This document shows positions 1-64,000 of a stretch of 64,000 bases of DNA, in pieces. The DNA comes from Hydra vulgaris (lineage: Eukaryota > Cnidaria > Hydrozoa > Anthoathecata > Hydridae), in the NCBI RefSeq assembly GCF_038396675.1, contig NC_088926.1, forward strand, positions 19,781,001 through 19,845,000, written 5' to 3'. Each line of letters opens with the position of its first letter. Positions within the stretch are counted from its first letter, which is position 1. Position numbers and translations under genes: made by a program. The notes beneath the pieces are model-generated. The model saw nothing but the letters and a program-made list of their open reading frames with translations, was not told the origin of the DNA and searched no databases.

Positions 1-326
1 GTTCTAACATTTTACCAAAGTATTTGTACTAGCTAAGTAGACAAATGACATTTGTGAGGGTTATAAAATATATTGTATGAAATATACGTTGACCCAATAT
101 TGTGAGGATAGACTTTTAAAAGATTTTAAACTTAAAAAAAGGAAAATAAAATTTTATATTAATTTACATACTGCCACATTACAAACGGAAAAATTTGCCG
201 ATATATAAATTTTTCTAGTAATTTAAGAAAAGAACTCAGAATATCAGAATAGAAATTAGAAACCCTTAAAAAATTAAAAAAAGTAGGAGTTTTTAAGGGT
301 TAATGGTGTAGTTTTTAAAGGACTGA

Positions 327-1371
327 CTAAATAACTGATGTCTTTATATTACTTAAAAGGGACATTTTATTGACAACATTATACTGTAACAACTTTTCTT
401 TTATGATAGCATGATTTTTATAAGTTCCACTTGTATGTAGTGTTTTGAGGCCATTGTACCAAAATGTTTGTCCCTCTGACTGAAGGGCAATGACCATACG
501 TTCCACTTTCTTAATGCCGTAATCATATAGTACCACAAGTTTCCCATCAAAATCTAAGATAAAGGATGTCTCAATTGACATGCTATCTTAAGTTTAAAAA
601 GAGTTATGAGTTGCAACCATTTACCAGCTGTAAATATAGCAGATTAACGCGGACCGGAAATATCATCATGGAAATAACTTAATGAGCGAGTTACTCTTAC
701 TCCATTGTGGGAAGAGATTCCAGCTTCTGCGCACATCACAGCAACTGACATTGCCTTAAACTAAAAACAAAGTAAATATACTTACGAAAAAAGTAATAAT
801 TTTTATTTTGAGAAGTATTATTACTCACTTTGGAGAGTTTGATTCTGTATATAATTGCTCTAAATAATCAAGATCAAGGTTTTTCATAAGCAATTGCCGC
901 TTAGCAGGATGGTCAACAATTTTTTGACTGGTGGATACGCAGCTTTTTCTATTAGCCATTTGATGATTATAAAATATTTGTTCTTCTCTAATATTAAATG
1001 GCACTAGAAAATCCTTAGTTGATTTTCTCTTCAAACATGTTTTATATTCAACCACAAGTTTATTTAATTTTTATGTGATGCCAGCTCTGGTTACTGACGG
1101 TAAGCTAAATTTCATATTCCAGAGCTGCTCCAAATCCTTCACTATAATTTGTAAAACAACTTGATGGTGATGCAGTGTGTGTGTCAACTAAATGGTGATA
1201 GTAGCCAAAAATGTTCCGAACCCCTCGAAGAGTTTTGAAAATAGCTAAGATTTTCGATCGTAATCCATATGGAGCAGCTGAAACCAGAAGCTCCCTCGAT
1301 TCTTTTGAACGTGGTGGTCTATAGTTGTCTGTCTTTCTCTTTGAGGCTCCATTAGCACTTATGCGGGACAT
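327..1371 (-). CDS. Candidate multi-exon gene, product not recognised
   Basis: I do not recognise this protein. Four minus-strand open segments lie in order: 1105-1371 (begins MSRISANGASKRK), about 825-1055, about 645-757 and 327-581. The second segment ends at a consensus donor (AAA then GTGAGT near 833-827, phase 2). It can join in frame to an acceptor near 757, giving SNSPK followed by AMSVAVMCAEAGISS. The other two joins are not clear. No membrane segments or catalytic motifs stand out. Codon use is not repeat-like, and base composition is slightly less AT-rich than the flanks, which favours real coding over chance. It could be a host gene, or part of an unrecognised mobile element like most of its neighbours. 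A protein search with the joined second and third segments would decide. Confidence 0.28.
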
Positions 1372-2207
1372 TTTTATGGAAATATATTTTTAACTAAATT
1401 AAAAAATTAAATAAATGTACTTTGCTTTTACTCCAACAATGATAGTTAAGCTAAATTTACAATATAATAAATATTAACTTCATCTAATTTAAAAACGATA
1501 TAAATATTCTCTAATAAAGGAAAGTTATACTTAAGTAATCCTAAAACGTACTTTTTTTTTATTAAAATCTTAAAATCTTATAAAATTTTAAAATATTTAA
1601 CTATTTTTATTAAACTGTTTTTAGAATACATTTATTCATGTTATGGAAAAGGTTTCATGTGAAAATAAAAAATAGCATTACCCTAATAAACATACCTAAG
1701 TTTACAGTTTGCACAATGCGTGTGTGTCCTAGCTGAAACATCATAAAATTCTGCAATCGCTCATAAAAAAAGCGAGTCTTGAAAAAAGTTTAACTTTTTG
1801 ACTTGCTGTTTTGCATAAAGAATTAAGATGTTTATTGAAAAAAAGTTTTATATCAAACATAATTACAAGCAGTTTTTTCATTTTCAAATGAAACTATTTC
1901 CATACCGCAGGAGTCAACTCTAGAGGAGCACTTGTTTTACTAATAATAATGTTATATTTTTCTAGGTTGACTTTCATAGTATTATTTTTAATACAAGAAG
2001 AAAATTAATATTAAGCATCTTGCAGATCATTCACAACAGAAATTAAGTCTTTTTGCTCTAAAAGGAGTATAATCATCAGCATATTTTGAAATATCAACGT
2101 TAGATAAAAATAGAAATACATCACTCAAACAATGGTAAACAGTAACAGACCTAATATCGAGCTTTTTATACGAACAAAATATCAGAGTAAGAACTGCCAT
2201 TTGTGTT
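1372..2207. other. AT-rich DNA without recognised gene
   Basis: No open frame or RNA signature is supported. The stretch near 1700-1740 (gtttacagtttgcacaatgc and following bases) resembles the inverted-repeat arms at 35538-35585 and 36066-36113, so part of it is probably an old repeat copy. Confidence 0.4.
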
Positions 2208-2296
2208 TTAGAGGCTGCATACCCAGAGCATTATGGGTATGTGCAATTTAGAGGCCGCATACCCATGATGCTCTGGGTATGCGGCCTCTAAATTGC
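2208..2296. repeat. Nested foldback (hairpin) repeat
   Basis: Bases 2243-2265 are the exact reverse complement of 2274-2296 (23-bp stem, 8-nt loop). The segment 2208-2230 also pairs with 2269-2291 with about one mismatch. The same unit therefore occurs once direct and once inverted around a third partial copy. This arrangement suggests a local template-switch or snap-back duplication, or a very short foldback element. Confidence 0.8.
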
Positions 2297-2799
2297 AATT
2301 AGGCGGAGGCGGATAAGACACGATACCACAAAAGTAGTTGTGTCTTAAATATTTCATAAAGAGAAATAATGTAGTCTAAAATTCGCAACTTATAATAATC
2401 TTTGAATTCGCTTGTTGGTAAAAAAATAAAAATAAAAATTCAAAAAGCGAAAATTACAGAGTGTATCGCTGGACGATTATTTGTGAGTTAATTTTTATCG
2501 AAAAATTGAGTGCGATTTATGCGATTTTTGCAATCTCAACCTAAAATATATATTTTGAAAAACAGAAATAGGTTTCTTTTAAGAAAAAAAAGTCAATCAA
2601 AAAATCGCTAATTGTTGCAAACAACGCTGTTATTGCCTATTTCTAGAAATTATTTCCATAAAATCTAGAAATCCAATTTAGCAATTAAATCTTATACTTA
2701 TTGTTATTCTTGCGATTAATAGAAAAGTTGCATAACATCCATTTTACTATTTTTTTTAAAAAATTAGGAATAGGATTTTATTACATTTATTATCACAAA

Positions 2800-2844
2800 C
2801 TCTGTGATAAGACCGTAAGAAGTTCTTACGGTCTTATCACAGAG
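2800..2844. repeat. Perfect 21-bp hairpin made of a SINE-tail motif
   Basis: Bases 2800-2820 and 2824-2844 are exact reverse complements around a 3-nt loop. The arm (CTCTGTGATAAGACCgtaaga) carries the motif seen near the 3' part of the tRNA-derived SINEs at 19752-19842, 46160-46345 and 50019-50226. The hairpin is probably a snapped-back SINE fragment rather than a transcription terminator. Confidence 0.75.
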
Positions 2845-4891
2845 CTTGCTTTACATATATACAAAGCATTAAATTCAAAAACGTCTAAAAGTTCTACCGA
2901 TTCATTGTGAAATTGTATTAGTCCAAAAAAATGTTACAAATTATAAATCCTAAAATTTTTACAAACCATTCTGGCAGCAGATATAATTCTAGGGATACAA
3001 AATAGTACAAAGAAATATGGAAAATTATATTGAAATTAAGCTTTAGAAAGAGCGCAACATTGCTCTAATAGAATTATTCCTTTGTTGAGGAATTTGATAT
3101 ACGACGAAGAGTTGAAACGTTACACACAATATTTTATCTTCAGTCTATTATTTTTTGTCTATTGTTTGATTTTAATACGACTTTTCTTCAATTGAACCCA
3201 TCATTTAACAAGATGTTCCGGTTTAATTTCTTAACAAAGTTCTTTTTCGCACTTCAGGAGCTTGAGACTATCCAATTTCTCATCACTGATTGTTGTTCTC
3301 AGATATGATTTTACAATCTTGAGTTGACTGAAAGAACGCTCATTTGATGCTACACAATAAGCATCTGAGATTACAAAAATGCATAGTTTATTGACTTGTT
3401 TCAGTATGTCTTTTAATTTTACAACATGGTACAAAATGTCTTGCAGCGTCTTAACTGGTGTTCTTGATGACTTAAAAGCTTCATCACCTTCTTCTAAACA
3501 GGTATCTATCGTAATTTCCATCTAGCTTTTCAGCACATGAACGTCAGGAATTTGATCCATGTGTCCAGGCAGAAAAAGTGTGTTTGCATTTGTTAAGGTT
3601 TCAAAACCCAAATTGTCCTTATTTAAATGAAAACTAAAGATATTGGTGATGGGGGCAAATATTTTCTTTAGGGCCGCAGAGTTTTTGGGTAAACCTGTGG
3701 CTAATGACCTCTTTGAAATCTTTTCGGTAAAAAGCCTTCAACTCCATTGCTGTTAATCTATGATGACTTTGCTAGTGCGGTCCATCTTGTTCTAGACAGG
3801 TTTATAAGCTCTATTCCATTGTCAATGTCTTTAAGTTTTAACTTTAAATGACTAAATCTTTTTGTGCTTGATGTGAAGAACGCATGCATCTGTTCGAGAA
3901 CATTAAACAGTTCTTGTATTAAAGTATTAACATTGCAGGCATGTTCAAGAGCAGTGCTTGTTCAGTGGTCTTGACAAGATACGCAGGGCACGTTATGACC
4001 TTTTTCTTCTGTTATATACTTTTGTACTCCCTTAAATAGTCCAGACATTGAACTTGCGTAGTTATACGACTGAAATGTCTTCTTTATGTAAAAAAAAAAA
4101 AAAAATTAGCTCAGCCATCCCTTTTTTAGTCTTATCAGTGCATTCGACTGATTTCAAAAGCCTTTCCCAAATATCACCGTTTTCACTGGCCGTTCTCACA
4201 ACTATAGTAATTATGTCCTTGTGTGACATATTGGGAGTAGTTTCGGCCATCACAGAAAAAAAATTACAGCTGTTAATTTTGTCAATGATCTGGCCCTTTA
4301 ATTCAGTTGCAATTAAACTAATCATTGCATTTTGAGATGACGGACTCTTGTATGTAACTCTATTGGACGAAGAGCTCTATCTTCAATCCAGGCTTTTAGT
4401 GTGGGATTGTTGCGAGAGATGAGATTCACCACTGCAACAAAGTTACCTTGGTGAGCACTGTCAGATTCCCCAAACGCCAGCGCTTGGCTTCCTAAAGTCT
4501 TGCATGTATCGATAAGAATTTTGACATTTTTTCTTTTCTGCACCTCTATTTTCTGCTCTTCTATTCGAGCAAGTCTCTTGAATTTATAGATAAGGTGATC
4601 TATATGTCCTTTTTCATAAGAAAGTGACAATATTCATTTAATGCAACTTTATGTGCTTGAGAGGTAAAGTGCGCCTTAAGTTTGTCTTTTCCGTAGCTGT
4701 TCATGTTGGACCGAGATCTAACCCAGTTATTTATCCAAACATCTTCAGTTTTTCCCTTCTTTACAACACCCTTGGGTAAAAGGCAGCATACAAAACAAAA
4801 AGTGACATCCTTCTGGGTGCTGTAATTTATATGTTCAAACTCTTTGTACCACTGAGGGTTAAATCTATTTGTATCGTCACTTGGGAAGCTA

Positions 4892-6214
4892 ACGGGTGAC
4901 AACTAAAAAACGAGACTAGATTTAAAGACACATATCTCTTTAAAGGAATAAGATTTTAAAAATAGGAAAACTTTTTTAGAAGGTATTTTTATTCTAGTTT
5001 TTAAATATTTTATGTGTTTTTATTTTTTATAGAAAAATGATTAAAAAAACAAATTCAAAACAAGAAGAGATTAGAAAAGGTGTGTATGAATTTTATTTAA
5101 ATTACAAAAATGTTGGTAAAAAGTTCACTTATGCCCACTTTAAAGTTGAGAATATACCTAAAAGTACTATCTACAAGATAATTAAACGTGCTGAAAGTGA
5201 ATCTGGGCACCAAAGAGTTCAAGGAAGTGGAGCAAAAGCTTAAAAAATGACCAGGACAAACATTGAAAGGCTCAAACTCATGTTTGATCATAAAGACGGA
5301 GTTTCTCAACGACAGGCAGCTAAAAAGTTCAACTGTACTCAGCTACACATTAGTAAAACATTAAAAAAAAGAACAAATATTAAATCAAGAAAAAAAATGA
5401 CGATTCCAAAACGCTCTGACCAGCAAAAAGCAGCAGCAAGAACTAAGTGCAGTCGGTTGTGTCTGAAATTCAAAAATCAAAACCAATCATTGACGATGAG
5501 TCTTATTTCACGTTAAATCACTCCAGTATCAATGGAAATGATATATTTTATACTAGTGATGTAAAATCTACTCCATCTACAGTTAAATACCAAACAAAAC
5601 AAAAGTTTTAAAAGAAATTACTTCTATGGACTGCTTTTTCTAAAAAATGGAGTTTCTCAACCTTATTTTGTACCAAGTGGATTGGCTGTTAATCAAAAAA
5701 TCTATTTAAACAAATGTATTAAGAAGAGACTTATTCCATTCATCAATAAGTATCATTCAGATAGGGCATATGTATTCTGGCCAGATTTAGCATCATCTCA
5801 CTATGCAAAAACAGTAATCATGTACCTAAACAAGGAAAACGTGCATTATGTTGAGAAAGCGGATAACCCTGCAAACTTGCCAGAATGTCGTCCTATCAAA
5901 AATTTTTGGAGTATTTTGAAAGGCCTTGTCTACAAGAATAATTGGCATGCAGAAAATCTTAAAAAATTACATTCTAGAATCAAGTATTGCCTTAATAAAA
6001 TTGATATTGAGTTCATACGGAGCCTAGCTCAGTCTATACCAGGCCTTGTTGATAAAGTCAGAAGAAATGGTTTAATTGAGAACAACTGATTATATATTTA
6101 AAAACTAGAATAAAAATACTTTCTAGAATATTTTTCCTTTTTGTTTTATCTCACTTCTTTCTTTAAAGAGATATGTGTCTTTAAATCCAGTCTCGTTTTT
6201 TAGTTGTCACCCGT
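4892..6214 (+). mobile_element. Tc1/mariner element nested in the hAT relic
   Basis: The element starts ACGGGTGACAACTAAAAAAC and ends with the reverse complement. It is bounded by TA at 4890-4891 and 6215-6216, the usual Tc1/mariner target duplication. The outer 54 bp of the inverted repeats (4892-4945 and 6161-6214) differ at one base, and similarity continues with indels to about 5013 and 6092. It contains one + strand transposase gene with several frame breaks. The near-identical ends suggest a fairly recent insertion compared with the surrounding hAT relic. Confidence 0.9.
5037..6089 (+). pseudogene. Tc1/mariner transposase, frameshifted, DD37E-like spacing with the last acid replaced
   Basis: Segment 5037-5243 is a helix-turn-helix region (KSTIYKIIKRAE). 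Segment 5247-5516 holds a second HTH (GVSQRQAAKKFNCTQLHISK) and runs in a shifted frame into the first catalytic block (DDESYFTLNHSS, about 5486). Segment 5682-6089 holds the second block (VFWPDLASSHYAK) and the third (NLPECRPIKNFWSILKG). From the second Asp to the expected third acidic residue there are 37 residues, as in DD37E groups. That third position, normally Glu in the RPIENFW-type motif, reads Lys (RPIKNFW). At least three frame breaks plus the lost catalytic residue make this copy inactive. The product would cut and paste at TA sites. Confidence 0.85.
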
Positions 6215-6714
6215 TAGCAAGTTTTGGTTGGTGTGGTACTAACTGGAGTGAATGCGATTTTTAATTGTTCGTAATTGTATGTAGACGTAAACCTGGATCG
6301 TGGCTTATCAATGCTGATGAATCTGAAAACATTTTTTGAGATTTCCACCACAAAACTTATTGCATTCGCAATTTCAATAACAGCAAATTTTTCATTTATT
6401 AATTCTTTTATACAATATTTTTTTTCATAACAATCTTTAAGATTATCAATTAAAACACCCAAATTACCCAGGAGTGAAGGCCAATTTGTTGTCTCACTGC
6501 TTCCTTCAGTAGTATCCAAGTTAATAATATTCGTGTCATCCTTTTCTTCTCGGCCAAGAAACTGGGGTAAATTATTTGATTCAGAATTTAATTCTGTAAA
6601 TTTCTTCGCTTGTTCCTGGACAACAATATAACCCGGGTTTTCCCCTTTTGCGTCCATGTCTTGAATTACCGAACTTGCGTCCTCTTCAAATATTTTGCTC
6701 TGGAAAACAAACAC

Positions 6715-9700
6715 AGATACTATAATTTACCGTAATTTTTAGATGAGTTAATGTTTATAAAACTATCACTCTTATGATAATAGAATAAGACTAATAACTT
6801 TTTTATATATTCTTGTTCATGTTAGGCTTTATCCTGTAAACCTAATTCCGATCCTACTTTAGTATACTGGTAGTTGGAAGTAATAACAGGCGCAAACCGT
6901 TCATATCAGTGTTTAACATTTATTTTCTTATACTTTCTTATAAAAAAGCTTTATACTAAATTGTTATATTAAAAAATGAATCATATCATTTGATACTATT
7001 TTTTTTTTCATCATGAAATGATATTATATCTTACATACAAAGACAGAAATGTTAAAATCAATGCATGGAAATAAATTTTCAGCGTAACCTTTTGGCAGCC
7101 ATTTTTATTGTTGATAACGAAAAAAAGTAGCGCGAAAAAAAGAATAATCGTTTTATAAACGTAAAGTTTTGCCCAATGAAAAAAAAACTCAATCTTTGGT
7201 GGATTTTTCTAAACTTTTATTATTTTATTTAATTAAAAAATATTTTTTCATTTTATCACCGATTTCCCAACTGTCCCAATTCGTGCCAAGGAAATTTCTA
7301 ACTTTTCTCTTTCCAAGATTCTTAGGGAGGGAGGGGGGAGAGACTTTCCCCTGCCCCCTCCAAAGCGATGCCCATGTCATTAATTTAGATTTTCTATAAG
7401 ATGCAGAATTCATGACGGATGTAGAATTTATTCACATCAGTTTCAAAATTGATTTCATCTATTAGCTCACGGTATGCGTTACAACATGTTTATTTATATT
7501 GGCGTAAATATTTGATTTAAGCACAGGATAATTTTTTTTAAATACCATCATTTTAGGCTTCTCTGTGTCTTCTCTGTGATTTTACCGCCTATCAGTGACT
7601 ATTTAACCCTCAAAGAAAACATTCAATTGGATGAAGCAAAGGTTACTAGAATGAATAGAGAGCTTCCTGCAAGGCTAGCAATTAAAGGCATTATTTTCAC
7701 TTCTTAGCATCATTTTTCCACTATGCTTCATTTTTAGAGGAAACTGTTTACCATAAACCCAACAAATTGCAAAAAACCGTAAAAGTGTCGATAATTTTTG
7801 TTCAAAAATTGTTTATGCGATAAATTACATAGCGATTTTTTTAATGAAAATTGCTATGCAATTTATCGCATAAACCAAGGTTTATCTAAAGAATTGCCAA
7901 GGTTTATCTAAAAAATTGCGCGGGAGTCCATGCGATTTAGGAAAAAAAATCGCCTTGTTAACAGTCAATACAGCAAAGCCAGTGCTTGCCATTGAGCTGA
8001 GAAAAATACATAAACATGTTTCTGTGTTTTTTTTACTTGGCGAATTGTGCTGTGAAAAAATGTGCCTAAAGCCTCCACCGGAGTAGGATTTACGTGGTTG
8101 ATGTGTTAATGCGTAATCTGGTAATTTAAATTGTGAATTTTGTTCAACATTTTACAACAGTTTTCCAAAAAGTTGTAAAAGTATTTAGCAGAAAACTAAA
8201 TTTGATAAATATTAAAAATGTCTGTTAAGCTAAATTTGGTATAGACTTAGCTTTAGTGTTTGAACAAAAAAGCTATTCGGTAAAAACATTGTAGATTACT
8301 TATAACCCATTTTATTAAAAAAGAATTGAAATAAATCCGGAGATATTCCACGGTTCATTCACAAACATAAAGACTTGCTGCGTATTTAGTTTGTATAACT
8401 TTTAAACTTTAAATGTAAGTAAGGAGGGCTCAGTTACTCAGTTTTTACTGTAAAATTAATTTAATTATTCATGATTGTTAATTTCCTATATAATGTCACA
8501 CGAATTATCATTCGTGTGATTTTTGTGAAAATTTCGGAAAGTCAGACGAGAAAACATTTTTTTTCTTACCCATATGTTTTTTGTCTAACGAAACAAATAA
8601 GTTCCTGCGTCTTTTCTTTGATCTTAAAAAAATATTAAAATATGCTAAAACTTCGGTCCCAAATTTCTTACTATTTATACAAATAGGATTCTTAATTAGA
8701 ACACTTTCATTAATTAAAAATAAAACGTTTCAAGGCAATATTTTACATTCTTTCTTTAACCCTTCGTATCTTTGAAATGAATTTAATCGTTACTATAAAA
8801 ATTAAATTTTTGCTTTTATTTTCATTTGATTTTTCTATTTTAAAACTTTTTTAAGAGAGAATAAAATCTGAGAATCTCATGGAACTATATTGAGCTTATA
8901 AATATTACCAACCTTTTTCAGTTTAATAACATGAAACAAGTTATTAAGTTTTATAACAATCATTATATTAACCTGAAGTTAAATGTGTTAAATGCAATTT
9001 TTGTCTTTAATTGTAATTGAAAATAATTTTTTATTTAGACTTAATATGTGGATAATTTTAACAATTTGTCTTGAAAGTGTGCGGTGAATAACTTAAAATA
9101 TTAATAATCATATTTTAAAATCTGCGTAGACTTTTAGATTCATGAAACAACTGAAAAGAAAAAAAATCATTATGTGCTGATAAAATAATGCGATTAAACT
9201 TATTTTGACAACGCGTTGGTTTTATGAAGCAAATAAAAACAAAAATTTTTAATATCACATGGAAAACTTGTTTTAATATATTTCATAATATTCGTATAAT
9301 ATAGGGAAGACTGTGGTAAGTTGCAACACATTCTCACGGTCTCAACTTGGTAATAATAATATTTGTTATTAATATAATGAATTAATAATATTACCATACT
9401 ACTATAACATAAAACTGTTTGCTCCTAAAAAATGCCTTGCAAATTAATAAGTAATTGAAAAAATTTTAAATGCATTTACTTCTTGGCCAAATTTGTTCTA
9501 ACCAAGGCAATCGGTTTCCTAAATTAAAAAACTTTGATTCCTTAATTAAAAGTGCTTATTTTAAACGAAAAAAACAAAAACAAAAAAGTAAATTCAAGTA
9601 AAAGTTTTTATCTTTAAAGCGGCATTTAAAAAAACTTATTTAAAATACTTATAATGGCGAAGCCAAACGAAATTCTACGAATAGTAATTTTTTAATTGAA

Positions 9701-10570
9701 CAAAAAGTTTTAAAAAAATTGAACAAAAGCTTCAACTATTATAACGTTCTTTTATTTTAACACTAAGTAAAGTTTTACTTTTGTGATTTATTGTTACAAT
9801 TTTATTTTAAATTGCGCTACTTTGCTATATCACTGAAAAATCATGCTTGCAACAACAAATTAGATAAATTTATGTTGTTGTTTGTATTTTAAATCCCATC
9901 ACATCTAACACAAAAAAACGTATAACCCATAGCAGTATTTATATAGTTTATATAAATATGAAAAAATGTGAATTATATAGTGTATATAAATATGAAAACT
10001 ATAAATAGTGTATTAACAGCAAGTTTACAAAAAAAAAAAATTCAAGTAAGGTTTTGAATGGTTAACCCTTTTTTTAAGAGATATTGTCACAACAAAAATA
10101 ATTAAAACTATGAGATAAAGAAACAGTCAAATTAGCGCTAGTCAATGCACGCAAACTAAGAGAGAATGAAAAATTTAAAAACGTTCATGTAAACACATGT
10201 AAAGTTAGCGTTTAGTGAGCAGCAGAAAAAAAAAGAGAGAAATAAGGAACAAGTAAAATGCTGGCATGAAGCACTAGTACAGCATGTTGTGAAATAGTTA
10301 ACGGAAAAAAATATTTTTACGTTGTTAGATATGGATTTCTGTACAGATATCTGAAGCTCACATTGCTTCATGTACAAAAATCATTAACGATTGTTACAGC
10401 CATTGAACTTTTTAGCAAAATGCCAAATTATGAACGTAAACGTGTTTTTACGGTCTACAGCTAACATACAAAAGTAAATGATCCATGTTGGGTGTATTTA
10501 CAGAGAGCCATCTACAAATAAAGAAATAAGTAAATTAATTTACTGAAGTCTAATTTCTGCTTTGTATTGG
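6715..10570. other. Gene-free AT-rich stretch
   Basis: No supported gene in 3.9 kb. A short GC-richer patch at 7315-7365 (gggaggggggagagac and following) is open on both strands but has no start, splice or family evidence, and is probably a fragment of a dispersed repeat. Direct repeats of ccaaggtttatctaaa lie at 7876-7915 beside the hairpin at 7811-7875. Confidence 0.45.
7811..7875. repeat. Foldback hairpin with 23-bp arms
   Basis: The sequence gtttatgcgataaattacat and the next bases return as the reverse complement ending at 7875, with one mismatch in 23 bp around a short A/T loop. It is followed by two copies of ccaaggtttatctaaa. This is probably a small foldback element or a snap-back duplication. 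Confidence 0.7.
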
Positions 10571-10674
10571 TTTATAATTTAATGTGGTTCTAGCAGGTAA
10601 GGTTTTGGCTAATCCTTCTTTGAGTCAAAGAATTAGCCAAGTTCTTAACGACTAGAGCCACATCAAATTGTAAA
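10571..10674. repeat. 104-bp foldback element
   Basis: The left arm (tttataatttaatgtggttc onward) and right arm (…gagccacatcaaattgtaaa) are imperfect reverse complements over about 48 bp, meeting at aatccttctttgagtcaaag. The size and near-complete self-complementarity are typical of a miniature inverted-repeat element. No coding content. Confidence 0.6.
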
Positions 10675-10849
10675 CAAAGACGAAAAAACCAAAATGCTAC
10701 ACAACATACATTAATCAAAACTTGTGTCATTTTTAAAAACTAATCCAAATATTTTTTCAATGCTAATTTATATCCCTAAGGCCATGAAGGCCGCTACACT
10801 CGAGGAGGCTACTTTAATTGCGGTTATAACCCTCTCTCAACTCTTAAAA

Positions 10850-11345
10850 TCACGAACCTTGAAGAACAAGACCGCTACGCGGAGAAAAAACTTGAGTTCG
10901 GTAATACCAGGGACGTGGTAAAGATTAAAATATAGCATACAAATGATTCAACAGCCAAAGAAAAACTTATAGTTTCACCTTAGAGTAAATGGCGTAAAAA
11001 TAAAAAACCATTAGCCAAAAAAGAATGAAGAATAAAAAAATTTGAATCTGAATTTTCCAAAATTGATTGTAGTACCAAGTTAACATTTCCGATCAGACCT
11101 TGATGAACAAGGCCGCTGCGCAAAGAAATAAGTTGAGCACACTACGACCAACAACGTTGTGGGGATTGAAATATAGTATACCAATGTATCAACATTCAAA
11201 AAATAAGCAAAATTTTGTGTTCCACCTGAGAGTAAATGGCATATCACAAAAAACCATTTGCCAAAAGTGTAATAAGAAAAAATTCGAATCCGCATTTTCC
11301 AAAGTTGATTGCAGTACCAAGATTAGATTTCCGACCAGATATGCA
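10850..11345. repeat. Two diverged tandem copies of a unit of about 245 bp
   Basis: Landmarks recur at a constant offset of 243-245 bp: gaagaacaagaccgctacgc (10860) against atgaacaaggccgctgcgc (11103); gagtaaatggcgtaaaa (10984) against gagtaaatggcatatca (11229); tttccaaaattgattgtag (11053) against tttccaaagttgattgcag (11297). The second copy is open for 106 codons on the + strand (11100-11420), but the first is not, so coding is not supported. The unit is less AT-rich than its flanks. Confidence 0.65.
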
Positions 11346-12906
11346 AGATCGATCAAATCGATCTACTACAAATTTAATTATGATTTTACAAATCAGGTTA
11401 ACTGTCACTCATATAGTTAAAAACTTGTCAAAGGAGTGACACCCAAATAAAATAAACAAGAAATAGAATCAACAACAACAATATTATTAAATAATACAAA
11501 ACATAAATTAAAATAATAATTAAAAAAAAAGCGATGAAAATATAAAACACACCTAAAATCTTAATAATACAGTTAAAATAATATGTTATAGTAATATGTA
11601 ATAACACAATATATAATAACAATGATAGAGTTTGCATAACAAAAGCAGTAATATAAAATATTAAAACAAAAGTTAATAATAATTATAATAAAAGTATCAA
11701 AAACAATTATAGTAATAACGATTAAAATCAAGCAATAGTATTATGACCGTTATAAAACCACAACATCAGATCAAAAAAACACATAACAAACGAAAACACG
11801 ACACACAAAAAGCAACCAAAAGTATAAAGTGTTTATAATGAATAAACAATATTGAGATGAAAGAGAGTGTGAGAAAGAGATTAAAAAAGAAAATTGAAAA
11901 CATATCACATGATAAAATAGTATTAAAATAAGTATCATTTTGTATAATATATACGAAATATATGGGCAATTCCATTTTTAACTTCCGTTACACGCGCAAC
12001 AACTTTATCAAATATTTGCCTTTTTAAACTGTAAATTAAACTTTTAGAAATTTTTTTGAAAGCTGTTAGTCTAAAGAATAAAATAAATTAAAAAGTTTTG
12101 AGTCAGACCAAAAAAGGGCGAACTGATTACTGAAAATGCCACTAAACTTACGTAACACGGAAAACAAGGTAAAAATTGCTTCAACTTTTAGGTCAGATTT
12201 CTTCAAAAGGTTTGTATTCTAATACAAACTTTCACAAGATGTTAAGAATTCTATGCTAATTTAACAAATACATAAAAGTTAATCAGAGGTGAACGGCTAA
12301 GAAAAATAAACTTGTTTTTTTGAAACTATGTACTTAACTCACGTTACATCACTAACGTTACCGAGCGATTTTTATCGTAGATTTTTATCTATAATTAAGA
12401 GTTCGAGTTACGTAAGAATTGCAAAAGTATTGAACTAATTCATTAACAAAGGAAAATTTAAAAAACTGGTGGCACTCTTCCTGAGTGATTTTTCATCACA
12501 TTAATAAAACTTATCAAATCGAAAACCAGGAGGGAAGGGGTTAAAAATTGACAAACATAGGGTGACGTGCTTCATGGATGACCCCCCTTAATTGCTTTTA
12601 CAAACGATTTGTTTTCAAAAAACAAAAACAAAAAAGATTCTAACTGATTTTTTTTATACTAGAAAAATAGCAAACTATTCTTTTTTTTTTTTTTTTAATG
12701 TCTAAATAAAAATGTCTATATAATTCTTATTTTTATTTATTTATGTATATTTATATGCCAACCAAAAAAGAATACATAAACAAATAAAAAAACAATGATA
12801 CAAATAATTTTAATTAACATTAAAAAAATATATAAATATAAATAAGATATTTTTTCTAAATTTTCCTAATATAAAAAGTTTCAGTTGTCGACGAAATAAG
12901 AATTAC
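11346..12906. other. AT-rich stretch without gene; CpG-bearing ACGT motifs recur
   Basis: Segment 11430-11960 is low-complexity A/T DNA. From about 11975 to 12420 the motifs ACGTAA/TTACGT/ACGTTA recur, and they resume at 14284-14540 on the far side of the inserted TTAA element. Both halves may belong to one older repeat. No gene seen. Confidence 0.35.
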
Positions 12907-13479
12907 TTAAGGTGGTCCTATACTAGAAAAAATCGAAAAAATCATTTTTTCAAAAATTACAAATTCTGAAATTTCAAACATCCTACATTCCGAATATATA
13001 CAAATAATTATAATAAATTATATTTCAAATACTTTAAAATTGTAAGTTTTGTAACGAAGTTATAATTTTTCCCAAGCAACACTCCTAGCAACGGATTTTT
13101 TATATTACAAAAAAGTTATTTTAGAGTTTTTCGTCATTATACACTAGATTCATTAGAAACATTAGAGCCAGTAACTGTTTCCTGTTTACTTAACTTAAGA
13201 AAGTAATGACTTGCAAGAACAATTTGCATGCTTACATTTATTACTTATAGAAAAGCCTCGTGTTTAACTTTATTTGATCTAAATGCTTATTATTTGTTAT
13301 GGGAAAAAAAGATCTAAGACGAAAGTTAGATGTCGCAGGATATTTAAAAATATGTGTTTGAAAGAAAATCAGTTTTCTGCCTCATCAACAGTTTCTCATA
13401 GCAATTAAAGCTTTAGCACATTTTAACATTAATTTTTCTCTGTATTTATTATAACGTTCAAGTTTTGTGTTTTGTTTGC

Positions 13480-13610
<131 letters not shown>

Positions 13611-13627
13611 AGACAACTTTAATATAT

Positions 13628-13682
13628 AATATTAGATTTGTTAAAAATATATTTTGATATATTTTTTAACAAATCTAATATT
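13628..13682. repeat. Hairpin next to the (TA)n tract
   Basis: aatattagatttgttaaaaa and its reverse complement (…aacaaatctaatatt) enclose a short A/T centre. It lies directly beside the microsatellite within the TTAA-flanked element. Confidence 0.7.
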
Positions 13683-14808
13683 TAAAGATGTCAAATAGCA
13701 CCCAGATTTTTTTTTTTGAATTTATTAAAGTAATAATTTTGGATTTAATAAGTTTTTTCTCGTTCCCCGAAAAAATAGTTTTTATGACTTAGAACGTTTT
13801 TGTATACATCGATTCAAATATCTTGTTATTGCTTTGTCTGATTTTGCTGAAATTTTAAGGATTTATTTATTGTATATATATACATTCATCGTACTAAAAT
13901 AATTTAAGTCAACGAACCGGTTCAAAAATGGCGGTGTCTTTTCCAAGCCTTTTTGTAGCTTTTTTTAAGCCTTAAGCTTGTTTTCCTTCCAAATTTTCAA
14001 TAATCTGTTAAATCATTAAATTTTTGGCAGGGTCAGTGCAATTATATGTTGTTAAAAATTTGTGAAAATTTCATGATTATACCATTCTTGGTTCACAAAT
14101 TGTTTATCGCAGCGTGTAGTCCATATTTTGGGTCCATGGACCCAAAAATTTGACCCTATTTATTTATTTTTTCACTTTTATAGTTTTTACTGTTTTTTAA
14201 ACATAAAATGCTATATCATTTCTAAAAAATCAAAAAATTAGAATGTATTTTAAACTTATTGGGTTTTGTAGTATAGGACCACCTTAATGACGTAATTTAT
14301 TTTGTTGATGACGTAAATTATTTATAACGAAAAAGCGCCTAAACTTTAGTAAATGCTTGTAGTTTTAAAATACGTTACAGAAGTTTAAAATAAAAATGTG
14401 CTTTAGCTAAGCGTCGTTATTCAAAACTTTAAATGCATTTAATATTCTTTCGCACATATTATTAAAAAACTTAAGGTTTTTAACTAATTTAGAAAAAACA
14501 AAACTTTATCATGTTTTTGTTAGCTTACGTTATATGAAAATTCCAAAAGTTCTTTTGTTATTTTCTTGAAATATGTATTTTTTATTAAGTATAAAATCTG
14601 ACCAACAACAATTTGAACATGTTAGCTCCATTTTCACGCTAAATTAATTCCGATTATGCAAATAAATTAATGGTTAAAAAACATTTTATAATGATAATAT
14701 AGTTTAACTATTTTTATATAATATATAAGTTTTTTTTCTTTCTTCGTTTTCTTTTATTTACATACGATTTTTAGTTTTTTTTTTCGGTTTTTTTCTTATT
14801 TTCTTTAA

Positions 14809-15685
14809 CCCATTTCCTTAAGACAAAACGCCGTAATAATACAAAGGGCCTTTTTATGCGTTAAGCAGTACCGCCGTAATAATACGCATTGAGAAAAGGT
14901 GTTACTTATATTGTTTGTAACACCTTAAAATTAGTCATACACCCTTCAAACCTCGATTTTACGATTCTCGAATGTTCTATGGAACTAATAAACACAAAAT
15001 ATGGTTGCTAAACAAAAATCAATATCTGTTCAAGATGTAAATTTTGTTTTGGAAGAGGACACTGATCTTTCTTCGTAAAAAGAATCCTTATCTGGCAGTG
15101 AGTTTTTATTCGAATCAGAGACAGATGAGGAAATATGTTTGAGTGAAAACAGTGCAGTTGTAGAGAATATTCTTGAGAATGTACCATAAATTGAGCAAGA
15201 AATCAAGAATAGTTATAAAATCCAGTTATAAAATAAAGAAAAAAGGTAATTGTTATGAGGATTCAAATTTAAAAAAAACCTCTTAAATAAGGAATTAGAC
15301 AATTTGATTTGATTTCTGAAGAAAAAATTAACTAAAATGTAAAAAACTCAGACCCTCTTGAATTATTTGAATATATTATTACAAATAAACTTTGTGAGTA
15401 CATTATTGATCAAACTAACATATAACAAAATAAATTAATTTTACTGAAGAGATTTCTTCACTTTGTTGACATTTCCATTTTTTTAGACAAGAGTTTTACA
15501 AAAAAAATAAAAGTTGAGTACATCCAAGAGTACATTGTTAATCGCTGGAGAATTATGTTACAACCAGGACGTGATCCATAGATGAAACATTTTTGTTTTA
15601 AAGTTCCATTAGTAAATTACGATTCTCTCAAAATAACCCACGCATTTGGATGTACGTCTAGAAAATAAAGGTACCGCTTAAAGGG
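14809..15685 (+). mobile_element. Short piggyBac-like element relic
   Basis: It is bounded by TTAA at 14805-14808 and 15686-15689. The ends are CCC (CCCATTTCCTTAAG) and GGG (CTTAAAGGG), the pattern of piggyBac elements. The motif ccgtaataatac occurs twice just inside the left end (14831 and 14873), as a subterminal repeat would. The body carries relics of a transposase: an acidic N-terminal segment from 15001 (MVAKQKSISVQDVNFVLEED) and, near 15355-15425, LELFEYIITNKLCEYIIDQT. The latter matches the conserved early block of the piggyBac DDE domain. Several stops interrupt the frame and the catalytic remainder is missing, so this is an internally deleted, dead copy. Confidence 0.7.
15001..15425 (+). 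pseudogene. piggyBac-type transposase N-terminal remnant
   Basis: The remnant begins with an acidic leader typical of piggyBac transposases (EEDTDLSS, then SGSEFLFESETDEEI). Stops follow codon 25 and recur. The segment LELFEYIITNKLCEYIIDQT corresponds to the family block at the start of the catalytic domain. No catalytic aspartates remain before the element ends. Confidence 0.55.
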
Positions 15686-15839
15686 TTAATACCTTTTTTC
15701 TTTTACTTTCTTTTATGTTAAATTTTTTTCGTTTCCTTGTTCTTATTTTTAATTGATTTAATTATTCAATTTCTTTTACATTATCATATTATTTTTCTCT
15801 TTTTAAAAACTTCTTTTGAACCGTTGAAAAAAAGCGCCC

Positions 15840-16500
15840 GCCATTTGCGATGTCATTGCAAAGGAAGTTCTTAATGAAGCGGTTGTACTTACTGAACTGA
15901 AACAGTTAAAGAACCACAAAGCAATCGGCCGAGATGACATAAACCCATATGTTCTCAATTATTTTGCACTAGGATTAGCGTAGATCATTTTTTGTCTAAT
16001 AGTATCATCATTTGAAATATTTATAATACCTGGCAACTTGGAATAAAAATAATGTGACACAAATATACAAAAAAAGGGAACCAACGTGATTCATCAGTTA
16101 TTGATCAATCTCTTTAATAACCATAATATGTAAAATCATCGAGAGATTTATATAGTTAGACAAAACTTGATCTCAAATCACCAACTTTCTTATGCAAAAA
16201 TCATGTGGAACTAATCTACTAGAAACAATAAACACTAATATGAGGGTCACTTGCAGACTTTATGCAATTAGCATGTATTTAGACTTTAGAAAAGTCTTTG
16301 ATAAAGTCTGTCAAAAAGCATTGGCTATCAAATTAAAAGCCTTTGGTTTTTATGGATTACTATTGAACTTGATACAATCTTTTTTTTTGGATAAAATAAA
16401 ATAGTTTTGGTTTACGTTCTTACTCCCATTGACTAAAAGTTTAAAATGAGCTGCCGCATGGATCTATTCTTGGTCCATTACTTTTTACAGTGTTTATAAA
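15840..16500 (+). pseudogene. Non-LTR retrotransposon (LINE) reverse transcriptase fragment
   Basis: Read on the + strand in shifting frames. An upstream RT block occurs near 15890-15975 (LKQLKNHKAIGRDDINPYVL). Near 16260-16400 there is MYLDFRKVFDKVCQKALAIK then LKAFGFYGLLLNLIQSF; the family form is D-x-x-K-A-F-D. Near 16445-16500 there is PHGSILGPLLFTVFINN, the family form being PQGSILGPLLF. The FADD box is missing because the sequence stops at the foldback repeat at 16502. Multiple stops: a dead, truncated copy. Confidence 0.8.
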
Positions 16501-16501
16501 C

Positions 16502-16722
16502 AACTTTTGGAACATATGGCCTATATAAATTATATAGAAATGCTATAAAATTTCTATAGAATGTCTATTAATTTCTATAAAAATTGTTATAAAACTTTTT
16601 TTTCTATAAAATAAAAAGTAGAAAAAAAAGGTCTATCGGAATTTCTATAGAAATTAACAGAGATTCTATAGAAATTCTATAGAATTCTATAGAATTTCTA
16701 TAGACCATATGTTCCAAAAGTT
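16502..16722. repeat. 221-bp foldback element built from TTTCTATAGAA-type motifs
   Basis: The ends AACTTTTGGAACATATGG (16502-16519) and CCATATGTTCCAAAAGTT (16705-16722) are exact 18-bp inverted repeats. The interior consists largely of ttctatagaa-like palindromes in both orientations (for example 16545-16580 and 16635-16700), so most of the unit can fold on itself. It begins exactly where the LINE fragment breaks off, suggesting insertion there. Confidence 0.75.
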
Positions 16723-16827
16723 TATAGAAATTCTATAAAACTTTTTTTCCTGGGTGTGAACAACTTCATATAGTTTTTGACGCTTTGACAGCATGAGAAA
16801 ATACTTGTAAATTAAAATTTAACGGAA

Positions 16828-17002
<175 letters not shown>

Positions 17003-17099
17003 TATATACATATTTATATATCTGATATATATAAATATACATATTTATATATCAGAGCCGTAATCACCAGGGGGAAAAATATGTATGTAAAATATTTTT

Positions 17100-18598
17100 A
17101 ACATGTATATTTTCATATATGCAAAAATGGTTGTTTGTCTTTAATGGGCCAATGATGATTTACAAACACATGAAGAATTAATACAACTTTCGAAGAAATT
17201 TTGCGTGTTCTCAAAGATATTCTCTTCAGGATGAATTTGAGATTAGAAGATGCGCGTGGTCAATGCTCTGACGGAGCTGCAAATATGTTTGGTTCTTTAT
17301 CTGGAGTAGCAACTGAGATAAAGTTTTTTAACAAATAGTGCTTATACACGCATTACTACGGCCACGCTTTAAACCTTGCCATCGATGATGTCATCAAAAA
17401 TATTCCAAGTCTCAACGAAGCCTTTGGAACAGCATATGATTTGTAGTATATATATTTGCAAACTTATCAAAAAATCACTTAAAAGAAATTCCAAACTTAA
17501 TGCTATTAGAGCATTAAGTTTGGAATTTCTTTGGAAACTAATGGAAAACATTTAAAATCTACTCATAATTTTGTCCACTAAGGTAGACAGTGCATTGCGA
17601 TGTTTTTGAACTATTTCAAGAAAACTATCGGGAGCTAATGGAACTTTGGAGTCATTTCAAGAGTTGAATGATACTAAAATGAAAGCAAGAATTTGGAGAG
17701 TAAAGTTTATAATGCCAACATTTGATTTTATCTTTTGTTATTATTTAGGGGAATGCCTCCTAAAACAAACAAACTATCTAAGTGAGGCACTCCAACGTCA
17801 AAGTATTTTGGCAGTGGAAGGACAGAATGTAGCATCTCAAGTCTTTAATGTTCTGGAAAAATCCAGGAGCAGCGAAATTTACGAACTGTTTTGTAATGGA
17901 CATCCCAGCATGGTATCACTGACCCTAAACTCTCGAGAAAAAGGAAAATGCCGAATTATTTAAAAACAACTCTTAACCCACAAATAACCTATCGTTTCTA
18001 TGGTTTCCATGGTTCAGCAAAAAAACATTATCGCCAATTGTATATTGAAGCTTTCGATCTTATTATCAGTTTTATAAAGCAGAGGTTTGATTAACCTGAT
18101 TATAAGGTATATATTGATCTTCAGGAAGTTCTTCTCAAGTCAATAAACAGAGAAAGTTGAGAAATTATCTGCAATCAGTTTGTCACTTTTACTGTCAAGA
18201 CATTACCCAATCTTTAGCTAAAACACAAAAATACTTTTCTCCTAAGCATTGCAACATCATTAGGTTACGACATTAAAAAATTAACTGTCCAAGATCTCAT
18301 ATCATTTTTCAAGAGTTTTGATTGCTCTAAAAGAGCTTTACGTACCAAAGTTGTAAAGATTTCCAAGCTAATTCTTGTCATGCTAGCTACTAATGCTTTT
18401 AGTGAAAGATCTTTCTCCGCTTTAAAAAGAGTTAAAACGCACCGTCGATCAACAGCAACAGATTCCCGCCTAAACAACTTGTTAATTCTTCATACTCACG
18501 TGGATACAGTGGACAAAATTCATTTGGTCGAGATCGCAAATGAGTTTATTAATAAATGTCAAACACGAATAAACATTTTCAGTTTAGCATTTTTGTAG
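17100..18598 (+). pseudogene. hAT-superfamily transposase relic (DUF4371 type)
   Basis: + strand segments: near 17200-17440, LRLEDARGQCSDGAANMFGS then YYGHALNLAIDDV, the conserved RGQCYDGAANM…H-x-L-N-L-A block of these transposases; 17646-17963, a central stretch (ALQRQSILAVEGQNVASQVF); 18380-18598, the C-terminal dimerisation region (NAFSERSFSALKRVKTHRRS). Stops and frame changes occur between them, and a 22-bp snap-back hairpin sits at 17483-17531. No terminal inverted repeat is seen; the right side runs into a (TA)n tract. A dead copy, different from the other hAT relics in the window. Confidence 0.85.
17483..17531. repeat. 22-bp perfect hairpin inside the hAT relic
   Basis: Bases 17483-17504 (AAGAAATTCCAAACTTAATG and two more) are the exact reverse complement of 17510-17531, with a 5-nt loop. 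It interrupts transposase coding sequence, so the second arm probably arose by copying the first backwards. Confidence 0.8.
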
Positions 18599-18624
18599 AG
18601 ATAATCAATATTTGACGCAAATAT

Positions 18625-18774
<150 letters not shown>

Positions 18775-18924
18775 CCAAAAAATGCATCTATGGAAAAATA
18801 CTGTTTTGAAAATAATGAAGTTTTTCAATAGTATTATAATATTATTTTAAATTTTTTTTATTAAATCATTCATAATTTTATAAAGAGGTGCTACACTACG
18901 TGCTTCCATACTGACGTATGTCAG

Positions 18925-19520
18925 AAGAGGAAGAAGAAATTGTGTCGGTAAAAGTTATTTTCTTATACTGTCTTTTAAAGCGTTTTTCGATGGAACATTC
19001 ACTGCTCCTTGCAAAAGCGCATTCATGGGGCGACAACTCTATTTGAAATGAAGTTGCTACTCTTCACAATTGCTTACTTGTTAGTGATCGAGTTTATGAT
19101 TAGGTCCTTTCATGGTATGTTTCAATTTTCTATTTGAATATTTTTGCGGGACGAAGAAGAAGTTTTGCTTGATTTTAAATTGTTTAATTAGGTCGCCTCT
19201 TTTAAGTGTTGTTTTTTAAGTGTTTTTAGGCAAAGTTGTTTAAATTGATCTTCATAAGACAAGTTTTTCTTTCTCGATATTTTTCTTGTTCGAGGATGGC
19301 GATATTGGACTTTATGTATGGTGACCAGACTTGTACAGCAACCACAAGGTTAATGCAATTATAAATAAGATATAGTGTGTGCCATAACAGAAAACTTTAG
19401 CTTCTTTGGCAAATAGAGTCGTGCTAGCACTCTATTTGATAATGATTCGGCTGAGTATACATCTGTTCTGACTTAAAGATCATTGGAGACCATCACAGTA
19501 AGGTCTTGGTTTGTTGATCT
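18925..19520 (-). pseudogene. LINE reverse transcriptase C-terminal fragment
   Basis: The minus strand near 19320-19270 reads VQVWSPYIKSNIAILEQ, which matches the W-x-P-x-x-x-x-D-I-x-x-L-E-x-x-Q block after the RT fingers/palm. Near 19200-19140 it reads RGDLIKQFKI in a shifted frame, the (R)RGDLI-x-x-(Y/F)KI block. Stops and frameshifts throughout. A decayed non-LTR retrotransposon 3' segment. Confidence 0.65.
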
Positions 19521-19751
19521 TCGGTACGCGTTGTCCACCCAAAAATGCTGTAGTCATACAAGACCATACAAGGTCTTTTTCAACTGCAGAGTTTTTGAGT
19601 GTACAACACGTGCCATCGACGTTAACCATTGAGTTTTCATGCGTTGACTTGTTATTGCTTTGACTATTTCATATCAATAAATTTTACTTTAGCTAATTTG
19701 CTCTTTATTATAGTATTTTAAGAATACTTCTTTTAATTATTGAATTATTGT

Positions 19752-19842
19752 GCAGTTGTGGTGCAGTGGTTAGAAATTTGGCTCAGAACCAAGAAATGCT
19801 CTGTGATAAGACCATACGGACCTCTGGGGGCACCTTAATCAC
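19752..19842 (+). mobile_element. Truncated tRNA-derived SINE
   Basis: It begins with an A-box-like region (GTGGTGCAGTGGTTAGAAAT), continues ttggctcagaaccaag, and jumps directly to the SINE tail motif (gctctgtgataagaccat…gggggcacctta). The B-box half and central part present in other copies are missing, so this is an internally deleted copy. Confidence 0.65.
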
Positions 19843-19851
19843 CACACAATC

Positions 19852-19903
19852 ACGCTCACATACACACACACAGTCACATACACACAAACACACACTCACA
19901 AAT
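19852..19903. repeat. Imperfect (CA)n tract
   Basis: Short CA-rich microsatellite directly after the SINE remnant. Confidence 0.8.
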
Positions 19904-20006
19904 CATTAACGAAATTGCTACATTAAAAAATTTTTTTTGATTTATTACAGTCTACTGTTACATTAATGCAGACAACATGATAAAATAGGATTCCTTTTAT
20001 TTCCAG

Positions 20007-20267
20007 ATAGGATATTGGATCCATTTTTTTTTTTTAATTTTTTTTGGAGGATCAAGACATGAGTGCTACATCAGTACGATTTTAAATTTTCCTGATACGA
20101 GATTGTTTTGGATTGATGAGACTGCTTTGGCTATGCGAAGTATAAATACAGATTCTTGCGAAATTTACTTTGATAGACATCCAAAATGTTTTGAAAATAT
20201 TTTAAACTATTGCCGAACAGGTAGACTCCATTGCCCAAACGACGTCTGTGGTCCATTATTTCATGAG
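20007..20267 (+). pseudogene. Potassium-channel T1-domain exon, second (upstream) copy, 5' end degraded
   Basis: From 20046 the frame reads [20 protein letters not shown] and on to [19 protein letters not shown], closely matching exon 1 of the intact channel at 28642-28935. It ends at the same donor position (GAG then GTATAC, 20267/20268). The family start (…INVGG) is replaced by a run of T reading as Phe/Ile back to a possible acceptor (CAG at 20004-20006). There is no in-frame ATG between the stop at 19986 and the T1 motif. No copy of the second T1 exon, membrane exon or pore exon is found before 24999. It is either a pseudogene or an unusual alternative exon that could splice to 29307. Confidence 0.75.
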
Positions 20268-20312
20268 GTATACTTTATATTATTTAACTGTTATGGTTAT
20301 TATTGTTGTATT

Positions 20313-22036
<1,724 letters not shown>

Positions 22037-23160
22037 ATGACTAAACGTACGCAGAAAGTCATTGATTTCTTTGGAATCAGAGATGTAAATAAGATAGTAG
22101 CTGATGATTTGGTAAACATATGGCTGAGGGCGGAGTTGCCAACGATATTATACAACAGCATTCTGAAAAGCTTGGATAAATTGGTTACTGATACAAAATA
22201 ATTGAAGAAATATGTTGGCGAAAAGAGAAATTCATCTACATTTCAGTGCCAACTTGGTTCTTTCAATAAAGTATTTGACATTTGTTCTTGCAAATGTGTT
22301 AATTGTGGTATCAGGGACCGATTAAGCTGCCATTGTTCCACCAAAGTTTCTTTTAAGGAATGGAAGTTTTGGCTCAATCAAAAAAGCAATCATAAAATGT
22401 AGATTTGCCAGATTGACCAAGAAGATACAGAAAAACTCCAAAAGCTGAAAACTCGCAAAGAACAGGAAATTTAGTTCGGAAAAAAGAATGCAGAAACATG
22501 CCTAGCTTCGTCATTGACAACAATTCTTTCCTGGGAGAGCAATAAAGAAAGGATTTGTTGCGATGATAATGAGGAATATGACAAAGCTACTAATTCAGAA
22601 GACAGCTCACATATTGGACACGATCCCAAATATCGCAATGTTTTTGTGTACAAATAACTCATGCAAAATCATTAACGCTTGCTTAAAAGATATATAACTT
22701 AATTAACCACAATACATATTAGTTCGAGCAAATATTTAGAAGAAAAAGAAACCTGTGGCGACAAAAATATTTCGAAGAATATACAGAATTACCCATAGGA
22801 ATCATTAGAATCGGTTTTGATGGTCGTATAGACAAAATCCTAAGGTTAGTGAAACAGGACGATGGTAAAGTAAGCAGGGCTACTTCTATCAAAAAAGATC
22901 ATTACATTATCTGAAAGAAAACGAAAGAAATTATTTCAGTTTTAAACGACAGAATTTCTCTTGTCACTTTACAAAGTGTTTTTTGTGATGGAACCAATAT
23001 AAAAACGGGCTAGAAAAAAGGTATCGTTCGTTAACTTGAAACTCGTACTGGCAAACCTCTTCAATGGTGTATTTGTTTGCTTCATTCGATTGAGCTACCT
23101 CTCAGAGCAATTTTCACTGCATTTTATGGCAGTACATCATCCTGATCAATAGCAATCGCC
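22037..23160 (+). pseudogene. Relic of an uncharacterised multicopy invertebrate protein family
   Basis: The + strand opens at ATG 22037 (MTKRTQKVIDFFGIRDVNKI), breaks, and continues with a Cys-rich block (FDICSCKCVNCGIRDRLSCH, 22265-22335). After a long decayed stretch come RISLVTLQSVFCDGTN near 22955-23000 and KPLQWCICLLHSIELPLRAI near 23055-23115. The order C-rich block, D-G-T-x-x-N/K-T-G, then PLQW-x-(I/V)C-x-LH-x-x-ELPLR matches, from memory of the family pattern, unnamed proteins found in many copies in cnidarian and arthropod genomes. They are probably encoded by, or derived from, a mobile element. At least six stops or frameshifts. No terminal repeats recognised. Confidence 0.5.
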
Positions 23161-23164
23161 TAGA

Positions 23165-24335
23165 AAGTATTGCAAAGAAACTGTTATTTCGCTTATCTTG
23201 AAAATGTTAAACAAAAACAAATTTAATTTGAATTTCTCGTTTTATACAATTTCTTATTTTGGATTTTACATTAAGTTTAACTAGTTAATTAGACAATTCA
23301 TGGATCAAAGAAAAACTATTACATTTTAAACTAAATATTCCTCAAATTAAGTGAAATGGAATGGTGAAGTAGCTAGGATTTTAAGGCCCTAAAACAAAAA
23401 CTAATGAAAGAGCCTGCTGACTAAAATATTTTATCAGTAATTGTGTAAAAATAATATTAAAGTTTTGCTACAAAATATAAATATTTTTATATTAATTACT
23501 CAATAAAATGTAAATTTTAGATTTAAAAGAGTTTATAACAAATCTCAAATGGAAAAATAATAAATCTCACAAGTTTTGATTATTTAAATACTTTTCTTCT
23601 AGCTTTTGTGTTTGCAAATCTGCATATTAATTTTTAAAGACCCATTCGTGCTGTCTAATATGTGTTATAAAATTAAGTAGCTTCATTTAAGTTAATTTCT
23701 TGTTTTTGTAAAAATTTAAAGGATAATAAATTTCACACATTGTTTGAATAAAAACACAATAAATACAAAATTAAATGCCCTAATTTTTATCCATTTTAAG
23801 TTTTCTTCTTTTTTGGTCAATTCAAGGCTTAATTCAATCAAAGCTTTTAAAATATTTTAAAATTAAACTTTTACAGCTATTAATGGTTGTAGCCAACCAG
23901 ACCGTAAAGTTGAATTTGTTTTTTTCAATGTAACTCCTGGCTTCCCCGTAATTATAGAGAGAAGATTCTGTCTTCTTAGATCTCTTTATGCTATTTTCAA
24001 AAATACATTATAAAGAGTATTTTTTTTAATTTATGGCTTTTAAAACTTTATCTTTAGCTTCACCTATTTCGTCGGAAAAATATTTAATTTATCTATTGCT
24101 TTACAATTGGGTTTAGCAGTTTTACCAGCAATCACAACATTCACACTAATTTTTATAATTTAAGTTAGAAAATTAATATCTTTAGGTTTGAGTAATATAT
24201 CTAAGTTTATTTCAAAATGCCTAGGGCTAAAAAGTTAAAAGTTAATCTCTTATTACCTTTCTTTCTTAAAATGTTTGAAGAATTGATTGATTATTTTTCT
24301 ACCTCAAATCTGTTAAAAGTTTGTTGCAATATTAT
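23165..24335. other. AT-rich stretch without gene
   Basis: Only A/T-rich sequence is seen. No open frame longer than background and no repeat unit recognised before the minisatellite. Confidence 0.45.
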
Positions 24336-24588
24336 ACCTTTGATATTTACATATCTACCTTTGCTACATATCTACTATTGTTACATATCTACAATTGTTA
24401 AATATCATCTATTTTTAAATATCTACTAATGTGACATATCTACTTGTGTGACATAACTACTAATGTGACATATCTGCTATTGTAACATATCAAATATTGT
24501 TACATATCTACTATTGTTACATATCAACTATTGTTACATATCTATTATTGTTACGTATCTGTTATTGCTACATATCTACTGTTGTTAG
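24336..24588. repeat. Minisatellite with a unit of about 17 bp (tactattgttacatatc)
   Basis: About 15 imperfect units of the type CTACTATTGTTACATAT, with variants such as gtgacatatc and taacatatc. There are no spacers of unique sequence, so it is a tandem array and not CRISPR-like. Confidence 0.9.
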
Positions 24589-24998
24589 AAATTAAAGCAA
24601 AACTAAATGATTTAAAAGGCATGTACTTGTTGGGCTAATTTTTTTAGTTATTTTGGTTTATTTTTTTTATTCCTTATTTTATTTTTTTATTTTGTATGCT
24701 GTTATATAATTGTTTTTAAAAAGTCTAAATTTTATCGATATGCAGTAATATGTTTTATTGATATTAATAGACCGTCGGTTCAATCCTACCAAAAAGAATC
24801 GTGGACTTAAAGTAAAAAAATATTCAACCCAGAAAACGTTGGAAATCTCAAAACACGGTAATACCGTAGACTCAAATAAATCTATATCTCTTACTAAGGT
24901 ATCCGTTTTAAAATCCGGTTTTAAATTCGCTTACAAGTGCAGTTTTTGATGACTCCATTCATTACAAGAATTTTCATGATGAAGAGACATCATTTCAG

Positions 24999-25693
24999 CA
25001 ATGAACAATGAACATAGTAACAATAACATACAAAGTTATGACCATAATAACAGTAAGTTTTATAACGATGAACTTACTAACAATGAACATAGTAACAATA
25101 ACATACAAAGTTATGACCATAATAACAGTAAGTTTTATAACGATGAACTTACTAACAATGGAAGTAATACTGATAAATATGTCTGCAATGAACCAAGAGT
25201 CTATGAAAATAATATCGATAACCTCATTAAAAATAATGAAGTTTCTCAAGAACAAGTAAAAAATTCTTTTAAAAGCATGGCGGAGTTTCATAGCTTTAAA
25301 AGTTCGAACGAAAGTCAACACTCAACAAATATAACAGCATCACTCAACAAATATAACAACAAAACAAAAGAGAGACAAACAAAGAATCACACATTTATAA
25401 ATGCAGATCAGAGTCTTAGCGAGCCGACAAAAAATCACAATATATATTCCGAAGATGCTAATAATAAAATTCACGACTACAAAAAAATTATTCATCTCGA
25501 TATCGGACAGTTTCAACCAAGAAGATTAAGCACGAAAGACAGAGCAGCAATACGCCAAAAGCTCAATAGTTTAAACAAAAGTAATGTACAAATTAACATG
25601 CGAAATCGCACTGTATCGCTAGTAAAACAAGATGTTGGAAAAAATGAAGTATTAGTATGGTGTGATGATTCGGAAGAAGGAAATGACGTATAA
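24999..25693 (+). pseudogene. C-terminal exon of the upstream potassium-channel copy
   Basis: It opens after an acceptor (TTTCAG, 24993-24998) with phase 1, exactly the phase of the last exon of the intact channel. It codes for about 230 residues, hydrophilic and Asn/Ser/Lys rich, ending near IIHLDIGQFQPRRL then DRAAIRQKL and a 40-residue tail (VLVWCDDSEEGNDV). The intact channel shares [14 protein letters not shown] and DRANIRRKL and an upstream R/T-F-x-x-x-D-Q-S motif. The exon is open throughout and contains an exact 75-bp tandem duplication. Exons for S1-S6 are missing upstream, so it is probably an orphan, although an expressed gene with diverged or unassembled middle exons cannot be excluded. 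Confidence 0.7.
25004..25153 (+). repeat. Exact in-frame 2 x 75-bp tandem duplication
   Basis: Two identical 75-bp units, each encoding 25 residues (NNEHSNNNIQSYDHNNSKFY then NDELT). Identity at every base, including silent positions, indicates a very recent duplication or ongoing homogenisation. Confidence 0.97.
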
Positions 25694-25760
25694 GCTACAA
25701 AATAACTGTAAAAATGTTATGTACATAACAACACCATTGCAATTCACATGTCTATAGATA

Positions 25761-25766
25761 AATAAA
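25761..25766 (+). terminator. Possible polyadenylation signal of the upstream channel copy
   Basis: AATAAA in the context gataaataaatt, 68 nt after the stop codon. A similar gataaataaag lies after the intact channel's stop, so the 3' flanks may also be homologous. Confidence 0.35.
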
Positions 25767-25799
25767 TTTCAAACACAACTGCAAGAACTGCAATAAAAA

Positions 25800-26935
25800 A
25801 TTTAGCCTCTTATAATAAAATCCTTATTAAACTTTGGTGAGTGTGGTGGTGTAACTGCCGCTCTCAATTTATATGCTTTCGACTAGCATCCTAATTTTTT
25901 ATAAAGTTGTACTTGTTATAAAAATGTCATATAACTTTTTGCAAATTCTTGAAATATTTAGTTTTAATTTTTTTTTTTATTTTTTTTTTGTTTTACATTA
26001 TTTTTGTCTCGCTTATATTCACGATGCCTAATTTAAAGCATCTTTAGGTTTATTTAAAAAAAAGGTTTATTTTTTTTTAAAAAAAAGATTGTTTTGTTAA
26101 TGCGTGAAACAGAATTTTATCGGTGTTGTATATTTTTAATGCTGGAAAACTTTTTCAGTTACTTACAAGCAGTCAGTTAGCTTTTTTAGAAAACTGCTTC
26201 TTTTTAAGACATATTTAAGCCAACTGCTCTCACAGAAACTGTATTGTTCTTGAAAAGAAATTTTTAGGTACGAAATTAGGGTAATGATTTTAAAGTTCTA
26301 TGAAGAAAACTTTGCTTTCTTTTGTTTCTCATTGTTAAACGTAACATACTACCTTATCCGCTGAATAGCGCATATATCCTTAATATATCCGCTGAGTAGC
26401 GCATGTCTAAACTTTCAAACAAAGTCCAATGCACTTTGCTTCATGTGACGTGTATCTTATAATCAAGCGTTTGGAAAACTTAGTTGTAACCAGTTACATA
26501 TTAGTCGAACACAAAAGACTGACTTTTGATTTTATAAAAAGTAAACAACTCCATATTGTTATAGAGATCAGCTTAGCACGCATCAAATCCTTGTGTCAAA
26601 AGCTTTACCATAATTATAGGAATCTCAACTAGATCTTGGACAATTTGTTTTATTTTACCTTTGGCAACATGATGTTTAGTGGAAACGATGGTTTTTAGTT
26701 TCAGCTACTTCAGCAAGTGTTAAGTTTACAATGAATCAGATTGATGTCAGGTTGGCTATTCGGTCGGCTAGGTCCATTAAACTTTAATTAATTTTATCGA
26801 AATATCGGTACTTAACAAATCTGGAGGTCTTTTAAACTTGTATGGCAATAATATCTCTACTGCATGATGTTGGACACGAAGATATTGTTAACTCACAGGA
26901 AGAAGTTGATAATTTACTTAACTGGTCATTCATGT
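25800..26935. other. AT-rich stretch without gene
   Basis: It contains two near-identical short direct repeats (atccgctgaatagcgcat and atccgctgagtagcgcat, 26358-26405). Otherwise no feature is supported. Confidence 0.4.
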
Positions 26936-26938
26936 CAA

Positions 26939-27175
26939 TCAGTGGCGTCGCTAGGGGAGTGCGGTCTGCACTGGGTGACACCATCGCTGCGTGACACTCC
27001 GGGATGACACCAAAAAATTGATAAAATGCAATTATGCCAGAACTTATTTTTCTAAAAGACCTTTTAGATATAGAGGACTCTTTTAGTTTCATCTTTCACC
27101 TGTTAGTCTAGAGGAGTTACACCAAACGCTTAACGTACTGATTGACAACAACCGCAGCGACACCAAAGTGAAACA
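26939..27175. mobile_element. hAT-type terminal fragment or MITE remnant
   Basis: The left end CAGTGGCGTCGCTAGGG is the classic hAT-type terminus, followed by a GC-richer gggtgacaccatcgctgcgtgacac segment. No matching inverted copy ending …CGCCACTG is seen within 1 kb, although cgcagcgacacc at 27154-27165 echoes the interior. A truncated non-autonomous copy is likely. Confidence 0.5.
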
Positions 27176-27189
27176 AAAACTCAAATAAT

Positions 27190-28500
27190 TTCTCCAGCAA
27201 AGGATAAGAGAGAAGGCCTATGGTTATTGCTGACAGTAAGTCAGAAAATCAATCTTTAATCAAACTCTTTTTTTGACATTACAAAATGACCTTGAATGGG
27301 ACAGTCACTTCCACCAGAATTGCTGCGCTAGAATATCGGGAATACATTACTGGGGTCGCATGTTGCCCCTTTAAACACATATTTAGACGAATTTGGTTAT
27401 TTAGGATACGGCCTTAGCTTGACCTGCGTTTTGTGACATCTCTTGTGCTCATTTCATTAAACTGTCAACCCTTGAGTAATATACTGCAACTAGATTTAAT
27501 GGACGCCCATGTCAACTCCGAAAACATTTTTCTCCGATTAATCAAAAAATCTCTGTATCGACTGATCACCCTTATAGAGCAATGTTTAAAGTCAAAACTA
27601 TTATGAAAAAATTTGAGGATTTTGCGATAGCTGAAACTCTTAGATCCAAAAATTGAATGATTAAAGTAATCTTTTTCGGGTTCCAAAATGTTCCTACTTA
27701 CCTATTTACTGTATTTTTTTATACATAAAATAGTAATAAAAATAGATAATAATAAACAACATTTTTAACTCGAATTTAATTTAATTCGATTTTAAGTATA
27801 TAACAAAAGCATGTTAAATACTTTGTATTAAAAGAAAAAAAAAACGGATTTAAAGAACTATTCTTTTCTGTTTCTATAGAAATAAACTTTTTTTTATCCG
27901 ATTTTTATTTTATACTTTTTTTATTTTCACTTTTTTAAACTTATTGTTGAACTGAAATGAAAAACTGAAAAAAAACCTGAAAAGGCCGGAATAAAATTGA
28001 ACTAAAAATACAAGAGAATAAAAGTGAGTGTATCGTAATTCAAAATTAAAACACTTGAAAAGCTTTTTTCATGTTATCTTGCGTGCAATTCGCTAATCAC
28101 TAAAAATAAAAACTTTAAAATTAGATTATTTTAGCAAAGCAATTAAACGAAACGGTTCAGTTTTAAAGTCGACAATTAAAAGCTGAAGTATTTCTATTAC
28201 TATTGAAATTAAAAAACTTTTACTTTTAAAAATTTATGTTTTATTATTTCTTTGTTTAAAGATAAACTTTAACTGATAATAATCATAATTATAATAATAA
28301 TCATAACAATAACAATATTGGTAATAATAATATTGAATTATAAGCTTATACATTTGACTTACAACTCTTATTAAAAAATTATTATTATTGCATTGAATGA
28401 GTGATTATGGCGAAACTAACATGTTTATTTTGCCATTCACTCATTCATTACAATATTATAAATAAATTAAAAGTACCCTTATGAGAAAAAAATACAGACT
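27190..28500. other. Upstream flank of the potassium-channel gene, no gene recognised
   Basis: Segment 27290-27700 is somewhat less AT-rich and has short open stretches on both strands, but matches nothing I recognise. Segment 27700-28500 is A/T-rich with ATA/ATT runs (28270-28345). Confidence 0.35.
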
Positions 28501-28641
28501 TATATAAGACTGTGACCAGATATAACAATTTCTCTTTTTTACTAAGTTTTATTCATTCTTCAAATGTTAACAACTGCAAGGTGTACAAATAAAGAACTTC
28601 TTGCTTTTCACTTAATCTAATTAAAGTGTGAATTCTTCCGA

Positions 28642-28935
28642 ATGATGAATCACGAAGAACTTCTTGTAACTGACGGTCTCAAAAATAATATTGGCCGAAT
28701 AATTATTAATGTTGGTGGATCAAGACATGAATGTTATATCAGTACTATTCAAAATTTTCCAGATACAAGATTGTTTTGGATAGCTGAGACCGCATTGGCA
28801 ATGGAAAATTTAAGTGTGGAGACAAGTGAATTTTTCTTTGATAGACACCCGGGGTGTTTTGAGAATATTTTGAACTATTGCCGGACTGGTAGACTTCATT
28901 GCCCAAAAGATGTGTGCGGTCCCCTTTTTCAAGAG
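28642..28935 (+). CDS. Kv channel exon 1 (N-terminus and first part of T1)
   Basis: Residues 1-98, [20 protein letters not shown] to CGPLFQE. It ends phase 0 at GAG then GTATGT. The start codon context is CCGAATGATG. No upstream in-frame ATG is seen, but a 5' non-coding exon or trans-spliced leader is possible. Confidence 0.92.
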
Positions 28936-29796
28936 GTATGTTTTATATTTCTAATTTATTACCACTCTATTCTTGCATTTAAGTAAAAAAAATATGTTTT
29001 TACAATCAAAAATTATTTAATTACCTAATTTATATAACAATTTTATCAAATATTAACCAATAGTATCAAAATAGTTTGTTTATCTCTTAACAAAGTTGAA
29101 TAAATAAAATAAAAAATGAATCAATCAAAAAACGATTCAGTTCGGCAGGTATAAAGTTATGATAAAAAAAATTATTAAGTTATAAATATATTTAAACAAA
29201 ATAGGAAAATTTGAACAAATTAAATTTTTTTAAATTGTTTAAAATTGAGTTTTAAAACAATTTTTTTTTTTCACTTTGTATCTTATAAATTTTCATTTGT
29301 TTTTAGGAGCTTGAGTTTTGGGGTGTAGATGAAATGATGATGCAACCTTGTTGTTGGCCTAATTATAGTGAATACAGAGAAGTTAGTAAAAACCTGAAAT
29401 TATTTGAAGTTGAAGAAGATGAACTTTTGTTATATGAAAAAAACTTGGATGAGACCTCAAAAGGAAAAGTTTTATTGGAAAAACTTACCAGAAAAATATC
29501 ACATATTTTACCACAAAAAAAATACATTGAGAATGTATGTATACAATGATCCAAACTAAGCCAATTGGGGCAAATACCGAGCGCTGGGGTTTTTAAAGGA
29601 GTTATTGTAAGAGTAGTAAACTCTTTTATTTTAGTAAAAAAAAGGGTAGCTTGGTTTGGTAATAACTCTGCCCATTTTTTTCTTGATATAAAAATATAAA
29701 ACAATTGTTTCAAAAATTACAATTTGGCTAGCATTTCTATCTAGTAAAATTTATGTACACATTTTATATATATTTTAAAATATATTCAAAACTTAA

Positions 29797-29885
<89 letters not shown>

Positions 29886-31794
29886 ATTTTTCCACCTACC
29901 ACAGCAACCTTTAAATAAAAAACAAATTTGCGAAGGCGAAACTATTGAAATAAATTACCTTTTTTACTATTGAAAAAATAGCAAAAAAGGTAAAATATCT
30001 CCAAAACTTAATTTCGTCTACTTTTAAAACGTATAGTTTTAAGTATTTAAGTTAACACAAGTACATGTGTTAAAGTAAAAAAGCAAGGTAAAAAAATTAT
30101 TTTTCATCCAATAGGATAAAATTTTAAAAATAGTCAAAGCAATATGTTTTAGCTAAAACATATTGCTTTGATACTTTTGATGGCTTACTTAATGTAAAGC
30201 TCTCTTTTTTTATAAGTTTAGCATTATAGAAATTTATTTGAATATATATGTATTACTTTTTAAGGGGTGTTGCATAGATAAAATGAGAAAAATGTATAGA
30301 TAATATAAGAAGCGGCTGTATCAAAGATATAATAGGTAGACGTGAAATGATATGAATGGAGCTTGTATAAAAGTTAAAAAAGGGTAATAAAATTTATAAT
30401 AAATGAGTGTATAAAAATTATGAAAGTTAGGTGTATAAAAGATATGAAAGGTGGGTGTATAAAAGAAGTGAGAGGAAAATATATAAATGTTATGAAAGCT
30501 AAATGTACAACCGATATGAAAGTTGGATCTTTAAATTAGGCCTTAAAGTAACTTTTTTTCGCTTCTCTCTTAATTAAGAATATTTAAAGTTAAGCAAGTG
30601 AAATTTAGGTAATGGCTGTGAGCGATGAAGTGGTGAATGGTGGAGAGGTGTACAAAGACTGATAATAAATTACCATAAAATTGATGTATAATAAAATCAT
30701 ATAGAAAAAGAATACTTCGTATAATGTAAAAACATTTTCCTCTAAAAAAATATTTTTTAATTTACTTTTATGCATGTAATATAACAATATATTTGCGTTT
30801 ACATAGACTTTATCTATATTGATCTATATAAATCTAAATTATTTTTTTTTAGACAATAACTGGTATAAACATTTTCATAGTATTGCTCTCAATAGTAACC
30901 TTCTGTTTATCAACAGAACCGGTATTTAAAAGGCAAGAAAAGTTGTTTAATTCATTCGAAATATTCTATTGCATATTTTTCACTCTGGATTTAATTTTAC
31001 GAATTGTTTGTTGCCCTTCAATGGTGAACCTTTTCAAAGAATATCTCACGTGGTTTGATATAATTTCTATACTGCCATTTTATTATGAGTTTGTTTTTAA
31101 AAAAAGAGAAATTGGATTTTTATTACTTTTACGGTTGCTTCGTATATTTCGGCTACCTCGGTACTTCAAAGGTTTCCGAGGTATGATAGTAATAGGCGAG
31201 ACATTAAAAGCAAGCTTTGAACAACTATTGTTGCTAATATTAGTGCTTACGATTCCCATGGTGGTTTTTGCAACAATGGTGTATTATGCTGAAAAGGTAT
31301 TTTGGTATTTGAATTAAAAATAATTTTAAGATTTTGGTAGAGATAATGATTTTATATAGTATTTGTGTTTTTATTTTTAATTATTATTTAATATTATTAA
31401 AATATTATATATATATATATATATTATTATTATTATTTTTATCATTTTTATTATTTGTTATTAGTATTTTCTTATCTCTATGTTATTATTACCAGCTCAT
31501 TTAGTTTTATTTTCATTTAGTTTATTTAGTGGATAATTATTTTAGTTTATTTTATTATCATTTGAAGCTTGTATGTTTAATATTTAATCGCTTAATAAGT
31601 TTGAAACGCCTAGTTTTCAACGTTAAGAATGATTTTGAAGATAATTTCAATGCAAAAAAGTAAAAAAACTTCTAAATGCATTTAAGAATAAAAATGGTAC
31701 TTCACTAGTATAACTATAAATAAACCAGTAGGTTTGTTCAAAGAATTTTTCACGAATCTTTTTGATTAATAATATATATATATATGTGTGTGTG

Positions 31795-31883
<89 letters not shown>

Positions 31884-34800
31884 ATATATATATATTAGCA
31901 TTTAACTAGGAACTTTATGCCTCCTTCCTTAGGAGGCGTAAAGTTCCTAGTAAAAAGACGCCAGCTTAACCCAAAATGTCGCATTTTAGGTTAAGCTGGC
32001 GTCGAACCTCGCACCTCTTGGTTCTGAGCCAGAATTCTAGCAACTGCACCACCACCTTTATAAAAAAAATTATTATGTTATGTATAGTATAGTTAAAGTA
32101 TACTCTTTAAAGTAGTATACTCTTTAAACTATATAAGTTTATTAGAACAAAAGATTAAAATAGGATAGTTGTGGCAAATTAGCTTTTAAATGCCAAAACT
32201 TTTGTGGCAACGGCTCGACATTAGGTTTAAATTGTCGATTGGGACCATGTACGATTTTGTTGTGTGTTTATAAATTGTTTAAAATATTTTATAGTAAAAA
32301 TTAAAACAATTACTTCTAAAGTATCATACTCAAGATTCTTGTTTTACCTTGATTTTTCTAACTATTTGGAAATAAAGTTAGATGTCTGTTTCTAATTATT
32401 TTTTATAAGCATTTACTAAAGTTAGTATTGTTTCATACTGGTTTTTACCAAAAGAAAATTGTAATCTTGTGATAAATTTCAGGTCTAACACTAGCTCTAC
32501 TCTAACCAAAAGACAATTAGGCGTTAAGCTGTTGTAAAACCAAGAAACCATCAGTGTCGTTTTTTTATTAATTAATTAATTTATTTTTATTTATTTTGTG
32601 TGTGTGTGTGTGTGTCCTATAGCATCTTTAAAGTTCTCCCTTTTTGATTTTCGGTTTAACCTTAATGCCTAAAAAAAATTATGGTGAACAAATATATTTT
32701 TAAAAAATGACGTCATTGCTTTTTTATATTGTTGCTTTTGAGCGCTATGGTGTCTTTTATCGCTCTTATCGCTCTTTTGAGCGCTGTGGTTTTATCGCTC
32801 TTATATCATTGGAGTGTTTGCTGTTTTATTGCCTTTTTTTTTCAACTTTTTAATTTTTTTTTAACAATTTTGTAGTTAGGTAATAAGAAGTTTATTAACA
32901 GAGATAAATTTTTTTTTTATAAATTTTCTTTTTTTTTTACCAAAATATTAGAACAGTGATTCTAACTTCGAAAGCATTCCACGTTCATTTTGGTGGGCTA
33001 TAATTACTTTAACTACTGTTGGTTACGGTGATATGTCGCCAACTTCATTAGCGGGAAAAATAATTGGTGGATTTTGTGCCTCATTTGGAATACTCGTGGT
33101 TGCACTTCCGATATCTATTATTGGAAGTAATTTTTCGTTTTACTATTCTTACGCAAAAGCAAAAATGGAACTTCCTAAACACGAGAGCAAAGTTTTGAGT
33201 CAAAAGAATCAAAATCAAAGACTGAAAGATAAACAAGATGGTATTTTTCTTTATTTTCTATTTAAAACTATTATAAGTTTTTTTTTAAATTACAAAATAT
33301 TACAATTAATTCTTTTAACAGCAAAAATTTACAATACAATGGATGAAAAAGTGATAAAAAACTATGTTAAATAAGTACATTTCAGAGCCCTAGTTAAATG
33401 TCCTCTACAATGACAATAACATACAACTATTGTGTTGACTGCTGTATTTAGTTATAAAACAAGACAATAACAGTTGTAATTTTTTTACCGAATAGTTTCA
33501 TACAATAGTTAAGAACAATGCCGGATTTACTGTAGGGCTTTTTGAGCAAAAGCCCTGGGCCCCACATGTAAGAGAGTCTCTAATATAATAAAGAAATTAG
33601 TTTTAAGCCTACTTTCGTAAACAATTAATGTTAAGTCTTTATAAAACTTGACTTTATTTTCCTAATAACTTATGTTAACAGCTTAACACTGATTGGTTAA
33701 TGACAATTTCTTGGATCAAGGAGAAGAGATCACCTGCTGAGAGATTTGTAACATATTTGTAACATAGCAAATCAGGGACATGCAGCGCAATATATGCTTG
33801 AGACCATTTTGAAATTTCTAATTCACAAAAAATTGATATTAAGTGTTGTTGTGGGCAGTCATACGACAATGCCTCAGCAATTAGTAGAAACTACGAAGCT
33901 GCACAAATAAAATTTAAAGAAATTAGCAGTTTGGATACTTTTTGTTGGATATTCTCTGAATTTGGTAGAAGTGGCTTCAGCTGAGAGTTGTTCGAGTGCT
34001 GTGAGTTTTTTTAACATTATTGAGGAGCTGTAAAAATGTTTGTTGTACCAGTTACACACGTCGTTATGAGATGCTGTGGAAAGTTTTGAAAGGAGAAGAT
34101 AATAACGGTGAATGTTTACCTAAAAAATTAGCGCAATGCGCTATTTTTGTCGAGTAGATACTAATTAGGCTCTTGCAAATGGCTATTCGCAAACTGGAGA
34201 TGTGCTCCATAAACCTGTTAATGACAGAGATAATCTAGCTGAAGTACGCTGCAAAGCTCTGGGTCTTTATGCGCGCTTGCTGCCTCTGGAAACTAAAATA
34301 TACTTAATACTCTAGAATGACATCTTTTAAATTAAAAGCTACAATTAAATAACAATGTGTCCAGCATCGAGTCACAGAAGGAGTTTGTTATATTAAAATG
34401 TAATTATTTTGAAAAAAAAGGAGCAAAAAGGATTAGAGAAAGCTGGCACATAAAAATATTTGATAACTTCTTCAAGAACTCAAAATGTAAGACTAACTCC
34501 CTTAGACTGTGTACATGCAACTTCCACTCAAATGTCGCTTGATTACGTGGAAATTTCGTGATGAGAGCTTCATTACCGATGAGTAATGAGGCTCTCTACG
34601 CGGAAATATTGTTTCCTATAATGAAACTCATCAAAAATAGGCTGTATACCTCAGTGCTTCAACAACGATGTAACAACCAGGCTACTAGGAGTATTGAAAA
34701 AGACATCATAAGAGTAATGAACTTTAATGATATTGTCAATGACATTGCAAGACCAAAAAACTAGAAAACTACATTTATGATTTATTTCTAGTATTATAAA

Positions 34801-37699
34801 AGTGACACTTTTCAAACGTGACAACTCAAACTATTCTTTGAGAAAGTGTAATACTTTTTCTGAAAGCACGCTTTGAATCATTTACTATTTGATTTTATAG
34901 ATAATAAACTCATGTCATTAATCAAATGACTATGCCAAATATTGCATTACCAATTATCCTAAGGCAAAGAGCTACTTACTAAGTTACAGCCCGGGCCCCA
35001 ACAATTGTAAACCCGGCCCTGGTAAGAATAGGTAGCACTTAGAATTATTTAGTTGTTGTTATTATTTCTATGAATAGGTCACTTAGTGTTACTTCGTGTC
35101 AATATCTTGGTATGAAAACCACATAGTGGGTGTCAGTTTTAGTCAATGTTAGTATGTGTCAGAAAAATTATTCTAGTAAAGACGTCAAAGAACAATACCA
35201 ATCTTCAATTTTTTTAAAGTTGCATTTAAAAAAAATTGAACTAAACGAGCATTTTTCTTTATCACCTAATGTCAATAATTTACACTTTTAGAAGTAAGTG
35301 GACTAGATGGTATTAAAATTACTTTGACATATTCAAAAGTAATAACAGGGTTGTCCATAAAGTACGTACGCTCATAGGGGGAGGGAGGAGGTCTTCAAAA
35401 AGCGTAAAAAGCGTATGGGAGAAAGGGTATGGCTTTAACTTAAAAGTATGTACTTCAATTTTCATATTTATCAAAATTAACCAGCTAATCAATAAAAAAG
35501 TTAAAACTCTGACTAAAGATCCTAGTTTTAGTAGGATTTTTTGATGTTCCAGATAGGACACTTTCACACATTGTGCAATAAACGCACATGTAATTACATA
35601 TTTATTTTAAATTGTTTAAATATAGATAAAAACTCACAAACATATGGTTTTATTTTCTCAAAAAGTTTTTATACTATCTGAAATACAATGTCTTATGGTA
35701 TCGTGTTGAAATACAGCTATCTGAATGTCCATTTCAGTATTTCAAATGTTATTAAAAAGGCAATCAGTTAGCAAATAATTCTTTATAAGATGGTATGAGC
35801 TGCCAAACATAAACTAACTAATAATTTAATCATTTGGTACAATCTTTTGACTTGGTTTTCATAAAGTTTATAATAAGGTTTTAAGTTCCTTTTTTGACGC
35901 CAGTGTTTATTAAACCTCTTTGATTTATACCTATGTCAAATGAGGAGGCCTTGAAAAAAATTGGGATGACAAAAGCCTGGGAAAAAAAAAATAACCCTAA
36001 ATTGCTTATCGCCATCCCTTTTTTTTTACAAAGCCTTCTCATTTGGCATAGGTATAAACATACTTAAGTTTGGAGTTTACACAATGTGTGAAAGTGTCCC
36101 ATCTGAGACATCAAAAAATCCAGCGGGCGCCCATGCATACATGCCACCTCTGATATATTGGCCCTGAGTAAGGCGTATTTCAGGCAACCTATTTTTTGAG
36201 TCAACAAAATATTGGTTGCCGTGGCTAGTGGTTTGGACGCCCCGCTCCCCCTCAAATAAACGTGTCATTAGGGTCTCAAAGTTATCCAAATTTTACCGCT
36301 ATGTTTTATTAAAATAAAAAACTCCTTATTAGCAAAAGGGCACAAAATTTGCTGTTTCTCCCCCCCCCCCTCGCCTCGCCAATTAAGGGGTATGGGTAGC
36401 CTACCCTCGGCACTGGGTTTTAGGCTTTGTTTTCAATATTACTGATCTCGCGTAGGACTTGTTTTTTACGAACTTTCTAAATAGGGGCGCCAGATTAAAA
36501 CCTCCGCCTTAATTTGGTTTTTTTTTTTATTTGATCCGTCATTAAAACAAAAAAAGTGTACAATATGACGTTATCGGGAATCGAACTCGAGTTTTCGCTG
36601 TCGAAGTTTATAACATTAACCTCTTGGCCAAGCACAAATTGTTAACGTGGAACTTAACTTTATTAAATTAGTATTTGTATATACATTTGAAGAAGTATTG
36701 CGTTCATGTGCCGCAAACAAAGGGCTTTGGGGTCGAATAAAGTATCTAAGGCACCTCCTCCACCTTTTTCGTTTTTTCAATAAACTTTTTTATGTAAAAA
36801 AAAAAGTTAGGGAGGGGTATTTGAAAAACGTACGTACTTTTTAAGGGGGGTGTGGACATAAAAGTACGCATGGGAACAGGGGGAGAGAGGGGGTCAAATT
36901 TCAAAATTTTTGGCGTACGTACTTTATGGACGACTCCTAAGTTAATGTTCAAAGTATTTACCCTTATAATTAATGCATCGTTATATTTGCGTCCGATTAT
37001 TCTTATAATTTATGCAGAATTACATTTGCGCCCAATTATTTTTGCAAGTCTTAAACTTTTTACTTTTTTTTTAGGCATTGATTAAGGTTAAGCGTTAAGT
37101 TTAAAATTTTCATTTTTTTTTTGCCAGACCGTGATTGTTGCTTCTCAAAGGCAAGAGCAACAGACTTGAGTCTTTTTTGAGTCAAAGTTTGAGCACATTT
37201 TGTGACAGAGACTAAAATGTAGCTTGTCAGTTTTGAGACAGCAGACTAAAATGTAGCTTGTCAGTTTAAACATGATTGTAGCCATACATTTAGGCTCAAA
37301 TTGGTTTTTCCATAATTTCTTTTATCAGAAAATTGTTTGGGGAAAAATTATTTTCTAAACCCACTTATAAAAAATTATTCGGACTTTTTGAAAAAAATGT
37401 AAAATGCCTTTTATTTTTCTTGCAACCACTATGTGTAACGCTATAATCACCATGAATATAAATACGACCCCGAGCCGTGGCTACACACCCCTATATTTGG
37501 AGGGGAGTGCAAACACATTTAGGGAGTCCATTAGCAAATTTAGGACCTCTTTCTGAAATGAAAAGAGCTTTTTTTATTATTTTTAGTAATACATAGTGGA
37601 ATATTTTCGTAACCTTGACATTGGAGCAGATTTTTATAGGTTGACTTTCAAAATAAGTTTCCTAACATAAAATGAAGCCTAATTGTATACCGGGCTTCT

Positions 37700-37761
<62 letters not shown>

Positions 37762-39947
37762 AGTCTTTTGTTTTTTCTTTTTTTTTCAATATATTGTACA
37801 TATATATACTGTATCTATATAAAGTAAATACACTTAGAGTGTTTTTATTACTTTTGCTTTCTTTGTTCCGCCGAATTTTTTTTCTTAGAGCTGTTTTTTA
37901 GCAAAGTCGCACGTAAAGTATCTAAAGCACGTAAAGTATCTAAAAAAAATACTTTAAATATTTTTAGGAATAACGAACATCATCTTTTAATTATTACAGA
38001 TGGTCAGATGATGTTAAATGTGCTTCATACTTGTTTATTAAAACGCATTTCTAAGGTTAGTATGTCATAGCTAATGCTGATGAACCTGAGACCACTTTTG
38101 ATGTATCACAAATTTTTGTTGCTGTTTTAGGGTAGTTCCTCAACCTTTCACCTTGTGCATTTGCTAAAAACCTTTTAAAAGGTCTAATTACTGAAATTTT
38201 ATTGGCTGACGCTAATGGCTACAATTTGGTGGGGAAGACAACGAGAATTAAAAGAAGAGTAGTTATCCCCAAAAAAAAGTTTTATATTTATTCAAAGGCT
38301 TCGCATGTTTAATAAAATGTTTCAAACATAATTAAAACTGGATATCTTTGACGTAGCCATTTTCATCTGCACCAAATATATACGGAGGGACCATTGTTAA
38401 TAAAATAATCTTTGTAATTACTGCAAGGAAAAACACTTTAAAAGGCATATAAAGCCGTTACCACTTTACCATTTGTTTCTCTGTTCTTAGAGATTATTGC
38501 AGAAACATTTTTTTGCCATCGGTTGCTTCAATTTTACTACTTTAATACTGAAAACACACCAAATTTGCAAATGTTCCATATTAATCAAGCGCTCAATTCT
38601 CAACATTAAATGATGTTGCTCTAACAAGACTAATTCCGTTAGGTTAGGTTTCCTAATAGAAAGTTAAGGATTTCAATTTAAAGTTTGCGTATGTACCCAC
38701 CACCAAAATGCAATATTTTTAAGAAACATTATACAATGGAAATGTACCTGCAAAGGTCTAATGATAAAAATTGTTTGTGATGTGACAAGTTATAAGTGCA
38801 CGGTTTACTGAGATAATAACTTTTAGGAGTAGTTTCTTTAGACAGTTTCCTTAATTGCGTGAGACTTTCGATGATGTTCATTCTGATTTGAACCACCTAC
38901 CCAGCACAATAAAAGAAATCCCCCGCAATATTAAACTAAGCTTATCTGCCGTGTTATTAAATAAAAATTTCAAATGTTAATTCTATAAAACTATTTTAAA
39001 ATGTCTATTAAAAGCAAAATACATTTATTTTTAACTAGTGCCTAATTAAATTTGTTATAAAGGAAAGTTTATAAAGAAGTTTTTTTTTATATATAAAATG
39101 AATTGTAGATCAATTTAAAACAAATTTTATTTTTATTCTAGATGATCTTTTTAATTCTGTATATAAGAAGCTTCAAAGTGTGACCACAACAAATGAAGAA
39201 AATAATGCACAACGCTTAGCTCATACAAACAATTCCTATAGTTTTTTAAATTTTTCAGAATCAGCCAAATTGGATGATACAGCTTCGTCCGAGAATAAGG
39301 TTATCGATAACTGCACTCAAACCTGTAAGTTTAATGAAGAATATAAAGAAACTTCATTTCAATTTACTAACAATAAACCGAGTAACAATCAACTTGTTGA
39401 CGATGAATATATAATTAGTATAAGCGCTAAAAACGAAGGTAGTCACAAAGAAAAAAGTCATAAGAAACATAGCAAAAACGAAGATAACGAAATTGAAAGT
39501 AGTAAAACAGAGAATGAAGATAGCTGTAAAGTTGAAATTATTGTTCCAAACAGAAATAACCAAATTAAGTTTACAAAATTAAAAACAAGTCATGCTAACT
39601 TAGAAGAACCTTGCAATTTTGAAATTTTAGACGAAGGATCGGTCATCAAATTTGAAAATCAAACAAATACGAGACCAATTAGAAATCGCTCTTTCACAAC
39701 AATTGATCAGAGCAGCGTTTGTAATTTGATAAAAAATCATCGCTCTTTTACAACCACAGATGAAACTACATACAGCGATTCAACTAACCATCATCCTAGA
39801 TGCTCTGTGGAACTAAATAAATTAAACCACGAAAACAAACAAGTAATCCATCTTGATATTGTGCAATACCAACCAAAAAAGATAACTAACAGGGATAGGG
39901 CAAACATTCGCAGAAAACTCGTTTACAGAAACACCATACACAGGTAA
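28642..39947 (+). CDS. Voltage-gated potassium channel alpha subunit, Kv family (Shaw/Kv3-like), five exons
   Basis: Plasma-membrane channel, four subunits per pore, opening on depolarisation to let K+ out. Exons: 28642-28935, 29307-29534, 30853-31296, 32952-33240, 39142-39947. All junctions are GT-AG and keep frame (phases 0,0,0,1), giving 686 residues. T1 tetramerisation domain about 19-125 ([28 protein letters not shown]) with zinc motif H86-x5-C92-x20-C113C114, found in non-Shaker Kv channels. S1 177-195, S2 208-228, S3 237-256, S4 with R268, R271, R274, R277, K280, R283, S5 296-319, filter TVGYGD 344-349, S6 358-384. The usual S6 PVP hinge reads PIS (375-377), which is odd. The C-terminal tail is long and hydrophilic. 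The start is the second codon of an ATG ATG pair or the first. Which Kv subfamily it truly belongs to needs a tree. Confidence 0.93.
29307..29534 (+). CDS. Kv channel exon 2 (end of T1 and linker)
   Basis: Residues 99-174. Acceptor TTTTTAG at 29301-29306, donor AAT then GTATGT at 29535. ELEFWGVDE and QPCCW complete the T1 zinc site; a charged linker to S1 follows. Confidence 0.9.
29798..29881. repeat. (TA)n microsatellite in Kv intron 2
   Basis: About 42 TA units in the 1.3-kb intron. The rest of the intron is A/T-rich with an inverted repeat aaagcaatatgttttagcta/…aacatattgctttg at 30138-30170. Confidence 0.96.
30853..31296 (+). CDS. Kv channel exon 3 (S1-S5)
   Basis: Residues 175-322. Acceptor after a run of ten T (TTTTTTAG), donor AAG then GTATTT. 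It holds S1 to S5 including the voltage sensor. S2 carries TLDLILR where most Kv channels have T-F-E-F-x-x-R, so the charge-transfer acid is Asp here. The S1-S2 and S3-S4 loops are short. Confidence 0.93.
31785..31882. repeat. (TG)n microsatellite in Kv intron 3
   Basis: About 48 TG units with one CG variant, preceded by a short (TA)n. A second short (TG)n lies at 32597-32616. Confidence 0.97.
31905..32057 (-). mobile_element. tRNA-derived SINE with two internal foldbacks, in Kv intron 3
   Basis: The minus strand has an A-box-like start (GGTGGTGGTGCAGTTGCTAG, from 32057), the phrase ttctggctcagaaccaag shared with 19752-19842, and a B-box-like GGTGCGAGGTTCGAC. The body is unusual: 31957-32003 and 31905-31951 are each near-perfect hairpins with arms of about 21-22 bp (gacgccagcttaaccc… and actaggaacttt…). 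The aggaggcgtaaagttcc phrase corresponds to ggaggcgtgaacttcc of other copies. Confidence 0.7.
32952..33240 (+). CDS. Kv channel exon 4 (pore loop and S6)
   Basis: Residues 323-418 plus one base. Acceptor ATATTAG, donor GATG then GTATTT, phase 1. It encodes [21 protein letters not shown]6 with [20 protein letters not shown], and the start of the cytoplasmic tail. Confidence 0.93.
33322..33374 (+). CDS. Possible alternative short terminal exon of the Kv channel
   Basis: Acceptor CTTTTAACAG (33312-33321) lies 81 nt after the exon 4 donor. In phase 1 it gives [17 protein letters not shown] and a stop. The 81-nt intron is itself free of stops in frame, so retaining it would also give a continuous protein with 27 extra, largely hydrophobic residues. 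Use of this exon would make a channel of about 436 residues lacking the long tail encoded at 39142. Evidence is the splice signal and phase only. Confidence 0.45.
33516..35021 (+). mobile_element. hAT element relic inside Kv intron 4
   Basis: The left end CAATGCCGGATTTAC and right end GTAAACCCGGCCCTG are degraded inverted repeats (the family form is close to CAGGGCCGGATTTAC). The flanks gttaagaa (33508-33515) and gtaagaat (35022-35029) look like an 8-bp target duplication changed by an indel. Internally the + strand reads [20 protein letters not shown] (33855 onward), then [13 protein letters not shown] and [11 protein letters not shown] in shifted frames (33945-34035), the DUF4371/RNase-H-like core of hAT transposases. 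[20 protein letters not shown] (34690-34755) follows. Stops throughout; the C-terminal dimerisation domain is missing. Confidence 0.8.
35922..36060. repeat. Foldback element with arms of about 50 bp
   Basis: The left arm tttatacctatgtcaaatga… through …gggatgac and the right arm …gccatccc through tcatttggcataggtataaa are reverse complements with a few mismatches, around a centre of about 40 bp. A miniature inverted-repeat element in the composite region. Confidence 0.7.
36568..36642 (-). repeat. tRNA-like (SINE head or tRNA pseudogene) segment
   Basis: The minus strand shows TTGGCCAAGAGGTTAATG (A-box-like) and, about 40 nt on, GAGTTCGATTCCCG (B-box-like). No 7-bp acceptor stem or credible anticodon arm can be drawn, so a functional tRNA is not supported. 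Confidence 0.45.
37703..37759. repeat. (TA)n microsatellite in Kv intron 4
   Basis: About 28 TA units. Confidence 0.95.
37780..39100. other. Remainder of Kv intron 4, nothing recognised
   Basis: AT-rich, no gene supported. A direct pair gcacgtaaagtatctaaa occurs at 37908-37943. Confidence 0.4.
39142..39947 (+). CDS. Kv channel exon 5 (cytoplasmic C-terminal tail)
   Basis: Acceptor TTATTCTAG (39133-39141). Phase 1 joins GAT-GAT ([17 protein letters not shown]) to exon 4. It encodes 267 residues, charged and Asn/Ser/Thr rich, with two R-S-F-T-T-x-D repeats (about 39690 and 39741) and a conserved end [23 protein letters not shown]. It stops at 39945-39947. The last codons (CACAG then GTAACT) form a good donor, so the true end may lie on a further exon; the paralogous exon at 24999 continues about 40 residues past this point. 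Confidence 0.88.
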
Positions 39948-40077
39948 CTGTCATGTTAATTTGCAAAATAAAACACTGAGAAGATTTGGTGTTGTACAAT
40001 AGTTTAAAAATAATTGTCAATCTGCTCTGAAAAAACTTTATTACTCTGAAGCTATATATAAACATTATCATACCGAT

Positions 40078-40083
40078 AAATAA
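40078..40083 (+). terminator. Possible polyadenylation signal of the Kv gene
   Basis: AATAAA in the context gataaataaag, 131 nt after the stop codon of exon 5. Confidence 0.4.
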
Positions 40084-40240
40084 AGTTAATGTCTATGAAA
40101 GAAAAATAATAATCAAGCTAACTACTTATAATATTATAGTATGTACACAAACTTAAACGGAATAGTAATGTACAAAATAAAAACCTTTTTCATTACTGAT
40201 AAAAGAGTTATTGTAGTTTTTATATTAAAGATTTTATTAT

Positions 40241-40530
40241 GTTTGGTGGTTTATGGTTAGTGGTTTATGATTAGTGGTTTATGGTTAGTGGTTTATGGTT
40301 AGTGGTTTAGGATTAGTGGTTTATGGTTAGTGGTTTATGGTTAGTGGTTTATGGTTAGTGGTTTATGGTTAGTGGTTTATGATTAGTGGTTTATGGTTAG
40401 TGGTTTATGGTTAGTGGTTTATGGCTAGTGGTTAGTGGTTAGTGGTTTATGGTTAGTGGTTTATGGTTAGTGGTTTATGATTAGTGGTTTTTGATTAGTG
40501 GTTTATGGTTAGTGGTTTATGGTTAGTGTT
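40241..40530. repeat. G-rich 14-bp minisatellite (tggtttatggttag)
   Basis: About 20 units of TGGTTTATGGTTAG with point variants (gattag, ggctag) and one short partial unit near 40430. One strand is purine/T-rich with GGTT clusters, resembling telomere-like repeats without being TTAGGG. It lies about 300 bp after the Kv gene. Confidence 0.95.
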
Positions 40531-41504
40531 TTTTTACAAACAAAATGGTTTTGCTTTTAAACTAAATATTAAAACTAAACTAAAATAAAATTAGTAAATA
40601 CTAAAAGATAATAAATTACTAAAACTAAAACAGATTTATCAAGTTAAAAAAGTTGATAAAATCCGCGAAAGTAGGCTCTTTTTAAACTTAACTTGAATTT
40701 AATTTTACGTATTGAGAAAACTTTCTGATCCAAATAAAATCATTTTTATTTAAAAACAAAGTTATTTTGCTAAAAAACTTCTTTAGCATTAGCTTTAGTA
40801 ACATTTTAAACTTTTTACTAATTTACTAAACAGTACAAAAAAGTAACAGTACCAGTAATTGACCATGTGTCAGTAGTTGACCATTTAGAAGAAAATTTTT
40901 TTAAATAAGCCCTACTACTAAAATACTCTCCTACCATTTGGTTGTATATACGGAAACGCGGTAAACATTTAACAGCTGTGAACAAAAATGGTTTACAGTC
41001 AATGTTAATGCATTATGCTCTTGTCTATGTTATTAAGTTTATTTCTGCAATTTACCAAGGAGAAGCTACAAACAAATTAATTTTAAAAGGTAAGTACCAT
41101 TTATTTTCATGTTACATAATTTTATTTTGAAATAGGTATGTTTGATACTAAATAAAAGTTATTTATTATCTGTTTACTGCCATCTGAAGTCAGTTATGAG
41201 GGTGGTCATATATTAGATCAGAAAATTTAAATAATCTAGTAGTTAACGAGGGGTAGTATATTAATCAGTTATTCCATTGTTTATCTTAACTCATCGTAAC
41301 ATAGCAGCAACGTAGCATGTTTCATGTTTTGATAGCAAACTAAACTTGTTTCTATATTCTTAACATAATTTTTGTCATATAAGGTTTAAGATAACTTTTG
41401 TCTTATAAAGGCTTAACATAAGGTTTGTCTAAACCAGGTGGTTAAATACTAAAACAATAATGTGTCAACTTCTGAATCAATTTTTTTTTTTGTATTTTCT
41501 AAGA

Positions 41505-41790
41505 TTCATAACGCCTGCCATAAAAAGTCAATTTCGAAAATACTCAGAGAAAGCGATGAAGGAAGCCATCCAAGGTGTAAAGAATAATAATACACCAGTC
41601 CGGGCAGCAGCTAAAAAACATAGTGTATTAAAAATTACTCAAAAATAAAAATTGGAAGGCAAGTCACCCATTGAAAGAAAAAGAGATTTCAAACCGTCCT
41701 AAGCTATAAAGAGGAAATAGTTAGTGCGAACTGGATTCTAAAAATGGTCGAAGCAGGATTCCCTGTAACTACTGTGTATCATTAAAAAAA
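41505..41790 (+). pseudogene. pogo/Tigger-like transposase N-terminal fragment
   Basis: FRKYSEKAMKEAIQGVKNNN then TPVRAAAKKHSVLKIT (41530-41640) is the psq-type helix-turn-helix at the start of pogo-group transposases. It is followed, after a stop and frame change, by SPIERKRDFKP and NWILKMVEAGFPVTTVYH (41665-41785), matching the second DNA-binding (CENP-B-type) region. The sequence then ends in a hairpin (41813-41864). No catalytic domain remains. Confidence 0.75.
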
Positions 41791-41812
41791 AAAGTTCAAA
41801 ATTGCGTACAAC

Positions 41813-41864
41813 GGTTGGTGACTAACTTTAGTCCCCAATCGTTGACTAAAGTTAGTAACCAACC
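41813..41864. repeat. 21-bp hairpin at the end of the pogo fragment
   Basis: ggttggtgactaactttagt and its inverted copy (one mismatch in 21) enclose a 10-nt loop. It lies where the transposase fragment breaks off. Confidence 0.75.
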
Positions 41865-43149
41865 CAATGCTATCAGCAGTGTTGTAACACCATTAGTGAT
41901 CTATAAATATGAGCGGCTGCCTATGGAAATAACTGTAAACTCTCCTTCCAGTTAGGCACTAGAAAAAAACTTGATTTGTAGGAAAAAAAGCGACTTTAAA
42001 TCAACAAAAAAAAAAGTTTTTTATATTGTTTTCTTGCGTTTTATAAATTTTCCTAACTTTGTTTTGAAAAATGTTAAAAAACCTCTTTTTAAAATTCGAA
42101 ACTCCGATAAAATGTCAATAAAATAATTATTGATCTGAATATAATGAAACAATGAAATTTAAAATAAAAAAAGCAAGCTTACTATGATGTGACAGAGGCT
42201 AAACCTCTGCAGTTACAAATAACTACTTGTCTAGACGTAAGATGTAGACGTAAAAAGGACTCAGTAAAAATATAACACATCATCTGGCTGTTAAACATTT
42301 TAATAAAAAGCCATCATCTGGCGGTTAAACATTTTTATAAAAAAACCAGGAACAAAAATAAAACCTTTTTTGACATACATAAAGTAAATTTTAACAAAAA
42401 CAAAAACTCAATATGACTTTTTAAATTTTTTTAACTGGGTTTAACCTTAATTAAAGAGATTTTATTATAATCTTTAAACAGGTTAAATATCGGTTAATCA
42501 ACAAAAAAATGAAAAAGCAAAGTATTCATTAAAGTATTAGCATTTTAAAAAACAACATTTTTATTTATTTTCATTTTTGCTTCTTATAAAAAAATTAATT
42601 ACAATAGTCGTCATTTTATATAATTACATTTAAGTTTATATATAATAAGAATTTGGGCTTTATTTATAAATAAATAGGATTTCAAGGAAGATGTCTTACT
42701 TCATTCTTCTCATTTGATTTAAATCATTATTTAAACTATAAATCTAAAATTGACTGTTTACAAAAAACGAATATTTTTATTTTTAAACCCATTCCATACA
42801 TTCCTTGATTTTTTAATCTGTGTTCTTTATATTTAGTAGGTTTCATAGACAACTTTTATTGTTACTGTTTGTTTGTTCGTATAAAATTATCAATATAAAT
42901 GAATGTAAAAAACAAGTGTCAAAGTTTATTTATTATGAATTAATTATTTTCATATCTTAAAATAGTTACTTTGCATGAAGATAGCTTTTTTGTATTTCAT
43001 TCTGCATGGTAAATATCTTTTTAAGTTTAACAAGTTGGCTATTTGCCCAGCTAATAAAGACAAAAATAATAAAAATAGAAATTAGGCAGAAGTATATTAA
43101 TTAAATACATTAAGAAATTTATTTATAGATTTATTTGGTAATTCACGGT

Positions 43150-43236
<87 letters not shown>

Positions 43237-44584
43237 TTTATTTTTACAGACAGAATAAGCAAAGGAATGTTTAAAGTAGAAGTTTAAAAATAAAGCTATA
43301 ATTTAATAATTAGAAGACGACTAAAAAAAAAGCTAAATTAATTACCATTTGCATAACATAAAAAAAAGTCGTTGTTTACCATGCATATAATAAATTGACG
43401 CTTTCTTTAATATAAGAAAAGATCGTTTTAAAAAATGTGCATGCAAAATTTTTTACATTTGTACGCTTTTTCGACAATAGAAAATATAGCTGTAAAATGA
43501 TTTCAAGGTAAAATCTTACACAAAATTTTTAAATATACTTCTCCATTTGTTTTGTAGTTGTATACGACATAAATAATTATAAACATAAGTTGCAATTATT
43601 ATAAGTTTGTGTTTATCATAGTATAAAGCAAGCAGTATTTATACAAGTATAAAGACCATTAGAAAGAACATTTGTATACATTTAGAGACATTTCTGGTGG
43701 GAAATCGTCTGGAAACTAGCTAGCAATATTCGTAACAATTTAGATTTGGTGGCGATTAGCTAGCAAAAGTTATATTACTTAATCACATCCATACCATTAT
43801 TACATTATTACTATTACATTATCTTATTATTATCACATTATCCTATTTGCTTTCTTCAACACAGACGCTTATGTGAACTAAAAAAAGTAATAGTCAGAAG
43901 TAGTTGAGTTAAAAAGACGACATAATGAAATGTAGACATAAAGAAATGTAGACATTTAAGTAACACATTAAATGTAGTCATTTAAGAAACACAAAAACTA
44001 AAAAAACTCATTCCTCCAAGACAAAAATAATATACTTAATACAGCCAAATAAAATATTTTTTAATTAAAAATTTGATTGATTTTTTTTACGTAAATTTCT
44101 GAAAAATCAGACCAGAAAACTTTGGATTTCGCTAATGCATTTTACTATCTTTCTACGGCTTTTCTCTGATCTTAAATAAGATAATTGAAATATTACAAAA
44201 TTTTTTGGGGTTTTTATTCATTGTTCAGCCGTTCGGCTTTCTGACAGAAGTCAGTAGTAAGTCATGAAATATTTTTGTACATTTAGAGCTACTCTTTCTT
44301 TGAACCTTTTAAAGAAAGTGTTTAGGTTAGAGACATTCCTGTTTTTAACCTACAATATATATGATTATATTTTATCACGTGCCTAAGAAATAGCCAACCA
44401 AGACTAAGCTAGCGACAATGCTACGATATGTAGCCAGCAATATACCATAATACGATCGATAGCTACAAATCTGCAATTTCTAGATAGCAATGCGATAAAA
44501 TTGTATTGTTGTAAGTTCAATAATTATCATAAATATATTAAATCAAATTTATTAAAAGTTTTCATAATTTATGAATGAATTTCA
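41865..44584. other. AT-rich stretch without gene
   Basis: No coding signal in 2.7 kb apart from the microsatellite at 43158. Short direct repeats (catctggctgttaaacattt and catctggcggttaaacattt, 42281-42332). Confidence 0.45.
43158..43232. repeat. (TA)n microsatellite
   Basis: About 37 TA units. Confidence 0.96.
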
Positions 44585-44594
44585 TAATTTTTTA

Positions 44595-45140
44595 GTTTTT
44601 ATCGTCTACTGTATCAAAAGCTTTGCCAAGATCTTTAAAAACTCCGAGCGTAAACTCTTTTTGTTAAATGCCTTTAATATCGTGAACAATCTTAATAGTT
44701 GCATGGTCAGTGGAATTACCTGACTGAAATCTAATTTGTTTGTAAGTTTTTAAAACCGATTGTACACATTTCACTCTAGTATTTTTGAGAAGTAAGGGAG
44801 AATTGAAATCGGTCAAAAATTTGCAGGAGTAGAAATATCTGATTTAAAAACAGGAATAAACCTCGCAATTTTAAGTTTCTTAAGATAAACCCATTTTTTT
44901 AAAAATAGGTTAAAAATACGTCAAAGAGAGATTGTTAGGAATTTTACTAACATTTTTATTACATTACTACAAATAACATCAATCTCTACACTTTTCTTTC
45001 GAAAAAGATACACTCCATCTAAGAGCTTAGTTGAAGCAAAAAGCATTAAACTGGGGTTTGATGTTTTATTTTTTAGAAAATTAATCATTTAGCCGTTGCT
45101 TTTAATTTTCATGAGAATTTATGGTGTTATGCATGGATTT
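44595..45140 (-). pseudogene. LINE reverse transcriptase fragment
   Basis: The minus strand reads YKQIRFQSGNSTDHATIKIV (44745-44680; the family form is QxGFR-x-x-x-S-T-x-H-A), then EFTLGVFKDLGKAFDTVDDK (44665-44600), the palm motif with the first catalytic Asp (family form F-x-D-L-x-K-A-F-D). Upstream it decays through stops. The downstream parts (PQGS and FADD) are absent. It faces the RT fragment at 45296-45769 in opposite orientation, so they are two separate insertions. Confidence 0.75.
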
Positions 45141-45295
45141 TATAAATTTTTTTTTTGACACATCTCATAGTTAGAAAATGCTGTATTATAATATTGTTGA
45201 AGTTTATCGAGAAAGTTATCTACTCTGCATACGTAGGCGAGGATACTTGTTTTGATTTTATTATTTTTTCCATGCCCAATGATTAGCAATCATTA

Positions 45296-45769
45296 GTGTT
45301 TGAACACAAATCCCTTTTTTTTATCTTGAATACCATATACTGGGTTACTTCACATTTTGCTTTACTTAATCGTTTAAACATTGATCACAGAATACCAAAT
45401 TTTAGGACAGTAATCCAAACTCATGTTCAATCTGGAAGTCATTTTGCTCATTCAAGCTCTATTGTCCAATTATATAAAACTTTGGCTGTTCCAACACTAA
45501 TGTATGGTCTTGAGATTTGTGAATATAAAGAAGTATTAATGAAAAAGCTTGATATAGTTGGTAGTAACACACCAAAGTCCTGTAGGTTTCAAAATATTGC
45601 AAAAATTATATTCATCCCTTATTTCTATCCAGAATATATAAACAGCAATACAGCCAAACAAGCCAAACTTATTCTTTTGTTAAAAAATAGAATAACGTGT
45701 GATTATGTGATGTCATGGTTGAAAAACCATACAGCTCTACGACGTTTTTTAGATAATTTTTTGCATTAG
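45296..45769 (+). pseudogene. LINE reverse transcriptase C-terminal fragment
   Basis: 157 residues open: FAHSSSIVQLYKTLAVPTLM then YGLEICEYKEVLMKKLDIVG. This is the thumb/post-palm region of non-LTR reverse transcriptases (family form I-x-x-L-Y-K-x-x-x-x-P-x-L-x-Y-G-x-E-x-W). No EN or catalytic boxes. Open for its whole length but truncated at both ends. Confidence 0.7.
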
Positions 45770-46159
45770 TCATGAACTAAATATAGCCAAAATAATGTAA
45801 AGCAATAAAAATTTAAAACTTTTGTCTTAAAAAATATAATTCCTGAAAAGGATTTTCAAGTTTTAAAGTTTGAAATTGAGTGCTGGAACTCAAAGGAACA
45901 AAATACTTCGAGGGCATTCTTAAAGAAAATTTTCCAAGATGATTAAAATCCGTTTATCATTAATGTAACTGTAATGTATTATATAGTGGGTGTTTAACAA
46001 ATATAATAATAATTGCTTATAAATACACAAAAGCTTATAAATAACTACTTATAAATACAACAACCCTTTTCTTTCGAAAACCTTTAAATGTATGAACTAC
46101 TTATTAATTTGACAACTGAAAATTTGTTTTGGGCTCGATATATCATTTTTTTTTTTTTA

Positions 46160-46345
46160 ATTTAATATTTAGGTGCCCCAAGAAGTCCTAATGGTTTTAT
46201 CACAGAGCACCGCGGATGAGCATTTAATTGGAAGTCCACGCCTCCTCCTAATCGATGTCGTAAAACTTGCCCAGAGGTGGGGTTTGAACCACGGATCTTT
46301 TGTTTTTGAAGCAAGTGCGCTACCACTGCGCCACGGCTGCTCATA
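46160..46345 (-). mobile_element. tRNA-derived SINE, near full length
   Basis: The minus strand has GAGCAGCCGTGGCGCAGTGG (A-box TGGCGCAGTGG), TCCGTGGTTCAAACCCCAC (B-box), a lineage-specific body (ggaggaggcgtggacttcc, gctcatccgcggtgctctgt) and a tail gataaaaccattaggacttc…ggggcacct followed by a run of A (T on the + strand at 46148-46161). The tRNA-like spacing between boxes and the tail mark it as a Pol III SINE. Confidence 0.88.
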
Positions 46346-46576
46346 GCATCACTGATGATGATTGAGGAGCCGTGTCTAAACTAATAATGTTAAAATCAAC
46401 TTAAAATTTTTTTTTGAAACACCCCTGTTTAAATGCAAAATTGAAATTAAATTTATATCCATTTCTCCATCCATTCCTTCCATTATGTTTGCAGAATTAG
46501 GGTCATAATATAAAGTGTCAAAGTTTTGAAATACTTCGTTATTACCATAAAAATTAATATCCTGGTCAGAGTGTTT

Positions 46577-46634
46577 ATTTAAAAGCACAAGGCCTCTTGG
46601 TTTTGAGCCACAAGTCTAACCACAGCGTCACAGC
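46577..46634 (-). mobile_element. SINE head fragment
   Basis: The minus strand reads ctgtgacgctgtggttagac ttgtggctcaaaaccaagagg, the A-box half of the same SINE type. It is fused head to head with the + strand copy beginning at about 46632. Confidence 0.6.
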
Positions 46635-46815
46635 TGAATTGCGGTTGTAATGCAGTGTTTAGAGCACTTGCTTTAGAAGCAGGAGATCCAGGTTTGAAAC
46701 GAGGTCTAGACATTTTTTCGCATCACGGTACGGAAGGAGGCGTGAACTTCCTAGTTAAAATGCACTTCCGAAGAGCTCTGCGAAAAAACCGTTGGGTCTT
46801 CTTTTTTTTATTATT
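46632..46815 (+). mobile_element. tRNA-derived SINE, + strand copy
   Basis: A-box-like GCGGTTGTAATGCAGTGTTT, B-box-like CCAGGTTTGAAACGAGG, body cacggtacggaaggaggcgt gaacttcc and gctctgcgaaaaaaccgttg ggtcttc, then a T/A-rich tail. Same family as 46160-46345 and 50019-50226, with about 15-20% apparent divergence. Confidence 0.8.
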
Positions 46816-46832
46816 TTTAAACAGTTTTTTCA

Positions 46833-47123
46833 TTATTGTAGGCTAAAAGAGAAGTCGTCACTAATGTATACTTTCATTCCTTTATATTGATAAGAATCAA
46901 GAACTTTTACTTTATCTTTGTGACGTAGTATTTTTACAACTATTCTTCTTGTTTTCTTTTCTTTTTTTTCCTCAATTCGATGAGCCCACTCTATAATAAC
47001 GTTCTTTATATTTAGTTTGTTTTCAAATGAATTCATTATTTCCATATTAAATATAAAATCATTAATTCCACAATAAATATTACGAGTCAATTTGCCCCCG
47101 TGAGAACTTTGCATTCTTACCAC
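46833..47123 (-). pseudogene. LINE ORF1-type (RNA-binding) protein fragment
   Basis: 96 residues read on the minus strand. NVIIEWAHRIEEKKEKKTRR, IVVKILRHKDKVKVLDSYQY and KVYISDDFS correspond to the I-E-R-A-H-R, R-P-I-I-V-K-F and I-x-x-D-F-S blocks of ORF1 proteins of L1/CR1-like retrotransposons, which coat element RNA. It is truncated on both sides and directly abuts the SINE copy. Confidence 0.65.
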
Positions 47124-50018
47124 AAGAGATTTTTTTCTTTAAATATACGCCTAATAGATTCTAAAATATGGCAAGTATTAAAAAAAACTTACCTGGAATG
47201 GTATACCAATTATTATTGTCTTTAAAATTATCTTTTTTATACACGACCTACAATTGTCTTTGTATATAGTAAAATGGAAGCAATGATTTAAAAGTTACGT
47301 TTTTTGTCCAAAAAACACATAAATTCTAATACTTCCTCTGCTCATGCGCAAATCCTTATAATACTTTACTAAAGTATGAAATGGTCATTTAGGAAGATTT
47401 GATGTAATTTCTGGTGCTTTTGATAAATTGCTCTGAAGATAAATGCCATTTGTTAATAAACCCTTGCTGTCGAATAACCCCGGTCTTTCCCAAGGTTTGG
47501 ATTTTTTGCTTAGTTAGAAATCATGGAAGTTCTATTGTACTTTTACTAGTTTCTTTTTTGTTTTCATTTATATTGAAGAAATTAACTTTTCCTTAAGATT
47601 GTTTTTGGCAATTGGTCCAAAATTAGATCTATCGTAGCAATTTTTAACAAGCATGCCGATGAAAAATTTTATCGTTAAGTTAATATAGAGCAATTTCGAA
47701 TGGAAAATCTTTTTAATAATGGAGACAAATCTTGCATAGCCATCTTTTACAGCTTAATATCAAAATAAGATTATTTATTTTAGCATTGTACAGTGTTATT
47801 ATTAGTCTTATACATTCCCACAGTATCCAAGCTTGGGACTTTAGCACACCTTAACTTTTTTTGTATTCTACAATTTACATATTTTGAATTTTACAATTAC
47901 GATAATATTTATGTCAACAAAATTCATTAATAATTGACTAACAATATTAAAACGGGATTCCTTTAATTGTAAGATTGGTTTTTAATTATGAAAAAATGTC
48001 GCAGCATAATCAATCAATATCAGTATTTTTAAACAAAAATTTAAACATCAACATGTCAAACAAAGCTTTCAAAGCTGTTTTATAAATAGTACAATAGCTA
48101 ATATTAAGTAAACGCCACAGGATACTAATAAAAATAAAGACAATACTAATGTTAGCAATAACAATAACAGTAACCATAACAGCAATATTTGTAACAATTT
48201 TCTTTTTAATTTTAAAGGTGTCTAAAAATATTTATGTTTAAAAATAAAGTTAAAAAAAATGTCTGATTCTTTTAAGTAAGATAAAATCCAAAAGAAAATT
48301 TAAAACAATTTTATTACTTGAATATATAATAATTCGTTTTCAAATCATTTTTTCGTTAAACATTGTGGTCAAAGCAGGTCACTGTAGTAATAACTGGTCA
48401 TATTATGCTCATAACCGTCGCATAACAAACGCTGTTATGTAGCCAATATTGTAATTAGAAACATTGTACCGTATCATGACTTACTATATAACAGGTCTTG
48501 ATAAAAAATGTATATATCTTTTTCATAATTCTTATAAGTTTTATGTTTAAAATAATTACAATTCTCTAGTTTGTAAAATTAGCAAATGGCGGAGACAACT
48601 AGAAGACAAAATATTCTTATCGCCAAGCCCCCAATAATCCGTAAATAACATAATTATCAAATCTTTTCATTAAAAAATCTTGTCAAATATAAATTTAAAA
48701 AATTGAAAAAAATAAAGATAAAATTTATCTAAAATTTATTTTCAATAATAAAGTAAAAAACAAACCCACAAACAAAAATATTTAAAATATAACAGTTTTT
48801 AATGATTACGATTAAGAATTCCAAATTAAAAAATATAATAAAAAAAGTTTAAAATTCTAAGAAAAATGTTTAGTTTTATATAATAATAAAATAAAAAAAT
48901 AAAAACTTGCTCATAAATATATTAACTCAAAGTTCAGACAAAACCTTTATTTAAAAAAATTGTCATTATTTAAACTTGTAAATTTTAACTGAAGTTAGTT
49001 GAGAAGTAAAATAATAAGCGAAATTTTGTTAAGTAAAAAGTTTATTATGGTTCGTTAATGTTGTGTTACTTTAGGCTTTTAATTCCATATTTTATATATT
49101 TTATTAATCTATTTTCAGTGATGATTGGAATACCTAGGGCATGGGCGGTGAACTTCCACATAATATCAACGTCATAACTTTGTAATTTATGTACTTCATA
49201 ATCATATGTACGTCATAGTCATATGTACGTCATAGCTTTGTACATATATAAAAATATATTATAAGGCCGTTATGAAGAAACAAAAGGGCATTACTGGGGT
49301 AAGAAGGCGCAACACTTAAATATTACCTTAATCTATTAATTAAATAACAATTATTGAAAACATAAACATTATTTAACAACTACACCTTAATTAACTACAC
49401 GCAAACACACACACACACACCTATTCACAGTCAAAACTTATACTTATTGTAAGTATAACTATAGGTAAGTTTTTTAACTTACCTGTTAAAAAGTATAAGT
49501 GATGTTAATGACAATAACTCAATCACTTCTGTCACTGACTTTGCCATAAGGAGGTTGTATTTGAATTTTGGAAGGTTTTTCCTTATCTTTGGGGTTCATA
49601 TGCAGAAAAACTATTTTTATTTAGACTTAGATGAACTTTAGTGCTAAAGAAAGAAATTGCTCAGCAATAATCCTATATTTTGAAAAAAGAAAAAATTAAA
49701 TTTGATTTTGGAAGAAGTCAAAGAATGAAATTAAAGAAAAAAAATTAGACAAGTATTTACTATGGAGGTCTTTATTGCCATTGTTGGCACCAGATGCCAG
49801 TGATAAAGGTGATAGCTTTATCACAGGAACATGGATAGCTAAATCCATAAAAATATAATGTGTTTATAAAAATATCTAAACAGCTACTCATTTTTTATGC
49901 AGCAGCTTACTTAAAGTGTTTGAAAGGTAATTGAAAAGCAAATCTAATTTTTTATACCTTTCTGGTCTGGTAACTATCACTTAAAAACACTCATTTTTAT
50001 ATAACAGACAACATTCAT
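47124..50018. other. AT-rich stretch without gene
   Basis: Nothing supported in 2.9 kb. A short (CA)n at 49393-49412 and a partly self-complementary segment at 49435-49500 (acttatacttatt… and …aaaagtataagt) are the only structures. Confidence 0.45.
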
Positions 50019-50226
50019 TTTTTTTTTTTTTTTTTTTTTTTATACTGTTATTTAGGTGCCCCAACAAGACCTAATGGTCTTGTCACAGAGCACCGCGGAT
50101 GTGCATTTAACCAGAAAGTTCACGCCTCCTTCCTTACCGTGACGCGAAAATAAGTCCAAGGCTCGTTTCGAACCTGGATCTCTTGCTTATAAAGCAAGAA
50201 CTCTAACCACTACGCCACGGCCGCAC
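50019..50226 (-). mobile_element. tRNA-derived SINE with A-tail
   Basis: The minus strand has GTGCGGCCGTGGCGTAGTGG (A-box), GATCCAGGTTCGAAACGAGC (B-box), body cgcgtcacggtaaggaagga ggcgtgaac and tail gctctgtgacaagaccatta ggtcttgttggggcacct, then a run of about 24 A (T on the + strand at 50019-50041). This is the best-preserved SINE in the window and a good reference for the family. Confidence 0.9.
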
Positions 50227-53220
50227 ATTTTTCTTCAATGCTGTACAAACTTTGGTTATGATAAGATGGTTGTTACAGCTTTGCATAACGCTGCAATTTT
50301 TGAAATATATTTGAACATGAATATTTAAAATGATTATGTTACAACATTCATTGAAACTATGCAAGTAAAAATATAAACAAATAAATGCCATATATTCAAT
50401 TGCGTTGCATATATATTTTCGTAACCATCAACTGTCCCTCCTAACAATTTATCCAGAGGTACAATTGAGCATTATTCTCTATACGTAAAGTGAACGCTAT
50501 TAGTGTGAATATGTTATCTGACGTTATTTAACAACATAATAAAAATTATCATACTCAGTTGTAATCAATGTGTCGAACATCTTCTCCCACTCTTTTATAC
50601 GAAATTTTGTTTGAAGCATATTTTTATTAGAAGAAATTATAATCCCCATTAGAAGCATATTTTTTTAGAAATCGCCTTGTTATTTGCCTTAATATTAGCA
50701 TCATATTTTGGTTTTATTTTTTTTAACCTATGCTTTTCATTTATTTTTAATGTCGTTTTTGTAGCCTTAAAACCGGAAATACGCCTAAATTTACAATTCT
50801 AGTTTTATTTTTGTCTTAAATATAAACTCTTGGCAATTTTTTTTTTTTTCTTCTTAAAGCATTTAATCTACACGGCTTTTAATTTTACCTTTCACTAATA
50901 TTGACATGTAATAAGAAAAAGATTTATAAAGATGGTAAAGCATGTTTAAAAAATGATACTCCATCTCTGCAGTATAAGTACTCTCGTAAAACAAAGATTT
51001 TAGTATTAATATGATCAAAAAATGCTACAATAAAGGACAAACAATCGAAAGTTAAAGTTAAACTGTTTATGTATTTAAAAAACTCAAATATTTTTATGCA
51101 TGCTAAGTATTTATAAAAATTGGCTTAAGTATATCGTGACTGTGCCATGCAAATCTGAACCAAACTAAAAACCTCACTTAATCACTATTTAGTGGACCAA
51201 TATCTCTACAAAATATTACATATTAGGGAACTTGATACTGAGTTTCATTTTAAACAGACATTTCTTATTTTGGAAGAAGTTTAAAATAATGGCGCTAATA
51301 GCTCTTATTTGTAATGGTAACAAAGTCAGTAACAGGTTTTATAACATTTTTTTTAAAAAAACATGGTGTACTAAAGATATTAGACATTTTTTAATTTTAT
51401 TATGTCCGTTTGTTATGCGTAAATAGTTTACGTAATAAATGGGTCGCAGAAAAAAAAAGATTGAAATAAATTTTTTAAAGTTTTAAATTGACTATTATAC
51501 AAATTTGGACTATTTTACTGACGAATGAAATTACCTATTATACGTAATTATACTAATATGAACTTGATTATTACACTAAAGTACAAAAAATTAAAAAGAA
51601 AGCTATTTATATGCGGACATTATTTTGCGGGAAAATATGCGGACATTATTTTGCGGGAAAAACCCGCACCTGGTTCTTTGAAATTGAATCTTTTTTTTTA
51701 ATACGTATATATATTTTTTAAATGTTTTTGCATTTCTACACATCATATATTTGTTATATATGAAATATATTTATAAGTAATTTCAAACTACTTTAACATT
51801 TATAACAAACATTTTTATTACTATAATTTATTTATATTGTTTAACTGCTAAATAAATTTTAAATAAAATTTATAAATTGCAAATATCGCAACGCACAGTG
51901 TTGAAAAAAAATCAATTTCGATCAAATGTTTTTTTGGTTACTGCGAACGGAACAAAACTAAGTACAATCAATACAATAAATAGATTGATAATCATATGAT
52001 GTCATATGATGTCATATGATCACACTAAATGGTAATCAGTAAAAAAAAAATATTTTTGAATTATACGACTGATATATTATATTGTTCAATTACAATAATG
52101 GTTTTTTTTTAATTTTTTTTTTTATAAAATTATAAAATAATTTTATAATTTGCTAAATAAAAAACACCACATTGCTAAATAAAAAGAAACTGGGGTAACA
52201 CAAATCTGGAGTTAAAAGGTTTATTTAAAACAATTGCACGTTTAACGCGTTCTGATCGATTACAACGGCCGTTGATTTAACACGTTCCGTTCAGACATCA
52301 CTAAGTATCATAAAAAAAAAAATTTTTTTCTTCTAGAAGTATAAGATAGTCACGCAAAAAAAACCAGCAGGTCACTTGTTAATATTTATTGTATGAAAAA
52401 AATAAGATATAGAAGTAGTTAATTAAGCTATATATGCGACGATTTAATATATACATAAATATTTAATTATATAGAATATACACTTAATATAATCTTGCAT
52501 GATATTATACTTGATATCATTCATAAAAGGCAAAATTGAACAAAAAGTGAATTAATAATCGAGTTATTAAAAAAAACAATCTGAAGAAAATACTGATACG
52601 GATATTAACGTTTCATTGTTTTATTTCTATAGACTTCGTTGTTTTCTCTTCAAACATTGCAGATAACCTAAAATTATTCCTTCAAAGACTTTGATCGTTT
52701 TATTTAGTTTTAAGTTCGAATTGTATGGTTAAGTCTTCATTTATTGTTAAAACCGCGTTTGAACTTACAATTTCTTTGAATAAATAAAATAAATTTATTT
52801 AGCAAACAATGTATGAGTCGATAAACAATGAGGCGACTTTCAGGTACTTTTTTAACAATAAAATATATGAACTTTTATATACTATATATTTAATAATTAT
52901 TATTAATGTAAGAACAAAAGTTTGCAATATAAACACGTGAGTATTGTCTCTCTTTTAACTTTTTTTCTATGATCTACAGTTTTTTATTTATTATAAAAAT
53001 AACCGAAAATTAATGGGTCATTTATATATCATTACTTTTCATATGATTTAAAATAAACACAACAAAAACTGATATTTTATTTTCTCAATAATTTTGGAAT
53101 CTTTCAGATTTTTTTGAAATTTGTCACTAGTTCTTGTAAATCCATTTATAGATAATGCATATCTGCGTGGTCATGCTTTTTACGCACATTAAAAAAACAC
53201 TTATATACATTCATATATTA
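50227..53220. other. AT-rich stretch without gene
   Basis: No gene supported in 3 kb. A direct repeat tatgcggacattattttgcg ggaaaa occurs twice (51610-51660) and catatgatgt three times (51993-52020). Confidence 0.45.
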
Positions 53221-53246
53221 TAAAAGTATGTTTATATATGTACATA

Positions 53247-53254
<8 letters not shown>

Positions 53255-53315
<61 letters not shown>
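53255..53315. repeat. (TA)n microsatellite
   Basis: About 30 TA units. Confidence 0.95.
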
Positions 53316-53318
<3 letters not shown>

Positions 53319-53400
53319 CGAATATTTTTAAATGTATTCTACAAGGTAGAGTGCTCAGTGTTTTCAAAAAAACAGAGCAATAATAAATTAGTAGAAAAAG

Positions 53401-53403
<3 letters not shown>

Positions 53404-53469
<66 letters not shown>

Positions 53470-53505
53470 GATGGTGATGATGATAAAGATGATAGTGATG
53501 ATGAG
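53404..53505. repeat. (TA)n tract followed by a GAT-rich tract
   Basis: TA units with one phase break near 53436, then about 40 bp of imperfect (GATGGT/GATGAT)n. Confidence 0.9.
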
Positions 53506-54164
53506 ACCACAAGGAGGTGGAGTTTAGATAACACAGCCAGTACTTATTTTTTATTGGGGGTTTTATCACAAAAAAAGTTGTTGCTGTTTTTTATTAAGAA
53601 CATTTTAAGAAAAACGATCTTTTGTCAAAGAATCGCAGTGGGCGCATTAGTTACCTATACATATATTTATTCCTTTTTGCATAATATCGCATTTCATCTT
53701 CTAATAATAACATATATAAGCTAAAGTTTTTATAGCTTCTGTGAGAAAATATATTTTATGTGGAAAAGTTTATTAGAATTGTTTTAAAAGTTTTTTGATC
53801 ATCGTAATTGAATTTTTTTATTGTAAGATATTAATGATAGTAACTGCAAATAACGTGCTTACTTTCAACTTTTAACTTTGATGATTTTCTGCTTACTTAA
53901 GCAAAACTGTTGCAACATTACCGAACATGTTCAGTGATAATAAGCATAATCGCATTTATATAAAAAGCTTTACAATAAACATTAATAGTTAAAATACTTT
54001 TTAAAAAATGACGTTATGTAATTTATTCCCATTTTTTATCGATTCCCACATTACGTGATCATATAATGCAATGATGTTGAGATGTGTTTCCATAGCAATT
54101 TACTCAACGTTAAAACATCTTCCTTTTTAAAACGTTTAAATGTTTTTGTTTTGATTTGACGAAT

Positions 54165-55740
54165 GTTATTTTTTTATTTTTTTTTTTATTTTTTTATTTA
54201 TTTGCCGTATAATATTATTTACACTAAGATTTATAATATTATACGGGCAGGACTTCAAGAAGATCGTAATGACCTCATCACGAAGCCCTTAACAAAACTC
54301 TATTTTCTTCTACAATAAAAGCATCTATATACTTTATAAAATAAATATATACCGAGAATATATAATCACTAAATATATCATAAATTTAACACTCTACATA
54401 CTTCAGAAGTGAAATTCAAAATAAAACATAACAAAATGCTGTATAACAACTGAAAATATTTTTTAAAAAATCAAAAAAAATCAAGAATATTTTATGTTGA
54501 AAAAATGGTTTTTTTTAATAGATTGTTTGAAAAAGGAATAGGTCAATTTAGATGAAGAAACAAAATTAGTCCGTACTATTTCATTCCAGAGAAAATGTCC
54601 ACGATAAGATATACAAAATTGAGCTTGTTTATTATTGCAAAAGGTTTTTCTAAAATGCTATTATTACGTAGGAAATATTTGTTTTGGGGTTTAATTATGT
54701 GAAGGTGTACAGAAACATCGGGGGACATAAGTTCTTTACATTTGTACATTAAACACAAAACATTAAATACATTTAATTGATAAACACTTCAGGCGTCCAT
54801 TTCTTTAAAAGGCGGTTCAGAGTTCGAAAAACAACTTTTAAAATTTATTATGTGAGCTGCGTGTTTCTGATGCCAATAAAGAGATTTAAGTTTAGTTTTA
54901 TGTGTACTTCCCCATATAATATTTGCATAATTGATATGACAGTGAATAAAAGAGTAATATAATTGTGTTAATTGCTTTTTGTTTAAAATACCTCTAGATT
55001 TGTATAGAATTCCAATGTTTTTTGCAACTTTATTAGAAATATTATTGATGTGTGATTTCCAAGACAAATTTTCTTCAATAAAAACTCCTAAAAATTTTGT
55101 CACTTTTTCTCCTTTTAGGATGACATTGTCTATAAAAAGATCAGGCATATTTACAGGCAGTATCTGTTTTTGATAGTTTGGATGGAAAAGTATCCGTTTT
55201 TTTTTTTCGACATTTAAAGATTATTCTTTTGAACCAAAATGAAATTTTTTAAGTTGTCTGTTCATATTATTAAAAAGTATGTTTATATTTTCATGTGGCT
55301 GAAACAAGTTTGTGTTGTCTGCAAAAATTATAGTCTTTAAATTGGATACTTTGTTAAGACCATTTATATATATAAAGAAAAGAAGTGATCCAAGTATGGA
55401 TCCTTGTGGGACACCACATGTTATGTTTGAAGTTGGGAATCTTTGTTAAAAACAAATTGCTTTTGGTTGGAGAAATAACTTTTGAACCAACTTAAAGTTT
55501 TTCCTGCTATGCCAAAATATTTAAGTTTTTTAAGCAAAATATTATGATCGACCTTGTCAAAAGCTTTTGACAAGTCAATGAAAACACCAAGAGTAAATTT
55601 TTGATTTTTAAAAGATTCGTTAATACAACGTGTTAATTGAAGAATAGCATGTTCGGTTAAGTTGTTTTTTTTAAACCGAGCTGATTTTCGTAAAGAAGTT
55701 TATTGGTAATAAGGTATGTGTACACTTTGTTATGCATTAT
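54165..55740 (-). pseudogene. LINE (CR1/jockey-like), downstream half: RT palm to 3' end
   Basis: Minus strand, starting at the insertion point of the 5.9-kb element: MHNKVYTYLITNKLLYENQ, then LGVFIDLSKAFDKVDHNILL (catalytic Asp, about 55590-55530), a damaged VPQGSILG block (about 55410) and a FADN version of FADD (about 55330). The C-terminal part is open at 55148-54789 (KFLGVFIEENLSWKSHINNI; LYYSFIHCHINYANIIWGST). A 3' UTR follows, ending with gatgaggtcattacgatctt cttgaagtcctgcccgta and an A-rich tail near 54165-54200. Together with 61648-61950 it forms one retrotransposon relic. Frameshifts and the altered FADD box mean it is dead. Confidence 0.85.
55736..55740. repeat. Left target-site duplication of the 5.9-kb element
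   Basis: ATTAT, matching ATTAT at 61648-61652. If the element ends are drawn one base further out (TAGTAGG…CCTACTA), the duplication reads TTA (55737-55739 and 61649-61651). Confidence 0.75.
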
Positions 55741-56053
55741 AGTAGGAGAGAATTAGCGAAAAATAGGGTCCAACCCGGACAAATATAGTATAAAGCTGAA
55801 ACTTTGAAGAGAGAAAGTAGACAGTGTCTGGATGAGCGTAAAAAAAATCCCCGTTGATTGCGCTACGGGAACATCCCTTTTAGAGCAATTTGGGGTACAA
55901 AAAAGGGGCAATTTTGACAGCACCAAAATATCATAAACTTTATATCGTTGGATCGAAAATTTTATGCTGATTAATATTTATATAAGAACTATTTCTTGAA
56001 AAAAAACTATTTTTTAAGTTATTTACGTTTGAAAAGTGTAAAATCGTTAAAAT
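55741..56053. repeat. Left terminal inverted repeat of the 5.9-kb element
   Basis: Shares long blocks with the right repeat: cagtgtctggatgagcgta (one mismatch), cgggaacatccctttt, gcaatttgggg, aacaccaaaatatcat-like and atttatataagaactat, ending near acgtttgaaaagtg. Confidence 0.92.
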
Positions 56054-56208
56054 GTTATATTTTTTTGTTTTCAAAACATAATAATATAACTTTTGTCTGT
56101 GCGCAATTTTAAATGGGAAAAAATTAGAAAAAAATATATTCTTTTAAAATAACTTTAAGACTTAAATGCAAATTTCTTTAAAATTAGATGTCCGATATCT
56201 TACTTTTC

Positions 56209-56745
56209 TCAAAACAAATCATCAAATAAATTTCTCTCGTTTTCAATTTCATCACTTGAATCTTCTTTAATTTCAAAATCCGAAAAATGCAAAATATTTG
56301 TATTCCAAAATCAACAAAAATATTTAAAGAAGATGATGTGTATATTTAAAAAAAAAATTTACCGTTTTATTGTTTATACTGCAGTCTTGCCCATGACAGC
56401 CACCGCATGCAGACATGCATTTTAATCCGTTTTTCCTGCAAGAACACATATTAGTTCCGCACATATTTCTTGACGAAGTTTTACAATCGTAGCGAATCAC
56501 TTTTAATATATTGGGTGGTGCCACATCTTTGTCTGTTGGTATTGGAAGAAGACAACCATTATCTAACTTCCATCCCCATTCTTTAGGATCCAAGTTAAAA
56601 GATTCATCTAGCATTTTCCATTCAACAACTTGTAGGTGAACTTTAAGACCATGAAAATAAGCAGCACGGTCTGTGGGTGGTAACTTTTCTGGCTTAATAA
56701 TTCCTTCAAAAACCATTTGTTTATATTTTAAATACCTAAAAAAAA
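56209..56745 (-). pseudogene. C-terminal exons: Cys-rich module and acidic tail
   Basis: YLKYKQMVFEGIIKPEKLPP, then VHLQVVEWKMLDESF, DPKEWGWKLDNGCLLPIPTD and a Cys cluster (MCGTNMCSCRKNGLKCMSAC then GGCHGQDC; eight Cys within about 35 residues, probably binding zinc). A second piece at 56283-56209 reads SDFEIKEDSSDEIENERNLF DDLF and a stop, the acidic end typical of the family. Its acceptor is not visible, and a donor-like ACG|GTAAAT precedes the gap at about 56362. Confidence 0.75.
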
Positions 56746-56829
56746 CACTATGAAAATATGACACTTTCTAAATCTAAATGAGTGACTTAAATCCACAAAA
56801 TTATAATTAAACTTTCAAATACCAACTGC
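56746..56829 (-). other. Short spliceosomal intron in the element gene
   Basis: Between RKMQ (56835) and YLKYKQM (56742) the minus strand shows GT-rich donor choices (CAGTTGGTATTTG) and an acceptor TTTTTTTTAG directly before GTATTTAAAATATAAAC. A donor at CA|GTTGGT gives phase 2 and an in-frame join. Length about 85-90 nt. The exact donor is uncertain. Confidence 0.55.
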
Positions 56830-57694
56830 ATTTTCCTTAACGAAGATTCTGCATTTCCACCAAAAAGTTCAATGAATGCCCTTACTGCAGATTCTCCAAC
56901 TTCTTTTTTGGTTGCCCAGTAATCCAAAATAATTTCAGATACTGATTGTATATTATTGGATTTTTGCAGTAAATTTAAAAAACTAGGTTTTCCTTTTCCC
57001 AGTATTGAAGATGGCGAGTCACATCCTGACCATGCGTGAACAAATAGCAGATGTTCTTTAAAATCCATTACTCGAGATTGAGCGTCTTTAATACTCCAGA
57101 GTTTTTTCTTTCTTTCTTGATAAAAAAAAATATTATTTAATTCATCTTTCCAATGATACATTAGCATAACTGCTATATCAGTATCATCAGCAACAACAAT
57201 GCATGGTGAAATTTCCTTTGCAACTTCCAACGATTTAGAGACAATTTTCGTGTCAGCATCCCCTTTGAAAATATATACTTCATATCCATCTCGTTTAAGG
57301 TAATCTGACAAAAGTAAAATTAGTTGTGCCTTGTTGTGTGAATTCGATTGTGTGAACGCTCTTGTGAGTACGGAAAGTTGTGTGAACGCTCTTGTGAGTA
57401 CGGAACTTGATTATTTTCTCTTATAACAAGATTTTGGGAAGAACCTTTGCATTTTCTTCTGATGTATTCATTAGATTTAATTGAAGATTTCTTATCATAA
57501 CCATCAAATATAATATAAGTGGTGGCATAATTTTTTCTTATGTAGCTGATGTAGATCTCAACAATTTCTACAAACCTCATACCTTTGTTCCAAAGAACTT
57601 TGTGGAGTAAGGAACCTCCATCAAGGACATATTTGCACAAACTGACATTTGTACTTGCTTTAATTTCGTCGTCAGGAAGAATCACTTTGCGCAA
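56787..57694 (-). pseudogene. FEN1/XPG-like PIN nuclease region of the element protein
   Basis: Conserved acidic motifs in family order: IIFDGYDKKSS (about 57508), GDADTKIVSKS (about 57263), CIVVADDTDIAVMLMYH (about 57200-57140), and LFVHAWSGCDSPSSILGKGK (about 57040-56990). The last resembles the GCD-x-x-x-G-x-GKG/helix-hairpin-helix approach of XPG-type nucleases. The acids D, D-x-D and DD-x-D are all kept, so the site would be competent apart from the frameshift at 57311-57400. That shift coincides with two direct copies of gtgtgaacgctcttgtgagt acggaa (57342-57405). Flap or structure-specific DNA cleavage is the expected activity of the fold; it is not proven for this family. Confidence 0.75.
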
Positions 57695-58695
57695 AGATGG
57701 TTATTTTTAAATAATGACTGTGAGAGATGAGTAAGCTCATAATCAAAATATAGTTCAACTACATCCTCTCTTTCTGCAATTGCTGCAAGTCTATTAAAAA
57801 GGAGTGTTGGATCGACACAACAATCAGTTTGTTTGTCTAGCTTTACGCTATTGGTCAAAACATCCAAAGAAAAAAATGTATTCTTCTTTTTAAACTTTGC
57901 TTCATTGAACTTAAGGCCGCTGAGAAATGTTTGTAGACGAACACCTATGTTCTCAGCCTCGTCACAATTGACAAGATCTTCACCATTGACTGACACAAGA
58001 CCCGTAGATAATGAATATAGATTTCTATCGACAGCATTGAATGGATTTCTTACAGAAAACAAGTCATAAAACAACTCATAATGTTCATAATCACATACTA
58101 ATCTTTTAACACCCATTTCTTTATTGCTTTCCGTAACTCCGATGTCAAATCCAGATAACTTATGCATTGCTTCATGAACACTTGCTGAATAACAGATGCT
58201 GATTGTCCATAGGTTGCGTACATTTTTATCAAGTCCTCTACCTCTAGTTAAACCACCATTGCATTTAAAAGACCGCATCAGGGTCTGCTCTATTACAAGA
58301 TCAAAAGATAGGCCAGCCCAATACCTTTCAGATCGGCGCACTGCGTGACGACCATCTAAGAATTGTTGATGTAACCATGGATTCGTTTCTGAAAGGTATT
58401 GCATTTCTTGCAAATATAACTTGAAGCACTTGGTATAATTTGAATGCCCTGATGCGGCAAATAAGTTTAGCATTTTTGAGATAATTTGAAGATGCAAGTA
58501 CCAGTTACAAGTTCTCTCTGCAACTAAAAATTTCTTTATGATACTTATATAGTATATGTACAAGATCCAAAGTTTTGCTGTGCGTGATTCATATGACTTC
58601 TTTTCCGTATAGGTTAATATGGCACATTCAATATTTTTGAAAGCATCCGCATTATCAAGTCTGATTAACTCTTCCTCATTCATACCATTTTGCAT
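57682..58695 (-). pseudogene. Central conserved region of the element protein
   Basis: 337 residues open. Blocks RTCNWYLHLQIISKMLNLFA, HQQFLDGRHAVRRSERYWAG, LSFDLVIEQTLMRSFKCNGG then LTRGRG and SVHEAMHKLSGFDIGVTESN are the hallmark order of the family between the core and the PIN region. Their function is unknown to me. No membrane segments. A DDE-type catalytic triad is not obvious by eye. Confidence 0.75.
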
Positions 58696-60132
58696 AATAT
58701 GACATCAATGCACTCCGGACCAACATGCGACCTCTTAAAGCTCTTGCAACAGCTTTTCCTTTAAGCATATGTTTTACTGTATCTTCAAAGTAAACTTGTT
58801 CTAAAACTTTTTCCAGGCCAGTCCCTGCCATTAGTTTTCCAATGCTTCCGAGAAAGCTCATCATTGTGTGAAACCCTCCGAGTCGACATACTATATTGAG
58901 GTTCTGATCTTTTATAACACCAAACGCTTTCTGCCATAATGGATGATCAAACGTAACGCAGGTAGTAACTATTTTATATTTACTGGCTTCATCAATAATG
59001 AACAATAGTGTAGAATATATGCATGTTTCATCTGAAGAATTTAAGTCAATAATAGGTAAAAATTTTATGGATGCTTTTTCATAAACTGTTTTTGATTGTG
59101 ATGTAGTATGCATCATATAACCTGACCAGTTTGGGTGAGGACTATTTCTTGAACTAAAAAACCATGCCACATGCCAAATAAGATCAAGATTCATTTCGGG
59201 CGCACGGAATACTTCAGATACAATATTTCTTATTGGTTTAAAACTTACATTTAATAAACCCTGATAGCTTGATCCGTGATAAGGCGTTATTTTTAAAGAC
59301 ATATCAATAATTTTTTAATAGACTTAGGTTTCAAACGTGTTATGCTTTCATAATTGTATTTAGAAGACGAACATATTGATATTAAACCCATTCCGTTAAA
59401 CGTTCCTTTTCCGGTCAATGTTCGAATGTCGTGATCTAAATTATCAGCGACCCAATGTAGGAAGTTCGGCTCTTGTTCTTGCACGGCATTTACTCTACTA
59501 ACTGCAGCAGATAACTTGAACAACTTAACTTCATCGGAGGAAATTGAAAATCCAAATTTGTAAAGGTGATCCACAAGCCATTTTGTTTCAAAAGATTTAT
59601 CGATATCTACTCCAATTCCAAATGGAATTGGTGCTATCATAGATCTTGGTCGCAAAGCTTGAGCAATGCATTGTCCTAAACTAATTTGTCGAAGCTTAAC
59701 TGAAATTAAATAGCTTAGAAATAGCTGTAAACTCTTTGGAACCCATTTGAGTCCATATTTAATTTCACCTATATCCTCTAGTGACGGATATACAGATTTA
59801 TCGACATTCATTCCTCTGATTTCGCTTTTAATTATACTTGCAGCGGCAGAAATAATATCATTTTTAGTGTGATCTTTCTTTTTTTGAAATTTCGATATAA
59901 CAAAAGAAGCCATATCTCTGAAAAAAACTAAATTAGATTGACCAGAGAGTTCTCCAAAAAAAATATGATCACGATAATGTTCAAGTAATTTTCGTTTTAA
60001 AGATTTCGTCGAGTAACACGGATAACCATTACTAAGTTCTTTCATTTTAATGTGCACATCTGAAAGAGTATAAAGTTCGCAGTCAGTTTCTTCTTCTAAC
60101 CAGAAACAGAGTTTCTCAAAATTCTCAAACAT
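58676..60132 (-). pseudogene. Core conserved region of the element protein
   Basis: 60132-59293 includes SIGVD-type text (APIPFGIGVDIDKSFETKWL, FLHWVADNLDHDIRTLTGKG then TFNGMG). 59302-58676 includes LDLIWHVAWFFSSRNSPHPN then WSGYM, FLPIIDLNSSDETCIYSTLL, TCVTFDHPLWQKAFGV and IVCRLGGFHTMMSFLGSIGK then LMAGTGLEKVLEQVYFEDTV. The aspartates in VDNLDHD, PIIDLN and TFDHPLW and the H in GGFHT are the best candidates for an RNase-H-like active site, but this is a guess from conservation in memory. The frame break at 59300 lies in an A run. Confidence 0.75.
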
Positions 60133-60179
60133 AATGAGATCTAATGGGCATCAACGTTGGTTGTCGCTTTTAGTTTTAA

Positions 60180-60500
60180 GCCTGAAGTTGTTCATACACG
60201 AAATATGATAAATAGCTTCTTCCGCTACAAGATCATAACAAGACATCAAACAAGAATGTACAGCATTTCCCCAATCATTCTCTCAATTCAATGAACGTTC
60301 AATCATTTTTTTAATTAATGGTATGGTCTCAACTTTCGAAATCATGGAATGTTTGTGATCTACCTTTTTAGTACAAAGAAAACATTTTCATTTCATTTCA
60401 AATACCTCTTCAAATGAGGATCGTAGTTTCTTTCTTGGAACGTATAATGATTGATCTTTACGACAAACTTTCTTCTACAGCTATGATGAACTAGTACTAT
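60180..60500 (-). pseudogene. N-terminal zinc-binding region of the element protein, with stops
   Basis: Frames around two stops read HHSCRRKFVVKINHYTF (about 60495-60445), KCFLCTKKVDHKHSM (about 60390-60345) and DWGNAVHSCLMSCYDLVAEE then AIYHISCMNNF (about 60280-60190). The order H-x-x-C, C-x-x-C, …H-x-x-x-C looks like one or two zinc sites. This matches the N-terminus of the family and shows that the true start lies upstream of the ATG at 60132. Confidence 0.6.
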
Positions 60501-60654
60501 TGTATGATTATGCGTGTTCTGTCGGAACTTGTCTCTAAGAAAACTAAAAATATGCAAAAATCTTTCTCAAATTATAGCTACGTTACAATTGAGTTTAGAA
60601 TTAAAACTTAACCTAACTTTACGTTTTTTGAGTAATAAAATTGAAAACAAAAAA

Positions 60655-60790
60655 CAAAAAAAACATTGTTGATGTCAACTTTACTTGACCTCCCCCTCCC
60701 GAGTGTCACAATTGTCAAAAAAGTTCAAACCCACTTCCTCCCTATTTTGTTGACGTAAATAATGGGCAGACCCTAATTTGAAATGATTCG
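60655..60790. repeat. GC-richer repeat fragment ending in an ACGTAAATAATGGGCAGACCC-type end
   Basis: tgacctccccctcccgag and gacgtaaataatgggcagac recall the paired G/C-rich, end-facing structure of the composite element at 35347-36939, but no second end is found. It sits between the element gene and its MITE. Confidence 0.35.
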
Positions 60791-60993
60791 GAAAATTATT
60801 GAGCTATTAATTTAACTTAATTAATTAATTAATTTAACAAACTGTGCGAAAAATCTTATTTATAAGATTGTATATTTAAACAAATTTTAACCTGCATAGT
60901 TCATTCATACTCCGTTCTTTGCTTAATCGAATCAATGTTTTGAGACCTTTTCCATATACTTTGACATAACTTTCTTTGTCAAACCCAAGCTTG

Positions 60994-61154
60994 CAGCGCC
61001 GTGCTGTAACTTTTGGGGGCCCTGTGCAGAAACTGAAAAAAAAATTTTTTCTTTTAATTCGTAGTAATTTATGGTATTGGAGAAGTTTTTCTAATTTATT
61101 TAATAGGGGGCCCAGTGCGATTGCACTTGTTGCACTTGCGATAGTACGGCGCTG
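60994..61154. mobile_element. 161-bp hAT-type MITE inside the 5.9-kb element
   Basis: It begins CAGCGCCGT and ends ACGGCGCTG, is flanked on both sides by CAAGCTTG (60986-60993 and 61155-61162), an exact 8-bp target duplication as hAT elements make, and has inner complementary tracts (tttgggggccct / agggggcccag). The target is itself a palindrome (contains AAGCTT), so flanks plus ends read as 17-bp perfect inverted repeats. Confidence 0.85.
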
Positions 61155-61349
61155 CAAGCTTGCACAATACGCAAACAGCATTCATTTTTTTTTCAAATGT
61201 AAAAACTTTTACTACACGTAACGTTTAACTTGTAAGTTTTACTTTTCCATATAATGGTTTCAATATAATAGGACACAACCTTTTTTCGGAGTAAAACTAA
61301 AACTTTTGAAAACAAAAAATCGAATGAAGTTTTGCGCGGCACTCACTTT

Positions 61350-61647
61350 TAACACTTTTTCACTTTTCAAACGTAAATAACGTAAAAAATAATTGTTTTC
61401 AAGTCATAGTTCTTATATAAATATTGATCAGCATAAAATTCTCGAATTAACGATATATAATTAATGATATTTTGGTGTTGTTAAAATTAGCTTATTTTTT
61501 GCCCCAAATTGCCTCAAAAGGGATGTTCCCGTTGCGCAATCAATGAGGCTTTTTTTCTACGCTCATCCAGAGACTGTCTACTTCCTCTGTGCAAAGTTTC
61601 AACTTTATACTATTTTTGTCCGGGTCAACTCGCAATTCTCTCCTACT
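61350..61647. repeat. Right terminal inverted repeat of the 5.9-kb element
   Basis: Reverse complement of the left repeat with about 85-90% identity by eye. The outer nine bases are identical. Confidence 0.92.
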
Positions 61648-61952
61648 ATTATTCTTTCTAATATTTTTGAAAATTAGGAACAAAGAAATAGGTCCGTAAT
61701 TTGTTATATTGGTCGGGTCTCCTGTCTTAAAAATAGGAATTACTTTTGCTATTTTCAGAGAGTCCGGGAAAGAACCTTGTTTAATGGATGATTTAAAGGT
61801 TGTGTGAAGAATATCTTTCATGACATCATAAAAGCCTATCACAATATTTCCATTTTCAATTATCATTTTCAATTTCTTGTTATTTTCAGTTTGTAAATTC
61901 TTGTTAAATTCAGTTATCATTTTCAATTTCTTGTGAAATAAATGTTTTGAAG
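61648..61952 (-). pseudogene. LINE, upstream half: RT N-terminal blocks, 5'-truncated
   Basis: The minus strand reads QGSFPDSLKIAKVIPIFKTG then DPTNITNYGPISLF (family form G-x-x-P-x-x-x-K-x-A-x-V-x-P-I-x-K-x-G-D-x-x-x-x-x-N-Y-R-P-I-S). After a 1-nt shift it reads FSKILERI up to the insertion point. The endonuclease and ORF1 are missing: sequence homology ends near 61952, as in a 5'-truncated insertion. It carries a repeated aattgaaaatgataa motif at 61860-61925. Confidence 0.82.
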
Positions 61953-62216
61953 TACTCTTGCATTTAAAAGAAAATTTTTAAAATATACGTAATAAAAGTA
62001 AAAATTATAAACAATAATTAGAACTAATTATTTTAAACAACTACAAAAAACATTAAATTTTCGATTCTAACTTAATATTCAAAAAGATAAATTATTTTTA
62101 AAATAACTTATTTCTTCTTTGAGTATCAAACAAAGTTCCTATTTTCTAATATAGCAGTTTATTTTTGTTAGTTAAACTAACAAAAAAAAAACAATTCACA
62201 GGTTGATTTATTTGCC

Positions 62217-62979
<763 letters not shown>

Positions 62980-62980
<1 letters not shown>

Positions 62981-64000
62981 ATTCAACAACTATGAATCTA
63001 TCTACCCATGATTATTGTGTATTTGTTTTGCAGTATATTAGTGACAGAACTAAAGGCACCAGGTCTATAGTTTCGGTCACGGAACGAGTTGTAGCTTTAA
63101 ACAACGTGATTTCATCTTCAGGGCAGGGTTTATTTGGTTTATTAAAATTAACTTTAAATTTCATGAACATTTATTTACATAATTGTGTAGCAGATGCTTT
63201 TTATGGTGCTGCCAATATGAATGACAAATATAAAGGAATTTAAGCAAAACTCAAGGAAGTGCCCTCAACGCATATTCATACATGGTGCTACGCTCATGTG
63301 TTAAATCTTACAACAGACTACTTCTTCTTCAGCTACATTTCTTTTTTTGGACTTCTTCAAGAATTATTTTTTTCAAAGAATCTTATAAAAGACTCAATGG
63401 TTATGAAAATCAGAACTTGATAAATATTTGTAAAACTCAATGGCGGTCTAAAAATGATGCAGTATTAAGATATTTGGTCGTAGCGATATGTGGAATGAAA
63501 GAAGCAAGAATGATAACAGAAAGCAATTTTTGTATGTGCAAATTGTATTTGCACTTTATGAAATTTCTATTGCTAATGATTTTTCAAACAACGTAAGAAG
63601 TACAGCTCAAAATTTACTAGGTCGACTTACCCGTTATGAAATAGTAATAACAGCAATTATGTTTTTGCAAATATTTAAGTTTACTACTGCTCTATCAGAT
63701 TACCGACAAACATCTGGTCTAGATTATATTCAAGCATGGAGAAAAATTGATGGAACGATAAATTCTTTAAAAGAAAACCAAAGAGATTTTTTACCAGTCA
63801 GCGCAGGGGCAAAAACATTTATTGAATTTGTATCCAGTGTAATTTGGGAAAATGAATCAGACATTGATATAGAATTAAAGACTTCCTGAAAAGAGAAGAA
63901 AAACTATTTCAAAACTTAAGTACTAACCTAAAAATAAGAGATACTCCCTAAAATGTTTGTAAAACCAAAATATTTAACGTAGTTATGGATGATAATACTG
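62980..64000 (+). pseudogene. hAT-superfamily transposase (DUF4371 type), partial, runs off the right edge
   Basis: Open from about 62992 to 63243: SDRTKGTRSIVSVTERVVAL, then NCVADAFYGAANMNDKYKGI, the family C-x-x-x-x-D/Y-G-A-A-N-M-x-G-x-Y-x-G motif in which the usual Asp is Tyr here. A 1-nt shift leads to HIHTWCYAHVLNLTTDYFF (63270-63330). KTQWRSKNDAVLRYLVVA follows (63430 onward). 63488-63889 is open for 133 residues (LGRLTRYEIVITAIMFLQIF; LSDYRQTSGLDYIQAWRKID). The C-terminal dimerisation domain would lie beyond the window. Frame shifts at about 63245 and 63490 make it a relic, but it is the least decayed hAT here. Confidence 0.85.

Follow-up and report, generated by a model that had tools for sequence, protein, structure and literature searches.

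A probable AcademX-type DNA transposon of Hydra vulgaris that joins a predicted DDE transposase to an XPG/FEN/EXO1-type nuclease

Introduction

In the 64-kb stretch of Hydra vulgaris DNA analysed here (C7:19781001-19845000 of the host assembly, hereafter the window, always at its full length), a minus-strand gene for a multidomain protein lies between long inverted repeats, which raises the question of whether a widespread animal protein family is encoded by transposons and, if so, by transposons of which kind. The original prediction, made from the sequence alone, had proposed a complete Academ-like element at this locus. We consider it highly probable that the element is an old, inactivated cut-and-paste DNA transposon of the AcademX type, operating through a single protein by the mechanism proposed below.

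Results

Ends of the element and target-site duplication

The transposon spans 55740-61648 (5,909 bp; Table 1). The boundaries first proposed, 55741..61647, had correctly placed both ends of a real element in the window and fell one base short on each side. Local alignment of the repeats scored 446, compared with a best score of 109 over 100 shuffles and 94 over other pieces of the window, and within the first and last 330 bp 271 of 306 aligned positions were identical, bearing out the predicted terminal inverted repeats (TIRs) of about 300 bp. Additionally, the window contains two occurrences of the nonamer TAGTAGGAG (0.14 expected; two were also seen in 1 of 100 shuffles), at 55740-55748 on the plus strand and 61640-61648 on the minus strand, which are precisely the element ends.

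The window copy taken alone is ambiguous, since it can be read either as a TTA target-site duplication (TSD) with TAG termini or as an ATTAT duplication with AG termini. The host assembly comprises 911.5 Mb in 15 contigs; searched for further copies with the left end, it gave 40 scored matches among 216 candidates, some of these matches being right ends because the two repeats cross-match. Twenty matched stretches were examined, and both ends were located by BLAST in 11, so that other copies with identical ends, which the original prediction had suggested looking for, do exist. Together with the window copy and one copy added by pattern (L042), these gave 13 two-ended copies for the TSD count. 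Outside this count were L033, L034, L038, L043, L049 and L050, in which no second terminus was seen, L048, whose second terminus is poor with three mismatches, and L047, which is without a left terminus.

Across the 13 copies the termini are TAGTAGGAG with a few substitutions, and eight copies have an exact 3-bp TSD (TTA, TAT, TAG, TAA, TAT, ATT, TAA and TAT). The chance probability of at least 8 of 13 exact duplications is 2e-10 at the base composition of the window, a value at most doubled by the inspection of two end frames. The TSD of L044 is GTG only if the last element base is read as substituted, and an exact 3-bp match was absent from 4 of the 13 two-ended copies (L037, L040, L041 and L042). 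The 5-bp ATTAT reading with AG termini suits the window copy and was dropped because it matched none of the 11 other BLAST-found copies. Since 13 two-ended copies were compared, the flanking duplication noted in the original prediction is settled at 3 bp, with termini TAGTAGGAG.

Table 1. Coordinates of the transposon, its gene pieces and its insertion site (positions within the window)
Feature	Position	Strand	Remarks
LINE reverse transcriptase, downstream half	55421..55699	-	RVT_1 E 2e-9; decayed LINE 54789-55699
Left TSD, TTA	55737..55739	+	3-bp rule from 13 copies
Left TIR, about 300-340 bp	55740..56080	+	First letters TAGTAGGAGAGAATTAGCG
C-terminal exon, CXC (tesmin/TSO1-like) domain	56324..56767	-	
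Nuclease, second half	56787..57410	-	GDAD, DDTD and GCD motifs
Asp codons of second nuclease half	57258-57260, 57252-57254, 57183-57185, 57177-57179, 57018-57020	-	
XPG/FEN-type nuclease, first half	57320..57700	-	DGG Asp codon 57620-57622; FDGY Asp codon 57503-57505
Open piece, helical insertion region and presumed catalytic Glu	57682..58704	-	DLVIEQ, codon 58288-58290
Open piece, presumed second catalytic Asp and conserved His	58676..59314	-	TFDHPL, codon 58946-58948; His codon 58868-58870
Open piece, presumed first catalytic Asp	59293..60150	-	ADNLDHD; codons 59443-59445, 59434-59436
Exon, Cys/His domain of transposase (C-x2-C ... YHxxC)	60151..60450	-	Three in-frame stops; conserved C and H columns
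Nested TIR element of about 160 bp in N-terminal exon	60986..61162	.	Ends CAGCGCC...GGCGCTG; duplications included
Right TIR, about 300-350 bp	61299..61648	-	
Right TSD, TTA	61649..61651	+	3-bp rule from 13 copies
LINE reverse transcriptase, upstream half	61649..61977	-	Open frame extends into transposon

State of the window copy and its insertion site

The window copy is complete in its ends only, because its gene is interrupted by in-frame stops in the Cys/His exon, by successive frame breaks between the minus-strand pieces, by a gap and by a nested insertion; of the "complete" transposon with a "single long minus-strand gene" originally described, the intact ends, the single gene and its strand stand, and the integrity of the gene does not. 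About 65 bp are absent near 58694 that are present in 9 of the 11 other copies, with L032 and L036 having gaps of their own at this stretch. The nested element itself occupies about 60994-61154, is bordered on either side by the 8-bp duplication CAAGCTTG and looks like a hAT-type MITE, 8-bp duplications being the hAT-type rule. In a comparison covering the 11 other two-ended copies (L042 left out), this insert was absent with both flanks present in 10, and L037 was without one flank. Most of the other copies are likewise split into several reading frames. Aligned pieces of the 11 copies are 88-96% identical to the window copy, and the transposon family is therefore not young.

When the sequences flanking the transposon are joined with a single TTA, an open reverse-transcriptase stretch spans the junction (FSKILERIMHNKVYTYLITNKLLYENQ). 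We conclude that the transposon inserted into an older LINE, which is itself decayed, its frame changing on either side of the junction.

Domain order and conserved residues of the encoded protein

Conservation was assessed in an alignment of 97 homologues, namely those of at least 1,200 aa among the best 120 of 306 relatives. Both Asp residues of ADNxDH, the Asp of TFDQPL, the His of GGFH and the Glu of DLxIEQ are each present in all 97, as are six nuclease Asp residues; the seventh is present in 96, with one gap. All of these transposase and nuclease residues are also found in the pieces of the window copy. The "PIN nuclease" of the original prediction is indeed a nuclease, refined by its fold to the XPG/FEN/EXO1 type. 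With the FEN1/EXO1/XPG (Rad2) nucleases it has in common the fold and seven active-site carboxylate positions, matched by motif, but it differs from them in being fused to a transposase and in having Asp-Ala-Asp in place of the FEN1 glutamate pair. Nine cysteine columns close to the C-terminus are 97-100% conserved over the 68-69 alignment rows that reach them; the CXC domain of the window copy has eight of these cysteines, the first being replaced by Tyr, and the strict CXC pattern occurs in 35 of the 97 aligned homologues.

For the transposase part, a structural model of a homologue had Hermes/hAT as its best, weak, neighbour. A Foldseek search with the transposase model P0002 returned nothing at E 0.001 or better, which is weak evidence either way because this model begins past the first-Asp motif. 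Sequence searches of the PDB gave nothing with one sequence and one chance match with a profile.

A widespread and mostly unnamed protein family

One protein piece found 272 relatives and the 1,298-aa read-through 306, with 120 of them listed in either case. Among the matches listed were proteins of Hydra vulgaris (P0006, 77% identity over 58%), Clytia hemisphaerica, the sponge Dysidea avara, the sea cucumber Holothuria leucospilota and the limpet Patella caerulea. Database labels were "uncharacterized" or "Tesmin/TSO1-like CXC domain-containing", in agreement with the earlier description of the family as mostly unnamed. No Pfam model reached its cut-off on family proteins in a scan that included 20 full-length homologues, and no helicase appeared among the Pfam matches of these 20 at E 1. 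In one protein, P0193, residues 238-428, after the second Asp, resembled DUF6589 (PF20231) below the cut-off (E 1e-5, 24.7 of 27 bits), a likeness that was not matched at E 1 in 20 other homologues; judged from this similarity, the transposase may be distantly related to DUF6589, a family of unknown function. With the family alignment as query, viral contigs and the genomes of bacteria and archaea gave 54 and 40 pattern stretches, none of which was confirmed as a relative. Much longer, AcademH helicase-like relatives were not found at E 0.01 among 968 candidates, a result from a single Hydra piece as query that does not amount to evidence of absence.

Diverged relatives in the same genome

A search of the genome with the protein gave 917 candidates, of which 119 were scored; these contained at least 148 matches, and two diverged groups were examined. 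The first, represented by L059, is 48% and 32% identical to the window protein over two stretches and has long open pieces covering every domain, separated by gaps that look partly intron-like, one of them with six stops in a run of 36 codons. Over 146 bp the TIRs of L059 are 90% complementary, and its TSD is TTG, with ends that were set by eye from the alignment and a left end beginning with A rather than T; the ends assigned automatically overran the TIRs, gave no TSD of at least 3 bp and were superseded. The second group, L060 with L061, is 43% identical to the window protein and has a single 1,054-aa open frame, to which the Hydra vulgaris protein LOC136084858 (P0037) is identical at 345 of 370 positions. 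Its TIRs begin with TAGTCTAGTC and align with a score of 239, against a best of 46 over 40 shuffles, and its TSD is ATA. The three groups thus encode very different proteins and have in common (T/A)AG termini, 3-bp TSDs and the domain order.

These relatives bear directly on the possibility that the protein belongs to a host or other gene trapped by chance between unrelated inverted repeats, rather than being the element's own transposase. The gene is broken in the window copy, so its function is not proved by that copy itself, but its alignment with the 11 other copies that have two ends extends over both gene and ends, the presumed catalytic residues are kept across the 97 aligned homologues, and both diverged relatives carry the same protein within their own TIRs and 3-bp TSDs. 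We regard chance capture as extremely improbable overall, and the two TIR-bounded relatives make it very unlikely in this genome. The original prediction would have been undermined by homologues in other species that lack flanking inverted repeats; within this genome the window family, L059 and L060/L061 are all bounded by TIRs, and the view that the family is transposon-encoded holds here. A widespread animal protein family is accordingly encoded by transposons in the present genome, as seen in each of three diverged groups.

The L059 pattern (47-49% identity over approximately residues 24-169) occurs at no fewer than 15 places, and since 14 of 15 stretches are free of stops there, the sequences suggest that the L059-type group amplified more recently. 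For one transposase relative (G000:C14:2116304-2116702) the search gives an open frame of 2,251 aa, exceeding those of the other members; that it is a fusion is a guess, because such frames can cross intron-like stops (that of L059, 1,003, is split).

Classification of the element

The Academ superfamily and its AcademX lineage were reportedly described by Kapitonov and Jurka in 2010 and by Kojima in 2020. hAT and Zisupton/KDZ elements have TSDs of 8 bp, Kolobok elements duplicate TTAA, and cysteine-rich domains occur in KDZ. Kojima (2023; PMC10045372) gives TSDs of 3 or 4 bp for AcademX and of 9 or 10 bp for its sister lineage AcademH, and ties this difference to the nuclease of the former and the helicase of the latter. 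Membership of hAT or KDZ could be argued from the cysteine-rich domains and from Hermes as best structural neighbour; the 3-bp TSDs (TTA, TAT, TAG, TAA and ATT) are, however, neither 8 bp nor TTAA nor 9 or 10 bp long, the accessory domain is a nuclease and not the helicase of AcademH, and the XPG-type and CXC domains and long TIRs further set the element apart from hAT (Hermes). Assignment to hAT, Kolobok, Zisupton/KDZ or AcademH is thus very unlikely.

We file the element as AcademX-type because it has both features described for that lineage: a nuclease, here of XPG/FEN/EXO1-type fold with conserved active-site Asp residues, and a 3-bp TSD, found in 8 of 13 family copies and in one copy of each diverged relative. 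The Academ-like assignment of the original prediction, and its statement that Academ-type elements have 3-4-bp duplications and, in some cases, an XPG-type nuclease domain, agree with the AcademX description in PMC10045372. Also in common are TIRs and a length of about 5.6-6 kb, bivalve Academ consensus elements averaging 5,565 bp (PMC10294476). AcademX transposases are of the DDE type, and the present one is predicted to be so. No difference from AcademX was found among these described features.

The same elements might instead form a separate, undescribed DDE superfamily that gained its XPG-type nuclease and 3-bp stagger independently and only resembles AcademX. Consistent with this are the kinship to Academ being judged by described features, the lack of any Pfam model at its cut-off and the weak structural neighbour being Hermes/hAT. 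Against it, both AcademX features are present and the length is typical, convergence on both features being unlikely, and we consider such a superfamily a rather poor prospect. Within the AcademX-type reading, the element represents a Hydra family of a known transposon kind that is new or possibly catalogued already; among the titles and abstract openings of literature on Academ, AcademX, Hydra and DUF6589, we recognised no description of it. The analysis fixes the ends to the base and the TSD at 3 bp, and provides the full protein order, for a family labelled "uncharacterized" and poorly covered by Pfam.

Proposed mechanism

In the mechanism that we propose, one gene, probably containing introns, would give a single protein that recognises the TIRs of about 300 bp by means of a Cys/His domain in its N-terminal part and a CXC domain in its C-terminal part, both of which probably bind the ends or the target. 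The predicted DDE centre, probably with a hAT/Hermes-like RNase H fold, would cut the ends that start with TAG; these would be joined to the target with a 3-nt stagger, and repair fill-in would leave the 3-bp TSD. As for the fused XPG/FEN/EXO1-type nuclease, its most likely task is to trim or resolve an end with a branch, flap or hairpin that would arise at excision or insertion. Excision of hAT elements produces hairpins, and if that of the present element did the same, a nuclease that cuts flaps and branches would be a fitting partner. This role is testable because the active site of the nuclease is conserved as strictly as that of the transposase.

A bolder proposal is that the nuclease serves as a second, obligate catalytic centre, which resolves the hairpins or gapped branches of a hAT-like core and sets the 3-bp stagger, and in its strongest form this would place the elements in a superfamily of their own beside Academ. 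We think this improbable, if worth stating: if true, it would describe a two-nuclease cut-and-paste machine, animal-wide as a protein family without a Pfam model.

Other features of the window

Just outside the transposon lies a 284-bp (AT)n microsatellite (62217-62500), and several further (AT)n arrays occur in the window. A stretch at 5565-6089 resembles by eye the C-terminal part of a Tc1/mariner transposase and had no Pfam match. The open frames 24983-25693 and 39102-39947, also without a Pfam match, have similar ends (HLDIGQFQPRRLSTKDRAAIRQKL in one), one of them containing a 75-bp tandem repeat, and are perhaps exons of duplicated genes. Finally, exons like those of a voltage-gated potassium channel were found at 30853-31317 and 32952-33374 (Ion_trans E 1e-19 and 1e-14), with the pore motif TVGYGD.
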